Part shown: positions 1 to 64,000 of the stretch, one piece after another
Position numbering within the stretch: the first letter of the stretch is position 1
Layout: every line of letters begins with the position of its first letter
Source of the DNA: Hymenobacter norwichensis DSM 15439
GTDB lineage: Bacteria; Bacteroidota; Bacteroidia; Cytophagales; Hymenobacteraceae
Direction of reading: 5' to 3'
NCBI RefSeq assembly: GCF_000420705.1
Contig: NZ_ATVL01000007.1
Location: 930,001-994,000, forward strand
DNA: 64,000 bases
The notes under the pieces: generated by a model
Told to the model about the DNA's origin: nothing
What the model saw: only the letters and a program-made list of their open reading frames with translations
The model's database searches: none
Made by a program: the position numbers and the translations under genes

Positions 1-2085
1 CGGGCCATGAACGGCCACTTCGCCACCCGTATTCTGGATGAAGACGGCAACTTCAAGAACTTGGCAACCAGCAAGAACTCGTCGGCCGATATTTCGCCTA
101 CGGCCGGCCAGATGCCCCGCCTGGTGGGATTGGCCTATGCTTCCAAGCTGTTCCGCCAGAACTCTGAGTTGCACCAGTACGAGCAGTTTTCGGTGAATGG
201 CAACGAGGTGGCATTTGGTACCATCGGCAACGCCAGCACCTCCGAAGGCATGTTCTTCGAGGCCCTGAATGCCGCCGGTGTCCTCCAGATTCCGATGCTG
301 ATGAGCGTCTGGGACGACCACTACGGTATTTCAGTACCCGCTGAGTACCAGACCACCAAGCAGAGCATATCAGCCATTCTGATGGGCTTGCAGCGCGACG
401 GGGAAGGTGAGCCGGGCTTCGAGATTTTCGTGGTGAAAGGCTGGGACTACACCACCCTAGTGGACACTTACCAGCGTGCTGCCGAGCTGTGTCGCACCCA
501 GCACGTACCCGTACTCATTCACGTAACCGAAGTAACCCAGCCCCAAGGCCATAGCACCAGCGGCTCACACGAGCGGTACAAGTCCAAAGACCGGCTGGTG
601 TGGGAGCAGGAGCACGACTGCCTGCTGAAAATGAAGGAGTGGCTACTTACTGAAGGCCACGCCACCGAAGACGAGCTAACCCATATTGAAAATGAGTCGC
701 GCGAGGCGGTGAAAGTAGCCCGCACAGCCGCTTGGGCCGCTTTCTTCAACCCTATTAAAGAGGAGCGCGACGAAGTGGTAGCGCTCCTCAACCAACTGGT
801 AGCGGAAAGCGGCACTGAAAACGAGCTACACGAACTGGTGGCGCACCTCGCCCAAAACCAAACCCCCATCCGGGCCGATTTGGTGCGTACAGTGCGCCGG
901 GTGTTGCGCCAGGTGCGGGGTAAGCGCAGTGTCGCCCGCCGCGAACTGCTCAATTGGCTCGACCAATCTTTGGCCGAAAACGCTGACCGCTACAACTCTT
1001 ACCTGTTCAGCCAAAGCGAAGAAGCCATTGGCAACATTGAGGTAGTGCCTGCCAAGTTTGCCGCCGATACCGCCCAGGTAGATGGCCGGGAGGTGCTACA
1101 AGCCTGCTTCGACGCCAACTTCCAGCGCGACCCGCGCATTTTCGCCATCGGCGAAGACGTAGGCCGCATCGGCGACGTGAACCAGGCTTTTGCAGGCTTG
1201 CAGGACAAATTCGGCGAGCTACGCGTGACGGATACCGGCATTCGGGAGTGCACCATTGTAGGGCAGGGCATAGGGGCGGCCTTGCGCGGCCTGCGCCCGA
1301 TAACTGAAATTCAGTACCTCGACTACCTGCTCTACGCCATCCAGATCCTGAGCGACGACCTGGCTAACCTGCAATACCGTACCAAAGGCGGGCAGAAAGC
1401 GCCGCTCATCGTGCGCACCCGGGGGCACCGTCTTGAAGGCATCTGGCACTCCGGCTCACCCATCCAGATGATATTAGGTGCCATCCGAGGCATTCATTTG
1501 TGCGTGCCGCGCAACATGACCCAAGCCGCCGGATTCTACAATACGCTGCTACGTTCCGATGAGCCCGCTATTGTAATTGAGCCCCTGAACGGCTACCGCC
1601 TCAAAGAGCGGATTCCAAGCAACGTGGGCGAGTTTACCTTGCCGCTGGGCGTGCCCGAAACCCTACGCGAAGGCACCGACCTGACCATCGTCACCTACGG
1701 CTCGATGTGCCGCATTGTGCTGGACGCCGCCACCCAACTGGCGGAGGTCGGCATTTCGGTGGAAGTGCTGGACGTGCAAACCCTGCTGCCCTTCGACCTG
1801 GAGCACGTTATTGTGGACAGCATCCAGAAAACTAGCCGCGTGCTCTTCGCCGACGAAGATGTGCCCGGCGGCGCTACTGCCTTCATGATGCAGCAAGTCC
1901 TTGATGACCAGGATGCCTACCGCTACCTCGACTCGGCTCCGCGCTGCTTGGCGGCCCATGCCCACCGCCCACCCTACGGCTCCGACGGCGACTATTTCTC
2001 GAAGCCCAACGCCGAAGATGTGTTCGATACGGTGTATGAGATGATGCGCGAAGCCGACCCAAAACAATTCCCGGCTATTTATTAG
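1..2085 (+). CDS. 2-oxo acid dehydrogenase E1, fused alpha/beta subunits (5' partial)
   Basis: Thiamine-diphosphate-dependent decarboxylating component of a 2-oxo acid (probably branched-chain) dehydrogenase complex; it passes the acyl group to a lipoyl-E2. The frame is open to base 1, and the first ATG at 7 already lies inside the alpha domain, so the true N-terminus (roughly 100 residues by family knowledge) is outside the window. Counting from that ATG, residues ~1-330 are E1-alpha-like, with the ThDP/Mg site GNASTSEG in place of the usual GDG form. Residues ~350-690 are E1-beta-like (AIGEDVG, GIREC, TEIQYLDYL). Such fusions are common in Bacteroidota. The likely E2 partner is at 39169-40647, not adjacent. 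A strong hairpin terminator follows the stop. Confidence 0.9.
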   Translation, partial: RAMNGHFATRILDEDGNFKNLATSKNSSADISPTAGQMPRLVGLAYASKLFRQNSELHQYEQFSVNGNEVAFGTIGNASTSEGMFFEALNAAGVLQIPMLMSVWDDHYGISVPAEYQTTKQSISAILMGLQRDGEGEPGFEIFVVKGWDYTTLVDTYQRAAELCRTQHVPVLIHVTEVTQPQGHSTSGSHERYKSKDRLVWEQEHDCLLKMKEWLLTEGHATEDELTHIENESREAVKVARTAAWAAFFNPIKEERDEVVALLNQLVAESGTENELHELVAHLAQNQTPIRADLVRTVRRVLRQVRGKRSVARRELLNWLDQSLAENADRYNSYLFSQSEEAIGNIEVVPAKFAADTAQVDGREVLQACFDANFQRDPRIFAIGEDVGRIGDVNQAFAGLQDKFGELRVTDTGIRECTIVGQGIGAALRGLRPITEIQYLDYLLYAIQILSDDLANLQYRTKGGQKAPLIVRTRGHRLEGIWHSGSPIQMILGAIRGIHLCVPRNMTQAAGFYNTLLRSDEPAIVIEPLNGYRLKERIPSNVGEFTLPLGVPETLREGTDLTIVTYGSMCRIVLDAATQLAEVGISVEVLDVQTLLPFDLEHVIVDSIQKTSRVLFADEDVPGGATAFMMQQVLDDQDAYRYLDSAPRCLAAHAHRPPYGSDGDYFSKPNAEDVFDTVYEMMREADPKQFPAIY

Positions 2086-2101
2086 GCTTTCGTATTAAAA
2101 T

Positions 2102-2150
2102 AAACGCTCCCCCGGCGTTGCGTGAAGCGTGCCGGGGGAGCGTTTTGTTT
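2102..2150. terminator. Bidirectional rho-independent terminator
   Basis: A 14-15 bp GC-rich stem (2102-2116 pairing with 2131-2145, core CTCCCCCGGC / GCCGGGGGAG) is followed by a T-rich run on the plus strand and preceded by A residues. It lies between the convergent E1 gene and the lipoprotein gene, so it can stop both transcripts. Confidence 0.85.
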
Positions 2151-2165
2151 TGGCAATCAGCAAGG

Positions 2166-2747
2166 CTAACGTACCACTGTAAAGCTGTTGGTTGTTACTG
2201 TATTGCTGGTATTGAGGGCGCGGTCTTTGATGGTGATTTCGAAACGTACTTCCTCACCCGGTACAAAAACGTCGCCCAGACCAAATGTCTGGCCGAAGTA
2301 CAGCTCTCCTTTCAGTGGAGCTTTCTTGTCCGCATTAGGCTCTAAGTGGGGAAACTGCCCGTAATACTGAGTGGGGTCTAGCGGACTACCATTGATCAAC
2401 GTAGTACGCTGCACAAACTGATTGTTTCTGTCTTTGACGAATATCTTAAAGAAGTAATTCCAGTGGTTCAGGTTGATAGTGTTATCACTATTCAACCGGT
2501 TGTAAGGCGGATTGCTGTATTCCTCACTATTGAGGCCTAAATCACCATCACCGTCTTTGAACTCAATGGTGACTGTAATGCTGTCAATGGGCTGCAAACC
2601 AGGAGCGGAGGGCAGGCGCTGTACTTGCAGCGACTTAAACTCGATGCTGGGAGTATCGGGAAAGTCGGGTGGGTTGATGCAGGAGGCAGCTACCATGCCG
2701 CTAAACGCGAAAAGCAACCCAAAACGAAGTGTACGCAACATGTCCAT
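2166..2747 (-). CDS. Hypothetical lipoprotein
   Basis: A 193-residue protein with a type II (lipoprotein) signal: a hydrophobic stretch at residues ~7-20, then the lipobox VAASC with Cys23 as lipidation site, so it is probably an outer-membrane or periplasmic lipoprotein. The mature part is beta-rich and holds an acidic DGDGDLG segment near residue 65 that looks like a calcium-binding loop. I recognise no enzyme motif. Similar lipoproteins are common in Bacteroidota, but I cannot assign a function. ATG at 2747 is used; Met3 is an alternative that would not change the signal peptide. It is convergent with the E1 gene, with a shared terminator. Confidence 0.75.
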   Translation of the reverse strand: MDMLRTLRFGLLFAFSGMVAASCINPPDFPDTPSIEFKSLQVQRLPSAPGLQPIDSITVTIEFKDGDGDLGLNSEEYSNPPYNRLNSDNTINLNHWNYFFKIFVKDRNNQFVQRTTLINGSPLDPTQYYGQFPHLEPNADKKAPLKGELYFGQTFGLGDVFVPGEEVRFEITIKDRALNTSNTVTTNSFTVVR

Positions 2748-2856
2748 AAAGAAGAATCAGACCAGTGAAGCCACCGTGGCGGCAGGCAAAAGGTACAGTT
2801 TCTCAACGAAGTTGTACCGCAATTGTTATATGTTTTGCTAACCCAGTTCCCTGGCA

Positions 2857-3858
2857 ATGAGTTTCCGTGAAGACCACATAAGGCAGCTACCACACCTGAA
2901 TACCGCCGAGGTACCCGCTGCCGCCCTGCGCCTGTTCCAGCATCAGGCGGTACACTGTCCACCCTATAGAGCCTACCTAGCGGCATTAGGTTGTACGCCC
3001 GCCGCCGTTCAGCAGCTTACCGACATCCCGTTTCTGCCCATCGAGTTTTTCAAAACTCAGGATGTGCGTACCGAACCCGAAGTGTGGGAGCCGCAGGAAC
3101 TGTTCCTGAGTAGCGGCACCACGTTGCAGCAACGCAGCCAGCACCAAGTCCGCGAACCGCAGCTATACCGGCAGAATGCGGCCCGCATCTTCGAGCAGTA
3201 TTATGGGGCACTAACCAGCTGGACGTTTTTGGCGCTACTGCCCTCGTATCTGGAGCAGGGGCACTCGTCGTTGGTGGCTATGGTCGATTACTTCGCCAAA
3301 CAGTCGGGCCAGACGCAGCCCGCGTTTTTCCTGCACGACCACGCCGCGCTGTTGCAGGCCTTGCGCGAGGCGAAGCAGGATGCCAGCCGGCGCGTGATGC
3401 TGTTTGGGGTGAGCTATGCTCTGCTGGACTTGGCTGCCGAAGTGGGGGCCGCGCCCGAGCTGCAAAACCTAACGGTGCTGGAAACCGGCGGCATGAAAGG
3501 CCGACGCCGCGAAATGATTCGGGAAGAGCTGCACCACGAGCTACGACAGGCCTTTGGCCCGGCTGGCATCCACTCCGAGTATGGCATGACCGAACTGCTC
3601 AGCCAAGCCTACAGCCTCGGCGACGGCCGCTTCCATGCCCCGCCCCAGTTGCGCGTATTGCTCCGGGACCCCGCCGACCCGTTTTCCGTCAGCGAGTCTC
3701 GCCCCGACGGTGCCCTCAACGTCATCGACCTAGCCAATGTGGATTCTTGTGCCTTCATCGAAACCAAGGACCTAGCCCGCATGTACCCTGATGGCTCATT
3801 TGAGGTGCTAGGCCGCCTCGACAACTCCGATGTGCGCGGCTGTAACCAGATGGTGTGA
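2857..3858 (+). CDS. LuxE-like acyl-protein synthetase / acyltransferase
   Basis: A 333-residue member of the LuxE/PaaK branch of the adenylate-forming superfamily. LuxE activates a fatty acid as acyl-AMP and holds it as a thioester before reduction by LuxC. Visible motifs are the phosphate-binding loop SSGTT (85-89), GGMKG (211-215) and the adenylation motif EYGMTE (241-246). The C-terminus (VLGRLDNSDVRGCNQMV) is the short form usual for this branch, with no PaaK-like C-terminal domain. There is no luciferase nearby. A LuxC-like reductase lies 22 kb away (25005-26018), which makes an aldehyde-forming pair possible but unproven. No partner gene is adjacent. Confidence 0.8.
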   Translation: MSFREDHIRQLPHLNTAEVPAAALRLFQHQAVHCPPYRAYLAALGCTPAAVQQLTDIPFLPIEFFKTQDVRTEPEVWEPQELFLSSGTTLQQRSQHQVREPQLYRQNAARIFEQYYGALTSWTFLALLPSYLEQGHSSLVAMVDYFAKQSGQTQPAFFLHDHAALLQALREAKQDASRRVMLFGVSYALLDLAAEVGAAPELQNLTVLETGGMKGRRREMIREELHHELRQAFGPAGIHSEYGMTELLSQAYSLGDGRFHAPPQLRVLLRDPADPFSVSESRPDGALNVIDLANVDSCAFIETKDLARMYPDGSFEVLGRLDNSDVRGCNQMV

Positions 3859-3881
3859 TGCCGAGCACGGAATGGCAACTG

Positions 3882-4382
3882 CTACTTTTTCTTTATCACA
3901 CTGATGGAGCCGTCGTGTTCCAGTCGCACCGTTTTCGTTTCGGCTAGATCGTCCACATTGGCAGTGCTTCGGACGTCGGCTCGCATGTCATCTTCGCTGA
4001 TGTTGGCACTCCGTAATTCCTTCTGGTTGATCTGTCCTCCCTCGACCAGCACCGATGCTTCGCCCTTCACCAAACGGTGCAGCCACGGAAACGCAAACAC
4101 GGCGTAGGCCAGCGCCCGGTGCACGGCTACTAGCGTAATAGCGGCGGCCAAGGTGCCCGGAAACGAGGCGTCGCCGGTGATAGTGCGGCTCAGGATGGCC
4201 CCCATCATGAACTTCACAATCATGTCGAGGGAGTTGTTGCTGGCAAACGTGCGCCGACCCGATAAGCGCAGCAGCACCAGCGCCAGCACAAATACCACCA
4301 ACGTGCGGGCACACATTTGCCCCGGCGTCATGGTTTTTGCGGTTGCCTCCAACCCGAACAACTCACTAAAGAACATTTCCAT
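3882..4382 (-). CDS. DUF421 (YetF-like) membrane protein
   Basis: A 166-residue inner-membrane protein of the DUF421 family. Three hydrophobic segments occur in the N-terminal half (about residues 20-40, 55-72 and 75-95). A soluble C-terminal domain carries the typical VEGGQINQKELRSANISEDD signature, normally the gating or binding part of YetF proteins, whose function is not settled. The start at 4382 was chosen because AGGTGA precedes this ATG by a few bases. The longer frame would begin inside the terminator hairpin upstream. The protein is shorter than many DUF421 members, which carry a duplicated C-terminal region. Confidence 0.8.
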   Translation of the reverse strand: MEMFFSELFGLEATAKTMTPGQMCARTLVVFVLALVLLRLSGRRTFASNNSLDMIVKFMMGAILSRTITGDASFPGTLAAAITLVAVHRALAYAVFAFPWLHRLVKGEASVLVEGGQINQKELRSANISEDDMRADVRSTANVDDLAETKTVRLEHDGSISVIKKK

Positions 4383-4413
4383 AATCACCTGAAAATCGTG
4401 GGAGTTAAATAGC

Positions 4414-4458
4414 CGTGCGGGCCGAAAGCAGCTGCTACAGCTACTTTCGGCCCGCACG
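4414..4458 (-). terminator. Hairpin terminator after the sigma-54-type regulator
   Basis: A perfect 15 bp inverted repeat (CGTGCGGGCCGAAAG at 4414-4428 with its complement at 4444-4458) sits between the regulator's stop codon and the DUF421 start, both on the minus strand. The T-run on the minus side is weak (GCTATTTAAC), so termination may be partial. Confidence 0.65.
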
Positions 4459-4495
4459 TTTCCTTTCTACAACAAACAGCTAATGGCTGCTGAGG

Positions 4496-5653
4496 TTATT
4501 TCCCCGCAAATGCTTTGGCGTCGGCTTCCGAGATGGTGTCGTCGCTCATGATAACGAGGCGCTCTACCACGTTGCGCAACTCCCGGATGTTGCCGCGCCA
4601 GTCGAGGCCCTTTAGGTAAGTGAGGGCATCGGCGTCAATTTTCTTGGGCTTGTTGCCGTAGTCGTTGGCAATGTCCTTGAGGAACTTCTCAATAAGCTCT
4701 GGAATGTCGTCGCGCCGGTCGTTGAGGGCGGGCACCTGAATCAGGATAACCGAGAGGCGGTGGTACAGGTCTTCGCGGAAGTTACGGTCGGCTATTTCCT
4801 GGAGCAGGTTTTTGTTGGTGGCGGCTAGCACCCGTACGTTCACCGAAATTTCCTTTTCGCCGCCGACGCGGGTGATTTTGCTTTCCTGCAACGCCCGCAG
4901 CACTTTGGCTTGGGCCGAAAGGCTCATGTCGCCGATTTCGTCGAGGAACAGTGTGCCGCCATCAGCCTGCTCGAACTTGCCGATGCGCTGCTTCACGGCC
5001 GACGTAAACGAGCCTTTTTCGTGGCCGAACAACTCGCTTTCAATCAGTTCGGAGGGAATAGCGGCGCAGTTCACTTCCACCATCGGGCCGTTGGCGCGGT
5101 TGCTTAACTCGTGCAACTGGCGGGCTACCATTTCCTTGCCAGCGCCGTTAGGGCCGGTAATTAGTACGCGGGCATCAGTGGGGGCAACTTTCTCAATGGC
5201 TTTGCGCACCGCGCCCAGCGCCTCCGACGAGCCCACCATTTCCGAGCTTTTGGCGACTTTCTTCTTCAGCGTTTTGGTTTCAGCTACCAGCTTGGTGCGG
5301 TCCAGGGCGTTGCGGACGGTTACCAGCAGGCGGTTCAGGTCTGGTGGCTTCTGGAGGAAATCGTAGGCGCCTTTTTTAGTGGCATCCACGGCCATTTCCA
5401 CGTTGCCGTGGGCTGATACCATGATGAAGGCCGCATCAGGCGCCACAATGCGGGCGCGCTCCAGTACCTCAATGCCATCCATCTTGGGCATCTTGATGTC
5501 GCAGAGCACCACGTCGTACTTGTCGCGGATCAGCATGTCGAGGCCAGTCGGGCCGTCTTCGGCCTGGTCTACCTGGTAGCTTTCATATTCCAGAATCTCC
5601 TTCAGCGTATTGCGGATGGCCTTTTCGTCGTCGATGATAAGAATGCGGGGCAT
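4496..5653 (-). CDS. NtrC/AtoC-type response regulator lacking a DNA-binding domain
   Basis: A 385-residue two-component response regulator. A receiver domain spans residues 1-115, with acidic pair Asp8/Asp9, phospho-acceptor Asp52 (LCDIKMPKMDG) and Lys102. An AAA+ sigma-54 activator domain spans ~135-370, with Walker A GPNGAGKE (167-174) and Walker B LFLDEIGD (235-242). The sigma-54-contacting loop, normally GAFTGA, reads GSFTSA (214-219). The protein ends about 15 residues after the AAA+ lid (SEADAKAFAGK) with no Fis-type helix-turn-helix. The start at 5653 is set by the receiver domain beginning MPRILIIDDE. No histidine kinase is adjacent. It could act from solution, as FlgR does, or may no longer activate sigma-54. 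Confidence 0.88.
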   Translation of the reverse strand: MPRILIIDDEKAIRNTLKEILEYESYQVDQAEDGPTGLDMLIRDKYDVVLCDIKMPKMDGIEVLERARIVAPDAAFIMVSAHGNVEMAVDATKKGAYDFLQKPPDLNRLLVTVRNALDRTKLVAETKTLKKKVAKSSEMVGSSEALGAVRKAIEKVAPTDARVLITGPNGAGKEMVARQLHELSNRANGPMVEVNCAAIPSELIESELFGHEKGSFTSAVKQRIGKFEQADGGTLFLDEIGDMSLSAQAKVLRALQESKITRVGGEKEISVNVRVLAATNKNLLQEIADRNFREDLYHRLSVILIQVPALNDRRDDIPELIEKFLKDIANDYGNKPKKIDADALTYLKGLDWRGNIRELRNVVERLVIMSDDTISEADAKAFAGK

Positions 5654-5888
5654 ACCAATTTCAGAAAAACAGATGGGTGCGAAGAGCAGCGAAGGTAGCG
5701 AAAAGCCGTTCTTGGGAAATAGTGAAGCGTACGAAACGCCTATAGCTTCCGTTTTCGGTGGTATCTCTGGAGCGAGTGCCGACAACTTCCTTCCTCGGAA
5801 TGCAGTTAAGCAACTCAAACCGGAAACCAGCCTCTTTGTAAGACTGACAGGTTACCTTTCTTCCGACAACTGAATCCAAATCCTACCT

Positions 5889-7175
5889 ATGAAAAACAAC
5901 CTACTCCGCTTGCTGCTGGTGCCCACGGCCCTGGTCGGCAGCCTGTCGCTCTACGCCCTCACTAGCAAGGTAGGGCCGCCCGCCCCCGATGCCGACAACG
6001 CTGGTCTAAAGCTGCCAGCCGGTTTTGGGGCGCTGAAAGTGGTGGAAACGGGTGCCCGCACCCGTCACGTAGTCGTGACGCCCCAGGGCGTTATCTACGC
6101 AAAGCTGAACCGGCCTGATAAGTCGGGCAAGGGTATTCTGATGATTCGCCCCGGCGCTGACGGCAAAACGCAGACAACCACTGGTTTCGGTAGCTACGGC
6201 GGCACCGGCCTCTACGCCAAAGACGGCTACCTGTACGCCTCTTCCGACGAAGAAGTGTTCCGCTACAAGCTCGATGCCAAGGGCGAAGTGACCAACCCAG
6301 AGAAGCCCGAAAAAATCATCACTGGCCTGATAAACCGCCGCCAGCACGAAAGCAAATCGGTGGTGCTCGACAACAGCGGCAACATCTACGTGAACGTGGG
6401 GGCCTACTCCAACTCGTGCCAGGTGAAAGACCGGCAGAAAGGCTCGCTCGGCCAGCCCAATTGCCCGATTTTGGATTCCGCTGGTGGTATCTGGCAGTTC
6501 CGCGCCGACAAGCTCAACCAGACCTACGGCGACGGTACCCGCTATGCCACCGGCCTGCGCAACGTGGTGGGCCTCGACTGGAACCAGCAGGCCAACCAGC
6601 TCTTCGTGATGCAGCACGGCCGCGACCAGCTCCACGACATCTTCCCCGAACTCTACGATACCAAGCAGTCGGCGCAGGTGCCAGCTGAATGCTTGTACGC
6701 CCTCAAAAAAGGCGACAACGCCGGCTGGCCCTACATGTACTATGATGGCCAGCAGCACAAGAAAATGATGGCCCCGGAGTACGGTGGCGATGGCAAAAAG
6801 GAAGCCACCGGCAACTTCATCGAGCCGGCCGCGGCTTTCCCGGCCCACATGGCCCCGAACGCGCTGCTGTTTTACACCGGCACTATGTTCCCGGAGCGGT
6901 ACCGCAACGGCGCGTTCATTGCCTTCCACGGTTCCTGGAACCGCGCTCCTGAGCCGCAAGCAGGCTACTACGTGGTATTCCAACCCTTCAAGAATGGCAA
7001 ACCCAGCGGCGAATCGGAGGTATTTGCCGATAACTTCGCTGGCTCACCAGAGAAGGCCGCCACCGGCCGCGCCGACCACAAGCCCTGCGGCTTGGCCCAG
7101 GGTCCGGATGGCTCGCTCTACGTTTCCGACGACAAAGCGGGCACCGTTTACCGTATCGTATACGCCAAAAAATAA
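5889..7175 (+). CDS. Secreted PQQ-type sugar (sorbosone-like) dehydrogenase
   Basis: A 428-residue periplasmic beta-propeller protein of the glucose/sorbosone dehydrogenase family, which oxidises sugars and passes electrons to a cytochrome or quinone. It starts with an N-terminal signal peptide (hydrophobic residues ~6-24) and then the propeller. Typical segments are YATGLRNVVGLDW, QHGRDQLHDIFPE, GWPYMYYDG, AFIAFHGSWNR and the final blade GPDGSLYVSDDKAGTVYRI. The cytochrome c gene starts 8 bp after the stop, which fits a dehydrogenase plus electron acceptor unit. The upstream word TTACCTTTC (around 5855) resembles the -7 box with one mismatch. The substrate cannot be read from sequence. Confidence 0.83.
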   Translation: MKNNLLRLLLVPTALVGSLSLYALTSKVGPPAPDADNAGLKLPAGFGALKVVETGARTRHVVVTPQGVIYAKLNRPDKSGKGILMIRPGADGKTQTTTGFGSYGGTGLYAKDGYLYASSDEEVFRYKLDAKGEVTNPEKPEKIITGLINRRQHESKSVVLDNSGNIYVNVGAYSNSCQVKDRQKGSLGQPNCPILDSAGGIWQFRADKLNQTYGDGTRYATGLRNVVGLDWNQQANQLFVMQHGRDQLHDIFPELYDTKQSAQVPAECLYALKKGDNAGWPYMYYDGQQHKKMMAPEYGGDGKKEATGNFIEPAAAFPAHMAPNALLFYTGTMFPERYRNGAFIAFHGSWNRAPEPQAGYYVVFQPFKNGKPSGESEVFADNFAGSPEKAATGRADHKPCGLAQGPDGSLYVSDDKAGTVYRIVYAKK

Positions 7176-7183
7176 GCGTTTTA

Positions 7184-7621
7184 ATGAAGAAGCTACTAGT
7201 TGCTCTTGCCGGCCTGCTGCTCTGTGGTGCGTCTGCTTCGGCCCAAAAGAAACCAGCCCCTAAGGCCAAAGCAGCTGCTCCGGCTGCCGCCCTTATTGCG
7301 CAAGGCAAAACCGTGTACACTGAAACTTGCCTGAGCTGCCACCAAGCCGATGGGGGCGGAGTGGACGGCCTGAATCCGCCGCTCATCAAAACCAGCTACG
7401 TACTTGGCGACAAAACGCGCATCGTGAAAGTGGTACTCAACGGTTTGCAGGGCGTTGACATTGACGGCGAGGAATACAACAACGCCATGCCATCTTACGA
7501 CTTCCTGACCGATCAACAAATAGCCGCTGTGCTAACCTATGTGCGCAACAGCTTCGGTAACAAAGCCACCTCAATTAGCGCTGCAGAAGTGAAAGCCATT
7601 CGTGCCGCTAATAAGAAGTAA
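7184..7621 (+). CDS. Class I cytochrome c, periplasmic
   Basis: A 145-residue mono-haem cytochrome c. Signal peptide: residues 1-20 (cleavage near ASA-QK). An Ala/Lys/Pro linker follows, then the haem site CLSCH (Cys49, Cys52, His53). Met102 in NAMPSYDF is the expected sixth ligand, and the last helix (AAVLTYVRNSFGN) is typical of the family. It lies 8 bp after the sugar dehydrogenase and is almost certainly co-transcribed; it probably takes electrons from that enzyme. Confidence 0.9.
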   Translation: MKKLLVALAGLLLCGASASAQKKPAPKAKAAAPAAALIAQGKTVYTETCLSCHQADGGGVDGLNPPLIKTSYVLGDKTRIVKVVLNGLQGVDIDGEEYNNAMPSYDFLTDQQIAAVLTYVRNSFGNKATSISAAEVKAIRAANKK

Positions 7622-7636
7622 CAGGTTAATAAAGAA

Positions 7637-7727
7637 CGTCATGCTGAGCTTGCCGAAGCATCTCTACCGCTTCGTCGTAACGGTTCAGGCGAAGCGGTAG
7701 AGATGCTTCGGCAAGCTCAGCATGACG
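7637..7727. repeat. Long perfect palindrome, family A copy 1
   Basis: A perfect 38 bp inverted repeat (7637-7674 and 7690-7727) with a 15-base loop, beginning CGTCATGCTGAGCTTGCCG. It starts 16 bp after the cytochrome stop. Copies 2 (8701-8796) and 3 (37455-37579) share the CGTCATGC-GAG start and AGCATCTC part of the arm. A separate U-tailed terminator follows at 7751. Confidence 0.85.
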
Positions 7728-7750
7728 GCCTGACAAGCCGCATCATAGCA

Positions 7751-7788
7751 AAAAAGGTGGCCGCAACGTGTGTTGCGGCCACCTTTTT
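7751..7788. terminator. Bidirectional terminator between cytochrome c and rnpB
   Basis: A 17 bp stem (AAAAAGGTGGCCGCAAC at 7751-7767 with its complement at 7772-7788) ending in a T run. It ends the sugar dehydrogenase/cytochrome unit on the plus strand and the RNase P RNA on the minus strand. Confidence 0.85.
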
Positions 7789-7795
7789 GTTGGGG

Positions 7796-8185
7796 GTGAC
7801 AAGTCTGTAAGCCGGGTTTTGTCCGCTACCCCGAAAGGCGGCGTCTCCACCATTTATCTAGGCCAGTCCTCGCGGAAAGGCTCCATCAACCTACCCACGG
7901 ACGCCGGACGAGCCGCCCGGTGCCAGCCCGAAGACTAGCATGCCCGCTTATTTGGTCTTTCAACCCCTGAGGTTTACCCAGCCGGAACAGTTGCCCGCCC
8001 GCTGGTGCGCTCTTACCGCACCTTTTCACCCTTACCGGCTGCCCGAAGGCAACGTAGGCGGTAGTTTTCTGTGGCACTGGCTGTCTGCACCTTGCGGCAC
8101 ATCCTTCCCGTTAGGAAGCAGGGTGCTCTGCGTTGCCCGGACTTTCCTCGTCGCCTTGCGGCGCCGCGGTGGAGCGACTTGTCAC
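7796..8185 (-). ncRNA. rnpB: RNase P RNA, bacterial class A
   Basis: The catalytic RNA of RNase P, which trims tRNA 5' leaders. Read on the minus strand, the ends pair as the P1 helix (GTGACAAGTC at 8185-8176 with its complement at 7805-7796). Just inside the 5' end is the conserved block GAGGAAAGTCCGGGC. The 3' part carries the conserved ACAAAACCCGGCTTACAGAC element. The length of about 390 nt is normal for class A. A TACCTTTG promoter word lies 6 bp upstream and a terminator 8 bp downstream, so it is its own transcription unit. Confidence 0.95.
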
Positions 8186-8190
8186 GCGGG

Positions 8191-8198
8191 CAAAGGTA
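8191..8198 (-). promoter_or_regulatory. Bacteroidota -7 promoter box for rnpB
   Basis: The minus strand reads TACCTTTG, an exact match to TAnnTTTG, about 5 bases before the mapped 5' end of RNase P RNA. A TTG at 8223-8221 lies 22 bp further upstream as a possible -33 element. Because the RNA start is fixed by the P1 helix, this is the best-anchored promoter in the window. Confidence 0.7.
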
Positions 8199-8203
8199 GT
8201 GGA

Positions 8204-8671
8204 TTATGCCCGTCGGGCCTCAATTAGCTCGTAACCTTCGTCGATGAGCAAGCGGGTGCCGGTGGCGCTGCGCACGGCGAGCTGGTCGCACCGCTCGTTT
8301 TCGGGGTGGCCGTTGTGGCCGCGCACCCATTTGAACGACACTTTGCGCTGGGCATATACTTTCAGGAAGCGGCGCCAAAGGTCTTCGTTGGCTTTCTTGC
8401 CGAAATCGGCTTTTTTCTCCCAGCCGAACACCCACTTCTTTTCCACTGAATCTACCACATACTTTGAGTCCGTCACGACGGTAATGGGCAACTCGGGGCG
8501 GTTGATGGCTTCCAGGCCGACAATGATGGCCAGCAACTCCATACGGTTGTTGGTGGTCAGGCGGAAGCCTTCAGTTAGCTCTTTTTCATGCTGCCCGAAG
8601 CGCAGAATGGCGCCGTAGCCGCCAGGGCCAGGGTTACCGCGCGAGGAGCCGTCGGTGAAGAGGTAAATCAA
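8204..8671 (-). CDS. rnhA: Ribonuclease HI
   Basis: Cuts RNA in RNA-DNA hybrids. The protein is 155 residues if started at TTG 8671, which gives (L)IYLFTDGSSRGNPGPGG, the standard N-terminus. Catalytic residues are Asp7 (TDGSS), Glu45 (RMELLAI), Asp68 (TDSKY) and Asp129 (ERCDQLA). There is no ATG near the expected start; the only in-frame upstream ATG (8725) lies inside the palindromic repeat at 8701-8796 and would add 18 unrelated residues. A TTG start or a neighbouring ATT is therefore most likely, but the exact start is uncertain. Confidence 0.9.
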   Translation of the reverse strand: MIYLFTDGSSRGNPGPGGYGAILRFGQHEKELTEGFRLTTNNRMELLAIIVGLEAINRPELPITVVTDSKYVVDSVEKKWVFGWEKKADFGKKANEDLWRRFLKVYAQRKVSFKWVRGHNGHPENERCDQLAVRSATGTRLLIDEGYELIEARRA

Positions 8672-8700
8672 GAGAGATAGGTATGAGGAAGTGAAAAGAA

Positions 8701-8796
8701 CGTCATGCAGAGCGCAGCGCAGCATCTCGCGTGCTGACGTTGCAGACGGTGACCCAATGACGCCCCGCGAGATGCTGCGCTGCGCTCTGCATGACG
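8701..8796. repeat. Long palindrome, family A copy 2
   Basis: A perfect 31 bp inverted repeat (8701-8731 and 8766-8796) starting CGTCATGCAGAGCGCAGCGC, with a 34-base centre. It shares the 19-mer AGCATCTCGCGTGCTGACG (8721-8739) with copy 3 (37482-37500). It fills the spacer between marC and rnhA and runs to within 30 bp of the rnhA start. Confidence 0.85.
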
Positions 8797-8806
8797 GGCT
8801 AGAGAA

Positions 8807-9367
8807 TCAGAAATTCGATTTAAAGAGCTTAATGGCAATAGCCAGCAGAATCACGCCGAACACGCGACGCAGAATGTCTTCGCCGGCTTTGCCCAGCTTG
8901 CGCTCAATCCAGGCGCTGCTTTTGAGCACGCCGTACACGAATACCAGGTTTAACGCTATGCCCACCAATACGTTAGGGAGTGAATAGGCGGCGCGCAACG
9001 AGAGCAGCGTGGTCATGGTGCCGGCCCCCACAATGATGGGAAACGCCAGCGGCACGATAGAACCCGTAGTGGCCAACGGATTGTGCCGGAACAGTTCGAT
9101 ACCCAGAATCATCTCCATGCCAATGAGGAAGATGATAATAGCACCGGCCAGCGCGAACGACTGATAATCAACGCCAAACAAGCTCAGAATGCTCTGCCCC
9201 AAAAACAGAAATACCACCATGAGCACGCCGGCTACCAGCGTGGCCTTCTCGGACTGAATCCGGCCTTCCCGCTGCCGAATCTGGATGATGATGGGGATGG
9301 AACCCAGCACATCAATCACGGCGAACAACGTGAGCGTGACGGAGAATATTTCCTTGAGACTGAACAT
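8807..9367 (-). CDS. MarC family integral membrane protein
   Basis: A 186-residue protein with six predicted membrane helices, belonging to the MarC/UPF0056 family. Characteristic stretches are LFAVIDVLGSIPI near the N-terminus and PLAFPIIVGAGTMTTLLSL around residues 105-125. The family's transport role is unproven; the old link to multidrug resistance was withdrawn. The start at 9367 (MFSLKEIF) is preferred over an upstream ATG at 9421 that would read through the hairpin repeat at 9385-9466 and add a non-hydrophobic leader. A palindrome lies on each side of the gene. Confidence 0.85.
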   Translation of the reverse strand: MFSLKEIFSVTLTLFAVIDVLGSIPIIIQIRQREGRIQSEKATLVAGVLMVVFLFLGQSILSLFGVDYQSFALAGAIIIFLIGMEMILGIELFRHNPLATTGSIVPLAFPIIVGAGTMTTLLSLRAAYSLPNVLVGIALNLVFVYGVLKSSAWIERKLGKAGEDILRRVFGVILLAIAIKLFKSNF

Positions 9368-9384
9368 ACAGTGAGATAGTGAGG

Positions 9385-9466
9385 TGGTGAAATGGTGAGT
9401 TTGACGTTCGGCTTGCGTCATTTGTGTAAGTGGCGCAGTTCAAACATCAAACTCACCATTTCACCA
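9385..9466. repeat. Word-repeat palindrome, family B copy 1
   Basis: A perfect 20 bp inverted repeat (TGGTGAAATGGTGAGTTTGA at 9385-9404, complement at 9447-9466), extended on the outer side by further GTGAGAT-type words. The centre carries CTTGCGTCATTTGTGTAAG (9412-9430), a reversed variant of the core shared with three other copies. It occupies the spacer between the aminotransferase stop and marC. Confidence 0.8.
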
Positions 9467-9482
9467 TCTCACCATTTCGCCT

Positions 9483-10547
9483 TTACGCGAATTCCTTGGC
9501 GAAGAATTGGACCAGCTGCTCGAAGGCTTCGTCGGGAATGGCGGGGAAATTGGCAATGCGTAGGCTGCCGGCTTTCCAGTTGCCGTAGCCGTTGCCGAGC
9601 TGTAGGCCCTGCGCCAAGGCGCTACGCTTCACCTCGTCGATGAGGGCGGGGGCGGCTTGCAGGCCGATTACGGTGGTCGAGCGGGTTTCCGGGTTGGTGA
9701 TGAGCGGCGTGAGCTGGGTGGCCTGCTCGAAGTAGTCGTAGAGCTTGGTAGCGCGCTCTACTAGGTGCTGGTGCACTGTTTTGATGGGCTCCCGGTCTTG
9801 CAACACGCGGCTCAGAAGATAGATGCCAAGCACGTTGGGGGTGTGCGTGGTCTGGAAGTTGAGCATTTTCTCGTATTGCGCCGTGAGCGAGTTGTAGTGG
9901 CTCCGCTCGTTGATCTGGCGGAACCGGTCCACGGCCCGCGGCGAGAGAATCATCAACGACAAGCCGGCCGGCAACCCAAAGCACTTCTGCACCGAGGCGT
10001 ACCAGATATCGGCCTTGATATACTTCATCTGGATGCCCGCCAACGACGACGTGGCATCCACAGCCAGCAGCGAATTGCCGATGCGGTTGTACAAGTTCAG
10101 GATGAAACTGTCGCGCAGCTGGGTGGCGTTGCTGGTTTCGTTTTGGGTGATGCACACCAAGTCGATTTCCGGGTCGGGGAGGGGCAAGGTGGCTACGTCG
10201 GGCACCTCGTTGGGACCGAACGGGAGGCCGATGGTAGCAGGCCGCAGGGCCTTGGCGTACTCGTACCACTTCTCGCCAAACGCGCCGCTATACAGGTGTA
10301 GGCTCTTGTTGGGCGTCAGGCTCTGAGTGAGAACTTCCCAGCACTCGGTGGCCGAATTCATAAAGAACACGGTGTAGTCCTGTGGAACGTTGAGCTTGTT
10401 TTTCAGCTCGGTTATGGTCTGGCGCATGAGCCCCGTGAACCGTTCGCCCCGGTGCGGAGCCGACAGCCAGCCCTCGTCAAACGCATCTTGCAGATACTGG
10501 CGTACCTGTGGGTACACCTGCGACGGGCCAGGATTGAATGTATACAT
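9483..10547 (-). CDS. Class V aminotransferase, SerC-like
   Basis: A 354-residue PLP enzyme of fold type I, resembling phosphoserine aminotransferase (3-phosphohydroxypyruvate to phosphoserine). It opens with FNPGPSQV, as SerC does. Asp164 (LLAVDATSSLAG) would pair with the pyridine nitrogen and Lys188 (SVQKCFGLPAG) is the Schiff-base lysine. Serine or alanine-glyoxylate aminotransferase are alternatives. AroQ is encoded upstream on the same strand, separated by a palindrome. TACCTTTA (10584-10577), one mismatch from the -7 box, may give it its own promoter. Confidence 0.8.
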   Translation of the reverse strand: MYTFNPGPSQVYPQVRQYLQDAFDEGWLSAPHRGERFTGLMRQTITELKNKLNVPQDYTVFFMNSATECWEVLTQSLTPNKSLHLYSGAFGEKWYEYAKALRPATIGLPFGPNEVPDVATLPLPDPEIDLVCITQNETSNATQLRDSFILNLYNRIGNSLLAVDATSSLAGIQMKYIKADIWYASVQKCFGLPAGLSLMILSPRAVDRFRQINERSHYNSLTAQYEKMLNFQTTHTPNVLGIYLLSRVLQDREPIKTVHQHLVERATKLYDYFEQATQLTPLITNPETRSTTVIGLQAAPALIDEVKRSALAQGLQLGNGYGNWKAGSLRIANFPAIPDEAFEQLVQFFAKEFA

Positions 10548-10591
10548 GAGTTGGAAAGGCTAGAGGAAACGGAAGCGTAAAGGTAGGGGAG

Positions 10592-10697
10592 GTGAAATTG
10601 TGAAGTGTGAAATTGTGAAGTGGTTGTTACAACGCTGCCACTTGCACGGATTGTGCAAACCCATCAACTCCTCATTTCACCACTTCACACTTTCACG
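10592..10697. repeat. Word-repeat palindrome, family B copy 2
   Basis: Imperfect arms of about 28 bp (10592-10620 and 10671-10697) are built from GTGAAATT-GTGAAGT words. The centre has TTGCAC...GTGCAA and a divergent version of the family core (CCACTTGCACGGATTGTGC at 10638-10656). It starts 6 bp after the aroQ stop codon. Confidence 0.75.
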
Positions 10698-10702
10698 CTT
10701 AT

Positions 10703-11149
10703 CTATACCTTAAACCCCAGGCGCTTAGGCCGGAGGCTGTCGAAATACTGCACGGCCAGCCGGTAGCTTTCCAGCTTGAAGCCCGTGATGCTGCCCACGC
10801 AATGCTTGCCGATGAAGCTTTTCTGGCGGAAATCTTCGCGGGCGTGCAGGTTGCTGAGGTGCACCTCCACCACTGGGGCGTTGATGGCCGCTATTGCATC
10901 CCCAAGGGCTACGCTGGTATGGGTGTAACCGCCGGCATTGAGCACGATGCCGTGGTACGTGTAGCCCACTTCGTGCAGCTTATCGAGCAGTTCGCCTTCG
11001 TGGTTGCTTTGGAAATACTCGATGGTGAGGTGGGGGAAAGCGGCACGCAGCTCCGGCAAATAATCGTCGAAGGAGCGGGTGCCGTAGATGCCCGGCTCGC
11101 GCCGACCCAGCAGGTTGAGGTTGGGGCCGTTGAGGATAAGAAGCTGCAT
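10703..11149 (-). CDS. aroQ: 3-dehydroquinate dehydratase, type II
   Basis: Third step of the shikimate pathway: reversible dehydration of 3-dehydroquinate to 3-dehydroshikimate. At 148 residues it has the standard type II length. Motifs are NGPNLNLLG (7-15), catalytic Tyr22 in GIYG, substrate-binding LNAGGYTHTS (70-79) and His97 in VEVHLSN. The gene is complete. It diverges from the lipoprotein gene at 11223 across a 73 bp spacer. Confidence 0.95.
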   Translation of the reverse strand: MQLLILNGPNLNLLGRREPGIYGTRSFDDYLPELRAAFPHLTIEYFQSNHEGELLDKLHEVGYTYHGIVLNAGGYTHTSVALGDAIAAINAPVVEVHLSNLHAREDFRQKSFIGKHCVGSITGFKLESYRLAVQYFDSLRPKRLGFKV

Positions 11150-11222
11150 GTTCAGGACTTAGGGAATGAGTAAGTAAATGGCAGGCGGATAGGCTACAGG
11201 AAAACAAGTAGCTTGCAACACT

Positions 11223-11843
11223 ATGAAAACATTAGCGCATTGCCGCCGCCGGATGGAGAGTTTGCTCCTGGCGTGCTTATTAGTAGTGGGTAGTACTGCC
11301 TGCGATAAAGCAGAAGATAGCGCCAAGGAGAAAATGCCCGATGCCACACAGGAGGGTAAAGGCACATTCGGCTGCCTGGTGGACGGCAAGCTCTGGCTGC
11401 CTTATAACCCCAATTCAGCCAGCATGTTGCCGGCCGACTACACGCTTAAAACCTATACTTTTCCAGTGGGAGCGTCTGGGTTGACAGTGGATATCCAAAA
11501 CCACGGAGCCAACGGCGACAATGCGGGAATTGGCCGTATGAGCCTTTCCTTACGCTCGGCCAGTGCCATTGCGCCGGGCGTGTATACACTGAGCCAAGGC
11601 TTTAGCGCTTCCGCCAACAACAACAACAGCACTACAGCATCGGGGGGGCTTGAACTATACGACACAGTGAACGGCACCGGCGCCGTGACTATCACTAAGG
11701 TTGAGCCTCGCACAAAAACCGTAAACGGAATCACCACCCGCAGCACCATTGTGGCAGGAACGTTTCAGTTCACGGCCCGTAGTCCAAGCGGCAAAACCAT
11801 CACCGTTACGGACGGACGCTTCGATTTGTCGCCCTCTCAGTAA
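11223..11843 (+). CDS. Hypothetical lipoprotein (DUF6252-like)
   Basis: A 206-residue lipoprotein. The hydrophobic signal is at residues ~12-24 and the lipobox GSTAC puts the lipidated Cys at 27. The mature part opens with FGCLVDGKLWLPYN, a pattern I associate with Bacteroidota DUF6252-type proteins, followed by beta-rich repeats and a Ser/Asn tract. No catalytic motif is visible and the function is unknown. The xerD start is 63 bp downstream, so the two may share a transcript. Confidence 0.7.
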   Translation: MKTLAHCRRRMESLLLACLLVVGSTACDKAEDSAKEKMPDATQEGKGTFGCLVDGKLWLPYNPNSASMLPADYTLKTYTFPVGASGLTVDIQNHGANGDNAGIGRMSLSLRSASAIAPGVYTLSQGFSASANNNNSTTASGGLELYDTVNGTGAVTITKVEPRTKTVNGITTRSTIVAGTFQFTARSPSGKTITVTDGRFDLSPSQ

Positions 11844-11906
11844 GCGGTGAAGGAAAGCGCGCAGCTGGCTGGGACCGGTTGGGAGCTGTACTTACCTTTG
11901 GGCTCT

Positions 11907-12809
11907 ATGTCTACTTGGTCAATCACGCTACGTCAGTTCGAGGGGTACTTGCAGCTGGAAAAGTCGCTCTCGGCTAATTCGGTGGAGGCCTACGTGCGCG
12001 ACGTGGGCAAGCTGCGGTATTTCCTGGAAATCCGGCACCTACCCAACAACCCCAAGGAGGTGACTACGGTGCTGCTGCGCGAGTTTCTGGACTGGCTGGG
12101 CGAGCTGGGCATGACGGCTACCTCGCAAGCCCGCACGTTGTCAGGTATCAAGGCGTTTTTCAGCTTCATGATTATGGAGGACCTGCTCACCTTGGACCCC
12201 ACCGACACGCTGGAAGCCCCCAAAACCGGCCGCAAACTCCCCGATACGCTCAGCTACCAAGACATTGTGCAGTTGCTCGAAGCCGTGGACCTAAGTACCG
12301 CCGAAGGTACCCGTAACCGCGCCATTCTAGAAGTGCTCTACAGCTCGGGGTTGCGGGTGAGTGAGCTAACTGAGCTGCGCCTTTCCAATGTATATGTGGA
12401 CCAAGGCTTCGTGCGCGTAACTGGCAAAGGCAACAAGGAGCGCCTCGTGCCCATCGGGCGTGACGCACTGAAACATATGGGTTTGTACCTGCAAGGCATC
12501 CGCTGCCACCTTGATATCAAGCCCGGCAATGAGGACTTTGTATTCCTGAACCGGCGCGGGGCCAAACTCTCGCGCATCATGATTTTCAACATCATCAAAG
12601 ACGCCGCGAAAACGGCGGGGGTGCGCAAAACGATCAGTCCGCATACCTTCCGCCACTCCTTCGCCACCCACCTCATCGAGGGCGGCGCCGACTTACGCGC
12701 GGTGCAGGAAATGTTGGGCCACGAGAGCATCACTACAACCGAAATCTATACCCACCTCGACCGAGACTACCTGCGCCAGGTCATCACCGCCTTCCACCCG
12801 CGCAGCTGA
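11907..12809 (+). CDS. xerD: Tyrosine recombinase XerD
   Basis: A site-specific recombinase that resolves chromosome dimers at dif together with XerC; FtsK, encoded 2.5 kb downstream, normally activates it. The 300-residue protein has a SAM-like N-terminal domain (5-90) and a catalytic domain. The catalytic set is complete and spaced as in E. coli XerD: Arg150, Lys174, His246, Arg249, His272 and the nucleophile Tyr281. ATG 11907 is preferred over the upstream GTG at 11847 because it gives the normal N-terminus. XerC is possible by sequence, but the motif spacing fits XerD. Confidence 0.9.
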   Translation: MSTWSITLRQFEGYLQLEKSLSANSVEAYVRDVGKLRYFLEIRHLPNNPKEVTTVLLREFLDWLGELGMTATSQARTLSGIKAFFSFMIMEDLLTLDPTDTLEAPKTGRKLPDTLSYQDIVQLLEAVDLSTAEGTRNRAILEVLYSSGLRVSELTELRLSNVYVDQGFVRVTGKGNKERLVPIGRDALKHMGLYLQGIRCHLDIKPGNEDFVFLNRRGAKLSRIMIFNIIKDAAKTAGVRKTISPHTFRHSFATHLIEGGADLRAVQEMLGHESITTTEIYTHLDRDYLRQVITAFHPRS

Positions 12810-12836
12810 AAAGCAGTTGTTGCTGGCTTAGCGCAC

Positions 12837-13304
12837 TTACGTAAGTCCAACGGGCTTATCGGTGGGAGGTGCTTTAGGAGTGGGTTTTTCGGTGGCAGCC
12901 CCGTGGCAGCCTCGCAACCAGTCTTCTGCTTCATCCACCGATTCGAAGAGTTGCAGTTCGGTGCCGGCGCTACGGGTCCAGGTGGTGTCCAGGTCGCCGA
13001 CGTTGGCGTCGCCGCCGGGCTGCATAACGTGCGCAACGCAGGCGGGCGGGGGGGTATTGGTGCTGTCCCAGGCGTAACGCAGCCACGTCAGGGAGTCAAA
13101 CCACGGGTTTAGCACCTGGCTGTTGTCGTTGAGAAACAGGGTGGCTGCCGGAGCACTCAGGGTGTTCAACGACGACACGATGCTTTGCAGGGCGTGTTGT
13201 GGGTTGATGAAGCCACGCCATGTAGCGCGTACCCAATGGTTGCAAGGGTCATAATCAACGTGGCAGTACGGCTGCCCGGCTGAAGTCAAAGACAGTTGTG
13301 GCAT
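12837..13304 (-). CDS. Hypothetical protein, STAS/SpoIIAA-like
   Basis: A 155-residue soluble protein without a signal peptide. The pattern (HVDYDPCNHWVRATWRGFIN near the start, then a helix with repeated Leu/Ala, and FESVDEAEDWL near residue 125) resembles the small STAS-like or SpoIIAA-like proteins seen in Hymenobacter and relatives. The C-terminus is a Pro/Lys-rich tail. No conserved phosphorylatable serine is obvious. It is convergent with xerD over a 27 bp gap with no clear terminator. Confidence 0.6.
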   Translation of the reverse strand: MPQLSLTSAGQPYCHVDYDPCNHWVRATWRGFINPQHALQSIVSSLNTLSAPAATLFLNDNSQVLNPWFDSLTWLRYAWDSTNTPPPACVAHVMQPGGDANVGDLDTTWTRSAGTELQLFESVDEAEDWLRGCHGAATEKPTPKAPPTDKPVGLT

Positions 13305-13377
13305 GGAGCAATGCAGAGGAAGGAGGAGAGGTCCTAATTAAGCATTGCAATAGGTGTGAGTGGTAGGAGCGCAGTGG

Positions 13378-13385
13378 TACTTTTG
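13378..13385 (+). promoter_or_regulatory. -7 promoter box upstream of the DUF6044 gene
   Basis: TACTTTTG is an exact TAnnTTTG match. A transcript starting just after it could not include the GTG at 13360, so it supports translation from the GTG at 13408. No well-spaced -33 TTG is seen. Confidence 0.5.
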
Positions 13386-13407
13386 CAACAAATCTAATCA
13401 TTTCACT

Positions 13408-15129
13408 GTGCTATCATCCAGGATTTTGAAAATTCCTCGGCTTTCGCCCTTGCTGTTGGCACTAGTGGGTTTATTGCTGTTTCTACTGCCATACGTGGTT
13501 TTGCGGCAGCACAGTTACATCACGATTGATGATAATCTGGACGCCGAATTTTCCATTCCGTATCTGCTTGTCCAGCAAGACATAGTATTCGACTATCAAG
13601 CCACCACCACACTGCCGGCCATCATGAACGGGCTGCCGCGCAATGCCGTTCGCTCCGGCCTGAGCGTGACGATGCTGCTGTTTGAGGTGCTGCCGCCTTG
13701 GGCGGTGTACCTAGTACAGCAGACGCTGGTTCGGCTGCTAGGGCTGCTGGGCATGTACGCGCTGCTACGGCAAATAGGACTGCGCCAGCCACAGCAACAG
13801 GCTTTGGCGGCGGCGCTAGCGCTGGGCTGGGCGTTGTTGCCCATCTATTCCATGTATGGCCTATCGTTGCTGGGGCAGGCGGGGTTGTTGCTGGCCTTTC
13901 TAGCAGTGCGGCGCGGTGTGGCGCGGTGGTGGCACTGGGTTATTATTGCCGGGTTTCCGCTGTGGAGCACATTTGTGTTTGTGGGTCCGTTTGTGCTCAC
14001 GGCGCTGGGCTTGCTAACGCTCTGCGACTGGCGAACCACCAGCCGCCTGAACTGGCGCTTGGTAGTAGGGCTGGGTTTGCTGTTGGTTATGTACGTGGTG
14101 GTCGAGTGGCCCTTGTTCTACTCGCTGCTGTTCAAGCAGTTCGTGCCGCACCGGCTGGAGTTCGACATGCGGCGCCTGACTCCTATGGGGCTAGTGGCCG
14201 GGCTGCGTAGCTCCGCGCAGTTCTTTTTGTTTGGGCAATACCACGCCAGCCGTTTTCTGCGGTTGGCGGCGCTGCTGGCCGTAGGAGTGGCGGTGGTGCT
14301 TGCTCCAACTGAGCGGCGGCCGGTGCTGGGCCGGCGGTTAGCGGTATTGCTGCTGGCCTTGGGCGGGCTAGCACTGTTTAGTGGCTTCTATCCGCAGCTG
14401 GTAGCGGCGGCGCAAACGCGCTTGCCTGCTGTTGGGGTGTTCAACTTTGGGCGGTTTCACTACCTCACGCCGCTGCTGTGGTTTGCGGTACTGGCGTTGG
14501 CACTGCGCGAAGTGTCGGGCCGCTGGCAGGTGGGGCTGGTGGGGTTGCAGCTGCTGGTTGGGCTGGGGATGAACCCAGAGTGGCTTAATAACCTGCGCGA
14601 GCTAGCCGGCTACCCCAAACCCAACGAGCCGACGTACGCCGAATATGTGAGTGAACCGTTGTTCCAAGCCGTGCAACAGGCCGTGCAGCGCCAAACCGGC
14701 CTGCAACCCGCGCAGTACCGGGTGGTGTGTCTGGGGTTTCCGCCGGCCGTGGCTCAACTCAACAACTTCTACACCCTGGACTCCTACCAGAACAACTACC
14801 CGCTGCCGTATAAGTACCAGTTCCGGCCGCTCATTGCCGGAGAGCTGGCCAAAAGCCCCACCCTGCAAACGTACTTCGATGCCTGGGGCAACCGATGCTA
14901 CGCGTTTTCTGCCGAGTTGGGCAAGGATTTTCGGGTGGGTGCGTTTCAACGCCGCGTAGTGCAGGATTTCACGTTCGATACCCCTAACTTCCGCAAGTTA
15001 GGCGGGCGCTATGTGCTGTCAGCGGCTCATCTGGCCCAACCGGGCCGTACCGGATTGCGTTTGGTTGGCGTGTTCACGCGGCCCGACGCGTACTGGCAGA
15101 TTTACTTATATGAAGCGTTGCAACAATGA
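13408..15129 (+). CDS. DUF6044 family polytopic membrane protein
   Basis: A 573-residue protein with about ten hydrophobic helices in the first ~400 residues and a soluble C-terminal part. The sequence resembles the DUF6044 (Bacillus YkoS-like) family, which has a glycosyltransferase-like layout but no proven activity. The early YITIDDNLDAEFSIPYLL segment with its acidic pair is a typical extracytoplasmic loop of GT-C-type folds. The start is a GTG at 13408, chosen because a -7 promoter box lies just upstream. It stands alone between the convergent hypothetical gene and ftsK. Confidence 0.7.
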   Translation: MLSSRILKIPRLSPLLLALVGLLLFLLPYVVLRQHSYITIDDNLDAEFSIPYLLVQQDIVFDYQATTTLPAIMNGLPRNAVRSGLSVTMLLFEVLPPWAVYLVQQTLVRLLGLLGMYALLRQIGLRQPQQQALAAALALGWALLPIYSMYGLSLLGQAGLLLAFLAVRRGVARWWHWVIIAGFPLWSTFVFVGPFVLTALGLLTLCDWRTTSRLNWRLVVGLGLLLVMYVVVEWPLFYSLLFKQFVPHRLEFDMRRLTPMGLVAGLRSSAQFFLFGQYHASRFLRLAALLAVGVAVVLAPTERRPVLGRRLAVLLLALGGLALFSGFYPQLVAAAQTRLPAVGVFNFGRFHYLTPLLWFAVLALALREVSGRWQVGLVGLQLLVGLGMNPEWLNNLRELAGYPKPNEPTYAEYVSEPLFQAVQQAVQRQTGLQPAQYRVVCLGFPPAVAQLNNFYTLDSYQNNYPLPYKYQFRPLIAGELAKSPTLQTYFDAWGNRCYAFSAELGKDFRVGAFQRRVVQDFTFDTPNFRKLGGRYVLSAAHLAQPGRTGLRLVGVFTRPDAYWQIYLYEALQQ

Positions 15130-15247
15130 ATTTCTGCAATAATTAAACAAAGAGTTTTCATGCTAATGAGTTGCCGCTAAGTAATGTGCAACCCAAACTC
15201 CTTGTTTCACTATTTTAGGGTTTCACCGTTGCGCCGCCGGAAATGCC

Positions 15248-15255
15248 TAAATTTG
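15248..15255 (+). promoter_or_regulatory. -7 promoter box for ftsK
   Basis: TAAATTTG is an exact TAnnTTTG match ending 19 bp before the ftsK ATG. A TTG at 15229-15231 lies 16 bp upstream, slightly closer than the usual -33 spacing. Confidence 0.5.
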
Positions 15256-15274
15256 GCTCTTTGGTGCGTTTAGA

Positions 15275-18238
15275 ATGGCTAAGAATACTTACAAGCAAGA
15301 TCAACCCACGCCGGTAAGCCGGGGCAATGAGCCGCGGCCCCCGCGTGCTACGGCAGCCCGGCCCGCGCCGGCCGAACCGGCCGCGCCCCGCGAAAACCGC
15401 CGGGCCTCCGAGCCCAAGGCGGCTCCCAAAGCCGCCCGGTCTCCTTTCAAGCTCCCGACTTTCGAGCTGGGTGGCATGTTCGCGTTTGTGCGCGACCGGC
15501 GGTTTCAGCTGTTCCTAGGCTTTTTCTTCCTGCTCGGCTCTTTGTACCTGACCATTGCCTTCCTATCGTTCCTTTTCACGGGCCACGCCGACCAAAGCGT
15601 GGTGGCTGGCCTGGACCGGACCCCGGTGAAAGAGGCTGGGCAGGAGTCGGGCAACTGGCTGGGGCTAGTGGGCGCTCTGTTAGCACAAGCCTTCATCTAC
15701 AAGGGCTTTGGTGTGGCTGCGTTTGCCCTCATTCCCATTGTGTTTTTCCTGGGCTACAAGATTGTGTTCCGGCGGGCCGGCGTGTCGGTGAGCTACGTGC
15801 TGGCGCTGTGCATCTTCATCATGGGCTGGCTGAGTGTGCTGCTAGGCTACGTAGTTCACTCCATGCAGGCTCCCGACGCCGACCCCGCCCTGAGCCACCG
15901 CCTCGACTTTCTGAGCGGCGGTATCGGCTACGAAGCGGCCCTCTGGCTCGATAGTCTGATTGGCTGGGGCACTGTGCTGCTGCTGGCCTTCCTGCTGATT
16001 TCCTTCGTGGTGTTCTTCTTCAACGTTACTACCCTCAATCTGCCCCGTTTCGGGACGGACCAGGAAGAAGCTGATGAAGCTGCTCCGGCACCTCACAGTC
16101 AGTTCGGTCAGCCTAATGTCCGGGGCAATTACGCGGCGCCGGCTGCTTTGGAAGAAGAGGAAAAGGACTTCGGCATGACAGTTCGCTCGTTGCGGCCAAC
16201 CTCCGCAGCTGCTCCTACTACATCACCCGTTGCTGCCCAAGATTACGAGGACGAGGAGGATGCTGATGCCCCAGTGGTTATGTCGGGCTCGGTGGCTTCG
16301 CCGGCCACTGTTGTGCCGCTAGGTACTGGCGCTGGTATGGCAGCCGGTGCGGCCGTAGCAAGTGCCGCGCTGCCGCTCACCGTAGCACCGGCCGCGGCAG
16401 TTGTTAGCGCTGCCGGTGCAGCGGCCACGGTGGTAGCCGCCGGAGCTGCTGCGCCAAGCAAAGGCCCCAGCTTTTCTATCGAGTCGGCCGTTGATCCCGA
16501 GCCGGTGGCCGTGCTGCCCAGCCGGGTGCCCACGCCGCTTTCCCTGGCCGACTTAGCCGACAACGACGCGCCGCTGCCAGTTGCGAAAAACGAGAAACCA
16601 GCAACGAGCAACGAAACTCCAGCCCTGCAAATCACGAAGCCCAACGAGTTGGACCCCGCCGCTGGTGCCGATATGGCTGTTATTGCCGACGAAGATGAGG
16701 ACGCCGACGCCATGCCGGCCGTCAACTACGACCCCACGCTGGACCTTTCGCGCTACCAGTATCCCACGCTGGAGCTGCTCAACGACTACGGCCAGGCCAA
16801 AGCCCAGGTATCCAAGGAAGAGCTGGAAGCCAACAAGGACCGGATTGTCGAAACGCTCGGCCACTACGGCATCAACATTGCCAGCATCAAAGCCACCATC
16901 GGCCCCACCGTCACGCTCTACGAAATCGTGCCTGATGCCGGGGTACGCATCTCGAAAATCAAGAGCCTGGAAGATGATATTGCCCTGAGTCTCGCGGCGT
17001 TGGGTATCCGGATCATCGCCCCAATTCCCGGCAAAGGCACCATCGGTATCGAGGTGCCGAACACCAAGAAGGAAATGGTGAGCATCCGGTCGGTATTTGC
17101 CACTGAGAAATTCGCCAACACCGAAATGGATTTGCCGATTGCCTTCGGCCGCACCATCACCAACGAAGTGTTTGTAGTGGATTTGGCGAAGATGCCGCAC
17201 TTGCTGATGGCGGGGGCCACCGGCCAAGGTAAATCGGTGGGCCTAAACGTAATCTTGGCCTCGTTGCTCTACAAGCGCCATCCGGCCCAACTGAAATTCG
17301 TGCTAGTTGACCCCAAAAAGGTGGAACTCAGTATCTTCAATAAGATTGAGCGCCACTTCTTGGCCAAGCTGCCCGACACCGAGGAAGCCATCATCACCGA
17401 TACCAAGAAGGTGGTGAACACGCTCAACTCGCTGTGCATGGAAATGGACCGGCGCTATGATTTGCTAAAGGACGCCGGCTGCCGTAACCTCAAGGAGTAC
17501 AACCGCAAGTTCATCGAGCGGCGCTTGAACCCCAAAAAAGGTCACCGCTACCTGCCGTTTATCGTGCTGGTAATCGACGAGTTGGCCGACTTGATGATGA
17601 CGGCGGGCAAGGAAGTGGAAACCCCGATTGCACGCCTCGCACAGCTCGCCCGTGCCATCGGTATTCACTTGATTGTGGCCACCCAGCGGCCCTCGGTGAA
17701 CGTTATTACCGGTATCATCAAGGCCAACTTCCCGTGCCGGATTTCCTTCAAGGTGACTTCCAAGATTGACTCCCGCACCATCCTCGATGCCGGTGGCGCC
17801 GACCAGCTGGTGGGCCAAGGCGACATGCTGATTTCGCAGGGCTCCGATATTATCCGGGTGCAGTGCGCCTTCATCGATACGCCCGAAGTGGACCGCCTCT
17901 GCGACTTTGTAGGCGAGCAGCAGGGCTACCCCGATGCCTACATGCTACCCGAAGTAGTAGGAGAATCGGGCGGTGGCAACGGCGACCTGGAGGACATGGA
18001 CCCCGCCCAACGCGACTCGATGTTTGAGGAAGCGGCCCGCGTGATTGTCACGCATCAGCAGGGCAGTACCTCCCTGTTGCAGCGTCGCCTCAAGCTCGGC
18101 TACAACCGCGCCGGCCGCCTCATCGACCAACTAGAGCAAGCAGGCGTAGTGGGGCCGTTTGAGGGCAGCAAGGCCCGAGAGGTTTTAATTCCCGACGAAT
18201 ACAGTTTGGAACAGTTGTTGAATACCCTGCCTAAATAG
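15275..18238 (+). CDS. ftsK: DNA translocase FtsK/SpoIIIE
   Basis: A septal DNA pump that clears and aligns chromosome termini at division and activates XerCD. The 987-residue protein has a basic, Pro/Ala-rich N-terminus, then four membrane helices (~residues 75-265) and a low-complexity Ala/Val/Pro linker (~270-480). The alpha/beta motor carries Walker A GATGQGKS (~647) and the LVIDELADLMM Walker B, and the protein ends with the gamma winged helix (STSLLQRRLKLGYNRAGRLIDQLE). The linker includes a run of short CGAAAAACGAG / CAACGAGCAACGAAA DNA words at 16583-16615, similar to intergenic repeats in this window. Confidence 0.95.
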   Translation: MAKNTYKQDQPTPVSRGNEPRPPRATAARPAPAEPAAPRENRRASEPKAAPKAARSPFKLPTFELGGMFAFVRDRRFQLFLGFFFLLGSLYLTIAFLSFLFTGHADQSVVAGLDRTPVKEAGQESGNWLGLVGALLAQAFIYKGFGVAAFALIPIVFFLGYKIVFRRAGVSVSYVLALCIFIMGWLSVLLGYVVHSMQAPDADPALSHRLDFLSGGIGYEAALWLDSLIGWGTVLLLAFLLISFVVFFFNVTTLNLPRFGTDQEEADEAAPAPHSQFGQPNVRGNYAAPAALEEEEKDFGMTVRSLRPTSAAAPTTSPVAAQDYEDEEDADAPVVMSGSVASPATVVPLGTGAGMAAGAAVASAALPLTVAPAAAVVSAAGAAATVVAAGAAAPSKGPSFSIESAVDPEPVAVLPSRVPTPLSLADLADNDAPLPVAKNEKPATSNETPALQITKPNELDPAAGADMAVIADEDEDADAMPAVNYDPTLDLSRYQYPTLELLNDYGQAKAQVSKEELEANKDRIVETLGHYGINIASIKATIGPTVTLYEIVPDAGVRISKIKSLEDDIALSLAALGIRIIAPIPGKGTIGIEVPNTKKEMVSIRSVFATEKFANTEMDLPIAFGRTITNEVFVVDLAKMPHLLMAGATGQGKSVGLNVILASLLYKRHPAQLKFVLVDPKKVELSIFNKIERHFLAKLPDTEEAIITDTKKVVNTLNSLCMEMDRRYDLLKDAGCRNLKEYNRKFIERRLNPKKGHRYLPFIVLVIDELADLMMTAGKEVETPIARLAQLARAIGIHLIVATQRPSVNVITGIIKANFPCRISFKVTSKIDSRTILDAGGADQLVGQGDMLISQGSDIIRVQCAFIDTPEVDRLCDFVGEQQGYPDAYMLPEVVGESGGGNGDLEDMDPAQRDSMFEEAARVIVTHQQGSTSLLQRRLKLGYNRAGRLIDQLEQAGVVGPFEGSKAREVLIPDEYSLEQLLNTLPK

Positions 18239-18320
18239 TACGTAAGGCAAGATTTTCAGTGAAATGAAGCATTATTTCAAACTTCTTTTTGTTGAATCTT
18301 AAACAAAGCTTGCCTTCGTA
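18239..18320. other. Weak hairpin between ftsK and the lolA-like gene
   Basis: The sequence right after the ftsK stop (TACGTAAGGCAAG) pairs with CTTGCCTTCGTA at 18309-18320 with one bulge. The inner sequence also has short inverted words (GAAATGAAG / ATTTC). It could be a weak terminator or another, decayed palindromic element. Confidence 0.35.
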
Positions 18321-18358
18321 CGTCTCTGTACTGACTTCTACTGCATCACCTTTTCGTA

Positions 18359-19003
18359 ATGAAAAAATTTCTCTCCTTGCTTGCCCTTTCCGTGTCGCTC
18401 GTGTCGGCCGCTTCGGCGCAGCAGGACCCCAAAGCTGGCAAGATTCTCGACCAGATGAGCGCCAAGTATCAGGCCATGAAAGCATTCAAGGCCTCGTTCA
18501 CGCAAACCCTGGAAAACGACGCCGCCAAAGTGAAGGAAAACCTGAGCGGCGACATCACCGTGAGCGGCCAGAAGTTCCGGCTGAAAATGAGTGGTCAGGA
18601 GGTTATCAACGACGGCAAAACCGTGTGGGCCTACGCCAAATCGGAAAACGAAGTAACCGTTTCCGACAACGAGCCTGACGAGCAAGAAATATCCCCCTCG
18701 CAGATTTACACCCTCTACAAAAAGGGGTATAAATACTCGTACGTGCAGGAAGCCAAGGAAAATGGCGAACTGGTTGACGTTATTGAATTGTCGCCGGAAG
18801 ATCGTACCAACCAGATTTTCAAGGTGCGTATGAAAGTAAGCAAGGCCGATAAGTCGGTGAAAAGCTGGCAGATGTTCAAGAAGAACGGCAACCGCTACAC
18901 TGTCAAAATCAACAAGTTCACTCCGAACGTACCCGTAGACGCTACCACGTTCAACTTCGATAAAACCAAATACAAAGGCGTCCGGGTCATCGACCTACGC
19001 TAA
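18359..19003 (+). CDS. LolA-like outer-membrane lipoprotein carrier
   Basis: A 214-residue periplasmic protein. Signal peptide residues 1-20 (cleavage near ASA-QQ) are followed by the LolA/LolB half-barrel pattern: LDQMSAKYQAMKAFKASFTQ, GDITVSGQKFRLKMSGQEVINDGKTVWAYA and the closing FNFDKTKYKGVRVIDLR. LolA chaperones lipoproteins from the LolCDE transporter to the outer membrane. It follows ftsK by 120 bp, the arrangement often seen in Bacteroidota and also in Proteobacteria (ftsK-lolA). I leave the symbol empty because Bacteroidota carry several LolA paralogues. Confidence 0.82.
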   Translation: MKKFLSLLALSVSLVSAASAQQDPKAGKILDQMSAKYQAMKAFKASFTQTLENDAAKVKENLSGDITVSGQKFRLKMSGQEVINDGKTVWAYAKSENEVTVSDNEPDEQEISPSQIYTLYKKGYKYSYVQEAKENGELVDVIELSPEDRTNQIFKVRMKVSKADKSVKSWQMFKKNGNRYTVKINKFTPNVPVDATTFNFDKTKYKGVRVIDLR

Positions 19004-19025
19004 ACTATCTGATTTGCCGATTTAT

Positions 19026-19068
19026 CCGGCCCGCTTCCGCCTCGCGCGGAGGCGGGCCGGTTTGGTTT
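19026..19068 (+). terminator. Terminator after the lolA-like gene
   Basis: A GC-rich stem (CCGGCCCGC at 19026-19034 with GCGGGCCGG at 19052-19060, extended by CCGC/GCGG inside) is followed by TTTGGTTTG. It lies 23 bp after the lolA-like stop. Confidence 0.65.
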
Positions 19069-19150
19069 GAGCAGGAAAGAGTTGCATCCTGCGTAGTGAC
19101 TTCTGAAAGGATGCAGGCAATGCCCTATATTTCCTGTTCATGTATCCGTT

Positions 19151-20449
19151 ATGCAAGAAGATTTCCTTCACTATGTCTGGCAGCACCAATACTTCGACCG
19201 GACTGATTTGCGCACCACCGATGGCCAACTGATAACCGTGCTCAAACCCGGCTACCGCAACGCCGATGCCGGTCCCGACTTCCTGACGGCCCGCTTGCAA
19301 CTCGACGACGTGGAATGGAACGGGGCCGTGGAAATCCACCTGAAAGCCTCCGATTGGCACCGCCACAACCACCAGACTGACCCTAAATATGACCAGGTTG
19401 TGCTACACGTAGTGTACGAAGCCGACCAGCCGGTGCAGCGCCTGGATGGTAGCACCGTACCGGCGCTGGCGCTGGCTGCCCGGATTGCACCCCATTTGTT
19501 GCAGGCCTACCACCGCTTGTTGGAGCAACCTACCTCCTTGTTGCCGTGTGCACCTCACCTGCCGGAAGTGCCCGAAATCACCCGCACCAGCATGGTAGAA
19601 CGGGCTTTGCTGGAACGTGTGGAGCAGAAAGCCGCTGTAGTATCCGCTTTGCATCAACGCCTCGGCGACGATTGGGAAGCTACGGCTTATCACACGCTGG
19701 CGGCGGGCTTCGGCTTCCAGAAAAATAGTGAGCCATTAGCGCGGCTAGCCAAAGCCCTACCGCTTTCAGTGATTAGGCGCCACCGTCACGATGCTATGCA
19801 AGTGGAGGCCTTATTATTTGGGCAGGCGGGCTTCTTGGCGGAAAATGAAGCTACCGCCACTGATGAATACGTGAGCAAGCTGCGGCATGAGTTCGAGTTT
19901 CTGCGCCACAAGTACAGCCTGCATGGCACTGGGCTGGCGGTGCATGAGTGGAACTTCTTACGGCTGCGGCCCGCCAATTTCCCGCCGGTGCGGTTGGCGC
20001 AGCTGGCGGCCGTGTTGCATGCCCGCCCGGCCCTGTTCGATGCCCTGCTGACGGCCACCGATTTGCCTACGTTGCTGCGGTTTTTCCAGGTGCCCACCTC
20101 GGCTTACTGGCGCGAGCATTATAGGCCGGGCGTGGCGGGGAAGGTGCCAGCTCTGGGTAAAAGCAGTATCTATCTGCTGATTACCAACGTGGTAGTGCCG
20201 CTGCGCGTTGCTTACGCCCACCACACCGGCCAGCAAGAGCAAGTAGAAAGCGCCGTAGCGTTGCTAAGCATGCTGCCTCCTGAGCACAACCACTTCACCG
20301 ACGATTACGCCGCCTTGGGGTTTCAGCACCGCAACTCCGCCGACTCGCAGGGTTTGCTGGCCTTGCACCGCGCATATTGTGAGCCGCGCCGCTGCCTGCA
20401 TTGCGCCGTAGGCAGCCGGATTTTGCAACGTAACCCAGTTGGCTGGTGA
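19151..20449 (+). CDS. DUF2851 family protein
   Basis: A 432-residue soluble protein found mainly in Bacteroidota. The N-terminal signature is clear: QEDFLHYVWQHQYFD, GYRNADAGPDFLTARL and WNGAVEIHLKASDWHRH, with many His and Asp residues that suggest a metal or nuclease-like site, though no function is established. The C-terminus has a Cys pair region (CEPRRCLHCAVG) common to the family. The next gene begins inside its stop codon (GTGA), implying translational coupling. Confidence 0.85.
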   Translation: MQEDFLHYVWQHQYFDRTDLRTTDGQLITVLKPGYRNADAGPDFLTARLQLDDVEWNGAVEIHLKASDWHRHNHQTDPKYDQVVLHVVYEADQPVQRLDGSTVPALALAARIAPHLLQAYHRLLEQPTSLLPCAPHLPEVPEITRTSMVERALLERVEQKAAVVSALHQRLGDDWEATAYHTLAAGFGFQKNSEPLARLAKALPLSVIRRHRHDAMQVEALLFGQAGFLAENEATATDEYVSKLRHEFEFLRHKYSLHGTGLAVHEWNFLRLRPANFPPVRLAQLAAVLHARPALFDALLTATDLPTLLRFFQVPTSAYWREHYRPGVAGKVPALGKSSIYLLITNVVVPLRVAYAHHTGQQEQVESAVALLSMLPPEHNHFTDDYAALGFQHRNSADSQGLLALHRAYCEPRRCLHCAVGSRILQRNPVGW

Positions 20450-21708
20450 AGGTAGCGCTAGCCATTCTGCTCAATGCCGCGCTAGCGGTTCTGTTCTGGC
20501 GTTGGTTGCGGGTGCAACTGCGGGTGCCCCGGCTGGGCCGCTGGGTGCTGCCTGCGTTGGGCCTCAAGTTGCTGGCCTGGGTGGCGGCCTGCTGGAAACC
20601 CAGCTCCGACGCTATCCACATGCAGCAATTCTCCTCCACCATGACGCGCCAGCTCTGGGAGAGGCCGGGGGCTTGGCTACAGGCTATGTTAGGCAACGAG
20701 TTTCATTACAGCAAGAAGCTCTACCTCATTTACCACGGCTATTCCAATACGTTTTTCACCGCCAAAATTCTGTCGGTGCTGAACTTGGCTAGCTACAGCA
20801 ATAACTGGGGCAACGGTTTATACCTGTCGCTATTCTGCTTTGTGGCGGGCTGGCTGCTAGTCCGGACGGTGGCGCAGGTGTTTCCGCAGACCCCGCCCGG
20901 CGCCGCGCTGATTGGGTTTCTGGCCTGGCCGATGGTGGTGTACTGGACGGCGGGTATCACCAAAGAAAGCCTGGTGGTAGCCAGCGCGGCCGGTTTGGTG
21001 GCTATGCTGCTGCGGTGGCTTTACGGCAGCAAACCGGTTTCCGTGTTCGGCATAGTGATGGTGTTGCTGCTGGCCGCGCTGCAATTCAAGATGCGCTATT
21101 TTTTCGCGGCCCTGCTGTTTGCGGCACTGGGTGGGCTGGTATTAATGCGGCTGCTGGAGCTATTGGGCGTCACGCGGCGCTGGGTGCTGGTGGGCGCGCT
21201 GGCAGCTACCATCGGGGCAGGCGCCTGGATTGGGGGGGAGGTATCGTTGGTATTCCGCACCAACCGGATTACGCTACAACTGCTTCGTAACTACAACCAG
21301 CTGACCCGTGAATCAGAGGGAAAGCCGCGCATTGTATTTGCCGAGTTTCGGCCGACTACCGAAAGCGCGTTGCGCAACGCCCCGCAGGCGGCCTGGGAAG
21401 CTCTGAGTCGCCCGTGGTTCTGGGAAGGCGGAGCACTATATAAAGTGGCGGGCCTCGAAAATCTGGTCCTGCTGGCAGTACTGGCCGTGGCGGTAGTGGC
21501 CACGTTGCGCGGCCGGCCCGGCCGATTACCGTTTGCGGTGGTGGTGGCCTTGCTATTCTACTGCGTAGCACTAGCCGTGCTACTGGGGCTGAGCACGCCC
21601 AACCTGGGTACCCTCAACCGATACCGGGCGGCGCTGCTTCCGTTTGTGCTGTGGCTGGCCCTGCAAAACGACTACGCGGCCCAGGTGCTTCGGCGGCTAG
21701 GGATGTAA
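20446..21708 (+). CDS. Polytopic membrane protein of unknown function
   Basis: A 420-residue protein with nine or so hydrophobic helices. The loop LNLASYSNNWGNGLYLSLF and the WPMVVYWTAGITKESLV segment recall membrane polymerase or flippase-type proteins of polysaccharide clusters, and GTLNRYRAALLPFVLWL near the end is a common closing helix in such proteins. I cannot assign a family. The GTG start at 20446 overlaps the TGA of the DUF2851 gene, so the two are coupled. Confidence 0.65.
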   Translation: MKVALAILLNAALAVLFWRWLRVQLRVPRLGRWVLPALGLKLLAWVAACWKPSSDAIHMQQFSSTMTRQLWERPGAWLQAMLGNEFHYSKKLYLIYHGYSNTFFTAKILSVLNLASYSNNWGNGLYLSLFCFVAGWLLVRTVAQVFPQTPPGAALIGFLAWPMVVYWTAGITKESLVVASAAGLVAMLLRWLYGSKPVSVFGIVMVLLLAALQFKMRYFFAALLFAALGGLVLMRLLELLGVTRRWVLVGALAATIGAGAWIGGEVSLVFRTNRITLQLLRNYNQLTRESEGKPRIVFAEFRPTTESALRNAPQAAWEALSRPWFWEGGALYKVAGLENLVLLAVLAVAVVATLRGRPGRLPFAVVVALLFYCVALAVLLGLSTPNLGTLNRYRAALLPFVLWLALQNDYAAQVLRRLGM

Positions 21709-21711
21709 GTT

Positions 21712-21778
21712 GTTTTTCGGGGATGGTTTTTTGAGTTAAGTGAAAGGTCAGCTAAGCGAAAAACCACCCCCGAAAAAC
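21712..21778. repeat. Intergenic palindrome with CGAAAAAC words
   Basis: A 20 bp inverted repeat with one mismatch (GTTTTTCGGGGATGGTTTTT at 21712-21731, partner at 21759-21778). It begins 3 bp after the membrane protein stop. It may serve as terminator, but its CGTTTTTCG words match those in the palindrome at 23533-23626. Confidence 0.6.
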
Positions 21779-21794
21779 GAACCCAAACGTGGCG

Positions 21795-21802
21795 TATCTT
21801 TG
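21795..21802 (+). promoter_or_regulatory. -7 promoter box for the NeuD-like gene
   Basis: TATCTTTG is an exact TAnnTTTG match. It lies downstream of the earliest possible ATG (21789), so it supports translation from ATG 21846. Confidence 0.5.
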
Positions 21803-21845
21803 CGGTCTAACTCGCGCTGTACTTTACAGTCTCTCTTCGCTACGC

Positions 21846-22478
21846 ATGGAAAACCCCGTTATAATTCTTGGTGCTCAAACCGTGGGTATTACTGCCCTTG
21901 ATTCTTTCCTTTCCAACGAGGTAGTGGTGTATTGCCTTCTCGACGACGATACCAAGCTGCAAAACACTGAGCTCTTCGACGTGCCCGTAATGGGTAACAC
22001 CGACGATAAAGAGCTGCTCAAGCTGCTGGGCAAAAAGTGCGAAGTATTCGTGGCCACCGAAGACGTGGCCAGCCGCCGCAGCCTCACGGCCATGCTCCAC
22101 GACGAATACGAGGTAGCCCCCGTCAACGCTATCCACCAGCGGGCTAGCGTGTCGCCGCATGCTTGGCTGGGCCACGGCAACTTGCTGAGCGCCAACGCTG
22201 TGGTAGCCGGTACTGCCAAAATTGGGAACGGCTGCCTGATTGGGGCCAACGCTGTAGTAGATGCCAAAGCCGAAATGGGCGACTATTCGCAGCTCAGCGC
22301 TGGCGCAATCCTCAACGCTGGTGTAGTGGTAGGCGAGCAAGTGTTTATTGGAGCTGGCGCGGTAGTAGTAGCTGGCGTGAAAATTGGCAACAAAGCCCGT
22401 ATTGGCGCTGGTTCGGTGGTCGTGGCCGACGTGCCTGCCAACCAAACGGTGTTCGGCAACCCTGCCGTAAAGGTTTAA
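21846..22478 (+). CDS. NeuD-like acyltransferase with hexapeptide repeats
   Basis: A 210-residue protein. Residues 1-90 form a Rossmann-like PglD/NeuD N-terminal domain (VIILGAQTVGITALDSF). Residues ~95-210 form a left-handed beta-helix of hexapeptide repeats (IGNGCLIGANAVVDAKAEMG, VFIGAGAVVVAGVKIG) ending NQTVFGNPAVKV, the standard end of O- or N-acetyltransferases that use acetyl-CoA on sugars. The expected catalytic His is not obvious at the usual place, where the sequence reads GDYSQLSAGAIL instead of the usual His-containing turn, so activity is doubtful. The gene stands alone. Confidence 0.75.
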   Translation: MENPVIILGAQTVGITALDSFLSNEVVVYCLLDDDTKLQNTELFDVPVMGNTDDKELLKLLGKKCEVFVATEDVASRRSLTAMLHDEYEVAPVNAIHQRASVSPHAWLGHGNLLSANAVVAGTAKIGNGCLIGANAVVDAKAEMGDYSQLSAGAILNAGVVVGEQVFIGAGAVVVAGVKIGNKARIGAGSVVVADVPANQTVFGNPAVKV

Positions 22479-22483
22479 TGTTT

Positions 22484-22556
22484 GAGAGTTTAGAGTTGTG
22501 AGCTTAGAACTTAGCGCGGTCGTTGGTTTGTCTAAGCTCTGAGTTCTGATTTCTCG
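22484..22556. repeat. Word-repeat palindrome (GAGTTTAGAG words)
   Basis: Imperfect arms of about 26 bp (22484-22510 and 22531-22556; roughly two thirds pair, with CTTAGA / TCTAAG at the inner end) begin 5 bp after the acyltransferase stop. The left arm repeats the word GAGAGTTTAGAGTTGTGAG. The right arm ends 15 bp before the trhO start. Confidence 0.55.
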
Positions 22557-22571
22557 TTTCCAGTTAAAAAA

Positions 22572-23525
22572 ATGGATTACCGCGTTTTACTGTACTACTG
22601 CTACACGCCCATCGAAGATGTGGAGCTGTTTCGGGAAGAGCATCACCGGCTATGCCTGCAACTCAACCTGCGGGGGCGCATTATTGTGGCGCCCGAGGGC
22701 CTGAATGGCACTGTTTCGGGCCTAGAGGCCAACTGTGCTGAATATATGCGGCTGGTGAAGGCCGACCCGCGCTTTGCGGCCTTGGAATTCAAGGTGGAAG
22801 AAGCTGAAGCGCATACCTTCCAGAAGCTGCACGTACGCGTGAAGCCGGAAATTGTGCACGTAGGTTTGCCGCATATCAAGCCCTACGAGCGGACCGGCGT
22901 ACACCTCTCGCCCGAGGAGTTTCGCGCCATGAAAGACCAGGACGACGTAGTGATTGTGGACGTGCGCTCCGACTACGAGTATGACCTGGGCCGCTTCAAA
23001 AACGCCGTAACGCTGGATATCGAAAACTTCCGCGAATTCCCCGACCGGGTAGAGCGGCTGGAGCAGTACAAAGACAAGAAAATTCTGACCTACTGCACCG
23101 GTGGCATCAAGTGCGAAAAAGCCAGCGCGTTCCTGCTGGAGCAGGGCTTCGAGAACGTGTATCAACTGCACGGCGGCATCATTAAATATGGGCTGGAAGC
23201 CGGCGGTGAGGACTTCGAAGGCAAGTGCTACGTGTTTGATGGCCGGGTGGCGGTAGACGTTAACCACGTCAACCCCACCATCATCAGTGAGTGCCATCAC
23301 TGCCACACGCTTTCCGACAGGATGGTGAACTGCGCTAATCCGCACTGCAACGCCCACGTGCCGCTCTGCGAAACCTGCGGCGAGCAACTGCAAGGTGCCT
23401 GTTCGCCCGCCTGCCAGGAGCACCCCGACAAGCGCCCTTACGACGGCACTGGCACGTACCCCAAAATCAGCAACCACTACCGCCCCGAGCAAGGCCTGAT
23501 TTCTTACCGGGCTCCGACGCGGTAG
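22572..23525 (+). CDS. trhO: tRNA uridine(34) hydroxylase TrhO (rhodanese family)
   Basis: An oxygen-dependent hydroxylase that makes 5-hydroxyuridine at the tRNA wobble position; formerly YceA. The 317-residue protein has an N-terminal domain (1-95: RIIVAPEGLNGTVSG), a rhodanese domain (~110-210) with catalytic Cys175 in TYCTGGIKC and a second Cys181, and a C-terminal Cys-rich part (CHHCH, CANPHC, CETC, CSPAC at ~240-285) that looks like a zinc module. Length and order match Bacteroidota members. The gene stands alone between two palindromes. Confidence 0.92.
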   Translation: MDYRVLLYYCYTPIEDVELFREEHHRLCLQLNLRGRIIVAPEGLNGTVSGLEANCAEYMRLVKADPRFAALEFKVEEAEAHTFQKLHVRVKPEIVHVGLPHIKPYERTGVHLSPEEFRAMKDQDDVVIVDVRSDYEYDLGRFKNAVTLDIENFREFPDRVERLEQYKDKKILTYCTGGIKCEKASAFLLEQGFENVYQLHGGIIKYGLEAGGEDFEGKCYVFDGRVAVDVNHVNPTIISECHHCHTLSDRMVNCANPHCNAHVPLCETCGEQLQGACSPACQEHPDKRPYDGTGTYPKISNHYRPEQGLISYRAPTR

Positions 23526-23532
23526 TTATTAA

Positions 23533-23626
23533 TTTCGTCGTTCGTTTTTCGGTTTTTATCGTTAAACGGGGCAGTTTTCTGCCTGCTAGGCGCCGAAGAA
23601 CGAACAATAAAAAACGAACAACGAAA
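23533..23626. repeat. Word-repeat palindrome (CGTTCGTTTTT words)
   Basis: A 17 bp inverted repeat with one G-T mismatch (TTTCGTCGTTCGTTTTT at 23533-23549 and its partner at 23610-23626); further CGAAC words lie inside. It starts 7 bp after the trhO stop and ends 1 bp before the ATG of the next gene, so the right arm occupies the ribosome-binding region. Confidence 0.7.
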
Positions 23627-23627
23627 A

Positions 23628-24500
23628 ATGGCCATTCCCGATTCCGAGCTGATTTTCAATAAAGACGGCAGCATTTACCATCTCAACTTGCAGCCCGACC
23701 ACATTTCTGACACCATCATCACTGTTGGAGACCCGGAGCGGGTACCGCTCGTGAGTCAGCATTTTGATTCCATCGAAACCCGGATTCATAAGCGCGAATT
23801 TGTGACCCACGTGGGCTACTACAAGGGCAAGCGGCTCACGGTCATCAGTACGGGCATGGGTACTGATAACATTGATATTCTGCTCAATGAGCTAGATGCG
23901 CTGGTCAACATCGACTTTGTAAGCCGGGAAGCACGTCCGCACGAGGAGCACATTGCCTTGCGTATTGTGCGGGTGGGTACCAGCGGCGCCCTACAGGCTG
24001 ACATTCCGGTAGGCTCGCACCTGGTTACCGAGCACGCCGTCGGCCTCGATTCCTTGATGCAGTTCTACCCGCTCGTGGAAACCGGACTGGAAATTGAAGT
24101 AGGCACCGGCGTGCAGCAGGCCCTAGCCCTCGACTACCGCCCATACTGCGTGCGGGGTACCGATTTGCTGCGTGAGCAGCTGGGCAAGGGCATGGTAGTA
24201 GGCAATACGCTTACCTGCCCCGGCTTCTATGGCCCGCAAGGCCGCGTGCTACGCTTGGATTTGCGCCGCCCCGACCTGATTGAGCAATTCCAGAACTTCC
24301 GCCACCAAAGCGCCGAAGGCGAGTTCCGCCTTACCAATTTCGAGATGGAAACGGCCGGCTACTACGCCCTGGGCCGGATGCTAGGCCACGAAGTGGTATC
24401 GTTGAACGCCATTGTGGCCAACCGCGCCACCGGCGAGTTTGCCACCAACACCGACGCTGTAATGAACGACCTGATTGCTAAGACGCTGGATCGGGTGTAA
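23628..24500 (+). CDS. Nucleoside phosphorylase (uridine phosphorylase-like)
   Basis: A 290-residue enzyme of the PNP/UDP family, which splits nucleosides with phosphate. Visible signatures are TIITVGDPERV near residue 32 (phosphate loop), TVISTGMGTDNIDI around 80, VRVGTSGALQ near 118 and FEMETAGYYALGRMLGHEV around 240 with the substrate-binding Glu-Met-Glu. Uridine phosphorylase is most likely, but base specificity is not certain. The start codon directly follows the palindrome's right arm. A strong terminator follows. Confidence 0.88.
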   Translation: MAIPDSELIFNKDGSIYHLNLQPDHISDTIITVGDPERVPLVSQHFDSIETRIHKREFVTHVGYYKGKRLTVISTGMGTDNIDILLNELDALVNIDFVSREARPHEEHIALRIVRVGTSGALQADIPVGSHLVTEHAVGLDSLMQFYPLVETGLEIEVGTGVQQALALDYRPYCVRGTDLLREQLGKGMVVGNTLTCPGFYGPQGRVLRLDLRRPDLIEQFQNFRHQSAEGEFRLTNFEMETAGYYALGRMLGHEVVSLNAIVANRATGEFATNTDAVMNDLIAKTLDRV

Positions 24501-24510
24501 TCCTGCATCT

Positions 24511-24568
24511 GCTAAAAAAACTCGGCCCTTGCTCTCCAATTGGAAGGCAAGGGCCGAGTTTTTTTAGC
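24511..24568. terminator. Strong bidirectional terminator
   Basis: A perfect 22 bp stem (24511-24532 with 24547-24568; GC core CTCGGCCCTTGC) has a T run on both strands. It lies between the convergent nucleoside phosphorylase and the small hypothetical gene at 24585. Confidence 0.9.
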
Positions 24569-24584
24569 GGCTTAAGCTAATGGC

Positions 24585-24890
24585 TTAGTAAAAGTCGAAG
24601 CCTAAAATGGCGCGGATGGGAAGCGAAATGCCGGATTTAAGCGTCAGATACTCGTGGTGGGTAGCCCAAACGGTGGTGTATACCCGTTTGATGGCGCCGT
24701 CGGCCGTTTTGAAGTAGATATCCAGCTTACCCTGGTAGTTGTTGCCGAGGCTGGTGGCGCGCTCGGCATCATGGCGGCGCTGCTGAATGTCGGCTGGGTC
24801 GGTCAGCACGTCTTGCGGTGAAAACTGCAACGCGGCAATGGCATCTTTCTCAATTACTTCGGCGGTGTCAGTGGGCAATTCAAAAGCCAT
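24585..24890 (-). CDS. Small conserved-looking hypothetical protein
   Basis: A 101-residue soluble protein without signal or membrane segment. The sequence alternates beta-like stretches (GKLDIYFKTADGAIKRVYTTVWAT, LTLKSGISLPIRAILGFDFY), which suggests a small beta-barrel or PH-like fold. No named family is recognised. It lies on the same strand as, and downstream of, the LuxC-like gene. A possible 36-residue membrane peptide frame overlaps its start. Confidence 0.65.
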   Translation of the reverse strand: MAFELPTDTAEVIEKDAIAALQFSPQDVLTDPADIQQRRHDAERATSLGNNYQGKLDIYFKTADGAIKRVYTTVWATHHEYLTLKSGISLPIRAILGFDFY

Positions 24891-24990
24891 GATAGAAAAC
24901 TAAAAGTCGGAAGAGAAACATAAGGCTGGCACCTAGTGCAAGCCAAAGCGCAATACCTGACCAGTCCAAAATACGGCCAGCAGTTGGCAT
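24880..24990 (-). CDS. Possible 36-residue membrane peptide
   Basis: An ATG at 24990 opens a 36-codon frame (MPTAGRILDWSGIALWLALG, then a second hydrophobic half) whose TGA overlaps the start region of the next gene (ATGGCTTTTGA). The position, 14 bp after the LuxC stop, and the overlap suggest coupling. However, T-rich DNA easily encodes hydrophobic peptides by chance, so this is a weak call. Confidence 0.25.
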   Translation of the reverse strand: MPTAGRILDWSGIALWLALGASLMFLFRLLVFYHGF

Positions 24991-25004
24991 TGCGTAATCA
25001 AGTT

Positions 25005-26018
25005 TTACGCCAGTTCCGCCAAAAAGGCCATCGTATCCACGCCATCGGCATAATCGGATACGCTGGGATACTGCGCCTGCCCGAAGGCGGTGCTGCCGGC
25101 CCACCGCCCGCTGCCCGACACAATGCACTGGGTTTGAGCGGCTACGTCGGTCAGCTGATCTACCAAATCTACCTCGTGGGCGTAAGTGCCATAATGCAGC
25201 ACCGAAATAGGGGAGACGAGCAGCGGACTTTCAAGGAGCAGCAGGTAGCCAGTATCGAGGTGCGGCACCCCGTTGACCAGCAGAATGCTCTTGTTGTAGT
25301 CGTAGTTGTTGTTGTACTTGTGGTGGTCGACTACGTGGTGCCAGGGGCGGAGTGAGTCGAGTAGGGGTGAAAAGTTGTAATTCTGGGGCACAAACAGCTT
25401 GCTCACGTTGCGGCAACCCAGGCCATAGTACCGGAAAATATCCTCGCCCAATAAGCTCAGCTCATGGTCGGTTTCGTGGCCAGTGAGCACGCCCAAGCTG
25501 GTGCGGTTGCGCCGGATGATGTGGGGCCGTTTGCCGAAGTAGTAGTCGAAGTAGCGGGCCGTGTTATCGGAACCAGTGGCAATGAAGGCATCGGCGGCAT
25601 TGAGGCGCTCCTGAATTTGAATCCGCTCCTGAAAGCGGGGCTCAATTTTCGTTAGCTCGTTCAGTACCCATGTCATGAGGATGGAATCGTCTTTGCTGAG
25701 CTTGGCTAGTAAGGTGTGGCCGCTGATTAGCACGCACAACGCATCATGAAAGCCCACCAGCGGAATGTTGCCGGCCATTACCACCCCTACCTGTTTGGGG
25801 GCGCTTGGTTCAGCAGGGTAGTGGGCGGCCCAGCGGGTCAAGGTGTCCTCGGTGAGCATATCGGCCACGCTTTTGATGGCCGTCGTTACGTTAAGCAGGT
25901 CGAACCAAGCGTTGCGGTTGCGGGCGTGGGAAGTTAGCTCAGTGAAAGTATCAGGGACAAGGTGGCGCAAGTGGTTGCCCAACGCTACAAAAGCAGCCAG
26001 GCGGTCGGAGTGAAGCAT
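25005..26018 (-). CDS. LuxC-like acyl-CoA reductase
   Basis: A 337-residue member of the LuxC family within the aldehyde dehydrogenase superfamily, which reduces acyl-CoA or acyl-enzyme thioesters to aldehydes with NADPH. Cys202 in YGLGCRNVSK is the expected nucleophile, VGVVMAGNIPLVGFHD (~77-92) is the characteristic LuxC segment, and AFIATGSDNTARYFDYYF (~144-161) is the cofactor-binding part. It is shorter than Vibrio LuxC (about 480), as usual for the Bacteroidota form. ATG 26018 is used; a TTG precedes it directly. A ferredoxin gene is divergent, 286 bp away. Confidence 0.82.
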   Translation of the reverse strand: MLHSDRLAAFVALGNHLRHLVPDTFTELTSHARNRNAWFDLLNVTTAIKSVADMLTEDTLTRWAAHYPAEPSAPKQVGVVMAGNIPLVGFHDALCVLISGHTLLAKLSKDDSILMTWVLNELTKIEPRFQERIQIQERLNAADAFIATGSDNTARYFDYYFGKRPHIIRRNRTSLGVLTGHETDHELSLLGEDIFRYYGLGCRNVSKLFVPQNYNFSPLLDSLRPWHHVVDHHKYNNNYDYNKSILLVNGVPHLDTGYLLLLESPLLVSPISVLHYGTYAHEVDLVDQLTDVAAQTQCIVSGSGRWAGSTAFGQAQYPSVSDYADGVDTMAFLAELA

Positions 26019-26218
26019 CAAAAACGGGTTAGCGGGGTGACAACGGGAGGATGATTACGAAGACGAGGGGGCTGCTAGCGAGCATGTCAAGCAAAAAACG
26101 GCTAGGGTACTGCCAGCAAGATTTTGTGGTTTCCGTCAGTAGCACGATACTCGCTCAACAATTAGCCAAAAATCAACTTATCATCTGGTAATAAGTCACA
26201 CATCCTAAAGTTAGTTTC

Positions 26219-26226
26219 TACTTTTG
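26219..26226 (+). promoter_or_regulatory. -7 promoter box for the ferredoxin gene
   Basis: TACTTTTG is an exact TAnnTTTG match, giving a leader of about 73 nt before the ferredoxin ATG. No clear -33 TTG at normal spacing. The rest of the 286 bp divergent spacer (26019-26303) shows nothing I can name. Confidence 0.5.
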
Positions 26227-26303
26227 CACAGCGAAGAATCCGCCAAGCGGAAAAATTTCGCGTACAACCCTCTCTATTACTCACATTACCTGATTCTACG
26301 GCT

Positions 26304-26648
26304 ATGGCCATCATGATAACCGACGAGTGCATCAACTGTGGTGCCTGTGAACCAGAATGCCCCAATACGGCCATCTATGAAGGCGGCGCTGCCTGGCGCT
26401 GGGCCGACGGTACTACGCTGAAAGAAGTAACCATCGACGGCGGTAAGACTGTACCCGGTGTAGCTCCCCAAACCCCCATTTCCGACGAGTACTACTACAT
26501 TGTATCAGATAAGTGCACCGAGTGCGTTGGTTTCCACGAAGAGCCACAGTGCGCCGCCGTGTGCCCCGTTGACTGCTGCGTAGACGACCCCGACTACCGC
26601 GAGTCGCAGGAGAAACTGACCGAGAAAAAAGAGTGGCTCCACGCTTAA
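26304..26648 (+). CDS. 2[4Fe-4S] ferredoxin
   Basis: A 114-residue electron carrier with two four-cysteine clusters: [12 protein letters not shown] (Cys9-Cys19 region) and [20 protein letters not shown] near residue 73, the latter with an insertion between the second and third Cys as in YfhL/Alvin-type ferredoxins. It likely passes low-potential electrons to a cytosolic reductase. ATG 26304 is chosen because the cluster starts at residue 9. It is divergent from the LuxC-like gene. A word-repeat palindrome with a nested terminator follows. Confidence 0.92.
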
Positions 26649-26658
26649 GAGTCTAGTT

Positions 26659-26831
26659 CTGAATCACAGAATATGCAGATTACACGGATTTTGTAGCCCA
26701 TTATCCGTTCTTAGGCCGCGTTACCACATAAAACAGAAAGAGGCTTGCTACTTGCAAGCCTCTTTCTGTTTTTAATAGTCTACAAAATCCATGTAATCCG
26801 ACTAATCTGCATAATCCGTGATTCCGAATCA
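26659..26831. repeat. Word-repeat palindrome enclosing a terminator
   Basis: The left arm (26659-26696, with GAATCACAG, ATGCAGATTA and CACGGATTTTGTA) pairs imperfectly with the right arm (26780-26831). The right arm has extra ATCCG words. The two arms enclose about 80 bases that contain a conventional terminator. The right arm includes the TGA stop of the convergent amidotransferase gene. Confidence 0.7.
26730..26772. terminator. Bidirectional terminator inside the palindrome
   Basis: A perfect 19 bp stem (AAAACAGAAAGAGGCTTGC at 26730-26748, partner at 26754-26772) with T runs on both strands. It separates the convergent ferredoxin and amidotransferase genes. Confidence 0.85.
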
Positions 26832-27992
26832 GGTGCCGCAGTTGAAGTACTTGTCGTAGGCCGACTCCGGAATTAGATTGAGCTGGCTAAGTACTTTGAT
26901 GGGCCAGCGCAGCTTCCGGATCAGAGCGTAATTGTTAGGGTAGTCGCGGAAGGTTTTCGGTGGGGCTTTCACAATCTGCTCGAACTCTTCGCGCGTCAAT
27001 CCTAGGCGCTTGATGCACAGGTTGATGACTTTCTCGTCTTCGATGCCATTGATGTGCTTCACCTTTTCCAGCGCCGCTTCGCGGGGCATTTGGCCGGAGC
27101 GCACCAGGGCCGAGTAGTTGAACAGCCGCCGGTCGATGTTGAACTTGGTGCGGTTGAGGTAGTAAATAACGCTCTGGTACAGGTCGTCGAAATAGTGCGC
27201 GCCGGGGTTCACCCAGGCCAGTTCCCGCTCCAGCAACTGGTCGACATCGGCCCTCACGTAATCCACGTGGTAGAGCAGCGTAACGGTTTTGATGCGGCGC
27301 ACGAAAGCGTAGTAGAACATCTGCGGGATGTCGAGGTGGAAGCCAGGGTCGTCGGCTTTCCAAGGGCGCAGCGGTACTGTGCCAAAACGTTTGTGCACTG
27401 CCTTCAAATACTTGCCATCCAGGTAGTTCCAAGTGAGCGGTGCAATGCCCTCCGTCCGGAACGACTGCCCGATGATGATGCGCTGAATACCTTCCTTAGC
27501 CGCTACGCCATACAGCGCCGTGGCAATACCCACGTCGGTGCCTTCCTCCATATCTGGGGTTGAGGCTTTCAGGAAGGCAATTTTCAGATCTTTGGATTCG
27601 CGCCAGTCCGAGGTAATGGTGCGCATTTCCACGCCCAGTTTCTGGCAGGCTTTCACCATGTTCTCGCCGGCCACGGGATTGCCAAAACCGTCGTTGAAGT
27701 GCACCGCCAAGGGCCGCAGCCCCAGTTTCACCACGCAGTACCACAGCGTAAACGACGAGTCCCGGCCGCCGCTGACGCCCAGCACGCAGTCGTACTTTTT
27801 GCCGCGGCCCATTCGTTTGATATCGGCTGCAATTTCTTGAACTTTCAGACGACCTGCCTCTCCCAGCGGGAAGGCATCATCCATGTGGTTGTGTACTTCA
27901 CAAAAATTGCACTCTCCCTTGGTATCGAACGTAATGCCAGGAACAGTGGTGTCCATGATGCAACGGGTGCAGCGTTGGTAAGCTTTAGTCAT
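26829..27992 (-). CDS. N-acetyl sugar amidotransferase (WbpG/PseA-like PP-loop ATPase)
   Basis: A 387-residue PP-loop ATPase of the WbpG/PseA/LegG type, which activates a sugar carboxamide and adds ammonia to give an amidine. The zinc-binding cysteines are Cys8/Cys11 (CTRC) and Cys28/Cys31 (CNFC), and the PP-loop SGGRDS is at 74-79. Family members normally receive ammonia from a HisH/HisF-like pair; none is present here. Instead a nitrilase-family amidase is encoded 78 bp upstream on the same strand. ATG 27992 is preferred to TTG 28004. The stop codon lies inside the palindrome's arm. Confidence 0.85.
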   Translation of the reverse strand: MTKAYQRCTRCIMDTTVPGITFDTKGECNFCEVHNHMDDAFPLGEAGRLKVQEIAADIKRMGRGKKYDCVLGVSGGRDSSFTLWYCVVKLGLRPLAVHFNDGFGNPVAGENMVKACQKLGVEMRTITSDWRESKDLKIAFLKASTPDMEEGTDVGIATALYGVAAKEGIQRIIIGQSFRTEGIAPLTWNYLDGKYLKAVHKRFGTVPLRPWKADDPGFHLDIPQMFYYAFVRRIKTVTLLYHVDYVRADVDQLLERELAWVNPGAHYFDDLYQSVIYYLNRTKFNIDRRLFNYSALVRSGQMPREAALEKVKHINGIEDEKVINLCIKRLGLTREEFEQIVKAPPKTFRDYPNNYALIRKLRWPIKVLSQLNLIPESAYDKYFNCGT

Positions 27993-28070
27993 GCAGAAAC
28001 GCAACAGGGTATCGGCAAGAGCACGAGCCCTGTAAGTAAACGAGAATGGAAAAAGAAAGAGGTTTCCTCT

Positions 28071-29021
28071 TTAGGAAGGCAAGGAGTCGAACTTGAAGCC
28101 CTTACGGACGAGCATCTCACCAATTTGCGTGCCCTTCTCAACGCGGTTGGGCCGGGGAATGTCCACTACCACTAAGTCGCCGGCAAATTCGTTGAATTTG
28201 CCCTGCGCCCGAATGCCCGAGGCATCTACGGCCAGGGAGCAGCCAATGCTTTTTTTGCCCTCATACGGGCCTCCTACAATGTAGCCTACCGACGTAGTGC
28301 CTACCACGGCTACGTTGTAGAGCCGGGCCAGAATGGAATACGGCTTCACCCACTTTTCGCGGTACGGGTCGTGCTCCTCGGTAATGGAGTAGTCCACGGT
28401 CCAGGAGGAAGGCGACAAAATGAACTCGGCCCCCATACGAGCCAGCGTATGCCCAATGCTCAGGCCATCGATGAAGTTGTCGGCGCAGATATTAACGCCG
28501 ATTTTGCCGAGCGGCGTATCCACCACGTTTAGGGTTTGCCCTACGGCATAGTAGGGTTGTTCTACCGTGAGTAGGTTGATTTTGTGGTACTTGGTGATGA
28601 TTTCGCCTTGCGGATTGATAAGCAGCGCGGCGTTGTACACGCGGCCGTCGGCGCCTCGCTCGGTGAGGCCGGCGCAAATGTAAATTTGGTGCCGGATAGC
28701 TTCCTGGCAAAGTTGGTCGGAGTAGATACCGGGGATGGGCTGGGCTTCGGTGAGGGCGCTGGGGTGCGTCCAGGCGAAGTCGAGGGTTTCGGGTAGTAGC
28801 ACTACGTTGCAGCCCCGGCCGGCGGCTTCGGCAATCATCTGGGCGGCCCGCACCATGTTGCGTTCCGGTTCGCCGCCTTCCACTAGCAGCTGGCCCATGC
28901 CAACCCGCAGAATATCGGTGGTAAAAGAAGCCGCTGGAGTGGCTGGTTGGGAAACAACAGGTGCCTGCATAGGGGCAGGCGGAGAGGGCGCGGCTCTGCG
29001 GAACTTAAACAAGGAAGCCAT
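28071..29021 (-). CDS. Nitrilase-family carbon-nitrogen hydrolase
   Basis: A 316-residue amidase-type enzyme that hydrolyses non-peptide C-N bonds. The catalytic triad is Glu78 (LLPETLDF), Lys147 (KYHKINL) and Cys179 (NICADNF). ATG 29021 is used. The longer frame starts at a TTG (29060) and would add a short hydrophobic stretch; without it the enzyme is cytosolic, with a Pro/Ala-rich N-terminal tail. It is followed by the PP-loop amidotransferase, an order that recalls glutamine-dependent NAD synthetase, where a nitrilase domain feeds ammonia to a PP-loop ATPase. The substrate is unknown. Confidence 0.85.
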   Translation of the reverse strand: MASLFKFRRAAPSPPAPMQAPVVSQPATPAASFTTDILRVGMGQLLVEGGEPERNMVRAAQMIAEAAGRGCNVVLLPETLDFAWTHPSALTEAQPIPGIYSDQLCQEAIRHQIYICAGLTERGADGRVYNAALLINPQGEIITKYHKINLLTVEQPYYAVGQTLNVVDTPLGKIGVNICADNFIDGLSIGHTLARMGAEFILSPSSWTVDYSITEEHDPYREKWVKPYSILARLYNVAVVGTTSVGYIVGGPYEGKKSIGCSLAVDASGIRAQGKFNEFAGDLVVVDIPRPNRVEKGTQIGEMLVRKGFKFDSLPS

Positions 29022-29120
29022 GAGGCAGAAGGAGAGAAAGGCCAAAACTGAGAATTTCAACTATCTATATAAAGATGAAAGCATGTAGCATATAGTCAGT
29101 TAATTGTCAGAAAGGCAAGC

Positions 29121-29128
29121 CAAATTTA
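29121..29128 (-). promoter_or_regulatory. -7 promoter box for the nitrilase/amidotransferase unit
   Basis: The minus strand reads TAAATTTG, an exact TAnnTTTG match, about 100 bp before ATG 29021. It lies in the divergent spacer shared with valS. Confidence 0.45.
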
Positions 29129-29236
29129 AGTTATATCTGGGATTTGCTCTCTTTTTTTGGGAAGAAAATAGATGATAAATATAATCTCAAATAGTCGAGC
29201 TTATACTGCTTATACAAAGGCCCGTTATGAAATTCT

Positions 29237-29244
29237 TACTTTTG
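29237..29244 (+). promoter_or_regulatory. -7 promoter box for valS
   Basis: TACTTTTG is an exact TAnnTTTG match, 35 bp before ATG 29280. It rules out the longer reading frame that begins at 29172, because that start would lie upstream of the transcript. Confidence 0.55.
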
Positions 29245-29279
29245 CGGCCAATACGTATTCACTGACTTCCCAATTGTCG

Positions 29280-31910
29280 ATGTCCATCGCCAAAACCTAT
29301 ACCCCCGCCGACGTTGAAGCCAAATGGTATCAGCGGTGGCAAGAGCAGGGCTTTTTCAAGGCCAAAGCCAACCCGCGTAAGCAGCCGTACTCGGTGGTAA
29401 TTCCGCCGCCCAATGTAACGGGCGTGCTGCACATGGGCCATATGCTCAACAATACCATTCAGGATGTGCTGGTACGCCGGGCCCGGATGCAGGGCAAAGA
29501 GGCCTGCTGGGTGCCCGGCACCGACCACGCGTCCATTGCCACCGAAGCCAAGGTAGTAGCGCTGCTCAAGGAGAAAGGCATTGATAAGAAAGACCTCACC
29601 CGGGAAGAATTTCTGAAGCACGCCTGGGAGTGGAAGGAAAAATACGGCGGTATCATTCTGGAGCAGCTCAAGAAGCTGGGCGCCTCCTGCGACTGGGACC
29701 GGACCCGCTTCACGATGGAGCCCGAACTGACGGAAGCCGTGTTGCGCGTGTTTGTAGACCTGCACCAGAAAGGCCTGATTTACCGCGGCATCCGCATGGT
29801 AAACTGGGACCCCCAAGGCGGCACCGCTGTGTCCGATGAGGAAGTAATTGCCAAGGACACCATGGCCAAGATGTACCATTTGCGGTACGAAGTAGTTGGC
29901 CAGGCTGGGCAGTTCTTAACGGTAGCTACCTCGCGGCCCGAAACCATTATGGCTGACGTAGCCGTGGCGCTGAACCCCAACGACCCGCGTTACACGCACC
30001 TGCACGGCGCGAAAGTGCGGATTCCGCTGCTGGGCCGCGAAATTCCGGTGATTCTGGACGAGTACGTGAGCATTGACTTCGGGACGGGCGCGCTGAAAGT
30101 GACGCCCGCGCACGACTTGAACGACTACGAGCTGGGCCTCAAGCATAACCTGCCGGTTATCGACATCCTCAACAACGACGGCTCGCTCAATGAGAAGGCC
30201 GAGCTGTACGTGGGCCAGGACCGGTTTGCGGCGCGCCGCAACATCGTAAAGGACCTAGAAGCTGCCGGCTTGCTCGATAAGGTGGAGGAGTACGCCAGCG
30301 TGTTGCAAACCTCGGAGCGCACCGGGGCCGTTATCGAGCCGCGCCTGAGCTTGCAGTGGTTCCTGAAAATGGAGCACCTAGCCAAGCCGGCGCTGGAAGT
30401 GGTGGAAAACGACGAAATCAAGCTGCACCCGCCCAAATTCAAGAACATGTACCGGGCGTGGATGGAGAACGTGCACGACTGGTGCATTTCGCGCCAGCTG
30501 TGGTGGGGCCAGCGCATTCCGGCCTACTATCTACCCGATGGCTCGTTTGTAGTGGCCCTCAACGAAGAGGAAGCTCTAAAGCTGGCTCGCGAGAAAAGCG
30601 GTAACGCCAACTTGCAGGCTACTGATCTGCGCCAGGACGAAGATGTGCTCGATACCTGGTTTTCGTCGTGGCTATGGCCGATTTCGGTGTTCGACGGCTT
30701 CAAGGACCCCGACAACGCCGACGTTAACTACTTCTACCCAACCAACGACCTGGTAACGGCTCCGGAAATTCTGTTTTTCTGGGTGGCGCGCATGATTATG
30801 GCCGGGCTGGAATTCCGCAAGCAGGTGCCATTCCGCAACGTGTACCTCACCGGCATTGTGCGCGACGCGCAGGGCCGCAAGATGAGCAAGAGCCTCGGCA
30901 ACTCGCCTGATCCACTTGACCTGATTGCCACCTACGGCGCCGACGGCGTACGGACGGGCATGTTGTTTTCGTCGCCGGCTGGCAACGATTTGCTGTACGA
31001 TGTGAAGCTGGTGGAGCAGGGCCGCAACTTCACCAACAAGCTCTGGAACGCCTTCCGCCTCACACAGGGCTGGGAGGTGGATGCCACCTTGCCGTTCGTG
31101 AATGCCAAAGCCGTGGAGTGGTTTTCGGCCAAGCTGCACGTCGCGCAGTTGGAGTTGGATGAGCACTTCGAGAAGTTCCGGATGTCGGATGCGCTGATGA
31201 CCGTGTACAAGCTGGTGTGGGACGACTTCTGCTCGTTCTACCTGGAGATGGTGAAGCCCGCTTACCAGGCTCCCATCGACCCCGAAACGCTGCGCCACAC
31301 CACTAGCTTCCTCGAAACGCTGTTGAAGCTGATGCACCCGTTCATGCCGTTCATCACCGAAGAAATCTGGCACGAGCTGGCTGAGCGTGGCCCCAAGGAC
31401 TACGTGTGCGTGGCCGCCTGGCCCAAGCCCGCCCCCGTAACCGGCGGTGCTGATTTGCTGGCCCGGATGGACAAGGCGCTGGAAATTGTAGCCGGTGTGC
31501 GCAACATCCGCAATCAGAAAGGCCTCGGCCCTAACAAGCCCCTCACGCTGGCCACCAAAACCGACGATGCCGCCCTGCTCCACGACTACGACGGCGTAAT
31601 CCGGAAGCTGGCCGCTCTCACCGAAATCAGCGTGGTGGAGGCCGCGCCGGCGGCTTCGGTTAGCTTCGTGACGGGTGGATCCGAGTTCTTTGTGCCGCTG
31701 GAAGGGCAGATTGATCTGGTCGCGGAAAAGGCCCGCCTGGAAAAGGAGCTGGAATACGCCATCGGCTTCCGCGACTCGGTGCTGAAAAAACTCTCCAATG
31801 AGAAGTTCGTGCAGAACGCCAAGCCCGACGTGCTGGAGCGGGAGCGGCAGAAACTGGCCGACGCCGAAGCCAAAATTGCTACGTTGCAGCAGAGTTTGAA
31901 CAACTTATAA
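29280..31910 (+). CDS. valS: Valyl-tRNA synthetase
   Basis: A class I aminoacyl-tRNA synthetase charging tRNA-Val, 876 residues. The Rossmann core carries the HIGH-type motif (GVLHMGHMLN, ~residues 43-52) and the KMSKS loop (GRKMSKSLGNSPDP, ~540). The editing domain lies between them (GTGALKVTPAHD). The anticodon domain is followed by a C-terminal coiled-coil arm (LVAEKARLEKELEYAIGFRD to the end), diagnostic of ValS over IleS/LeuS. ATG 29280 matches the family start. It stands alone, with a promoter box upstream and a terminator downstream. Confidence 0.97.
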   Translation: MSIAKTYTPADVEAKWYQRWQEQGFFKAKANPRKQPYSVVIPPPNVTGVLHMGHMLNNTIQDVLVRRARMQGKEACWVPGTDHASIATEAKVVALLKEKGIDKKDLTREEFLKHAWEWKEKYGGIILEQLKKLGASCDWDRTRFTMEPELTEAVLRVFVDLHQKGLIYRGIRMVNWDPQGGTAVSDEEVIAKDTMAKMYHLRYEVVGQAGQFLTVATSRPETIMADVAVALNPNDPRYTHLHGAKVRIPLLGREIPVILDEYVSIDFGTGALKVTPAHDLNDYELGLKHNLPVIDILNNDGSLNEKAELYVGQDRFAARRNIVKDLEAAGLLDKVEEYASVLQTSERTGAVIEPRLSLQWFLKMEHLAKPALEVVENDEIKLHPPKFKNMYRAWMENVHDWCISRQLWWGQRIPAYYLPDGSFVVALNEEEALKLAREKSGNANLQATDLRQDEDVLDTWFSSWLWPISVFDGFKDPDNADVNYFYPTNDLVTAPEILFFWVARMIMAGLEFRKQVPFRNVYLTGIVRDAQGRKMSKSLGNSPDPLDLIATYGADGVRTGMLFSSPAGNDLLYDVKLVEQGRNFTNKLWNAFRLTQGWEVDATLPFVNAKAVEWFSAKLHVAQLELDEHFEKFRMSDALMTVYKLVWDDFCSFYLEMVKPAYQAPIDPETLRHTTSFLETLLKLMHPFMPFITEEIWHELAERGPKDYVCVAAWPKPAPVTGGADLLARMDKALEIVAGVRNIRNQKGLGPNKPLTLATKTDDAALLHDYDGVIRKLAALTEISVVEAAPAASVSFVTGGSEFFVPLEGQIDLVAEKARLEKELEYAIGFRDSVLKKLSNEKFVQNAKPDVLERERQKLADAEAKIATLQQSLNNL

Positions 31911-31941
31911 CGCAGGCTTCGGCTTATGCTAAGTCACCCAT

Positions 31942-31973
31942 AAAAAGCTCCACCTCATCAGGTGGAGCTTTTT
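31942..31973 (+). terminator. Terminator after valS
   Basis: A 14 bp stem (AAAAAGCTCCACCT at 31942-31955, partner at 31960-31973) with a four-base loop and a run of T residues, 31 bp after the valS stop. Confidence 0.88.
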
Positions 31974-31976
31974 TTT

Positions 31977-32231
31977 GACTAGCATCCAACTGCACTATGC
32001 AGAATGAAGCATAGCCGTTTACTTTCGGCCCACATGCCTCGATTTATTGCGAAACTTCTGTTGCCTCATGCCCTAGTTGCGCTCATTTGCTTCCAGCGCT
32101 CTAAAGCTATAGCCAAGGAAGTATTGCGCACATTGTTGTTACGCGTAATGTTGTTGCTGCTTCACTGCGCCCAATAGCGCAGTTTTACGCTCCTTCTTGA
32201 GCTTGTTTTTCAACCCAACTGTACCGTATAT
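31977..32231. other. Intergenic spacer with no recognised feature
   Basis: Together with the valS terminator this forms a 321 bp gene-free stretch before the oligopeptidase gene. TACTTTCG near 32037 is one mismatch from a -7 promoter box, but it is nearly 200 bp from the next ATG. No tRNA, riboswitch or repeat is visible. Confidence 0.5.
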
Positions 32232-34274
32232 ATGCTCACCCCACCCGTTGCCGCCCTTAAGCCCAAACAACTCACCACCCCCCACGGCACCCGTACCGAT
32301 AATTACTACTGGCTCAACGAGCGTGAAAACCAAGAGGTAATCGACTACCTGAACGCCGAAAATGCCTACTTCGAGCAGGAAATGGCGCCGGTGAAAGACT
32401 TGCAGGACCGACTGTTCACAGAAATCAAGAGCCGCATCAAAGAGCAGGACGAATCGGTGCCGTACCGCGACAATGGCTACTTCTACTACGTGCGCTACGA
32501 GGCCGGCGCAGAATACCCGATTTATTGCCGCAAGAAAGAAAGTCTGGACGCGCCCGAGGAGGTGTTGCTCGACGCTAACCAGATGGGGGAGGGGCAGGCC
32601 TATTTCCAAATTGGCGGCTTCCAGGTCAGCGACGATAACAACCTGCTGGCCTTCAGCGTGGACACGGTGGGGCGCCGCATGTACACGTTGCGCATCAAAA
32701 ACCTGACTACCGGCGAGCTGTACCCCGAGCAGATTGAAAACACGGGTGGTGAGGCCGTGTGGGCCGCCGACAACCAGACGGTGTTCTACTCCAAGCAGGA
32801 CGTAAACACGCTTCTGACCTACCAAATTTATCGCCACCAGCTAGGCACCGACCCCGCGCAGGATGTGCTGGTGTACGAGGAAGCCGACAATACCTTCCAC
32901 ATCGGGGTGGGCCGCTCGAAGTCGCGCGACTACATTTTCATCCAGATGGGCAGCACTATGTCGTCGGAAACGCGCTACGTGGCGGCCACCGACCCTACGG
33001 CGGCGTTCCAGGTATTTCTGCCCCGCGAGGACGACCATCTGTATGAAGTCGAGCACTTCGAGGATTACTTCTACATGCTATCGAACGACGGGGCGCCTAA
33101 CTTCCGGCTGTTGAAAACGCCCGTTTCCGACACCAGCAAAGCCCGCTGGCAGGAAATTATTGCCCACCGGGACGATGTGTTTCTGGAGAATATGGAGCTG
33201 TTCCGGGAGTATCTGGTACTAGGCGAGCGGCAGGAGGGCCTATTGCAGCTGCGCGTAATTCGGTGGCAGGATAACGAGGAGCACTACCTCAACTTCGGGG
33301 AGCCCACCTACACCGCCGCCATCAGCATCAACCCCGAGTTTGATACCACTGTGCTGCGCTACGGCTACTCCTCACTCACCACGCCCACCAGCACCTACGA
33401 TTACGATATGACCGCTCGCACCAAAACCCTGCTGAAAGAGCAGGCGGTGCTGGGTGATTTCCGCAAGGAAAACTACGTGACCGAGCGGCTGTATGCCACG
33501 GCCCAGGACGGTACGCGCATCCCCATGTCGATTGTGTACAAGCAGGGGTTCAAGAAAGACGGCAGCGCGCCGCTGCTGCAATATGCCTACGGCTCTTACG
33601 GTATTTCCATCGACCCCACATTCAGTTCGGCCCGGCTTAGTTTGCTGGACCGGGGCTTCGCCTACGTTATCTGCCACATTCGGGGTGGGCAGGAGCTGGG
33701 TCGGCAGTGGTACGAGGCCGGCAAGTTGCTTTATAAGCGCAACACCTTCACCGACTTTACCGACTGCTCGGCGTTCCTGATTCAGGAGCAGTACACTGCC
33801 GCCGACAAGCTGTTTGCGGCGGGCGGCTCGGCGGGCGGGCTGCTGATGGGCGCCGTCATCAATCAGCACCCCGAATACTACAAAGGCATAGTGGCGGCCG
33901 TGCCCTTCGTGGATGTGGTAACGACCATGCTCGATGACACCATTCCGCTGACCACCGGCGAGTACGACGAGTGGGGCAACCCCAACGAGCAGCCGTACTA
34001 CGAGTACATGCTGTCCTACTCACCCTACGACAACGTACAAGCTCAGGCCTATCCCAACTTGCTGGTCACTACCGGCCTGCATGATTCGCAAGTGCAATAT
34101 TTCGAGCCGGCCAAATGGGTTGCCAAGCTGCGTACTCTCAAAACCGACGACAACCTGCTGCTGCTCCACACCGATATGGAAGCCGGCCACGGCGGCGCCT
34201 CCGGCCGCTTCAAATCCATCCACGACGCGGCCCGGCAGTTTGCGTTTATGTTGCTATTGCTGGGCGAGCGGTAA
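32232..34274 (+). CDS. ptrB: Oligopeptidase B (S9 family serine peptidase)
   Basis: A 680-residue prolyl-oligopeptidase-family enzyme that cuts short peptides after basic residues. An N-terminal seven-blade beta-propeller (~70-400) is followed by the alpha/beta hydrolase domain. Ser533 in AAGGSAGGLLMG is the nucleophile and His653 in EAGHGGASGRF the triad His; the Asp is expected in the GLHDSQVQYFEP stretch. The segment GSYGISIDPTFSSARLSLLDRGF is typical of PtrB. There is no signal peptide, so it is cytosolic. Confidence 0.9.
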   Translation: MLTPPVAALKPKQLTTPHGTRTDNYYWLNERENQEVIDYLNAENAYFEQEMAPVKDLQDRLFTEIKSRIKEQDESVPYRDNGYFYYVRYEAGAEYPIYCRKKESLDAPEEVLLDANQMGEGQAYFQIGGFQVSDDNNLLAFSVDTVGRRMYTLRIKNLTTGELYPEQIENTGGEAVWAADNQTVFYSKQDVNTLLTYQIYRHQLGTDPAQDVLVYEEADNTFHIGVGRSKSRDYIFIQMGSTMSSETRYVAATDPTAAFQVFLPREDDHLYEVEHFEDYFYMLSNDGAPNFRLLKTPVSDTSKARWQEIIAHRDDVFLENMELFREYLVLGERQEGLLQLRVIRWQDNEEHYLNFGEPTYTAAISINPEFDTTVLRYGYSSLTTPTSTYDYDMTARTKTLLKEQAVLGDFRKENYVTERLYATAQDGTRIPMSIVYKQGFKKDGSAPLLQYAYGSYGISIDPTFSSARLSLLDRGFAYVICHIRGGQELGRQWYEAGKLLYKRNTFTDFTDCSAFLIQEQYTAADKLFAAGGSAGGLLMGAVINQHPEYYKGIVAAVPFVDVVTTMLDDTIPLTTGEYDEWGNPNEQPYYEYMLSYSPYDNVQAQAYPNLLVTTGLHDSQVQYFEPAKWVAKLRTLKTDDNLLLLHTDMEAGHGGASGRFKSIHDAARQFAFMLLLLGER

Positions 34275-34727
34275 CCTGCTAACTGCCGCCGATGTAAGGA
34301 GTTGATTCGGATTCGAAAGCAGTGCCTTTGGTCCAAATGATGCGAGGAACGGCGGTGTTGCGCTTGCTGCATGGGCCAGCAAAGCTCCTGCAAGCCCAAT
34401 CAGAAATTTCAAACGGTCATGCTGTGCTTCCGCGGCATGACCGTTCTTTTTTGCGTTAGCCAACCTTTCGGGTAGGCACTAAGTATCAGGTGGGTAAGTG
34501 GCTTCTCAACTATTAATGACCCTTGATGCCACCTTACCATTAAACCGGTGTCTGTAGGGCTAGTCCAATGCCTTGGCCTGTCTGCTGTTCTCGTGTTCTG
34601 GGCGGTTGCAAGCGGGGATTGGTCGTTTTGATAGATGCGGCTGCTTGCCGAGCGAGTAGTTTCAAGGAAATTTTAATACATGCCTATGCCACACCGGTTT
34701 GTCGGGTGGTTTTCTTCTAGCGGATTG
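34275..34727. other. Long intergenic spacer before the TonB-linked receptor
   Basis: A 453 bp stretch. It holds the ptrB terminator (34412-34448). Beyond it I see only weak inverted words (GTGGGTAAGTGGC / GCCACCTTACC around 34490-34545). No -7 box with an exact match is present near the receptor start. A small RNA or leader structure is possible but not supported. Confidence 0.4.
34412..34448 (+). terminator. Terminator downstream of ptrB
   Basis: An 11 bp stem (AACGGTCATGC at 34412-34422, partner at 34435-34445) is followed by CTTTTTTG. It lies 138 bp after the ptrB stop, so the transcript would have a long 3' end. Confidence 0.7.
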
Positions 34728-37334
34728 ATGAAAAAGATTTTACTTGCTCTGGCTTTTACCAGCGCTGGCCAGTTGGTTGTTGCACAGAATCAGGGCGGTC
34801 CGCCCGCCGGTGGCCGCCCTGCCGGTGGGCCGCCTGCCGGTGGCGCACCACGCCAGCTAGCCACCGGAGCACCGCAGCCCCAGCAGGGTAGTGGGCGTAT
34901 TACTGGCACCGTGACCGACGCTGTTACCAAGAAGCCGGTTCCTTATGCCACAATAGTGTTGCTCAACCCCGCCACCGGTAAGCCCGCTGATGGTACCGCT
35001 GCTGACGAAAGCGGTAAGTTTTCGATGACTAGAGTGGCAGCCGGTACCTACACGGTACAAATCAGCTTTCTGGGCTATAAGTCCATCGATAAGCCCGGCA
35101 TCACCATCACTGAGGCCGGTAACACCGTTGCGCTGGGCACGGTAGCGCTGGCCTCATCGGCGCAGGCACTCAAGGAAGTGGTGGTGGAAGGCCAGCGCGC
35201 TTTGATTGAGGAGAAGGTGGACCGCACCGTGTACAACGCCGAAAAAGACGAAACCACCCGCGGCGGCGACGCTACCGATGTGCTCCGGCGGGTGCCTTCC
35301 CTGAGCGTAGACCTGGATGGCAACGTGAGTTTGCGCGGCAGTTCCAACATTCGGGTGCTCATCAACAACCGCCCGTCTACCATTGCCGCCAGCAGCATTG
35401 CCGACGCCCTGCGCCAGATTCCGGCCGACCAGATTAAGAGCGTGGAGGTGATTACCTCGCCCTCGGCCAAGTACGACGCCGAAGGCTCGGGCGGTATCAT
35501 CAACATCGTCACCAAGCAAAACAACCTGCAAGGCTTCACGGTGGATGGGCGCGGCAGCTTCGGCTTGCGTAGCTCCGACTTCGGGCTGAACGGCAGCTAC
35601 CGCACCGGCAAGATGGGCTTCTCGCTGGGTGGCGGCGGCCGGGCGCAATACAACACACCGGGGCGCTTCTCCAACATTCAGAACACCTTCGACGACGACG
35701 CGGCCCGCACCTTTCTGGCGCAAACCACGCAGTCGGCCAAAACCACCAACAACCGCCTGAACGGGCGCTACTCGCTGGGCTGGGACTACGATATCAACAA
35801 GTTCAACTTCCTGTCGGCTTCGGTGCAGTTTGGGGTCGGCAACTCCAGAGTTCAGCAGAACGACCTGCTCAGCGAATCGTACCGCCTCAACCCTGCTACC
35901 GGTATTTTCCCGCTCACCCGGCGGGACCTGCGCGACGTGTTGACCAAGGACAACTCCAACAACGTGGACGTGAACCTGAACTACACGCACACGTTTGAAA
36001 CGCCGCAACGCGAGCTGAGTGTGCTGGGCCTGTACAGCCGCAACGACCGCACCAACAACTTCACCAACAGCATCCTCGAAAGCCTCGACCCGAATTCGGC
36101 CAGCCAGATTCGCAACGAAAACGACAGCTATAACCAAGAGGTTACCGCGCAGCTCGACTACCAGACGCCAGTGGGTAAAAACCAGCTGCTGGAGCTAGGG
36201 GCCAAGGACATCATGCGCACCGTAAACAGCCAATACAGCACCTTTATTGATGGCGCGCAAACGGTGGGCGGCAACCTGTCGAATACGTTCACCTACGACC
36301 AAAACATAGCCGCGGCGTATGCCTCGTACACGCTGGGCTTCCTGAAAAATTACACGCTCAAGGCCGGTGCGCGCTACGAGTACACGACCATCGACGCCAA
36401 GTTTCAGAACTCTGATACCAAGGTTTCGATTCCGTCGTATGGGGTGCTGGTGCCGAGCGTGAACCTGTCGCGCAAGCTGGCTAGCGGTAATACGCTGAAA
36501 GCGGCGTACAACTACCGGATTCAGCGGCCTTCCTTACAGTTCCTCAACCCCAACCGGCAGGCGTCGAACCCGCTCAACGTCACGATTGGTAACCCCAATC
36601 TGGAGCCCGAATACACCAACAACTACGAGCTGGGATACAACACGTTCATCCAGAAAACCTCGCTTAACTTCTCGGTTTTTGCCCGTAACACCACCGGTTC
36701 CATCCAGCCGCTGCGTACTACCAACCTCGACACGATTATCACCCGCTTTGCCAACATCGGGGTGGAAAATGCCTACGGAGGGAGCTTGTTTGCCAACGTT
36801 AACCTCAACAACAAGTTCACGCTGGGCGGTGGCCTCGATGCGTATTACGCCATGCTCGACAATAAGTCCAACGACGTGATTCTGCGGGCCAAAAACGAAG
36901 GTTGGGTAATTAGCGGCCGGGCACAGGCGGGCTATGCGCTGAGCAAAGGCTGGGGCCTGCAATTCTTCACGTTTTATCGTGGGCGTCAGGTGCAGCTCCA
37001 AGGCTACCAGGGCGGCTTTGGCATCTATAGCCTGAGCTTGAAGAAGGATTTCAACGAGAAGAAAGGCAGCATCGGCTTTGGCGCCGACAACTTCTTCACG
37101 CCCACCAACAAGATTCGCTCCCAAGTCGATTCATACATTCTGGCCCAGCAGAGCGAGAACGTGCTCTACCGCACCGGCTTCCGGGTGAATATGAGCTACC
37201 GCATCGGTAAGCTGACCACGGCCCCCTCGCGCCGCAAAAAATCCGTCACCAACGACGACCAGAAAGAAGATGGCGACGGTGGCAACGGAGCAGGCGGCAC
37301 GCCACAAAGCGGCAGCAGCGGCGGCCGGCCGTAA
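34728..37334 (+). CDS. Outer-membrane beta-barrel receptor, TonB-linked type
   Basis: An 868-residue outer-membrane protein. Signal peptide residues 1-19 (cleavage near VVA-QN) are followed by a short Gly/Pro repeat (GGPPAGG units), a carboxypeptidase-regulatory-like beta-sandwich (ITGTVTDAVTKKPVPYATIVL), a TonB plug (LIEEKVDRTVYNAEKD, RVPSLSVDLDGNVSLRGSSNIRVLIN) and a large barrel (NPNLEPEYTNNYELGY). The OMP beta-brl family 3 layout fits. The C-terminus carries an extra soluble Asp/Gly/Ser-rich tail after the last strand. The start at 34728 (MKKILLAL) is chosen for the signal peptide. The ligand is unknown; no SusD partner is adjacent. Confidence 0.88.
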   Translation: MKKILLALAFTSAGQLVVAQNQGGPPAGGRPAGGPPAGGAPRQLATGAPQPQQGSGRITGTVTDAVTKKPVPYATIVLLNPATGKPADGTAADESGKFSMTRVAAGTYTVQISFLGYKSIDKPGITITEAGNTVALGTVALASSAQALKEVVVEGQRALIEEKVDRTVYNAEKDETTRGGDATDVLRRVPSLSVDLDGNVSLRGSSNIRVLINNRPSTIAASSIADALRQIPADQIKSVEVITSPSAKYDAEGSGGIINIVTKQNNLQGFTVDGRGSFGLRSSDFGLNGSYRTGKMGFSLGGGGRAQYNTPGRFSNIQNTFDDDAARTFLAQTTQSAKTTNNRLNGRYSLGWDYDINKFNFLSASVQFGVGNSRVQQNDLLSESYRLNPATGIFPLTRRDLRDVLTKDNSNNVDVNLNYTHTFETPQRELSVLGLYSRNDRTNNFTNSILESLDPNSASQIRNENDSYNQEVTAQLDYQTPVGKNQLLELGAKDIMRTVNSQYSTFIDGAQTVGGNLSNTFTYDQNIAAAYASYTLGFLKNYTLKAGARYEYTTIDAKFQNSDTKVSIPSYGVLVPSVNLSRKLASGNTLKAAYNYRIQRPSLQFLNPNRQASNPLNVTIGNPNLEPEYTNNYELGYNTFIQKTSLNFSVFARNTTGSIQPLRTTNLDTIITRFANIGVENAYGGSLFANVNLNNKFTLGGGLDAYYAMLDNKSNDVILRAKNEGWVISGRAQAGYALSKGWGLQFFTFYRGRQVQLQGYQGGFGIYSLSLKKDFNEKKGSIGFGADNFFTPTNKIRSQVDSYILAQQSENVLYRTGFRVNMSYRIGKLTTAPSRRKKSVTNDDQKEDGDGGNGAGGTPQSGSSGGRP

Positions 37335-37354
37335 GGTGAGTTTGTGAACTTGTG

Positions 37355-37417
37355 AAATGGTGAGGTTGCTGTTCTATCCGCGCAAATAGTGCCGACGGAA
37401 CAGCAACCTCACCATTT
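37355..37417. repeat. Word-repeat palindrome, family B copy 3
   Basis: A perfect 20 bp inverted repeat (AAATGGTGAGGTTGCTGTTC at 37355-37374, partner at 37398-37417). Its centre contains CCGCGCAAATAGTGCCGAC (37378-37396), matching the core in copy 4 at 40762. Additional GTGAGTT-TGTGAAC words lie on the left only, starting directly at the receptor stop codon. Confidence 0.8.
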
Positions 37418-37454
37418 TCATTAGGCCACTGGGCTAGGTAGATAATAAAAAAAG

Positions 37455-37579
37455 AAGAACGTCATGCAGAGGCGTAGCCGAAGCATCTCGCGTGCTGACG
37501 CTAGGAGAGTAATCCTGTGTCAGCACACGAGATGCTTCGTCCCTGGCTTGATGCGCCACATGCTCTGTATGACGTTCTT
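37455..37579. repeat. Long palindrome, family A copy 3
   Basis: An outer stem (AAGAACGTCAT at 37455-37465, partner 37569-37579) and an inner stem (CGAAGCATCTCG with GTGCTGAC, 37479-37499, partner 37519-37539, one mismatch) are separated by unpaired, diverged segments. It shares the 19-mer AGCATCTCGCGTGCTGACG with copy 2. It ends 18 bp from the small coiled-coil gene's stop. Confidence 0.75.
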
Positions 37580-37597
37580 TTTTGGTGCAAATCCGCT

Positions 37598-37804
37598 TTA
37601 TCTCACTTTCAGGCTATCGGGCACGGCGGCGCCACGGGTGGCCTGGGTGAGCTGGTTTTGCAGCTGAAAGTTCACCTGCTCGCAGTCCGAGAACCGCAGG
37701 TTGGCTTGCTTGAGGGCTTCCTCCGTTTTGGTGAGGCGTAGGTACAGAAAGATAATCAGACCCAGCGCAATCAGCAGGGCAACAAGAGGCAGTACTTTAT
37801 TCAT
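37598..37804 (-). CDS. Small membrane-anchored coiled-coil protein
   Basis: A 68-residue protein. An N-terminal membrane helix (residues ~5-22, LPLVALLIALGLIIFLYLRL) is followed by a predicted coiled coil (TKTEEALKQANLRFSDCEQVNFQLQNQL in outline) with a single Cys41. The layout resembles small FtsB/FtsL-like or stress-envelope proteins, but no family is recognised. TACCTTTA (37838-37831), one mismatch from the -7 box, lies 27 bp upstream. Confidence 0.7.
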   Translation of the reverse strand: MNKVLPLVALLIALGLIIFLYLRLTKTEEALKQANLRFSDCEQVNFQLQNQLTQATRGAAVPDSLKVR

Positions 37805-37889
37805 GCGGGATGTAAGGCAGTGAAGAACTGTAAAGGTACGCGCCTAGCCATGCACCCTGTTTCCCATAGCAAAACAGATTTCCTTACAT

Positions 37890-37940
37890 GGTTTTTTGCA
37901 GCTTATTTTTTAGTTTTCTAAAAATAAGCTGCAAAAAACC
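37890..37940. promoter_or_regulatory. Perfect 21-bp palindrome in front of the XRE regulator
   Basis: GGTTTTTTGCAGCTTATTTTT (one arm, 37890-37910; 21 bp, core TTTTTTGCAGCTTATTTTT) is an exact inverted repeat of 37920-37940, with a nine-base centre. It ends 7 bp before the regulator's ATG at 37948. The size and place suit an operator for autoregulation by the encoded helix-turn-helix protein. An RNA hairpin blocking translation is the alternative. Confidence 0.6.
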
Positions 37941-37947
37941 ACCGTTC

Positions 37948-38550
37948 ATGCCGCGCAAATCCATTCCATCTACCACCCTGGTGGCGCAGGTGCGCCGCTA
38001 CTTCGGGCTCGAACAGCAAGAACTGGCCGGGTATCTGGGTATTAGCCGGCCCTACGTGGCCGACATCGAAGCTGGACGGCGCACCCTTACCGCGGCGGTA
38101 TTGCTGCGCCTGAACCCGCTGGCCCGGCTGCTGCCGGCCGCTACGCCAACTACATCCTCTGCGCCAGAGCCCACTGATGTGCCTACTATCCCGCCCGCGC
38201 CGGGCCTCCTGGAGGCCCGCCTCGATTACTGCCAGCACCACGCCCGCCGGCTGCGCCGGGAGCTACAGCAGCTAGCGGCGGCGGCGGTCAAGGTCCGGCG
38301 CTGGCAGGCGGTATTGCCCGGCCTGCTGGCAGCCCCCGCTTTACCGGAAACTCTGCTGCCCGCCGCCGAAGCTCACCGGGCCCGGCAGTGGCTGCTCCAC
38401 CGCCAGCAGCAAACCACGGCGCTGCTTAACGACAGCGCCTGGGCCGCCCGCTACCACCTGCTCCGGCTGCGGGCCGAAGCCCTGGAAACCGAAGCGGCGG
38501 CTTTAGTGGAATTGTTGCAGGCTACGCTACCGGAAGGCGTCCCAAAATAG
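37948..38550 (+). CDS. XRE-family transcriptional regulator
   Basis: A 200-residue protein. The N-terminal helix-turn-helix of the Cro/CI type spans residues ~8-62 (VRRYFGLEQQELAGYLGISRP as recognition part), followed by a Pro/Thr linker and a C-terminal helical, Arg/Leu/Ala-rich domain (~90-200) likely to form a coiled coil for dimerisation. ATG 37948 is used; the longer frame would start inside the palindrome and add a Phe/Lys-rich leader. The palindrome 7 bp upstream suggests self-control. A 139-residue coiled-coil protein of unknown role follows 97 bp downstream on the same strand. Confidence 0.8.
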   Translation: MPRKSIPSTTLVAQVRRYFGLEQQELAGYLGISRPYVADIEAGRRTLTAAVLLRLNPLARLLPAATPTTSSAPEPTDVPTIPPAPGLLEARLDYCQHHARRLRRELQQLAAAAVKVRRWQAVLPGLLAAPALPETLLPAAEAHRARQWLLHRQQQTTALLNDSAWAARYHLLRLRAEALETEAAALVELLQATLPEGVPK

Positions 38551-38647
38551 GGGCAGCGGGTCTCAAAACAGGGGATAAATCGTGCGGCAGTGCGCGGCAA
38601 GCGCGGCTACCTTGGGGTATATCTCACCTTCTAACCCCTCTACCTCT

Positions 38648-39067
38648 ATGGCTCTTGATGTAACTGTATTAACTACCCGCGCCGAGTGCGACGAAGTGCT
38701 CGATGATCTGGCCGCCGAGCTGGATGGCTACCAACAGCGCACCAGCAACCTCGAATTTGCCGACCGCCGGACCAGCCGCTCTCAGGCCGACGCAGCCGGG
38801 CAGCTGGCGGGCGTGGAAGCCGAAATAGCCGCTTACTCCGCCATTCTGGCCTCGCCCGATATTACGGCCGCTATGCGCAAGCAAAACGAAACCAAGCTGC
38901 GCCGCGCCAACGACCGGCGCGACAACCTCACCGACACAGGCAGCGCCCGAAGTGCTACCAGCCGCTTTCTGGCGGCCGTAGATGCCCAACAGGTGCAAGC
39001 CCAGGTAGATGTGCTCACCGATGCCCAAACGCAGGTAACCAAACACCAAGCTACGCTGCCGGCCTAA
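38648..39067 (+). CDS. Hypothetical coiled-coil protein
   Basis: A 139-residue soluble protein rich in Ala, Asp and Arg with strong heptad character throughout (ECDEVLDDLAAELDGYQQR; ALLASPDITAAMRKQNETKL-like middle). No signal or membrane segment and no known family. ATG 38648 is chosen because TACCTTGG (38609-38616), one mismatch from the -7 box, lies between it and the upstream ATG at 38582. A terminator follows 29 bp after the stop. Confidence 0.65.
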   Translation: MALDVTVLTTRAECDEVLDDLAAELDGYQQRTSNLEFADRRTSRSQADAAGQLAGVEAEIAAYSAILASPDITAAMRKQNETKLRRANDRRDNLTDTGSARSATSRFLAAVDAQQVQAQVDVLTDAQTQVTKHQATLPA

Positions 39068-39096
39068 AGGCATACTATTCTTATTACGCCATCAAA

Positions 39097-39127
39097 AAAG
39101 GCCCGCCGGACTATCCGGCGGGCCTTT
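39097..39127. terminator. Bidirectional terminator
   Basis: A perfect 14 bp stem (AAAGGCCCGCCGGA at 39097-39110, partner 39114-39127) with a three-base loop, between the convergent coiled-coil gene and the E2 gene. Confidence 0.85.
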
Positions 39128-39168
39128 CTAGTACAAGTGGGGGCAGGCCACCAACCAGCAAGCAACTA

Positions 39169-40647
39169 TTAAATAGTCGTATTCGGGTCGAACTGCTCCA
39201 GGTAGTCGGCCACCTTGCGCACGAACATGCCGCCGAGCGAACCGTCGACCACGCGGTGGTCGTAGCTGTGGCTCAAGAACATGAAGTGGCGCACGCCAAT
39301 CAAGTCGCCCTGCGGGGTTTCAATAACGGCAGGCTTCTTCTTGATAGCGCCCACGGCCATAATGGCCACCTGCGGCTGCATGATGATGGGCGTGCCCATC
39401 ACGTTGCCGAACGAGCCGACGTTGCTCACGGTGTAGGTGCCGCCTTCTAAATCAGCCGGGGTGAGCTTGTTGATGCGCGCCCGGTTGGCCAGGTCGTTTA
39501 CCTTCTTGCTGAGGCCGTTGAGGTTGAGTTGGTCGGCGTTGTGAATCACCGGCACAATCAGGTTGCCGCTGGGCAGGGCCACGGCTACGCCGATGTTGAT
39601 GTCGCGCTTCTTGATGATGTAGTCCCCATCTACCGATACGTTGATATTGGGGAAGTCCTGAATGGCGCGGGCAATGGCCTGAATGAAAATGGGCGTGAAG
39701 GTGAGGTTTTCGCCTTCGCGCTTCTTGTAGGCATCCTTGTGCTTGTTGCGCCAATTCACGAGGTCCGTCACGTCGGCCTCCACAAACGAGGTAACGTGCG
39801 GCGCAATGCGCTTGGAGTCCACCATACGCTGGGCAATCATCTTGCGCATCCGGTCCATCTCAATCAGCTCCTGCCCGCCGCTGATGGAAGGCACGGCTTT
39901 GGTGGGGGCTTGGGGACTTGGGGACTTGGGAGCTTGGCTTTCGGTAGCTGCCGTACTTGGAGCAACTGGTGCCGCTGGTTGGGCAGCTGGCGTTGGCTCG
40001 GGAGTTGAAGCCGGAGCAGTAGCGGGGGCTTCAACGGCTGGTGCAACCGGGGCTGATGCTACCGGAGCAGCGGCAGCTGGCTGGGCTTGTGGCGTCAGGG
40101 CCTTTTTACCGGCGGCTACGTAGTCGAGAATGTCTTTCTTGGTGACGCGGTTTTCGCTGCCAGTGCCGGGCAGGTATTCCAGGTCGGCCATGGAAATACC
40201 TTCTTCGCGGGCAATGCTGAGCACCAGCGGCGAGTAGAAGCGGCCGGGCTGCTGGGGCTGGGTTGCGGCTGGCGCGGGTGCCGTAGCGGCAGCTTCCGGT
40301 ACGTAAGGTACTTCGGCCGTACCGCCGTGCGGGGCAGTTGGTGCTTCCGGTGCCGGTGCCGCTGCGGGCGCGGCCGGTGGCGGCGTGCCGGCCTGGGCGG
40401 CGGCTACATCGGTTTCCACCACGGCAATGGGGGCACCCACGGCCACTACTTGGCCTTCCTGCACCAATATCTCCTGCAACACACCGGCATGGATGGCGGG
40501 CACCTCGGTATCTACTTTGTCGGTTGCCACTTCCAGCACCGATTCGTCTTGCTCAATCGTGTCACCGACTTGCTTGAGCCATTTCAGAACGGTGCCTTCC
40601 ATAATGCTCTCGCCCATTTTGGGCATCACCATTTCCACTCGTGCCAT
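39169..40647 (-). CDS. 2-oxo acid dehydrogenase E2, dihydrolipoyl acyltransferase
   Basis: Transfers the acyl group from E1 to CoA in a 2-oxo acid dehydrogenase complex, 492 residues. The lipoyl domain (1-78) has the attachment Lys44 in ATDKVDTEVP. An Ala/Pro-rich linker leads to the peripheral subunit-binding domain (~139-178), a second Ala/Pro linker (~180-260) and the catalytic domain, with the HRVVDG motif (SYDHRVVDGSLGG) near the C-terminus. A branched-chain or general 2-oxo acid E2 is likely; the partner is probably the E1 fusion at the window's left end. The second linker contains a tandem run of GGGGACTTG words in its DNA (39903-39935). Confidence 0.93.
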   Translation of the reverse strand: MARVEMVMPKMGESIMEGTVLKWLKQVGDTIEQDESVLEVATDKVDTEVPAIHAGVLQEILVQEGQVVAVGAPIAVVETDVAAAQAGTPPPAAPAAAPAPEAPTAPHGGTAEVPYVPEAAATAPAPAATQPQQPGRFYSPLVLSIAREEGISMADLEYLPGTGSENRVTKKDILDYVAAGKKALTPQAQPAAAAPVASAPVAPAVEAPATAPASTPEPTPAAQPAAPVAPSTAATESQAPKSPSPQAPTKAVPSISGGQELIEMDRMRKMIAQRMVDSKRIAPHVTSFVEADVTDLVNWRNKHKDAYKKREGENLTFTPIFIQAIARAIQDFPNINVSVDGDYIIKKRDINIGVAVALPSGNLIVPVIHNADQLNLNGLSKKVNDLANRARINKLTPADLEGGTYTVSNVGSFGNVMGTPIIMQPQVAIMAVGAIKKKPAVIETPQGDLIGVRHFMFLSHSYDHRVVDGSLGGMFVRKVADYLEQFDPNTTI

Positions 40648-40696
40648 GCGGTATAGGGGTAGGGGTTGGGTTATTGGGGTGGGGAAATTTCAGGCT

Positions 40697-40704
40697 CAAA
40701 GGTA
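40697..40704 (-). promoter_or_regulatory. -7 promoter box for the E2 gene
   Basis: The minus strand reads TACCTTTG, an exact TAnnTTTG match, 49 bp before the E2 ATG. It separates the E2 gene from the palindrome behind cinA. Confidence 0.5.
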
Positions 40705-40713
40705 GGGAATAGT

Positions 40714-40826
40714 GAAGTGGTGAAATTGTGAGATGGTGAAATTGTGAGTTTGACGTTATAACCGCGCAAATGGCGCAAGTAAAACGTCAAACTCACAATT
40801 TCACCATCTCACAATTTCACCACTTC
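40714..40826. repeat. Word-repeat palindrome, family B copy 4 (44 bp perfect arms)
   Basis: The longest perfect inverted repeat in the window: 40714-40757 pairs with 40783-40826. Each arm is a run of GAAGTGGTGAAATTGTGAGA-type words. The 25-base centre holds the core CCGCGCAAATGGCGCAAGT (40762-40780). The right arm overlaps the last six codons of cinA and provides its TGA stop. Confidence 0.9.
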
Positions 40827-42077
40827 CCCCGCTGGTAGGTTCTGGCGAAGCATATTCAGGGCCATAGTTACGGTGTATTCCACGTTGAGCTGGCGGCCTC
40901 GGTCAAACGAAAACTGGCGGCTGACGGTTTGGTGGGCGTCGGCGTAGGCTATGCAAATAGTACCAACGGGTTTGGCTTCGGTGCCGCCGCCGGGGCCAGC
41001 AATGCCGCTGGTGGCTAAGGCCACATCTACGCCCAGGCGGCGGCGGGCACCTTCGGCCATTTCGCGCACGGTGGCTTCACTCACGGCGCCGTGGTCGGCC
41101 AGCGTGGCGGGGCTTACGCCTAGCTCCTGTACTTTGATATCGTTGTGGTAGGCCACGATGCTGCCCCGGAAGTAGGCGGAGCTGCCCGGTACGCTGGTTA
41201 TCTTATGGGCCAGCAAGCCACCCGTGCAGCTTTCGGCGGTGCCCAGCGTCAAGTTGCGGGCCAGCAGCAGCGGACCGATTGCGGCTTCCAGCTTCACTTC
41301 ACCTTCAGCAAAAATGTACTCGCCAATAGCCGCGTGCAGTTCCGGCAGCAAGGCCTCCATGCGGGGCCTCAGGTCGGGCTGGCCATCGGAATAGCCGGTC
41401 AGGCGCAGCCGGACGCCCCCGAGGTAAGGCAGATAGGCCAGCTTCACATTCGAGGGCAGTGCCGTTTCCCAATCCGCAATTTTCTCAGCCAGAAACGACT
41501 CGCCCAGGCCTACAGTCTGCACCACTACGTGCTCGATGGGGGGCACCTGGAAGCGGGTTTGCAGCCGTGGCAGCACCTGCTCGCTCATCAGGTATTTCAT
41601 TTCGTGGGGCACGCCAGGCATGCTCACAAACACAGTGCCCTGGTCGTCGAACCACATGCCGGGGGCCGTACCCACCGCGTTGAACAGCACCTCACAATTG
41701 GCGGGAACCAGCGCCTGCTGACGGTTTACGTCGAGCATTGGGCGGTTGTAGCGCTTAAATATGCCTTCTACGTGCTCCAGGGTGGGCTCGTGCATCACCA
41801 ACTCACTGTGGAAGTAGCGGGCTAGTACGTGCTTGGTGAGGTCGTCTTTGGTGGGGCCGAGGCCGCCGGTGATGAGTATCACCCGGGCGCGTTGGCGGGC
41901 TTGGTCGAGGGCGGCTACAATTTCGTCGGCTCGGTCGGATACGCTGGAAATCTGCCGCACGCGCAGCCCGATTTTGGCTAATTCCTGGCCCATAAAGGTG
42001 GAATTGGTATCGATGACCTGCCCGTAAAGCAGCTCGTCGCCAATGGTCATGATTTCAACGTCGGGAAGCAGAGACAT
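40809..42077 (-). CDS. cinA: CinA-family nicotinamide-nucleotide amidohydrolase
   Basis: A 422-residue two-domain protein. The N-terminal MoCF/COG1058 domain (~1-170: EIMTIGDELLYGQVIDTNS, TGGLGPTKDDLT) is linked to ADP-ribose or coenzyme hydrolysis, and the C-terminal CinA domain (~255-415: TAESCTGGLLAHKITSVPGSS, TSGIAGPGGGTEAKPVGT) removes the amide from NMN in NAD recycling. Both domains look intact. The last residues (GEVVKL) and the TGA stop are encoded by the arm of a word-repeat palindrome, so the C-terminus here may differ from relatives. Confidence 0.92.
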   Translation of the reverse strand: MSLLPDVEIMTIGDELLYGQVIDTNSTFMGQELAKIGLRVRQISSVSDRADEIVAALDQARQRARVILITGGLGPTKDDLTKHVLARYFHSELVMHEPTLEHVEGIFKRYNRPMLDVNRQQALVPANCEVLFNAVGTAPGMWFDDQGTVFVSMPGVPHEMKYLMSEQVLPRLQTRFQVPPIEHVVVQTVGLGESFLAEKIADWETALPSNVKLAYLPYLGGVRLRLTGYSDGQPDLRPRMEALLPELHAAIGEYIFAEGEVKLEAAIGPLLLARNLTLGTAESCTGGLLAHKITSVPGSSAYFRGSIVAYHNDIKVQELGVSPATLADHGAVSEATVREMAEGARRRLGVDVALATSGIAGPGGGTEAKPVGTICIAYADAHQTVSRQFSFDRGRQLNVEYTVTMALNMLRQNLPAGEVVKL

Positions 42078-42175
42078 AGGGGAGTAGGTTAGGATGGGAG
42101 AGGGAATTCACGCAATTTGGCCCCCCGACGCGTAAGACCGCCACAAGGGCCGTCTGGTTTTCGTCTTTTCTATTT

Positions 42176-43003
42176 ATGCCTACTTTCCGAATCCTGACCT
42201 TAGCATTAACTCTAGGTGTAGCCGCCCCGCTGGCTGCCCAGGCCCAAACCAAAACCACGGCCAAAAAGACCACCGCCACCACCGAGAAAACAACCACCAC
42301 GGCCAAGAAACCAGCCGCTAAAACCACTACGACCACCAAAACCACCACGGCTAAAACCGCTGTAGCTGCTGCCGCTGCGGCCGTAGTTAAAACCCCGCTC
42401 ACCGACAACGAAGCCAACAACGGCCTGAAGGAAGCCCTCACGCAGAGCATTAACCGCAGCATCGAGCAAGCCTCCGCCGCCGATGGGTTCAATGCCAATA
42501 CCGATATCCGCATCCCGTTTCCGCCCGAGGCTGAGCTGGTAGCGGCCACCATGCGCAAGCTGCGACTGGGCGCTTTGGTTGATAATTTTGAGGTGGCACT
42601 GAACCGCAGCGCCGAGTCGGCGGCCAAGGAGGCGGCCCCTATCTTTCTGGGCGCGGTGCAGAACATCAGCTTTCAGGATGCGTTAGGTTTAGCCACCAGC
42701 AAAGAGGATGACGCCGCCACTACCTTTCTGTACGGTAAAACCGCCGACCAACTCAAAACGGCGTTTCAGCCCATTATTCAGCAGTCGTTGGAGCAAACTG
42801 GCGCCACCAAGCTCTACGCCGAAATGGTGAGCCGCTACAACAAGATTCCGCTGGTTACCAAGCTGGAACCCCAGCTGACGCCCTACGCTTCCCAAAAAAC
42901 CGTGGATGGCCTGTTCACGCTGGTAGCGGCCGAAGAGGCTAAAATTAGGGCCAACCCCGCCGCCCGTGGCAGTGAGCTGCTGAAGCGGGTATTTGGAAAG
43001 TAA
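42176..43003 (+). CDS. DUF4197 protein, long copy
   Basis: A 275-residue secreted protein. A signal peptide (residues 1-20, cleavage near AQA-QT) is followed by a low-complexity Lys/Thr/Ala linker (~22-62) and the DUF4197 domain (EANNGLKEALTQSINRSIEQ, IPFPPEAELVAATMRKLRLG, FKPIIQQSLEQTG-type end, SELLKRVFGK). DUF4197 proteins are periplasmic or lipoprotein-like with unknown role. A second copy follows 132 bp downstream. The Lys/Thr linker is missing from that copy. Confidence 0.85.
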   Translation: MPTFRILTLALTLGVAAPLAAQAQTKTTAKKTTATTEKTTTTAKKPAAKTTTTTKTTTAKTAVAAAAAAVVKTPLTDNEANNGLKEALTQSINRSIEQASAADGFNANTDIRIPFPPEAELVAATMRKLRLGALVDNFEVALNRSAESAAKEAAPIFLGAVQNISFQDALGLATSKEDDAATTFLYGKTADQLKTAFQPIIQQSLEQTGATKLYAEMVSRYNKIPLVTKLEPQLTPYASQKTVDGLFTLVAAEEAKIRANPAARGSELLKRVFGK

Positions 43004-43032
43004 TTCTTTCCCAACAAGGGAGTTTCTGAATC

Positions 43033-43076
43033 AAAGAATTGTAGCGCCTGGCTTCGGCTGGGCGCTACAGTTCTTT
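43033..43076 (+). terminator. Hairpin between the two DUF4197 genes
   Basis: A 16 bp stem with one G-T pair (AAAGAATTGTAGCGCC at 43033-43048, partner 43061-43076). The U tail is poor (TTCTTTGG), so read-through into the second copy is possible. Confidence 0.55.
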
Positions 43077-43135
43077 GGAGTTGGTCCGGTTTCTGCAAAA
43101 GGGTCGTACAACCAAGTACCTCGTTTCTTTCTGCC

Positions 43136-43891
43136 ATGAACTACCGCCGTTTTTTATTCATGCCACTCGCGCTGCTAGGGCTCCAGCTCAGTGCTTCTGC
43201 CCAGACGTTCAGTTTGCCCAAAATCGGCAACATCAGGCTGCCGACCACCAAAGGCAAAACCACCAGCACCAGCCAAGGCAGCCTGACCAATACCGAAGCC
43301 GCCAACGGCCTCAAAGAAGCGCTAATCCAGGGCATCAGAAAAGGTGCCGACCAAGCTTCCCAAACCGACGGCTTCAACCTCAACAAGCTGATTCGTATCC
43401 CGTTTCCGCCCGACGCCCAGCGCGTAGCCAACACCCTGCGCAGCATAGGCCTAGGCGGCCAAGTGGATCGGTTTGAACTGTCGTTGAACCGGGGCGCGGA
43501 GGATGCCGCCAAAAGCGCCAAGCCTATCTTCCTGTCGGCTATCAAGAGCCTCACCTTCACCGACGTGTGGAACATCTTGACCGGCGAGAAAAATGCCGCC
43601 ACGCAGTACTTGCAGCGGACCACTACCACGCAGCTTACCACCGCCTTCAAGCCCATCATCCAGCAAAGCCTCGACAAAGTGGGCGCCACCCGCTACTACA
43701 CCGATCTGAGCATGCGCTACAACAAGATTCCGTTGGTAACGCCCGTGCAAACCGACCTCAACCAATACGCTACCGGCAAAGCCATCGACGGTTTATTCAC
43801 CCTTATTGCCCAAGAAGAAGCCAACATCCGCGAAAACCCCGTGGCCCGCACCACCGACTTGCTCAAGCGTGTTTTTGGTCGCAAGAGCTGA
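43136..43891 (+). CDS. DUF4197 protein, short copy
   Basis: A 251-residue paralogue of the preceding gene. Signal peptide residues 1-22 (cleavage near ASA-QT), a short Thr/Lys linker, then the DUF4197 domain (EAANGLKEALIQGIRKGADQ, IRIPFPPDAQRVANTLRSIG, LTTAFKPIIQQSLDKVGATR, DLLKRVFGRKS). The two copies align along the whole domain and arose by tandem duplication, but they differ at many positions, so the event is old. The TGA stop falls within a run of GCTGATT words. Confidence 0.85.
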   Translation: MNYRRFLFMPLALLGLQLSASAQTFSLPKIGNIRLPTTKGKTTSTSQGSLTNTEAANGLKEALIQGIRKGADQASQTDGFNLNKLIRIPFPPDAQRVANTLRSIGLGGQVDRFELSLNRGAEDAAKSAKPIFLSAIKSLTFTDVWNILTGEKNAATQYLQRTTTTQLTTAFKPIIQQSLDKVGATRYYTDLSMRYNKIPLVTPVQTDLNQYATGKAIDGLFTLIAQEEANIRENPVARTTDLLKRVFGRKS

Positions 43892-43916
43892 TTGCTGATT
43901 GCTGTTTGTTGATGGG
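43885..43916. repeat. Unpaired word run at the DUF4197 stop codon
   Basis: AGCTGATTGCTGATTGCTG followed by TTTGTTGATGGG repeats a GCTGATT word and contains the TGA stop of the second DUF4197 gene. No matching arm is seen nearby. It looks like one half of a word-repeat palindrome. Confidence 0.4.
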
Positions 43917-43940
43917 TTGCAGGTACAAAAATTGAAATAC

Positions 43941-43975
43941 AAAAGGCCCTGTTCTAATTCAGAACGGGGCCTTTT
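43941..43975. terminator. Terminator after the DUF4197 pair
   Basis: A 15 bp stem with one T-G pair (AAAAGGCCCTGTTCT at 43941-43955, partner 43961-43975) and T runs on both strands, between convergent genes. Confidence 0.85.
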
Positions 43976-44030
43976 TAATGAGCTAAGCGCGAAGTCTTCT
44001 CATCACTTCAACTCATCTATAATCAATACT

Positions 44031-44387
44031 TTAAAAATCATCATCATCGAAGCTGCTCCGACGGCCGCCGCGCGACGAACCGCCTAGGTCGTCATCGTCG
44101 TCATCATCAAAGTCGTCGTCATCGTCGAGGCTGCTGAAGCCGCGGCTGCCGTCAGGGTCTTCGGCGGCTTCGGCCGTGGTGTATTCTTCTTCGGTCATGC
44201 TCGCCAAATCCAAGGCTTCGTCGTGCGAAGAGCCGGTATCGCGCCACATTAGATAGTCGGCGTACTTAGCGGAAAGTTGGTCTTCGGAAGAGCCGCGGGT
44301 TTTGCTGCCGCCAGTTTTGGCGAAGCTATCTAGCTCGTCATCATCACCGAGAAGGTCGTCGTCGTCGAGGTCGTCGTATTGTCTCAT
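44031..44387 (-). CDS. Acidic low-complexity protein
   Basis: A 118-residue protein dominated by Asp/Glu/Ser. Asp-rich runs lie at the N-terminus (YDDLDDDDLLGDDDELD) and the C-terminus (DDDDDFDDDDDDDLGG, then GGRRSSFDDDDF), flanking a more ordered centre (QLSAKYADYLMWRDTGSSHDEALDLASMTEEEYTTAEAAE in outline, likely helical). It is probably disordered and could bind cations or basic partners; no family is recognised. No signal peptide. It lies downstream of the ABC ATPase gene on the same strand; the 182 bp between them shows nothing clear. Confidence 0.6.
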   Translation of the reverse strand: MRQYDDLDDDDLLGDDDELDSFAKTGGSKTRGSSEDQLSAKYADYLMWRDTGSSHDEALDLASMTEEEYTTAEAAEDPDGSRGFSSLDDDDDFDDDDDDDLGGSSRGGRRSSFDDDDF

Positions 44388-44569
44388 GGCCTTGTCAGGG
44401 GCTAGGGAAGTTGATAAAAGATTTGGCGCGTAAGGGCAAGGTTACCGTTGCGAAGATACGTGACGGAAGGTTTCAAGTTAGGAACACCCCGAAGTTTTGC
44501 TGTCAAAAAGTGCGTTTCAGGCGGGCAGCAACACTTTACGGTAGAGCTATTACCAGTTCAGAACCACAG

Positions 44570-45202
44570 TTATCGGGCTGCCTGCGCCCCAAAATCCGTG
44601 ATATTGAGCTGCGCAGTGCAGAAGGCGTATTCCTCAGGTACGTTGCTGGAAACTAATACCGTGCGGCCCGCTAGTGTAACCTGCACATGCTCCTGATACC
44701 AGGCTACACCGGCGCGGTCGAGGTTGGTGGTCGGCTCGTCGAGCAGAAGTAAAGGCGTGTCAGCGTAAAGAGCCAGGGCCAGCTTGAGGCGCTGCTTCAT
44801 ACCCGAAGAAAAATCACGCACCAGCTTGTGGCGGGACTTTTCAAGGTACATTAGCTCGATGAGGCGTTGCGAGGTCAGGCCAGGCCGGAGCGGCTTGAAC
44901 CGGGAGTGGAAGTGCAGTAGTTCAGTCAGCGTCAGTTCCTCAATCAGCTCTAGGTAGGGCGCCGCGTAAGCTAGCAATGGCGGCACCTCTTCTACCGGCA
45001 CTTCCCGGCCCTGGTGCTGGTAGCGTAAGGTGCCGTTGGTAGGCAGTTGCTGCCCAGAAAGCGTATTGAGCAAGGTGCTTTTGCCCGCCCCGTTAGGACC
45101 CAAAATAGCCGTAGCCGAACCGGACTGGAAGGTATGCGTCAGGCCTCGGAAAATCCACTCGCGGGCATACCGCTTGCCGAGTTCAGCTACCTCAATCTGC
45201 AC
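44570..45202 (-). CDS. ABC transporter ATP-binding protein
   Basis: A 210-residue stand-alone ATPase. Walker A is GPNGAGKST (~33-41), the signature FSSGMKQR (~128) deviates from LSGGQ, and Walker B is LLLLDEPT (~150). A short D-loop and SSNVPEE switch region follow. There is no permease gene next to it, so the partner is elsewhere or it works with another protein. The GTG at 45202 is chosen because it gives the usual VQIEVAELGKRY N-terminus. This start overlaps the lpxA stop by 11 bp, suggesting translational coupling. Confidence 0.82.
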   Translation of the reverse strand: MQIEVAELGKRYAREWIFRGLTHTFQSGSATAILGPNGAGKSTLLNTLSGQQLPTNGTLRYQHQGREVPVEEVPPLLAYAAPYLELIEELTLTELLHFHSRFKPLRPGLTSQRLIELMYLEKSRHKLVRDFSSGMKQRLKLALALYADTPLLLLDEPTTNLDRAGVAWYQEHVQVTLAGRTVLVSSNVPEEYAFCTAQLNITDFGAQAAR

Positions 45203-45989
45203 CGCTGCCGTTGCGCGAATAGCCCTTGATAACGCCCCGGCCCGAGTTGCGCACAAAATTCACTACTTCGTCGCGCTCCGGCGAGGGGGCCAGCTCTAGC
45301 TCAATCTTGTCGAGGGCTTCGTTGTTGTTCATACCGCCCAAGAACAGCAACCGGTACAGCTGCTGAATCTCGGAAATCTTCTGGTCGGAGTAGCCGCGGC
45401 GGCGCAGTCCGATGCTGTTGATGCCGGCATAGGTCAGCGGCTCGCGCCCAGCCTTCACGAAAGGCGGCACATCCTTGCGCACCAACGAACCCCCTGATAC
45501 CATAGCATGCTGCCCGACCTTCACAAACTGGTGTACCGCCGAAGTACCGCCAATAATGGCGTGGTCCCCAATTTCCACGTGACCGGCCAGCTGCACGCCG
45601 TTAGCCAATACGCAGTGATTACCGATGATGCAGTCGTGCGCGACGTGCACGTAGGCCATTAGCAGACAGTTGGCACCCACCACGGTTTTCATGCGGTCAA
45701 CGGTGCCGCGGTTTACCGTCACGCACTCCCGGATTACGGTATAGTCGCCGATGTGAACGGTGGTTTTCTCGCCGGCAAACTTCAAATCCTGCGGCATGGC
45801 CGCAATAACAGCGCCCGGGAAAATCTTACAATTCTTGCCGATGCGGGCCCCCGCCATGATGGTTACGTTCGGGCCAATCCAGGTGCCTTCCCCTATTTCC
45901 ACATCCTTATCAATGGTTGTGAAAGGTTCCACTACTACGTTTTGCGCAATCTTGGCTTCGGGGTGAATATAGGCGAGCGGCTGGTTCAT
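45192..45989 (-). CDS. lpxA: UDP-N-acetylglucosamine acyltransferase
   Basis: First step of lipid A synthesis: moves a 3-hydroxyacyl chain from ACP to UDP-GlcNAc. The 265-residue protein has a left-handed beta-helix of hexapeptide repeats (IHPEAKIAQNVVVEPFTTID, IGPNVTIMAGARIGKNCKI), the catalytic His in YVHVAHDCIIGNH and a helical C-terminal domain (LRRRGYSDQKISEIQQLYRL). ATG 45989 is used; an upstream TTG is less likely. It is the last lipid A gene of the cluster HD protein-lpxD-lpxC/fabZ-lpxA on the minus strand. Confidence 0.95.
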   Translation of the reverse strand: MNQPLAYIHPEAKIAQNVVVEPFTTIDKDVEIGEGTWIGPNVTIMAGARIGKNCKIFPGAVIAAMPQDLKFAGEKTTVHIGDYTVIRECVTVNRGTVDRMKTVVGANCLLMAYVHVAHDCIIGNHCVLANGVQLAGHVEIGDHAIIGGTSAVHQFVKVGQHAMVSGGSLVRKDVPPFVKAGREPLTYAGINSIGLRRRGYSDQKISEIQQLYRLLFLGGMNNNEALDKIELELAPSPERDEVVNFVRNSGRGVIKGYSRNGSGAD

Positions 45990-45993
45990 TCGG

Positions 45994-46094
45994 ATCAATT
46001 AAAAATGAAGAACTAAAAATTAAAAATTGAAGCAGATGGCCCCGTCTGAACGGTCACGGGCATTTTTAATTCTTCATTTTTAATTTTTAATTGA
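45994..46094. repeat. Word-repeat palindrome (TAAAAAT words)
   Basis: The left arm (45994-46020, ATCAATTAAAAATGAAGAAC then TAAAAAT) pairs with 46062-46094. The right arm has an additional TAATTTTT unit, so arm lengths differ by whole words. It begins 2 bp after the lpxC/fabZ stop and runs to 5 bp from the lpxA start. Confidence 0.75.
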
Positions 46095-46096
46095 TT

Positions 46097-47491
46097 TTAG
46101 GCGTCTTTACGTACGATGGCGGCACTCATTTCGGCTTCCATCACCACTTTGCCATTCACAAAGGCCTGGCCGCGCATTTTGGCAATGCCACGCTTAACGG
46201 GAGCCAGCAGCCAGCACCGGAAAATAACCGTGTCGCCGGGCTTCACCATGCGGCGGAAGCGGCAATTCTCGATGCCCACAAAGTAAGGCGTATAATTCTC
46301 CGGATCCGGTACAGTATTTAGCACCAAAATACCACCCGTCTGGGCCATGGCTTCCACCTGCAACACGCCCGGAAACACAGGGTTGCCGGGGTAGTGGCCC
46401 ATGAAGAAAGGCTCGTTGATAGTTACGTTCTTGATGCTGGCCACCGACGTGTCGTCAAGGTGTATCACTTTGTCGATCAGCAGGAACGGGTAGCGGTGCG
46501 GTAGCACCTGCATGATTTGATTGATGTCCATGACCGGCTCCCGCGTGGGGTCGTAGTGCGGCACGGGCGAGGAGTTGGCCTCCATCATTTTCTTCTTGAT
46601 CTTCTTGGCAAACGCCACGTTGGCGGCGTGGCCGGGGCGGGCCGCCAGAATCTGGCCTTTCAGCGGCCGACCAACTAGGGCTAGGTCGCCTACTAAGTCG
46701 AGGAGCTTGTGGCGGGCGGGCTCGTTTTTGTAGCGGAGGTCTACATTGTTGAGGATGCCTTCCTTCTTCACGGCCACTTTGGGCTTGCCCAGCATGGTAG
46801 CCAGTTCGGCCAGTTCGTCTTCGCTCACCACTCGGTCTACTACCACAATGGCGTTGCTCAAGTCACCACCTTTGATGAGGTTTTGCTTATACAGCGCCTC
46901 CAACTCGTGCAGGAAGCAGAAGGTGCGAGAGCTGGAAATATCGTGCTTGAACTGACTGATATCGGTGAGTGAGGCGTGCTGCGAACCAAGGACCGGCGAG
47001 TTATAGTCCACCATTACCGTCAGGCGGTAATCGTTGAGGGGCAGGGCGGCTAGCTCTACGGCGCGGCTGTTGTCAACGAAGCGGATTTCCGAGGGAATCT
47101 CGTAATAGTTGCGCAGGGCGTTCTGCTCTTCCAGTCCGGCGTCTTCCAAGGCCTGAATGAACTGGTAGCTGGAGCCATCCATGATGGGCGGCTCGGGGCC
47201 GTCCAACTTAATCAACACGTTATCAATCTGCAAGCCTACCAAAGCTGCCAGCGTGTGCTCCACGGTGTTCACGCGGGCGCCATTCTGTTCGATGGTCGTG
47301 CCGCGTGAAAGGTCCACTACGTTGTCGACGTCGGCTACAACGATGGGCTGATCGGGCAGGTCCATGCGCTGAAACTGGTAGCCGTGGCCGACGGGGGCCG
47401 GGCAGAACGTCATGGTGGCTTGAACGCCGGTATGCAGCCCGATGCCGCTTACCGTAACGGGGGCCTTGATGGTGTGTTGCTTGTCGTTCAT
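46097..47491 (-). CDS. lpxC/fabZ: LpxC/FabZ fusion: UDP-acyl-GlcNAc deacetylase and hydroxyacyl-ACP dehydratase
   Basis: A 464-residue bifunctional enzyme typical of Bacteroidota. Residues ~1-300 are the zinc deacetylase LpxC (GIGLHTGVQ, TVEHTLAALVGL, EPARHKLLDLVGDLALVG), which commits lipid A synthesis. Residues ~315-464 are FabZ (MQVLPHRYPFLLIDKV, GHYPGNPVFPGVLQVEAMAQ), with the His and Glu needed for dehydration. The HKLLD and VEHTL zinc ligands are intact. It lies between lpxD and lpxA; palindromes fill the spacers on both sides. Confidence 0.95.
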   Translation of the reverse strand: MNDKQHTIKAPVTVSGIGLHTGVQATMTFCPAPVGHGYQFQRMDLPDQPIVVADVDNVVDLSRGTTIEQNGARVNTVEHTLAALVGLQIDNVLIKLDGPEPPIMDGSSYQFIQALEDAGLEEQNALRNYYEIPSEIRFVDNSRAVELAALPLNDYRLTVMVDYNSPVLGSQHASLTDISQFKHDISSSRTFCFLHELEALYKQNLIKGGDLSNAIVVVDRVVSEDELAELATMLGKPKVAVKKEGILNNVDLRYKNEPARHKLLDLVGDLALVGRPLKGQILAARPGHAANVAFAKKIKKKMMEANSSPVPHYDPTREPVMDINQIMQVLPHRYPFLLIDKVIHLDDTSVASIKNVTINEPFFMGHYPGNPVFPGVLQVEAMAQTGGILVLNTVPDPENYTPYFVGIENCRFRRMVKPGDTVIFRCWLLAPVKRGIAKMRGQAFVNGKVVMEAEMSAAIVRKDA

Positions 47492-47498
47492 TTATTAG

Positions 47499-47607
47499 CT
47501 GTTAGCTGCTAGCTGTTGGCTATTAGCTGACGTACTGGTAGAAAATGCGAGCGGAAAGGATACGGAAAAACGCCACAGGCTAACAGCTAAAAGCTACAAG
47601 CCAACAG
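47499..47607. repeat. Word-repeat palindrome (TTAGCTG words)
   Basis: The left arm (47499-47527) and right arm (47579-47607) pair at 23 of 29 positions. The left arm reads as tandem GTTAGCTGCTAGCTGTTGGC variants. It fills the spacer between lpxD and lpxC/fabZ, 7 bp from the lpxC start. Confidence 0.75.
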
Positions 47608-47624
47608 TTTTCCGGGTCGCAAAG

Positions 47625-48665
47625 CTAGGGCTTTTCCGGCGGGTTTGTGCGGCGTTCCAGCTGGGTGATGCGGCGCTCCAACTCGGGCAGGTGCCGGAAA
47701 ACAGCTTGGGCCCGCAAACTGTCGCGCAGGTTGAAGGCGGGGGAGCCCTGTAGCAGAATACCCTCTTCCTTGATGGATTTGCCTACGCCCGACTGCGCCG
47801 TAACGGTGGTGCGGTTGGCCAGCGTAAGGTGCCCAGCCAAGCCTACCTGGCCTGCCAGCACGCAGAAGTCGCCGATTTTGGTGGAGCCAGAAATGCCGCT
47901 CTGCGAAGCTACTACCGTGTGCCGCCCGATTTCCACGTTGTGCGCAATCTGCACGAGGTTGTCGATTTTGGCGCCTTCTCGGATGATGGTCGAGCCCATG
48001 GTGGCGCAGTCGATGGTGGCGTTGGCCCCGATGCTGACGTTGTCTTGCAGCACCACGTTGCCAATCTGCGGAATGGTGCGGTACGAGCCATCGGGCTGCG
48101 GCGCAAAGCCGAATCCGTCGGAGCCAATTACCGCTCCGGCGTGCACGGTGCACCGCTCGCCAATAACGGTTTCAGCGTAGATTTTCGCGCCAGCATATAG
48201 AATAGTGCCGCTGCCAATCTTGCACCGGTCACCGATGAAAACGTGCGGGAATATCACCACGTCGTCACCGATTTCACAGTTCTGGCCCACGTAGGAAAAC
48301 GCCCCGCGGTAGTGGTTGCCACCAATGGTGGAGTTGGGCCCTAAAAAGCTAGGTTCCTCTACGCCGCGGCGCCCGGTGCGGGTGGCCTGCTGGTAGAACT
48401 CAAGCAGGGTGGTAAAGCTGGAATACGGGTCGTCAACCCGGATAAGGGCCGTAGTTACCGGGTGCCGCAGCTCTAGCGTACGGCTCACAATAACGGCCGA
48501 AGCGCCCGTCGTGTAGAGGTGCGCTTCGTACTTAAGATTGGCCAGGAAAGACAAGGCCCCAGCCTGGGCTTCTTCGATTTTTGCCAGCCGGTTAATGGGC
48601 TGGGCTACGTCGCCTTCCACTGTGCCGTGCAGCACTTCGGCTATCTGACCTACCGTAAATTCCAT
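47625..48665 (-). CDS. lpxD: UDP-3-O-acylglucosamine N-acyltransferase
   Basis: Third lipid A step: adds the N-linked hydroxyacyl chain. The 346-residue protein has a uridine-binding N-terminal domain (~1-100), a left-handed beta-helix of hexapeptide repeats (IGANATIDCATMGSTIIREG), the catalytic His in LVQIAHNVEIGRHTV and a C-terminal helix (RAQAVFRHLPELERRITQLE). The start MEFTVGQIAEVL is typical. The -7 promoter box TACTTTTG ends only 4 bp before the ATG, so this mRNA may have no leader. The HD gene upstream is on the same strand. Confidence 0.95.
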   Translation of the reverse strand: MEFTVGQIAEVLHGTVEGDVAQPINRLAKIEEAQAGALSFLANLKYEAHLYTTGASAVIVSRTLELRHPVTTALIRVDDPYSSFTTLLEFYQQATRTGRRGVEEPSFLGPNSTIGGNHYRGAFSYVGQNCEIGDDVVIFPHVFIGDRCKIGSGTILYAGAKIYAETVIGERCTVHAGAVIGSDGFGFAPQPDGSYRTIPQIGNVVLQDNVSIGANATIDCATMGSTIIREGAKIDNLVQIAHNVEIGRHTVVASQSGISGSTKIGDFCVLAGQVGLAGHLTLANRTTVTAQSGVGKSIKEEGILLQGSPAFNLRDSLRAQAVFRHLPELERRITQLERRTNPPEKP

Positions 48666-48669
48666 CGGG

Positions 48670-48677
48670 CAAAAGTA
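48670..48677 (-). promoter_or_regulatory. -7 promoter box abutting the lpxD start codon
   Basis: The minus strand reads TACTTTTG, then CCCG, then the lpxD ATG. With the usual start 4-7 bases after the box, transcription would begin at or next to the ATG, giving a leaderless message. Confidence 0.5.
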
Positions 48678-48689
48678 GAGAAATATTCA

Positions 48690-48753
48690 GTTGTCGGTTA
48701 TCAGTTGTGAGTTGTTGGTTTGTTCTGGCAACTCACAACTGATAACCGACAAC
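48690..48753. repeat. Word-repeat palindrome (GTTGTCGG / AGTTGTGAG words)
   Basis: A perfect 25 bp inverted repeat (48690-48714 and 48729-48753), beginning GTTGTCGGTTATCAGTTGTG. The right arm directly adjoins the TGA stop of the HD-domain gene at 48754-48756. It lies between that gene and the lpxD promoter. Confidence 0.85.
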
Positions 48754-49983
48754 TCATAAAATTTCCTTGGGGTAGCAGATGTAGTGCTTTTCAACGCGCT
48801 GGCCCAGCGCTTTGATGTTGGGCAGGTCGGAGGCTTCGGCCACGTTCACTACCCGGCCGCGCTTGGTTAGCACGTCGATGGTGTCTTGGCCATCGGCGTC
48901 GTAGGCGTTGTTGCTGATGCGGCCGGCAATCATGAGTTGGGCGGCATCGTCGTGGGTGAGGCCGAACCGCTCGGCAATTAGCTCCACAATGCCAATCTGG
49001 AAGTCTTCCTCAAAAGGCTCGGTTTGCAGGCTAATTTTGAACAGGTGTCGGTCCAGAATACTTTGGGAGAGGTAGTTCAGCACCTTGTCGGGGTGGTCGG
49101 CCCAGAGCTTCACGGCGCTCCACACGTCGGTGTCGTCGAGGCGGGCGAAACGGCGCAGGATGGCGTCGTCGGCTTCAAACTCAGCCTGGGTTACGGCTTT
49201 GGCCAGGAAGAAATGCAGGGCCGGGGAGGCCGGTACCTTATGGCCGGCGCGGGTCAGTTCTTGGGCGCGTTGCATGATGCGGATAATCATCTGCTCGGCG
49301 CTGGTTACGGTTTTGTGCAGATACACCTGCCAGTACATCAGCCGCCGGCTCACCAAGAAATTCTCGATGCTGTATACCGCTTTTTCTTCTAGCACCAGCT
49401 TTTCATCTACCACGGTCAGCATTTTGATGAGACGGTCGGCGCCGGGGCGGCCTTCCTGCACGCCAGTATAGAACGAGTCTCGGTTGAGGTAGTCGAGCCG
49501 GTCCATGTCGAGCTGGCTGCTGACGAGCTGGTGGAAAAACGGCCGGTGGTAGGTGCCCTGGAAGATTTCGATGGCCAAATCCAGCGCCCCGTCAAACTCG
49601 GCGTTCAGCTTCCGCATCAGGTGCAAACTGATTTGCTCGTGGTCGACGCCGTGGAAAATACTGCGCTCCAAAGCGTGGGAGAGGGGGCCGTGGCCGATGT
49701 CGTGGAGGAGGATGGCCGCTTGCGCCGCTTCGCCCTCACGGGCGGTAATGGCTACGCCTTTATCCTTAAGTGTGCGCAACGCCAACGACATGAGGTGCAT
49801 AGCGCCCAGCGCGTGGTGAAAGCGCGTGTGCAGCGCCCCCGGATACACAAACATGGTGAGGCCCAATTGCTGAATCCGCCGCAGGCGCTGGAAATACGAG
49901 TGCTCAATCAGGTCGAACAACAGCTCGGTAGGGATGGTCACGAAGCCATACACCGGGTCGTTGAAGATTTTCTTTTTATTCAT
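48754..49983 (-). CDS. HD-domain phosphohydrolase (dNTPase/SAMHD1-like)
   Basis: A 409-residue soluble metal-dependent hydrolase. The HD motif is split as usual: HTRFHHALGAMHL near residue 58, then LHDIGHGPLSHALE near 100 and the closing Asp in SQLDMDRLDYLNRD (~170). This layout is that of dGTPase/SAMHD1-like proteins, which hydrolyse dNTPs, but the substrate here is unknown. ATG 49983 (MNKKKIFNDPVYGFVTIP) is the family start. It precedes the lipid A genes on the minus strand and is divergent from porX. Confidence 0.88.
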   Translation of the reverse strand: MNKKKIFNDPVYGFVTIPTELLFDLIEHSYFQRLRRIQQLGLTMFVYPGALHTRFHHALGAMHLMSLALRTLKDKGVAITAREGEAAQAAILLHDIGHGPLSHALERSIFHGVDHEQISLHLMRKLNAEFDGALDLAIEIFQGTYHRPFFHQLVSSQLDMDRLDYLNRDSFYTGVQEGRPGADRLIKMLTVVDEKLVLEEKAVYSIENFLVSRRLMYWQVYLHKTVTSAEQMIIRIMQRAQELTRAGHKVPASPALHFFLAKAVTQAEFEADDAILRRFARLDDTDVWSAVKLWADHPDKVLNYLSQSILDRHLFKISLQTEPFEEDFQIGIVELIAERFGLTHDDAAQLMIAGRISNNAYDADGQDTIDVLTKRGRVVNVAEASDLPNIKALGQRVEKHYICYPKEIL

Positions 49984-49999
49984 AGGAGGCAGCCCGATC

Positions 50000-50078
50000 C
50001 TCCAGCTTCGGGCATTGTTGCACGGTTTGTGCTGTATGTGGCTGAACGGGTGTCGTTCAACAAGGCCCGAAGCTGGAG
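50000..50078. repeat. Palindrome in the HD gene / porX divergent spacer
   Basis: A 21 bp inverted repeat with one mismatch (CTCCAGCTTCGGGCATTGTTG region, 50000-50020, partner 50058-50078). It lies 17 bp upstream of the HD gene's ATG within a 366 bp gene-free spacer (49984-50349). The remainder of that spacer is unremarkable; no exact -7 box is seen in front of porX. Confidence 0.65.
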
Positions 50079-50349
50079 CTTCAGGCAGCATTTTGGCGGC
50101 GCCAACAGGAATCCACTTATTTTCCGGTTCTTTACGGCGGAGTTTGACGGGAATATCTGTTGGCGATAATTTTTTAAATCAAAAACCGAGGATTGGGAGT
50201 AAAGCTACTTACGAAACTTCAGTTGCAACCCTTTTAAGCCTGTTAGGTTCTTTGGAATCTAACGGTGCTGTGAATGGTACAACTACCACAGGAAGCTCGT
50301 TTATTGCCGCGCCAACCGTAGGTTGGCGTTACACCCAAGACCCCACTCA

Positions 50350-51918
50350 ATGCAACGTTACAGCATACTCTGGGCCGATGATGAAATCGACCTCCTTAAG
50401 CCGCACATCCTCTTTTTACAGGAAAAAGGCTACGACGTAACCGGTGTTAATTCTGGTGCCGACGCCATCGAGCAAGTGCAGGAGCAGAACTACGACATCG
50501 TATTTCTCGACGAAAATATGCCCGGCCTCACCGGCCTCGAAACCCTCACCGAAATCAAGGCGGCCAAGCCCACGCTTCCCGTCATTATGATTACCAAGAG
50601 CGAGGAAGAGCACATCATGGAGGACGCCATCGGCTCCAAGATTGCCGATTACCTCATCAAGCCCGTCAACCCCAGCCAGATTCTGCTGTCGGTGAAGAAG
50701 GTACTCGACAACAAGCGCCTCGTATCCGAGAAAACCAACTCCGGCTATCAGCGCGACTTCCGCCAGCTAGGCATGCAGCTCTCCGACCGCCTCAGCCCCA
50801 GCGAGTGGGCAGATGTGTACAAGAAGTTGGTGTACTGGGAGTTGGAAATCAACGAGACGGAAGGCAAGAGCATGGCTGACGTCTTCAACATGCAGAAGGA
50901 CGAGGCCAATACCTACTTCGGCCGCTTCATCACCGAGGACTACGAGGACTGGGTGAACGGCGACGATAAGGACGCTCCGCTCATGTCGCACCAGCTGTTC
51001 AAGGAGCGGGTGTTTCCGCTGATGAAGTCCACCGGCGACACACCCGTGTACTTCGTGCTCATCGACAACCTGCGCTACGACCAGTGGAAGATTCTGGAGC
51101 CCATCATTGCCGAGCTGTTCACCGTGGACCAGGAGGAGATGTATTATTCCATCCTGCCTACTACCACGGCCTACGCCCGTAACGCCATTTTCGCGGGCAT
51201 GATGCCCGGTGATATCCAGAAGAAATACCCCAACCTGTGGGTGTGGGACGACGATGACGAAGGCAAAAACCTGCACGAAGCCGAGCTGGTGGAAATCAAC
51301 TTCCAGAAGGCCGGCCAGAAGCAGAAGTTCAGCTACAACAAGGTAACCAACCTGCAAGCCGGTAAAGACTTGTTGGGCAAAATGGCCAACCTGCACAACA
51401 ACAACAAGCTGAACATCATCGTCTACAACTTCGTGGACATGCTCAGCCACGCCCGCACCGACATGGCCATGATTCGGGAACTGGCTGCAGATGAGTCGGC
51501 GTATCGCAGCATTACCCGTTCGTGGTTCCTGCACTCGCCGCTGTATGAAATGTTGCAGCAGATTGCCGAGCGCAAAGGCAAGCTCATCATTACCACTGAC
51601 CACGGCACCATCCGGGTGAAGCGCCCCTACAAGATTGTGGGCGACCGAAACACCAACACCAACCTGCGCTACAAGCACGGCAAAAACCTGGGCTTCGACG
51701 ACAGCAAGGACGTGTATACCGTGCGTAAGCCGGAGCGCATCTTCCTGCCCCGCGAAAACGTGAGCACCGCCTACGTCTTCACGGTTGGTGACTACTTCTT
51801 CGCCTACCCCAACAACTACAACTACTACGTGAACTACTACAAGGACACGTTCCAGCACGGTGGTATTTCGTTGGAGGAGTGCATCATCCCCTATATCACG
51901 CTCACCCCGAAAGGGTAG
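50350..51918 (+). CDS. porX: PorX, type IX secretion response regulator with PglZ domain
   Basis: Controls type IX secretion genes and gliding or virulence traits. The 522-residue protein has a receiver domain (1-120) with Asp10/Asp11 and phospho-acceptor Asp54 (VFLDENMPGL), a helical linker, and a PglZ/alkaline-phosphatase-like domain (~205-510) with LPTTTAYARNAIFAG (Thr271-273 region) and metal ligands in VYNFVDMLSHARTDM and TTDHGTIRV. Studied PorX proteins bind zinc and hydrolyse cyclic and linear oligonucleotides; the key residues are kept here. ATG 50350 fits the receiver N-terminus. The partner kinase PorY is not in the window, as is usual. Confidence 0.95.
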   Translation: MQRYSILWADDEIDLLKPHILFLQEKGYDVTGVNSGADAIEQVQEQNYDIVFLDENMPGLTGLETLTEIKAAKPTLPVIMITKSEEEHIMEDAIGSKIADYLIKPVNPSQILLSVKKVLDNKRLVSEKTNSGYQRDFRQLGMQLSDRLSPSEWADVYKKLVYWELEINETEGKSMADVFNMQKDEANTYFGRFITEDYEDWVNGDDKDAPLMSHQLFKERVFPLMKSTGDTPVYFVLIDNLRYDQWKILEPIIAELFTVDQEEMYYSILPTTTAYARNAIFAGMMPGDIQKKYPNLWVWDDDDEGKNLHEAELVEINFQKAGQKQKFSYNKVTNLQAGKDLLGKMANLHNNNKLNIIVYNFVDMLSHARTDMAMIRELAADESAYRSITRSWFLHSPLYEMLQQIAERKGKLIITTDHGTIRVKRPYKIVGDRNTNTNLRYKHGKNLGFDDSKDVYTVRKPERIFLPRENVSTAYVFTVGDYFFAYPNNYNYYVNYYKDTFQHGGISLEECIIPYITLTPKG

Positions 51919-51933
51919 AAGAGGATGGATTTT

Positions 51934-51968
51934 AAAAAAGGGACGCCAGAGTATGGCGTCCCTTTTTT
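51934..51968. terminator. Terminator after porX
   Basis: A 15 bp stem (AAAAAAGGGACGCCA at 51934-51948, partner 51954-51968) with T runs on both strands; it serves convergent porX and the plug-domain gene. Confidence 0.9.
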
Positions 51969-51991
51969 AGTTTATAGTAAATGGTAGGGAG

Positions 51992-52363
51992 TTACTTCTT
52001 CATGGTAATCAATATCACACCGTTCAGGCCACTAGGACCATACACGGCGGCCTTGCTGCCTTTCAGAACTTCGATTTTTTCAATCAGATTAGGTTCCAGC
52101 GTTTTCATCCGTTCCTCCGTGATGGGCGTTCCATCGACAACGTAGAGGGGCGGGTTGCGTGAAGCTAGCGTTGTATTGTGCGAAAGGCGGATGGAGGTGC
52201 TAGGCGCAGAATTGGCTGCCGGCTGCCCGTTTTTGGGTTGCACCAAAGGCTCTGGCTTTCCAATGGATAATTGCGGAAGGGCAGTCTGGGCGTAGCTGTT
52301 AGTACTAGCACTTAGGAGCAATGCCCCCGTGATACGTGCGAAAGTCAGGCTTAGCTTTTTCAT
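51992..52363 (-). CDS. Orphan TonB plug-domain protein
   Basis: A 123-residue exported protein. Signal peptide residues 1-25 (cleavage near SYA-QT), a Pro/Asn-rich linker, then a short TonB-receptor plug motif (PPLYVVDGTPITEERMKTLE, IEKIEVLKGSKAAVYGPSGL, NGVILITMKK). There is no beta-barrel: the frame ends directly after the plug. It is not a broken receptor, since no barrel remnant follows. Similar stand-alone plug proteins occur in Bacteroidota with unknown role. It is downstream of nothing on its strand; the M1 peptidase gene begins its own unit upstream. Confidence 0.75.
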   Translation of the reverse strand: MKKLSLTFARITGALLLSASTNSYAQTALPQLSIGKPEPLVQPKNGQPAANSAPSTSIRLSHNTTLASRNPPLYVVDGTPITEERMKTLEPNLIEKIEVLKGSKAAVYGPSGLNGVILITMKK

Positions 52364-52415
52364 GCAAAAAGATAGTGAAGTTTGCTGTTATAACGTGCTG
52401 TAAATGAGAAGGGTC

Positions 52416-54287
52416 TTACTTTCTCATCCACACGTTATCGGCCTTGTGCTTGTCGGGTACGTAGGTGCTGCCTAGCTCCACGCGCTTCACGGCTTGTTTG
52501 GTGGAAACGGGCACCGTGACGGTGGTATTGCCGGCTTGCCACACTGCAACGGTGCGGTGAAGTTTCTCGGTTTTGCCATCGGCGAAAGTCACGGTGAGGT
52601 CGACGGGGACGGGTTTGGTGCCTTTGGCGGTTACCAGGATGTCGTAGCCGCTGCTGGTTTTGCTGACGTTGCTAACGGCCAGATCGGGGTAGCCGTCGTC
52701 GAAAAACCAGCGCTGCCAGAACCAGTTCAGATTTTGGCCCGCGCCTGTGTTCATCGAGTTGAAGAAATCGTAGGGCATGGGGTGCTTGCCGTGCCAGTTG
52801 CGGATGTAGGTGTGCAGGGCTTTCGTGAACAGCTCCTCGCCAAGCAAATCTTTCACGTAGAGGTAGCCCAGCGCCGGTTTGGGGTAAGAATTCAGGAAGA
52901 ACGCCGTGCCGTTTTGGAGGGTGCTGAGCGTGGTGATGGGCACATCAAACTCTTGCGCTGAGCCGCGGGCGTAGGGCTCCACGCCGTATTCATCCTCGAA
53001 ACCGGGCTTGATGATGCCGGAAATAATCCACTCCCCGATGGTGGCCCAGCCCTCGTCCATCCAACCGTATTTGGTTTCGTTGGTGCCCATGTAGAACGGG
53101 AACATGGTGTGGAATACCTCGTGGTCGGTGAGGGTGATGGCGTCGTCGCGGGTGTCCACAGGGTTGTCATTCACCATCATCGGGTACTCCATCTGGTCGA
53201 GGCCATCGAACACGGTTTCGTGGGAGTAGGGGAAGGGCCACTTCGGGAAGGTGTAGCTCATAGCTTCCACGGTCTGACGTGTGAACTGCACCACTTCCTC
53301 GAAATCCTTGTGCTTGGGATTATACACGGCATCGACGCGGGTGCGGCGCTTAGTGGCGGCATCTACCACCAGGCTGCTGGCCTGCCACACGTAATGGTCG
53401 GCGGTGGCAAACACGAAATCCGTTACGTCTTTGGCTTCAAAGCGCCAAGTGTTCTGGGCGTTGGCGACGGTAATGTCTTTACGCTTGAGGTCGGCCTCGC
53501 TAATGATAGGGGTAATGCCGTCTTGCTGCTCGGCCTGCTGAAGGCGCTGCACGTATTTCGGCGCCAAGACCTGGCTGGCGTTTTTCAAATCACCAGTGGC
53601 CCACACCACGAAGTTACGGGGCACTGTAATGGCGGCTCGGAAGGTGCAGAAGTCGTTGTAGAATTCCTGAGAGCCGTTGTAGTCGGCGGTGTTCCAGCCA
53701 TCAATATCATCATACACCGCAATGCGCGGGAAGAAATACGCCACGAAAGCCGCCCCCGGCTCAATTTCGCCGGTGCGCATGTGGGAGCCTTTGTTGAGGA
53801 GGTAGGAGTAGGCCACCCGCACCTTCAGGCTGCCGCCTGAACCCAACGCCTTGGGGAGCTTCACGGGCAGGTTGGTGGCCTGAATCCGGAGCTTGGCTAC
53901 GTCCTGGGCTTGCCCGTTGAAACTGAGCGCTTCAATCTGCACTCCCTCGCCAATATCTTCAGCACTCATCGGGTTGACCCGCGGCGCACCTTTTTGATAC
54001 AGGTTCGGGTAGAGCTTGAATTGCAGTTGCCGCAGCGAATCGGGGCTGGCGTTTTGGTACACGACATCCACGGTGCCCGCCACCCGGCGCGTGGCGGGGT
54101 CGAAGCTAACGTTGATGTCGTATTCGGCGGAGTTCTGCCAGTACTTAGGACCCGGCGCGCCGGTGGCCGAGCGGGTGCCCTTGGCATAGGTGGCTTGCAG
54201 GTTGAGCGGTACTGGCAGCAGCTGGCTGCGGCCGGGCAGCGCCAGCAGCAAGGTCAGCCCGGCCAGTAGGGTAGAGGGTAGTTTCAT
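52416..54287 (-). CDS. M1-family (gluzincin) metallopeptidase, secreted
   Basis: A 623-residue exported zinc peptidase. Signal peptide residues 1-20. The zinc site is HEVFH (389-393) with the third ligand Glu412 in WMDEGWA, exactly 18 residues after the second His. The aminopeptidase GxMEN motif is changed to LDQMEYPMM, so N-terminal binding may differ. A C-terminal beta domain follows (SGYDILVTAKGTKPVPVDLT). ATG 54287 is used, because the -7 box at 54313-54306 lies beyond it and would exclude the longer frame from 54308. Confidence 0.88.
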   Translation of the reverse strand: MKLPSTLLAGLTLLLALPGRSQLLPVPLNLQATYAKGTRSATGAPGPKYWQNSAEYDINVSFDPATRRVAGTVDVVYQNASPDSLRQLQFKLYPNLYQKGAPRVNPMSAEDIGEGVQIEALSFNGQAQDVAKLRIQATNLPVKLPKALGSGGSLKVRVAYSYLLNKGSHMRTGEIEPGAAFVAYFFPRIAVYDDIDGWNTADYNGSQEFYNDFCTFRAAITVPRNFVVWATGDLKNASQVLAPKYVQRLQQAEQQDGITPIISEADLKRKDITVANAQNTWRFEAKDVTDFVFATADHYVWQASSLVVDAATKRRTRVDAVYNPKHKDFEEVVQFTRQTVEAMSYTFPKWPFPYSHETVFDGLDQMEYPMMVNDNPVDTRDDAITLTDHEVFHTMFPFYMGTNETKYGWMDEGWATIGEWIISGIIKPGFEDEYGVEPYARGSAQEFDVPITTLSTLQNGTAFFLNSYPKPALGYLYVKDLLGEELFTKALHTYIRNWHGKHPMPYDFFNSMNTGAGQNLNWFWQRWFFDDGYPDLAVSNVSKTSSGYDILVTAKGTKPVPVDLTVTFADGKTEKLHRTVAVWQAGNTTVTVPVSTKQAVKRVELGSTYVPDKHKADNVWMRK

Positions 54288-54305
54288 GAAGAGGGAATAT
54301 CGCCA

Positions 54306-54313
54306 CAAAAGTA
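54306..54313 (-). promoter_or_regulatory. -7 promoter box for the M1 peptidase gene
   Basis: The minus strand reads TACTTTTG (exact TAnnTTTG), 18 bp before ATG 54287. It decides that start over the upstream in-frame ATG at 54308. Confidence 0.5.
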
Positions 54314-54399
54314 ACCATCCTCTCCACCGGGCTGCATTTCGGCCGTGCGAACTGTCGTTTAGTTCTGCCCTGTCGTGGCCAGTAGCCGTTGCCTGGTGG

Positions 54400-55354
54400 C
54401 TACTTGGCCGGAGTCACGAAGCTGCAAACTGCCCGCGTAAAGGCCGCGTTGTTTTCATGGTAGAGCAGATGGCTGCCGGGAAGTATCACCGTTTGTTGCT
54501 GCGGGAAACGAAAGGATTTGTAATGTTCCACCCCCACCGCATAGTCGCGGGTGCCGGTGATAACGAGGGCTGGTACGTGTATCTGCGCCGTTAGCGCCGT
54601 GTAGTCGGCTACATATTCGGGGTAGGAGTTGGCCAGCGTACTATCGAGCAGCGGCGGAATCAGCTTGGACCCGAAGTCGGTGGTGCGCTGGTAGCTGCTT
54701 TCCAGGCTGTCCATGCGGGCAATGGTGCCAATGCTGTCGGCCAGCAGCCGGTAAGCCAAGTGGCGCTGGCTAAGCTGCTGTCGTAGCTGCCCCCAGGCCT
54801 GCACCAGGCGCGGGCGGTTGGTAGGTGTAAGTACCGTGTCTATGCCCAGCAGGTGGTAGCCGGCCGTTAGCTGGTTTTGCAGGAAGGTGGTGCTAAAGAA
54901 ATGCAAGGTGGAGTTTGCCAGAATGAGGCCGGCCACGCGCTGTGGGTATTTGCGGGCGTAGTTTACGGCCAGCACGCCCCTACATCTTCTCGACCCCCAG
55001 CTGCTGCCGGATTTCCTCCATATCTTCTACTAGCCGGTTCAGGCTGTAATCTGCCGCGTTCTGCGAGTGGCCCGACCCGCGCTGGTCGGCGTAAATCATG
55101 GTCAGGCACTGCTCCAGACGGTTGCCGCCCAGCTGCTCGAACGAGAGGTAGTCCTGGCCCGGCCCGCCGTGCACGTACAGGCAAGGGTAGCCCTGGCCCG
55201 CTACCTTCACGGCCACCTTCACGCCGTCATGGGTGGTAATCATCTGCTCGGAAGGCGGGAGCTGCCGGTATGGGGGCGTGGAATGGCAGGCTGCTAGCGT
55301 TGCCGCAAGGACCATGGCCAGCACAAAACGAAGCAAACAAGGTAGAGCGGGCAT
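54400..55354 (-). pseudogene. Alpha/beta hydrolase (proline iminopeptidase-like) lipoprotein, broken by a small deletion
   Basis: The first part (55354-54980) encodes a lipoprotein signal (lipobox LAAC), then the hydrolase N-terminal half (YVHGGPGQDYLS oxyanion segment, YADQRGSGHS). The frame hits TAG right after GVEKM. The second part (from 54975 in another frame) continues exactly with LAVNYARKYPQRVAGLIL through to the catalytic-His region and a normal end. The missing piece is the strand-turn-helix YLLGHSxGG, which holds the nucleophilic Ser. A deletion of about 20 nt, 2 modulo 3, explains both the gap and the frame change. The gene is therefore inactive unless this is an assembly error. 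Confidence 0.75.
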
Positions 55355-55440
55355 GAAACAGAAGCGTGAATAAGCCTGAAAACACAAGTAACAGTGTCCA
55401 ACTCGACAGCTTAGCAAGGTTTGGCAATAGGCTACTTTCC

Positions 55441-56355
55441 TTACACGCTTACCAACCCGGCTGGCGTTAGTTCCTGTTCGCCGTGCCAACAGTAGGCCAC
55501 CAGCTCGCCGCCTTTCGCCACGCTGTAATCCAGACACACGGCGTGCGGGCTCAGCAACTGCGGCGTACCACGCAGCCAGTAATGGCCGAAGAACACGGGT
55601 GTATCGTCCTGGTAATGCCACGCGTCAGTTAACGCGGCCACATCAACGGGTAGCAGGTTTAGCGCCTCAATGGGCTCCAAGTAATACTCTTGGTAGGTGC
55701 TGTTTTGCGGGTCGTGCCACCAGCGGGTGCGCATTTTGGTGCGGGCGTTGCCGTCTTTGTCGTGGAAGGAAACGGCGGGGGGTAGGTCCACTTCCTTGCC
55801 TTTGAGGGTGTCTTCCACCGCCTGGTACTCGGGGGTGCCGCGCTGGGAACTACGCAGCAGAAAGGCGTCGGTGAGGCGCGCATTAGGTAATTGCTGGCGC
55901 AGGTACTCGATGTGGCGCGGGTCCCAGCAGGCGTGTACCACGCGCATGCCCGGTAGTTCCAGAAACAGTGGCAACGTTTTGAACCATTCGATATAGTCCT
56001 GCCACTGCGCCCAGCCTTCCCGAGTGCTGAAGGCTTCCAGCGTTTTGAAGTGCTGCATGATGTTGCGCGGCATATGTGGCCGTAGGTGGCCGCCTTGGGG
56101 GTGCTTTTCGTGGAAGCAAATGGCATTGTACTCGTGGTTACCCATCACCGCCAAAGCTGCGCCACCGTCCACCATACCGCGCACAATCTCCAGCGTTTCC
56201 CGGATGTACGGCCCCCGGTCGATGAAGTCACCCACGAAAATTACCTGCCGGTTGGGGTGCCGATACACGCCTTGCTCTAGCGCATACCCCAGCTTGGCCA
56301 GCATGGCGCGCAACTCGTTGGCGTGGCCGTGAATGTCACCAATGATGTCGTACAT
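55441..56355 (-). CDS. Metallophosphoesterase (PrpE/ApaH-like)
   Basis: A 304-residue calcineurin-like phosphoesterase with all five metal motifs: GDIHGH (6-11), GDFIDRGP (~43-50), GNHEYN (~72-77), VVHACWDP (~138) and FFGHYWLRG (~255). The layout resembles PrpE or bis(5'-nucleosyl)-tetraphosphatase, which act on dinucleotide polyphosphates or phosphoproteins, but the substrate is unknown. It is soluble. It lies downstream of the Smr/DUF2027 gene on the same strand, with a word-repeat palindrome between. Confidence 0.85.
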   Translation of the reverse strand: MYDIIGDIHGHANELRAMLAKLGYALEQGVYRHPNRQVIFVGDFIDRGPYIRETLEIVRGMVDGGAALAVMGNHEYNAICFHEKHPQGGHLRPHMPRNIMQHFKTLEAFSTREGWAQWQDYIEWFKTLPLFLELPGMRVVHACWDPRHIEYLRQQLPNARLTDAFLLRSSQRGTPEYQAVEDTLKGKEVDLPPAVSFHDKDGNARTKMRTRWWHDPQNSTYQEYYLEPIEALNLLPVDVAALTDAWHYQDDTPVFFGHYWLRGTPQLLSPHAVCLDYSVAKGGELVAYCWHGEQELTPAGLVSV

Positions 56356-56396
56356 GGGTTTGTTAATCTATAAGATTCACTGACAGCTACTTATGA

Positions 56397-56527
56397 AAGC
56401 TAGTTCCCCTCCTCAGATAAGCAGGGGCTAGGGGTGGTTAACCAATCGTTGAACGAAAATTAGCTTTCTAATTCTAGTTCTTCAACCACCCCTAACCCCT
56501 CCTCATCCAAGGAGGGGAACTAGCTTT
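56397..56527. repeat. Word-repeat palindrome (AGTTCCCCTCCT / AGGGGTGGTT words)
   Basis: Arms of about 45 bp (56397-56443 and 56484-56527) pair imperfectly: AAAGCTAGTTCCCCTCCT, then GGGGCTAGGGGTGGTT, with a diverged middle. It starts 5 bp downstream of the Smr/DUF2027 stop and ends 42 bp before the phosphoesterase ATG. Confidence 0.75.
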
Positions 56528-56531
56528 TAGC

Positions 56532-57644
56532 TTACTTCAACCGGACCAGTGTGGCGCCGTAACCGAACTTCTCTTTTCGGGAATCCTCGAAGAACTTGAT
56601 GTCCTTGTTGCGGCTTAGCAGCTTGTGGATTTCTTTGCGGAGCGTGCCGCTGCCCGAGCCGTGGATGAACACAATTTCATGCATGTTGGTGGCTAAGGCG
56701 CGGCTCAAAGCATCTTCAAACGCTTCAATTTGCAGCTTCAGGATAGCCGTGTTGCTTAGTGTTTCGGCGCCTTCGGGCTGAAGGGCTTCTAGGTGCAAGT
56801 CCACTTCGTGCGGTGGCGCCACAATGGCTTTAGCGGGCTCCGGGGCGGGGGCCACGGCGGCCGGTTTGGCGGGCGCGTTGCCACTGAGCTGGGCTTTCAG
56901 GGTTTCGGCGAGCTTGTCGGGGGCAATGGCAACTGGGGCAGCGGGCTTCTCATCCAACTGAAACAAGTAAGCATCCTGCTTGAGCACCGGGGCCTCGCGG
57001 CGGCTAGTGTAGAAGCTGCCGGCCCGGAACTGAGTGCGCTTGGTAATCAACTCATAGGCCGTGTTGCCGTTCACCTGGTGCGGCAGCAACTGCACCACCA
57101 AAGCCGGCCACTGGTCGAAATCCTTGAGGTGGAAGTGCCCCAGCGCTGCGCTAACGGCTTTCGGGCCGAGCTTGTCGGAAGTCAGGCCGCGGTACTGCTC
57201 GCGCCGCTCCTCACCGTACGTGAACAGCACATCGGTGTCGGTATTGTTGATGACATGCACCGACAGCAGCTCCGGCGACTGATGGCTGAGCGCCAGATAT
57301 AGGCCTTTGGGGGCGGGTTGGGCCACGGTGGCTTTGGGTGGGGCGGGCTGCTCGGCTTTGCTCTGGGTTGGTGCCGCACCTGGCTGCGGTACTTTGGGCT
57401 GCGCAGCTTTAGCCGATTTGGCGGCCTTTGCGGCTTTGGCTACGTCGCGCGGCGCCACGGGTCCTTGCGACGAGGTACCGAAGGCCTTCTGCTCGTCGGC
57501 GGCTATTACCACCACTTCGCGGCGCAGCACCGGAATGGTAAAATCATTGTCGATGGCCACTTCCACCAGCTCGTCGCTGAGCAGGCGGGTGATGATGCCT
57601 TGCTCACGGCCGGTTAACAGGCGTACTCTATCTCCTACATTCAT
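56532..57644 (-). CDS. DUF2027 / Smr domain protein
   Basis: A 370-residue Bacteroidota protein. Residues 1-55 form a small SH3-like domain (NVGDRVRLLTGREQGIITRL), residues ~105-270 the DUF2027 domain, and residues ~280-370 a C-terminal Smr domain (DLHLEAL, AFEDALSRALATNMHEIVFIHGSGSGTLRKEI) like that of MutS2, linked to nicking of branched DNA or to ribosome rescue. Ala/Pro/Lys-rich linkers separate the parts. The HGxGxG loop is intact. The start at 57644 (MNVGD) has a nearby alternative ATG in another frame only. Confidence 0.85.
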   Translation of the reverse strand: MNVGDRVRLLTGREQGIITRLLSDELVEVAIDNDFTIPVLRREVVVIAADEQKAFGTSSQGPVAPRDVAKAAKAAKSAKAAQPKVPQPGAAPTQSKAEQPAPPKATVAQPAPKGLYLALSHQSPELLSVHVINNTDTDVLFTYGEERREQYRGLTSDKLGPKAVSAALGHFHLKDFDQWPALVVQLLPHQVNGNTAYELITKRTQFRAGSFYTSRREAPVLKQDAYLFQLDEKPAAPVAIAPDKLAETLKAQLSGNAPAKPAAVAPAPEPAKAIVAPPHEVDLHLEALQPEGAETLSNTAILKLQIEAFEDALSRALATNMHEIVFIHGSGSGTLRKEIHKLLSRNKDIKFFEDSRKEKFGYGATLVRLK

Positions 57645-57848
57645 GAATCACAGATTTAAATAGGTGTATCGGATTACGCGGATTCCCGGGAAAGGTGGGC
57701 GCGCTTGCTTCCGACAAGGCAAAAGTCGGAAAGAAAAAGTCGGCACTGCGCCTAGGCTGGAAAATACGAGCCAAGCGTAGCTATTTGCTGTTACCTAATG
57801 TGAGCGGCCTGTACCCAGCCAGTCCACGGTGCAGCTGCCCGCCAGGCA

Positions 57849-58841
57849 TTAGTAGTACAGGCCATGCGCCACGAAGCCGCGCCGCTTGTTCCATTCCAGC
57901 GCCGGCGCCGGCAGGTGAAAGATGCTGGCCACGTAGAACACGCGGCGCAGCAACTTGCTGCGAGTTGGGATGCGGCGCAAATCCACGTCCAGAGTCAAGT
58001 AAAACTGGCGGTAGGCGTGCAGGCCGGCGGCGGCGTTGGTGGCCGGGTCGTTGAATACCATCTGCTGGGCGCCGTAGCCTACAGCCGGTTGCAGCCAGCG
58101 GGGCCAGCGCGAAGTAGCGGGAAGCCAGGCGCCCACGTCGGTGCACAGCCAGTAGGTCTGACCGTTATAGTCTTTCAGGTGCTGCTCGGCCAGGGTTTTG
58201 CCAAGTACGTTGGGCCGGCGGGCGGCATATGGCGTGGTGTGGAACGAGTATTTGGGCATAATGCGGACCTCGCCCCAAGCCAATTGCTGCCCAATTAAAC
58301 CTGCCGAGCCTAAAAAGTTGGCCGCTAAATCGGGGGCCGATGCGCCATAGGCCGGGTCCCGGCCATCGAGCAGTTCGATGGGACTTTGTAGCAGAAACCC
58401 CACGAAGCCGCCGTACCAGATGGCGCGCCGGTTGGGTACGCCGGCCCAACGTAGCATGTCCACGGCGCCGCGGCTCTGGTGAAACGCCCCCCAGAAGTGG
58501 CCGGCCTTGTCCATCTGCTTCCACTCCGGCAAATCATTGAACCAGTGTAGCTTGGTTTTCTCGCCAGTGTACCAGGCCTCGCTCAGCGCGTACATGAGGC
58601 CGGTGTACGTTACGGCTAGGCCCCCCGCCAGCAGCGGCAGCCGGCGGTTTAGGCGGGTGGCGGCAGTATCAGGCGCAGAGCTTGGAGCGGCAACTGGTGC
58701 TACCATTGTGGCCGCCGAGTCGGGAGTGGGCGACTGGGCCAGTAGGTGCAGCGGCAGGCAGCTACTTGCCAGCAGCAGCCCCAGCCGCCGGCGCAACGGC
58801 AGCAGACTAGGGGAGAGGCGCAAAGCGGACAGGAACTGCAC
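57849..58841 (-). CDS. DUF2279 family protein, probable periplasmic/outer-membrane
   Basis: A 330-residue protein. The N-terminal signal-like stretch (residues ~16-36) may act as a cleaved signal peptide (LLAQ-SPTP). A membrane-like helix follows near residue 70. The DUF2279 (YfiM-like) core is clear: LPEWKQMDKAGHFWGAFHQSR, then IELLDGRDPAYGASAPDLAANFLGS. The start is a GTG at 58841 with a -7 box 30 bp upstream, which excludes longer readings. It is divergent from the amylase gene. The 204 bp after the Smr gene's start holds only a single run of ATCGGATTACGCGGATT words (57663-57686). Confidence 0.75.
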   Translation of the reverse strand: MQFLSALRLSPSLLPLRRRLGLLLASSCLPLHLLAQSPTPDSAATMVAPVAAPSSAPDTAATRLNRRLPLLAGGLAVTYTGLMYALSEAWYTGEKTKLHWFNDLPEWKQMDKAGHFWGAFHQSRGAVDMLRWAGVPNRRAIWYGGFVGFLLQSPIELLDGRDPAYGASAPDLAANFLGSAGLIGQQLAWGEVRIMPKYSFHTTPYAARRPNVLGKTLAEQHLKDYNGQTYWLCTDVGAWLPATSRWPRWLQPAVGYGAQQMVFNDPATNAAAGLHAYRQFYLTLDVDLRRIPTRSKLLRRVFYVASIFHLPAPALEWNKRRGFVAHGLYY

Positions 58842-58869
58842 AGAACACAGGTGAATTGAAAGAGGCCAA

Positions 58870-58877
58870 CAAAGCTA
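58870..58877 (-). promoter_or_regulatory. -7 promoter box for the DUF2279 gene
   Basis: The minus strand reads TAGCTTTG, an exact TAnnTTTG match, with a leader of about 25 nt to the GTG at 58841. It lies in the divergent spacer shared with the amylase gene. Confidence 0.45.
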
Positions 58878-58923
58878 CAAACAAAAGCACCGGTCAGCAG
58901 GCCAGCAAAAAGGGCAGTTTGAG

Positions 58924-58931
58924 TACCTTTG
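58924..58931 (+). promoter_or_regulatory. -7 promoter box for the amylase gene
   Basis: TACCTTTG is an exact TAnnTTTG match, 71 bp before ATG 59003. It rejects the longer frame that begins at 58856. Confidence 0.5.
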
Positions 58932-59002
58932 CTAGCTTTTACTGCATTTTTCTGCGGCTGCGTCACCATCCAGCCTTTCCCTACTTCCCACTCACCTTTT
59001 TC

Positions 59003-61837
59003 ATGAAAGCACTTCGACTTTTAGGTAGCCTTTGGCTATTACTGCTCAGCCCGTGGCTAGCCCAAGCTCAGGTAGTTACCGCTCAACCTACTTTTTTTCA
59101 GGATACTACTCCTGTCACGCTCACCTTCGATGCCAGCCAGGGCAACGCCGCGCTGGCTAATTTCACGGGCCCGGTGTACGTTTGGACCGGCGTTATTACC
59201 AACCTGAGCACCTCGCCTTCCGACTGGAAGTACGTGAAGAGCCCGTCGTTCGGCACCGCCGACCCGGCCGCCCAACTGACGCGTGACGCTACCAATCCCA
59301 ATCTCTACCGCATCACGTTCACGCCGCGGACGTTTTATGGCGTGCCAGCCGCCGAGCAGGTGTTGAAGCTGGCCATGATTTTCAAGAATGCCGATGGCAG
59401 CATCGTCGGCCGTGGCCCCAACGGCAGCGACATTTTCGTGGACGTGTTTCAGGGTGGCCTAGGGGCTCGTATCATAACGCCGGCCGTTAGCGGTACGGCG
59501 CAGGTAGTGGCGCCGGGTACTACGGTGAACGTAACCGGCGAGGCTTCAACGGGCGCGCAGCTGACGTTCCGGCTTAATGGCACGCAGGTGGCGCAGCAGG
59601 CTTCGGCTACTACGCTTAGCGCCCCGGTTACGGTAAACCAGGCCGGCCGCAACGTCGTGCGCTTTACGGCCGTGAGCGGCACAACCACCGTGTCAGATTC
59701 CCTGATTTTGCTGGTGCGGCCCACGGTGAATGTGGCCGCGCTGCCCGCTGGCGCTAAGAAGGACGGCATTACCTACCTGAACGGCGGTACATCGGTTATT
59801 CTCAGCCTCACGGCGCCCAACAAGCAGTTTGTGTACGTGCTCGGCGAGTTCAACAACTGGCAGCAAACCAGTGCCGGCTTCATGAACCGCACTGCTGACA
59901 CTGACGCCGCCAACGGCCGCTGGTGGGTGCAAATCAACGGCCTGACGCCCGGCCAGGAATACGCCTATCAATACGAAATTGATGGTGCTTTGCGCGTAGC
60001 CGACCCCTACTGCGAGAAAGTGCTGGACCCTGGTAACGACCAATTCATTCCGGCCGTCACCTACCCCAACTTGCGCGCGTACCCCACTGGCACCATCGGT
60101 ATTGTGTCGGTGCTGCAAACCAACCAAACGCCCTACCAGTGGCAGGTGACCAACTTCCAGAAGCCGGCTCGCACCGATTTGGTGGTGTACGAGCTGCACC
60201 TGCGCGACTTTGTTGCCCGCCACGACTACCAGACTCTGCGCGATACGCTGGGCTATTTGCAGCGCCTAGGCGTGAACTGCATCGAGCTGATGCCAGTAAA
60301 CGAGTTTGAGGGCAACGACTCCTGGGGCTACAACCCCTCGTTCTATTTCGCCCCCGATAAGTATTACGGCACCAAAGACGCCCTGAAAAGCTTCATCGAC
60401 GAAGCCCACCGCCGCGGCATGGCCGTGGTGCTCGACATGGTGCTCAACCACAGCTGCGGCCAGAGCCCGATGGTGCAGATGTACTTCGACAACGGCAACC
60501 CCTCCACCACGTCGCCGTGGTTCAACCGCACCGCCACGCACCCCTTCAACGTTTGCTACGACTTCAACCACGAAAGCCCGTTCACTAAGTATTTCAGCAA
60601 GCAGGTGATGTCGTTCTGGTTGCAGGAGTACCGCATCGACGGCTACCGTTTCGACTTGAGCAAGGGGTTCACCCAGTTTAATTCCGGTTCCAACGAACCC
60701 CTAATGGCCGCCTACGACCAGTCGCGCATCAATATCTGGCTGGACTACTACAACCACCTGGTTTCCGTCAGCCCAACGCTGTACCCAATTCTGGAGCACT
60801 TCGCTGACAATAGTGAGGAAACCGTGCTGGCCAACGCCGGCCTGATGCTATGGGGCAACCTGAACGGGGCTTACAACGAAGCTTCTATGGGCTACAACGC
60901 CAACTCCAACTTCAGCGGGGGCTACTTTGGGGCCCGCAACTGGCAGTCGCCGCACTTGGTTACGTACATGGAAAGCCACGATGAAGAGCGGACGATGTAC
61001 AAGAACCTCACCTTTGGTAACCAGGCCCCGCCCACAGCCCCAGCCTACGATGTACGCAACCCGACCACGGCCCTGGCCCGGCAGGAAGCGGCGGCGGCCT
61101 TCTTCTTCACGGTTCCCGGCCCGAAAATGGTGTGGCAGTTCGGGGAAGTTGGCTATGATGTGGACATCAACTTTAATGGCCGGACCGGCCAGAAGCCCAT
61201 TCGCTGGAACTACTACCAGGAAGCCAACCGCCGCAAGCTGTTCAACGTGTACCGTGAGTTGATTGCGCTGCGCAAAACCCAGCCGGTGTTCAAAACGGGT
61301 ACTTTCACGCAGCAAGTGGGCGGCGCCACCAAGTCCATTCACCTCACCGACCCGAATTTGAGCGTGACGGTCATCGGCAACTTCGACGTAGTGGCTCAGC
61401 CCATCAACCCCGAGTTCCAGCGCACTGGTAAATGGTACAACTACCTCACCGGCGACAGTATCACGGTGGCTAATGCTACGGCTCCGATTACGTTGCAGCC
61501 CGGCCAGTATGCCGTGTACACCTCGCGCCTCATCAGAAAAAGCACCGTGCTGAGCAATAAGCCTCGCGCCACCGATGCCCTGCGCCTCACGGCCGCGCCC
61601 AACCCAACCAGCAGCAGCGCCTTGCTCCGTTACGAGCTAACCGCGCCGGCCGCCGTTACGGTGACGGTGCAGAACTTGCTGGGCAGCACGCTGCGCACCA
61701 TCCAAGTGGGTACGCGCCAGGTCAGCGGCCAGCACGAGCTAAACCTGCCCGTCCGGGACCTGGCCAACGGGGTGTACCTAGTGCGCCTAAGCACTGGGCA
61801 ACTCACCCAAACCACCCGATTGGTAGTGCAGCACTAA
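59003..61837 (+). CDS. Secreted alpha-amylase family glycoside hydrolase with T9SS sorting domain
   Basis: A GH13-type enzyme for alpha-glucans, 944 residues. Signal peptide 1-23 (cleavage near AQA-QV); N-terminal beta domains (one like CBM48, with YVLGEFNNWQQ); a TIM barrel with VVLDMVLNH, nucleophile Asp551 in GYRFDLSKG, acid/base Glu598 in ILEHFAD and Asp660 in MESHDEER; a C-terminal beta domain; and a type IX sorting domain (residues ~865-944: APNPTSSSALLRYEL, NGVYLVRLSTG). It should be exported by T9SS and fixed to the surface or released. The adjacent kinase and Sus genes fit a glucan-use locus. Confidence 0.93.
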   Translation: MKALRLLGSLWLLLLSPWLAQAQVVTAQPTFFQDTTPVTLTFDASQGNAALANFTGPVYVWTGVITNLSTSPSDWKYVKSPSFGTADPAAQLTRDATNPNLYRITFTPRTFYGVPAAEQVLKLAMIFKNADGSIVGRGPNGSDIFVDVFQGGLGARIITPAVSGTAQVVAPGTTVNVTGEASTGAQLTFRLNGTQVAQQASATTLSAPVTVNQAGRNVVRFTAVSGTTTVSDSLILLVRPTVNVAALPAGAKKDGITYLNGGTSVILSLTAPNKQFVYVLGEFNNWQQTSAGFMNRTADTDAANGRWWVQINGLTPGQEYAYQYEIDGALRVADPYCEKVLDPGNDQFIPAVTYPNLRAYPTGTIGIVSVLQTNQTPYQWQVTNFQKPARTDLVVYELHLRDFVARHDYQTLRDTLGYLQRLGVNCIELMPVNEFEGNDSWGYNPSFYFAPDKYYGTKDALKSFIDEAHRRGMAVVLDMVLNHSCGQSPMVQMYFDNGNPSTTSPWFNRTATHPFNVCYDFNHESPFTKYFSKQVMSFWLQEYRIDGYRFDLSKGFTQFNSGSNEPLMAAYDQSRINIWLDYYNHLVSVSPTLYPILEHFADNSEETVLANAGLMLWGNLNGAYNEASMGYNANSNFSGGYFGARNWQSPHLVTYMESHDEERTMYKNLTFGNQAPPTAPAYDVRNPTTALARQEAAAAFFFTVPGPKMVWQFGEVGYDVDINFNGRTGQKPIRWNYYQEANRRKLFNVYRELIALRKTQPVFKTGTFTQQVGGATKSIHLTDPNLSVTVIGNFDVVAQPINPEFQRTGKWYNYLTGDSITVANATAPITLQPGQYAVYTSRLIRKSTVLSNKPRATDALRLTAAPNPTSSSALLRYELTAPAAVTVTVQNLLGSTLRTIQVGTRQVSGQHELNLPVRDLANGVYLVRLSTGQLTQTTRLVVQH

Positions 61838-61880
61838 TTTTTAGTGCCTGGAAGGTAGTGTTTAGAAAAGCCCGACAGGG

Positions 61881-61930
61881 GATCAAAAAAGAAGGCCGAT
61901 TCCATCAGGAATCGGCCTTCTTTTTTGATC
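61881..61930. terminator. Strong bidirectional terminator
   Basis: A perfect 23 bp stem (61881-61903, partner 61908-61930; GC core AAGGCCGATTCC) with a four-base loop and T runs on both sides. It separates the convergent amylase and BadF-type kinase genes. Confidence 0.92.
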
Positions 61931-61955
61931 CTGGAATTAGAATGCCGAGTACATT

Positions 61956-62807
61956 CTAAGCACTAAGCTTGCTCTCGTGGTAGGATACCAAGTCGTCGAT
62001 GGGTGAACGGATGATTTTGCCGACTTCCATGCCGTGGTTGCGAGCGGCTTGCGCCAGCGCGTCGCGGAAGTTGTAGCCCACCGAGCCGATGCAGTTGAAA
62101 GTGTACTGCTGGTAGTCGGGGTAATGCACGACCAGGTTGTCGAAGAAGGTTTCGAAGCCTTGGAGTACGATTTCGCGGCAGTAGCTGATGTTGTTGTGGT
62201 CGTAGGCGAACTTGGCGAAGCTGGCCAGAAAGCGGTTCGGCAGCGGCTGGTTGTAGAGCCGGTCGATTACATCTTCGCGGGTGAGGTTGAACTCCTGCTT
62301 GAAGGTTTCCTGCAACCCATCGGGCAGCAACCCGCGCAAATAGTCACGCAATAGGCGCTTGCCGATAAATGAACCCGAGCCCTCGTCACCCAGGAAGTAG
62401 CCCAGCGAATCAACGTTGTAGGTGATTTTCTCGCCGTCGTAGAGGCAGGAGTTGGTACCCGTGCCGAGAATAGCCGCAAAGCCGGGCTTGTCGCCGAGTA
62501 GGGCGTGGGCCGCTGCCAGCAGGTCTTCGGCCACCTGCGCTTTGCAGTTCGGAAACACCTGCCGCATGGCCGCCGCTACCCGCTCGGCCTTCTCGGCATT
62601 CGACACACCCGCGCCGTAGTAGTACACCTGGGTCACGTCCGCCCGCGGGAGCGTGTCGGGTAGGTTTTTATCGAGCGACGCCGCAATGGTTTCGGTGCCT
62701 ACAAAGTCGGGGTTGTAGCCCTCAGTATTGAAAAACACCCGGTTGCCGGTGCCATCAAGTTGACACCAGTTGGTTTTGGTCGAGCCGCCGTCGGCAATTA
62801 GAATCAT
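61956..62807 (-). CDS. BadF/BadG-type ATPase, N-acetylglucosamine kinase-like
   Basis: A 283-residue ASKHA-fold sugar kinase. The phosphate 1 loop is ADGGSTKTNWCQLD (~5-18), phosphate 2 is AILGTGTNSCLYDG (~113-126) and the adenosine region is CIGSVGYNFRDAL (~243). The sequence resembles eukaryotic-type GlcNAc kinases of the BadF/BadG/BcrA family. It probably phosphorylates an imported amino sugar or glucose. It lies downstream of the SusE gene on the same strand, behind a terminator and with its own promoter box. Confidence 0.82.
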   Translation of the reverse strand: MILIADGGSTKTNWCQLDGTGNRVFFNTEGYNPDFVGTETIAASLDKNLPDTLPRADVTQVYYYGAGVSNAEKAERVAAAMRQVFPNCKAQVAEDLLAAAHALLGDKPGFAAILGTGTNSCLYDGEKITYNVDSLGYFLGDEGSGSFIGKRLLRDYLRGLLPDGLQETFKQEFNLTREDVIDRLYNQPLPNRFLASFAKFAYDHNNISYCREIVLQGFETFFDNLVVHYPDYQQYTFNCIGSVGYNFRDALAQAARNHGMEVGKIIRSPIDDLVSYHESKLSA

Positions 62808-62856
62808 GAGCGTGGGAAGAAAAGATGAAAGACTAGGGGTAGTACGAGCAAGCCGC

Positions 62857-62864
62857 CAAAGCTA
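62857..62864 (-). promoter_or_regulatory. -7 promoter box for the kinase gene
   Basis: The minus strand reads TAGCTTTG, an exact TAnnTTTG match, 49 bp before the kinase ATG and after the SusE terminator. Confidence 0.45.
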
Positions 62865-62935
62865 CTGTGCGAAAGTACAGGATGTGCGCGCTTTCACAAC
62901 TGTTAGTGCCAAGCGTGGCATTATGCCCGGACAAC

Positions 62936-62966
62936 AAAAAGGCCACTGATGAGCAGTGGCCTTTTT
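62936..62966 (-). terminator. Terminator after the SusE-like gene
   Basis: A perfect 13 bp stem (AAAAAGGCCACTG at 62936-62948, partner 62954-62966) with a T run on the minus strand, 28 bp after the SusE stop. Confidence 0.88.
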
Positions 62967-62993
62967 ATTAACAGAAGTAAGCTTAACCCAGAC

Positions 62994-63776
62994 CTACTGG
63001 GTTAAGGTATACGTCATAGTATTCAGGTTGAAAATAATAGTGTAAGTGCCAGCTGTCGGAACCGTGATGTTCGTGCCGCCTAGCAGAAGGGGGCCAGTGC
63101 CGTTAGCATTTCGCGTACCGCCACCATAGTCCACTGTCCAAGCTCTGTTTTGCCGAAATTTGAAATCACCAGCTTTCAAAGCACGAGTCAGCGTGTAGGC
63201 CTGCAAGTCACAGTCGTACGTCATTTGTATGTCGGTATTCCAGTCCACACCCGCCGGGCCGATGATAGTCCAGATACCGTCAGCTACAGGAGCTTTGCAC
63301 TCGAAAGCCGTGGCTACGAGCGGAACCGCCGAAGTATAGAGCGGATTGTTGGCCGCGTACGGGAGTATGGAGCGCAGACGCATTTCAACCGGAGTAGCTA
63401 TGCCGGGCGTGAGACCTAGGCTAATCAGGGCGTTATTCAGCTGGCCATACGTAACTATTGTATTGGGGCCGGCGCCGGCTTCGAGGGTAACGGGGGCAGC
63501 AAAATTATTGCCCTGCTTGTCGAGTTGTAGCGTGTACGTAACGGCCGGGGCGTAGGCGTGCTCGGTATTCTTCCAATCGAAGCTGATAGGCGCCCAGGTG
63601 TAAGTAACAGCTGGGGTTGTGCTACGGCCCTGTACCAATACGATTGTAGAAGTAGAAGCCGTGAGAGTAGGAGACGAAGTTGGAGTGAGCGTAGCCTTAG
63701 TTTCGTCTTTTTCGCAGGCCGAAAACACGAACAACAAGGCGCATAGCCCCACTACTTGAGAAAACCAGTTTTTCAT
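62994..63776 (-). CDS. SusE/SusF-type outer-membrane lipoprotein
   Basis: A 260-residue starch-binding-type lipoprotein. The signal ends in the lipobox VFSAC (Cys21). An Ig-like SusE N-terminal domain (~30-155: STIVLVQGRSTTPAVTYTW) is followed by one SusF/SusE C-terminal domain (~165-260: GIWTIIGPAGVDWNTDIQMT, ALKAGDFKFRQNRAWTVDYGG). It sits on the cell surface and holds glucan near the SusCD importer. Met at 63776 is chosen for the lipoprotein signal over the upstream 63824 start. It follows a SusD gene in the same direction. Confidence 0.88.
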   Translation of the reverse strand: MKNWFSQVVGLCALLFVFSACEKDETKATLTPTSSPTLTASTSTIVLVQGRSTTPAVTYTWAPISFDWKNTEHAYAPAVTYTLQLDKQGNNFAAPVTLEAGAGPNTIVTYGQLNNALISLGLTPGIATPVEMRLRSILPYAANNPLYTSAVPLVATAFECKAPVADGIWTIIGPAGVDWNTDIQMTYDCDLQAYTLTRALKAGDFKFRQNRAWTVDYGGGTRNANGTGPLLLGGTNITVPTAGTYTIIFNLNTMTYTLTQ

Positions 63777-63807
63777 GTGGGAAGTGAATTGAAGTGTGAA
63801 GCATAAC

Positions 63808-63835
63808 GGGCCGGCCTCGGTCAAAAGACCGGCCC
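63808..63835 (-). other. Hairpin between susD and susE
   Basis: GGGCCGG (63808-63814) pairs with CCGGCCC (63829-63835), and an inner GGTC / GACC stem encloses AAAA. It could tune expression of SusE relative to SusD on a shared message. Confidence 0.4.
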
Positions 63836-63847
63836 TTGAAGCAAAAA

Positions 63848-64000
63848 CTATCTGTAACCTTCGTTCTGAACAAGGTTTGAGTTAACCGACAGGTCGGAGG
63901 CCGGCAGTGGGTATAGTACCCGATAGGCCTCTACGCCCCGTCCGTTCTGTACGCCACCCTTCCAAGGCCACAAGTAAGTGCCCTCCACAAAGCGGTTGTA
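63848..64000 (-). CDS. SusD/RagB-type nutrient-binding lipoprotein (C-terminal end only)
   Basis: The last 50 codons of a gene that continues past the window's right edge. The reading frame on the minus strand encodes FVEGTYLWPWKGGVQNGRGV, then YRVLYPLPASDLSVNSNLVQ and a final NEGYR. The RVLYPLPASDLSVNSNLVQNEGY pattern is the standard SusD/RagB C-terminus. SusD caps the SusC channel and binds the glycan. It ends 71 bp upstream of the SusE start. By family knowledge SusC should lie further upstream, outside the window. Confidence 0.88.
   Translation of the reverse strand, partial: YNRFVEGTYLWPWKGGVQNGRGVEAYRVLYPLPASDLSVNSNLVQNEGYR

Follow-up and report, generated by a model that had tools for sequence, protein, structure and literature searches.

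A nitrilase-family protein as the probable ammonia-supplying partner of a WbuX-type PP-loop amidotransferase in Hymenobacter

Introduction

The PP-loop sugar amidotransferases WbpG, PseA and WbuX use a class I glutaminase, HisH, together with the adaptor HisF. To our knowledge, the nitrilase fold serves as the ammonia-supplying module of an amidotransferase only in NAD synthetase. The nitrilase-like glutaminase of the latter constitutes class IV, and separately encoded, clustered "type C" subunits are also known, as described in excerpts of PMC3376133. Here, a gene pair from Hymenobacter norwichensis DSM 15439 is analyzed in which a nitrilase-superfamily gene accompanies a WbuX-type PP-loop gene. 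The window, that is, the whole stretch of DNA analyzed, comprises 64,000 nucleotides (contig NZ_ATVL01000007.1, positions 930,001 to 994,000). An earlier note on this DNA had read the two genes as a new ammonia-channelling arrangement for amidino sugars, a proposal that is partly supported by the results below. A search of the open full-text literature, with subscription papers and preprints outside its scope, found no description of a nitrilase/sugar-amidotransferase pair.

The gene pair and its products

Both genes are encoded on the minus strand, with the nitrilase gene (28071..29021) directly upstream of the PP-loop gene (26829..27992), as the earlier note had placed them. The nitrilase stop codon and the PP-loop start codon, ATG 27992, are separated by an intergenic stretch of 78 bp (27993..28070, minus strand), which shortens to 66 bp if the alternative in-frame TTG at 28004 is used. 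From the ATG, the PP-loop protein is 387 aa long and matches TIGR03573 (WbuX, N-acetyl sugar amidotransferase, NASAT) with 219.8 bits against a cut-off of 203.2. Its ATP-pyrophosphatase motif SGGRDS (residues 74-79; 27756..27773, minus strand) is identical in 78 of 78 aligned rows, and a tetracysteine motif formed by Cys8/Cys11 and Cys28/Cys31 (27900..27971, minus strand) is conserved in all 77 rows that cover it. The two motifs of the NASAT family, SGGxDS and CXXC...GXCXXC, are thus both present; according to excerpts of PMC10607449, the motif CXXC...[GN]XCXXC is defined for this family, and the tetracysteine is a zinc site in structure 8WEX. The predicted model (mean pLDDT 89.8) has, among the matches listed, the Legionella pneumophila NASAT 8wex as its nearest solved structure (TM 0.62). 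Family score and motifs together bear out the identification as a PP-loop sugar amidotransferase. Among the nitrilase-partnered-type matches in Hymenobacteraceae, 11 of 73 score below the TIGR03573 cut-off, and the clade therefore straddles it.

The upstream gene encodes a protein of 316 aa from ATG 29021, here proposed as the ammonia-supplying subunit. Its membership in the nitrilase superfamily (CN hydrolases) is clear (PF00795, 115.8 bits against a cut-off of 23.2), and the intact catalytic triad described by the earlier note was recovered at the same residues: alignment places Glu78, Lys147 and Cys179, counted from ATG 29021, at codons 28788..28790, 28581..28583 and 28485..28487 (minus strand). 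In a 79-row alignment of the window protein and 78 paired nitrilases, every row covering the respective position carries the Glu (76/76), the Lys (76/76) and the Cys (77/77); the triad is also invariant in a separate alignment of 25 nitrilases. Annotation of this subfamily reaches no further than "carbon-nitrogen hydrolase". The AlphaFold2 model (mean pLDDT 87.5, with low confidence at residues 24-32) is nearest, among the matches listed, to solved folds of the omega-amidase and amidase types; a Pyrococcus horikoshii amidase with bound glutaramide aligns with Z 33.7 and an rmsd of 2.7 over 254 residues.

The N-terminus of the nitrilase consists of a basic/aromatic peptide, MASLFKFRR, and a Pro/Ala-rich linker (28917..29021, minus strand), both confined to Hymenobacter homologues; forms outside this genus begin at the core. 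Because an MA(A/S)LFSFRK-type peptide begins at the position of ATG 29021 in most Hymenobacter relatives, this codon is supported as the start. A longer frame from TTG 29060 adds a hydrophobic stretch that would suggest export; this extension is not conserved and the relatives start at the position of ATG 29021, so a signal peptide was rejected and the description of the enzyme as cytosolic is reasonable.

Conservation of the pair

When 80 loci were retrieved with the window's own PP-loop protein, a nitrilase gene was found directly upstream on the same strand in 76, a frequency that is biased by this choice of query; an even sample of 200 Hymenobacteraceae genomes provides the unbiased one. 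Among the four exceptions, L031 and L037 are second PP-loop copies in genomes that encode the nitrilase elsewhere, and L073 is a second copy located about 3 kb from a nitrilase gene and another PP-loop gene on the same contig. For the fourth, L077, a genome search located no nitrilase in the metagenome-assembled genome (MAG).

In the family sample, thresholds of E <= 1e-60 for the nitrilase subfamily (72 genomes) and E <= 1e-30 for the WbuX homologue (81 genomes) yielded 71 genomes with both genes, one with the nitrilase alone, ten with WbuX alone and 118 with neither (Fisher P = 6.7e-42, a value that ignores the relatedness of the genomes). In 70 of the 72 nitrilase-bearing genomes, the nitrilase gene immediately precedes the PP-loop gene. 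In one of the remaining two (G600, the lone-nitrilase genome), the nitrilase gene is intact and the PP-loop gene next to it is disrupted across four reading frames; in the other (G602), the nitrilase gene lies at a contig end. Adjacency of the two genes is thus close to obligatory in this clade, and the possibility raised by the earlier note, that they might rarely be adjacent elsewhere, did not materialize.

Across 395 Bacteroidota genomes, nitrilases of this subfamily scoring above 500 bits occur in only two, both beside a PP-loop gene; the next-best scores are 170.6 bits (G158, with no PP-loop gene nearby) and 86.4 bits. The subfamily is sharply bounded in this sample. Beyond the phylum, further instances of the pair come from records with the titles Omnitrophota, Verrucomicrobiota and Proteobacteria, all of them MAG or single-cell records that could be mis-binned; there, the two genes are often part of an operon similar to wbpB/E/D plus arnC/arnF/arnT. 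Searches of plasmids with the nitrilase (E <= 1e-30) and of phages with the PP-loop protein (E <= 1e-10) gave no match.

In several relatives outside Hymenobacter, the nitrilase and PP-loop frames overlap or nearly touch. A natural fusion of the two was sought among the loci and none was found. At L075, an apparent fusion was rejected after the nitrilase frame proved to be broken and the genes to overlap in different frames; at L087, both genes share one frame and are separated by a single TGA. The genome search reported a 703-aa open frame for L087, which is not fully explained given this TGA.

Mutual exclusion of the nitrilase and HisH/HisF

The earlier note had held that WbpG/PseA-type enzymes normally work with HisH/HisF-like partners, and the surveyed WbuX relatives otherwise mostly carry these genes adjacent. 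Partner types were counted for 152 PP-loop ORFs, taken from the 80 relatives' loci and from 60 regions around stronger WbuX matches (a subset of the matches listed), with ORFs below 60 bits dropped and L091-L120 omitted as duplicates of part of L121-L180. A nitrilase gene accompanies 77 of these ORFs, hisH and/or hisF accompanies 49, and 26 have neither. No locus with both was found, either in this set or among the WbuX-only loci of Hymenobacteraceae, where hisH and hisF are present in 11 of the 11 loci examined from the ten genomes. WbuX matches as such are common, being detected at E <= 0.001 in 144 of the 395 Bacteroidota genomes and exceeding the TIGR03573 cut-off in 54.

In the window, no hisH or hisF lies near the pair, and its gene neighbours do not place it with the WbpG-HisH-HisF type. 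The genome encodes a single WbuX homologue. Its only strong PF00977 (HisF/HisA) matches lie on another contig, amid ORFs whose translations, read by eye, resemble hisB, hisH, hisA, hisF and hisIE, that is, a histidine operon. The statement of the earlier note that no HisH/HisF partner is present here is upheld for the surroundings of the pair, and the refuting condition it had set, HisH/HisF partners encoded near other copies in this genome, did not arise.

The 26 PP-loop ORFs with neither partner nearby suggest that a neighbouring glutaminase gene may be dispensable for some WbuX relatives. In another WbuX-like clade, whose proteins measure about 610-680 aa, a class II GATase domain is fused at the N-terminus (two members tested), which supports the view that ammonia modules are swapped within the family.

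For 99 PP-loop proteins, a maximum-likelihood tree was computed by a quick method (SH-aLRT support only, midpoint root, long branches flagged) after rows with fewer than 250 matched residues had been dropped and Hymenobacteraceae had been thinned (12 kept among L011-L061, L063, L065, L067, L083 and L084, plus L062 and L133). All 34 nitrilase-partnered rows fall in one branch of 38 rows (SH-aLRT 98) that contains no hisH/hisF-partnered row, its remaining four rows having no partner nearby; the sister branch holds 28 hisH/hisF-partnered rows and five without a partner. A single switch of partner is thus the simplest reading, its direction not being given by the midpoint root. The nitrilase-partnered and hisH/hisF-partnered clades are separated by 39 alignment columns, and 22 columns are invariant in both. 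Many of the clade-specific columns lie near the PP-loop core, at residues 104-116, 130-135 and 269-274 of the 391-aa ORF, and these signature residues suggest that the acceptor group of the nitrilase-partnered clade may differ from that of WbpG/PseA.

Genomic surroundings and alternative explanations

In Hymenobacter, the pair is flanked by a divergent gene read by eye as valS and by a ferredoxin-like gene, an arrangement that recurs within the genus. Of the 23 loci available outside Hymenobacteraceae, 21 include the nitrilase gene. In 12 of the 23, a gene for a small ArnF/EamA-like membrane protein lies directly upstream of the nitrilase gene, a carbamoyltransferase gene lies downstream of the PP-loop gene in five, and several pair loci outside Hymenobacter also contain a PMT-like GT-C gene. 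The fullest operons (L085, L090 and L075) begin with genes for a Gfo/Idh/MocA oxidoreductase, a hexapeptide acetyltransferase, a DegT aminotransferase and a NeuD-type acetyltransferase, followed by an ArnC/PgfS-like GT2, an ArnF-like protein, the nitrilase and the PP-loop protein; L075 additionally contains a nucleotide-sugar dehydrogenase gene. The oxidoreductase, hexapeptide acetyltransferase and aminotransferase resemble WbpB, WbpD and WbpE, which carry out the 3-amino-sugar steps ahead of WbpG. Since most neighbour scores are below equivalog cut-offs, Arn and Wbp names mean "like" throughout. An ArnT/PMT-like gene also follows the second PP-loop copies L031 and L037. In Hymenobacter, the pair is not accompanied by the remaining genes of such a sugar operon, and the genome from which the window comes contains only weak matches to them, at best 34-36% identical for ArnC-like proteins and 26% for GT-C proteins. 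A Bacteroidota version of the Wbp pathway is known, as are its uronamide sugars in this phylum, according to excerpts of PMC7468200.

These surroundings bear on the question of whether the adjacency has any functional basis at all. Inherited linkage or chance would fit most of the closely related loci, which come from Hymenobacter and have the same flanks, but the difference between these flanks and the glycan operons found elsewhere argues against simple inherited linkage. Indeed, the pair persists in records from other phyla with overlapping or nearly touching frames, the two genes co-occur as tightly as the 71/1/10/118 distribution indicates, and the nitrilase stands in for hisH/hisF instead of being added to them, all of which makes an adjacency devoid of function very improbable.

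The operons also raise the possibility that the nitrilase is a separate pathway amidase that trims the sugar, for example a polyprenyl-linked one from which it would remove an N-acyl or carbamoyl group, while the PP-loop enzyme takes free ammonia. Such an amidase would occupy a place like that of ArnD, the deformylase of the L-Ara4N pathway. The position of its gene between those of the ArnF-like flippase and the PP-loop enzyme would fit this role, nitrilases are mostly amidases or carbamoylases, and the WbuX relatives that lack an adjacent glutaminase provide a parallel. A trimming function would, however, leave unexplained why nitrilase and hisH/hisF exclude each other without a single locus containing both, why the nitrilase follows the PP-loop gene into different neighbourhoods, and why it almost never occurs without it; we thus regard a trimming amidase as improbable.

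A third alternative retains the cooperation of the two proteins and changes only the acceptor, which would be a carboxylate, so that a uronic acid would be converted to a uronamide (as by WbpS) and no amidino sugar would be formed. As a variant of the preferred explanation, it shares part of its probability with the latter. The clade-specific columns near the PP-loop core, the dehydrogenase gene of L075 and the uronamide sugars of Bacteroidota are consistent with this acceptor. Against it, the window PP-loop protein scores above the WbuX cut-off, its nearest solved structure among the matches listed is a NASAT, and WbpS is an AsnB-type protein of another family (excerpts of PMC7468200). On balance, a carboxylate acceptor appears rather unlikely, less so than a trimming amidase.

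Proposed mechanism and implications

The explanation we prefer is that the two genes probably encode subunits of one amidotransferase, in which the nitrilase supplies ammonia to the WbuX-type PP-loop subunit for synthesis of an amidino or amide sugar. The nitrilase-fold subunit, with its Glu-Lys-Cys triad, would hydrolyse a small amide, for which the gamma-amide group of glutamine is the most likely candidate. The ammonia would pass to the PP-loop subunit, possibly by direct binding of the two proteins and channelling through a tunnel. With ATP, the PP-loop subunit would adenylate the oxygen of an acyl-amide (or carboxylate) acceptor on an activated sugar, and replacement of this oxygen by the ammonia nitrogen would yield a sugar with an amidino (or amide) group, destined for a glycan of the envelope. 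Of the two, an amidino sugar is the more probable product, and a uronamide is its main competitor. In the best reading, a nitrilase-type ("class IV") glutaminase, recruited independently, would thereby take over the role that HisH, a class I glutaminase, and its adaptor HisF have elsewhere. In favour of this explanation are the conserved adjacency, the mutual exclusion with hisH/hisF, the intact active sites, the sharp bounds of the nitrilase subfamily, the single branch in the tree, the differing surroundings with sugar-pathway operons outside Hymenobacter, the fused class II domain of another clade and the amidase-type folds nearest to the nitrilase. Several observations weigh against it. 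The nitrilase is not an NAD-synthetase-type glutaminase by sequence, and in a comparison by eye with residue numbers given in excerpts of PMC6946656, no YRE loop is recognisable in the residues that follow its catalytic Lys. Four of the 80 loci lack the nitrilase, 26 of the 152 PP-loop ORFs have neither partner nearby, and the 39 distinguishing columns suggest that the acceptor may not be that of WbpG. In addition, the pair stands apart from other sugar genes in Hymenobacter, and the loci outside Bacteroidota could be mis-binned.

A more far-reaching version is offered tentatively, its chances being somewhat below even. Here, a nitrilase would have been recruited a second time, independently of NAD synthetase, as a dedicated PP-loop glutaminase replacing HisH/HisF in one clade. 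In its fullest form, the system would be an Arn-like route in which a 3-amidino sugar is loaded on undecaprenyl phosphate, flipped and attached outside, conferring a fixed positive charge on the envelope. If this is true, the sugar-amidotransferase family would draw on three unrelated ammonia modules, namely HisH/HisF of class I, a fused class II domain and a class IV nitrilase, and the ammonia-supplying module of the whole amidotransferase family would be interchangeable, with the nitrilase fold included. It would also offer a clean natural experiment in the adaptation of a synthetase to a glutaminase that is new to it, as well as a concrete function for this nitrilase subfamily. For Hymenobacter and several uncultured groups, the pair suggests an envelope sugar that is uncharacterised and may be cationic.

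Comparison with known systems

The Arn (L-Ara4N) pathway of lipid A modification may offer a parallel for the operons outside Hymenobacter, where the pair sits with ArnC-like, ArnF-like and PMT/ArnT-like genes that score below equivalog cut-offs. No ArnD deformylase was recognised among the annotated neighbours; in its stead, these operons combine the nitrilase/PP-loop pair with genes like WbpB, WbpE and WbpD.

Among individual proteins, Nit2/omega-amidase and PH0642-type amidases are, within the matches listed, the closest relatives of the nitrilase subunit in sequence and structure. They are known as stand-alone enzymes, whereas the nitrilase described here looks like an obligate partner of the PP-loop enzyme.

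With WbpG-HisH2-HisF2, PseA and WbuX (TIGR03573; 8WEX), the locus shares the family of the PP-loop subunit, as seen in SGGxDS, the tetracysteine and the fold. The ammonia partner differs, being HisH and HisF in those systems and a nitrilase here, and the PP-loop proteins of the latter form a clade of their own with signature residues.

In type C NAD synthetase, the genes for a nitrilase-fold subunit and a PP-loop ATP pyrophosphatase likewise lie side by side, and the window thus shows one feature of class IV amidotransferases, the joint encoding of a nitrilase-fold protein and an amidating PP-loop subunit. The nitrilase folds match as well (Z about 29 between the model and the Mycobacterium tuberculosis NAD-synthetase glutaminase). 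The earlier note had invoked this enzyme as using exactly the same combination; the nitrilase-to-PP-loop precedent is real, as excerpts of PMC3376133 attest, but the likeness does not extend to close sequence relationship. Identity of the window nitrilase with an NAD-synthetase-type glutaminase was rejected, as it reaches 46 bits against PRK13981 (cut-off 479) and no NAD synthetase is among its 37 PDB sequence matches. With a nitrilase distant in sequence from the NadE glutaminase and a PP-loop partner that is not NadE, the pair reads, at the level of sequence, as an independent recruitment of the nitrilase fold.

Genomic context of the nitrilase/PP-loop pair

Just 3′ of the WbuX-type PP-loop gene (window 26829-27992, minus strand), two copies of a sequence of about 22 bases form an inverted repeat (window 26669-26816), an arrangement for which the chance expectation is none; the copies are possibly a dispersed intergenic repeat or a terminator. 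About 4.4 kb from the pair lies a hexapeptide-repeat acetyltransferase-like gene (window 21789-22478, plus strand); a relative occupies a similar position in several Hymenobacter loci. In one branch (L078, L079, L080, L082 and L089), the PP-loop gene is followed by one for a NodU-like carbamoyltransferase, about 537 aa long.

Only the Hymenobacter nitrilases carry at their N-terminus a conserved peptide of the type MA(A/S)LFSFRK and, after it, a Pro/Ala linker that varies (in the window, 28917-29021, minus strand); this region may be a tag for membrane attachment or docking. A nitrilase from genome G158 (L200:8385-9221) shares 37% identity with the paired kind and has a signal-peptide-like N-terminus; it has no PP-loop gene in its vicinity.

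At locus L087, around position 7941, a single TGA separates the nitrilase and PP-loop genes, which lie in one frame; despite this codon, the genome search gives one 703-aa open frame there.

Second WbuX copies and a further class of WbuX-like proteins

Second WbuX copies with no adjoining nitrilase occur in genomes that carry a complete pair (L225/G571:C8 and G448:C35). In two Hymenobacter genomes (L031:1365-4142 and L037:5613-8420), an ArnT/PMT-like glycosyltransferase gene lies directly 3′ of a nitrilase-less second PP-loop copy.

A further class of WbuX-like PP-loop protein is about 610-680 aa in length. Domain searches of two of these (L122:6112-8145 and L073:4674-6692) identified in both, at the N-terminus, a GATase_7 domain (class II glutamine amidotransferase) and in neither an Asn_synthase match; L123, L124, L125 and L126 were assigned to the same class by length and score. 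The class II domain is a third putative ammonia module in the WbuX-like family, beside the usual class I partners HisH/HisF and the class IV nitrilase proposed here.

Follow-up and report, generated by a model that had tools for sequence, protein, structure and literature searches.

A GTGA-word palindrome encodes the last residues and the stop codon of cinA in Hymenobacter norwichensis, with candidate repeat-derived protein ends elsewhere in the genus

The cinA locus and its palindrome

The analysed window is a stretch of 64,000 nucleotides from the 6.0-Mb genome of Hymenobacter norwichensis DSM 15439 (G000; contig C7, 930001-994000). At the 3' end of its cinA gene lies a member of a repeat family built of GTGA words, here called W, with the following features:

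40809..42077, minus strand: cinA, 422 aa (ORF 42077..40809)
40714..40826, no strand assigned: W palindrome at the cinA 3' end, 113 bp, perfect arms of 44 nt each around a loop of 25 nt
40783..40826, minus strand: right arm of this palindrome; cinA on entry reads GAAGTGGTGAAATTGTGAGATGGTGAAATTGTGAGTTTGACGTT, with GTGA words mostly 8 nt apart
40809..40826, minus strand: cinA tail and stop encoded by the arm (E V V K L TGA)

The final 18 nt of cinA, GAAGTGGTGAAATTGTGA (40826-40809), consist entirely of arm sequence and are read as GAA GTG GTG AAA TTG TGA, that is, E V V K L stop. The preliminary description of this DNA had placed the 44-bp perfect arm (40783-40826) over the end of cinA and had taken the TGA stop from one of its GTGA words; both points hold, while the "six codons" of overlap are five sense codons, or six with the stop counted. 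The conserved domains of CinA stop at residue 413-414 (Pfam PF02464 extends to 413, NF001813 to 414) and the alignment with the solved homolog 6mr3 likewise reaches residue 414; the arm-encoded residues 418-422 therefore lie beyond the conserved protein. For the RNA of the palindrome, a fold of -90 kcal/mol (z = -17) is predicted. The element has 78 similar places in its own genome (matches on both strands), and all 50 of 50 exact matches to a 23-mer of the family in a species-level genome collection belong to Hymenobacter.

On the far side of the palindrome, the TACCTTTG box of the next gene (TTCACTATTCCCTACCTTTG, minus strand; window 40700-40713) begins about 10 nt past the arm, and in several congeners the arm at the end of cinA leads directly into this box.

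CinA tails in related species

CinA tails, taken as everything after the last conserved block, were compared across 90 congeners and are variable among them (endings are given here and below up to the stop codon). The closest relative, H. telluris BT186 (G009), has the same palindrome and the same EVVKL tail at cinA, a combination that among near relatives is common to these two genomes only. The next eight relatives are without a palindrome at the cinA stop and end in LPAS, LPATE, LPAAE, LPAAEQVATSL, LPTIPAQV, LPTIPKEV, LPKPAGSTV, or LPALAEA; for cinA, the proposed comparison of C-termini thus turned out as anticipated, with other tails and other stop positions in relatives that lack the palindrome. 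In other clades, cinA also ends in GTGA-word sequence, namely as PPVVK (G025 and G059) or EVVK (G055, G072, and G073), and in G016 and G092 the cinA stop belongs to a word array.

In a CinA tree computed without the tail residues, G000 and G009 form a well-supported branch within a well-supported clade of ten, and the W label requires four changes, all four of which are forced by well-supported branches. Judged from these alignments, GTGA-word sequence appears to supply cinA ends independently elsewhere in the genus. For the far clades, a single ancestral gain at cinA followed by many losses is conceivable, although G000 and G009 are nested among lineages without the W palindrome at this gene. 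The DNA of these two genomes differs by about 14 %, and an empty site at an identity high enough to show an insertion was not found among the compared genomes; the near pair picked, G072 and G073, is only about 89 % identical and therefore gave no clean empty site.

Other genes in the window

Two further palindromes of the window adjoin or touch stop codons and are negative cases with respect to tail donation:

26657..26828, no strand assigned: palindrome adjoining the stop of the WbuX-like amidotransferase gene, no overlap
48689..48754, no strand assigned: AGTTG-word palindrome, one base in common with the stop of the HD gene

The amidotransferase stop at 26829 had been described as arm-derived; the arm, however, ends at 26828, adjoins the stop codon (26829-26831), and supplies nothing, and the C-terminal end of the protein is identical in G009. 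The HD stop at 48754 does touch its arm, with a single base of the stop codon in common, and the protein ends in CYPKEIL in G009 and all correctly read congeners regardless of the sequence downstream. For both genes, C-termini and stops are identical in relatives without the palindrome, which speaks against a replaced tail. At the stop of the second DUF4197 gene (43889, codon 43889-43891), to which an arm had also been assigned, no palindrome was found in this genome; instead, an ordinary 15-bp hairpin lies about 50 nt downstream, and a palindrome is present in the orthologous gap of G009.

Orthologous gaps, such as the one 3' of the HD gene (window 48666-48753) and others, often carry palindromes whose word family changes from one species to another (AGTTG, TAGTGC, GGTCTTGG, and TTAGGG after the HD gene). 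Some of them keep the same length despite the change of word (104 nt at C7:820622) while the flanking C-termini are constant. From such alignments, the word content of these gaps seems to turn over at a fixed place. A second palindrome family (CGTCATGCTGAGC...GCATCTC) occurs at window positions 7637-7727, 8701-8796, and 37479-37539; its members lie farther from stops, mostly 6-20 nt past them, and the CGTC start resembles the CGTC-tagged REP superfamily named in PMC3733652.

Word arms, reading frames, and position at stop codons

For the statistics in this and the following section, 458 kb of G000, 400 kb of G009, 200 kb each from G072 and G073, and 50 loci from named genomes were analysed. 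Elements were called by general inverted-repeat detection, as a strict GTGA-word scan gave too few of them (7 and 11 in two segments). With a score of at least 18, 48 inverted repeats were found in 458 kb as compared to none in one Markov-simulated control; inverted repeats this long are not due to chance. Gene ends were taken from a purpose-made Markov gene caller, in which a gene entering a palindrome is by construction called as ending at the first stop.

Read inward, 59 of 70 W arms present a stop in each of the three frames within 36 nt, as compared to a mean of 13.6 and a maximum of 22 in 200 shuffles of the arms and to 0/70 on the outward strand. Palindromes outside the W family show a weaker excess (39/230 vs 17.2). 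Of the 190 spacings listed between GTGA words in W arms, 184 measure 8 nt, and among all arms of at least 24 nt the best lag is 7 (22 arms) or 8 (20 arms); because neither period is a multiple of three, successive copies of a stop-containing word pass through all frames. As a side observation, 6 of the 148 palindromes from the G000, G009, G072, and G073 segments, spread over several word families, share the 8-mer GAACGACC (either strand) in their loops, whereas 0.18 would be expected; many 8-mers having been screened, this is a lead at most.

For 43 W palindromes in the named genomes, 43 edges lie no more than 60 nt from the 3' end of a gene, and 42 of these fall between -25 and +12 nt of the stop, long gaps included. 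Twenty of the 43 overlap the coding sequence and 16 contain the entire stop codon, while at 5' ends, with the same 60-nt limit, only one of 24 W edges overlaps the gene (Fisher p = 2.5e-4). Edges at 3' ends with d <= -3 make up 30/105 in two ortholog pairs and 16/43 among W elements. Where neighbouring genes are in tandem, 18 of the 20 elements in the gaps lie closer to the upstream stop than to the downstream start (p = 4e-4), with median distances of 0 nt from the 3' gene end vs 26 nt from the 5' end, which holds in gaps of hundreds of bases. Seven W elements lie in divergent gaps with no 3' end near.

Arm-derived tails at pgk, a deacetylase gene, and in ortholog pairs

Two further loci and the two ortholog pairs bear on how far such intrusions extend:

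L076:7430-8614: pgk (phosphoglycerate kinase)
G000 C7:724614-724706: palindrome between pgk and its convergent neighbour
G000 C7:1111771-1113135: VimE-like deacetylase gene

Phosphoglycerate kinase ends in AALEGR or TALG in relatives and in AALN, with the stop within the arm, in G000 and G009. The palindrome of this gap contains the stops of both genes at equal depth (8 nt per side), and relatives have ordinary strong hairpins where G000 and G009 have the palindrome.

The deacetylase keeps a native-like ending, IW[EQ]AVM, in G000, G002, and G080. It ends in GEMVKW in G009 and the distant G104, in EMVS(W) in G058, G100, and G051, in ELVS in G091, and in LSS, PPSS, or LLS (the CTGTCATCCTGAGC family) in G006, G085, G089, G008, G026, and G087. 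Further word-derived tails are found in G007, G110, G038, and G056, and the tails of other species also include GLVD and LGNRS. As far as these endings can be matched to words, the deacetylase tail appears to have been rewritten by several families in different species.

Arm-derived tails in the ortholog pairs include IKN, AIKN, VRIN, MVK, EMVKW, and VKL. Where a palindrome intrudes in only one species of a pair (G000/G009 and G072/G073), at least three C-terminal residues differ in 9 of 20 genes and the tail is unchanged by this measure in the other 11; in the same pairs, the tail differs in 7/41 genes with a palindrome outside the coding sequence and in 50/316 genes with no element (16-17 %). 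Intruding elements thus differ from outside ones with p = 0.03 and from no element with p = 0.003, two comparisons that rest on loose thresholds and small numbers, while with elements outside the coding sequence tails change about as often as in genes with none (p = 0.82).

The idea that stop-rich elements can enter the very end of a gene and provide a stop at once is consequently borne out at cinA, pgk, the deacetylase, and in the ortholog pairs, and fails at the amidotransferase, HD, and DUF4197 genes. Its extension, that stop restoration explains why so many elements sit at 3' ends, does not hold, because most 3' elements lie beyond a native, unchanged stop and those outside the coding sequence leave the frequency of altered tails as it is in genes with no element. 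Stop restoration permits intrusion; the 3' bias is not explained by it.

Proposed origin of the arm-encoded ends

Taken together, it is quite likely that a W palindrome overwrote the non-conserved tail of CinA, with translation running into the arm, reading EVVKL, and stopping at the first TGA word in frame. The W family is one of many sets of short palindromic repeats dispersed through Hymenobacter genomes, with arms of imperfect tandem 8-nt GTGA words in inverted arrangement. One such element sits directly at the 3' end of cinA, past the last conserved domain, where an older ending after ...NLPA would have been exchanged for arm sequence (EVVKL). Comparison with the tails of relatives suggests that the palindrome was the later arrival and took the place of an existing tail, not the other way round. 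A period of 8 or 7 nt would place a stop word in each frame within about 24 nt, and intrusions presumably survive since such frame-independent stops cost or add only a few residues; tolerance would thus follow from a period that is not a multiple of three. Against this counts that the CinA tail differs between relatives even where no palindrome is present, so that tail turnover does not need the element.

The leading rival for the 3' anchoring of non-intruding elements is a putative role as hairpins at transcript ends (terminator or mRNA-stabilising), in which selection keeps the elements by stops and codon overlap is incidental from tight packing, a reading that we regard as possible but do not favour. 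It would fit the narrow range of W edges around stops (42/43 within -25 to +12 nt), the proximity to the 3' side in 18/20 tandem gaps, the high stability of the cinA palindrome (-90 kcal/mol), and the ordinary strong hairpins that relatives have in its place at pgk. However, seven W elements lie in divergent gaps, and promoters and start regions alone would likewise drive survivors to 3' ends. A hairpin role moreover rivals the overwriting of the tail only on element location and not on tail donation.

Arm growth by template switching, whereby an inverted copy of one arm is made onto the other side and overwrites the gene end, appears unlikely, even though the pgk gap offers a suggestive example. 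There, relatives share the native end of the neighbour (..VN, GTGAACTAA); in G000 and G009, the inverted copy CTGAACTAA has been gained on the pgk side, turning EGR into N before the stop. These alignments suggest inverted copying between gene ends over a short stretch; the newly matching stretch, though, is only about 4-6 nt, and chance is possible. At the deacetylase gene, similarly, both arms are present in G009, but in G000 a long right arm faces native codons, a state that arm loss would equally explain. The lack of a detected target-site duplication would also agree with copying, but the occurrence of one word family in many gaps calls for movement from site to site, for which local copying does not account.

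Finally, a palindrome that first lay 3' of an intact stop, with the native stop later mutated and the arm stop reached by read-through, would fit the position of most elements 0-12 nt past an intact stop, from where stop loss would lead straight into the arm, yet is improbable given that in cinA the end codon of the relatives' LPATE and LPAAE (GAA) is followed immediately by arm GTGGTG with no stop remnant or spacer, that pgk, with EGR lost, ends earlier than it does in relatives, and that the deacetylase and several ortholog pairs show native residues exchanged, not extended.

Beyond the overwriting of single tails, a broader and rather speculative picture may be drawn, in which a large and fast-changing set of palindromes with periods of 7 and 8 and unrelated-looking words is anchored at Hymenobacter stops, its members replace one another at given gene ends, and the C-terminal tails of conserved proteins are repeatedly exchanged, perhaps by arm-to-arm copying and with no known transposase.

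Comparison with known repeat systems

The palindromic elements of Rickettsia are inserted in frame within genes and are not known to terminate them, unlike W arms, which close three inward frames; 0/43 W elements lie inside a called gene. That such palindromic repeats are translated within proteins is reported as cited in PMC2759123. The closest parallel is given by QMITE1 and QMITE2 of Coxiella burnetii, small inverted-repeat elements whose overlaps with functional genes are described as all 3', 1-50 bp long, and altering C-terminal residues; the last 33 residues of enhC in the Dugway strain derive from a QMITE, and the authors suggested that the C-terminus tolerates change (PMC5896051). W elements likewise overlap gene 3' ends and supply C-terminal residues. 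QMITEs carry repeats at their ends and are flanked by direct repeats, whereas no duplication was found for W elements, and word-built arms, three-frame stops, and several families rewriting one gene are not among the QMITE features in the passages considered (PMC5896051). With respect to classical MITEs, the terminal inverted repeats are present in that the whole W element is an inverted repeat, but there is no fixed terminal sequence (edge hexamers vary), and flanking direct repeats as expected of a target-site duplication are not above permuted flanks for W or other families.

The enterobacterial RU-1, RU-2, and RU-3 elements are short mobile hairpin repeats that are fused to genes, in C-terminal regions where conserved domains are involved (PMC2759123). 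They carry open reading frames and lengthen proteins, whereas W arms leave no frame open, so that a protein running into one ends after a few residues. TAACTGA heptamers of Beggiatoaceae, Cyanobacteria, and Bacteroidetes are tandem words whose period is not divisible by three; according to the author, forward repeats, which read LITDN-stop, can overlap a coding sequence only at its end and by at most 18 nt, and this probably shapes their distribution (PMC4679880). They are, however, direct repeats located mostly upstream of starts, while W words form inverted arms at stop codons and are imperfect and 8 nt apart rather than exact tandem heptamers (TAACTGA- or STRR-like); for some of the other palindrome families, the best lag is 7.

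REP elements and BIMEs with RAYT transposases are described as high-copy intergenic palindromes (PMC2817692, PMC3733652). A REP/RAYT mover was rejected for W, as the Y1 transposase (PF01797) is absent from G000; it is present in 83/120 Hymenobacter genomes and absent from G025 and G104, both of which have W tails. No GTAG or CGTC tag was found at W edges, which carry GTGAAA, GGTGAA, AGGTGA, and similar hexamers; the CGTCATGC palindromes form a separate family. In the papers searched, nothing relevant to palindromic repeats of Hymenobacter was found. Overlap of gene 3' ends by repeats is thus already known, and what is new are word-built palindromes, frame-independent stops, and the repeated rewriting of the same ends in one genus; recurrence at the same genes with several repeat families sets the Hymenobacter case apart from the Coxiella and enterobacterial repeats.

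Significance

These observations describe a concrete way, one that can be counted, in which repeats that are mobile or evolve fast alter protein C-termini. They also offer a simple reason why gene ends would tolerate stop-rich words whose period is not divisible by three, as any frame entering them stops within a few codons. The clustering of elements within about 12 nt of stops, even without entry into the gene, becomes a testable question, and C-terminal differences between close proteins, such as the tails VVKL, EMVKW, IKN, and PPSS, can be repeat-derived.
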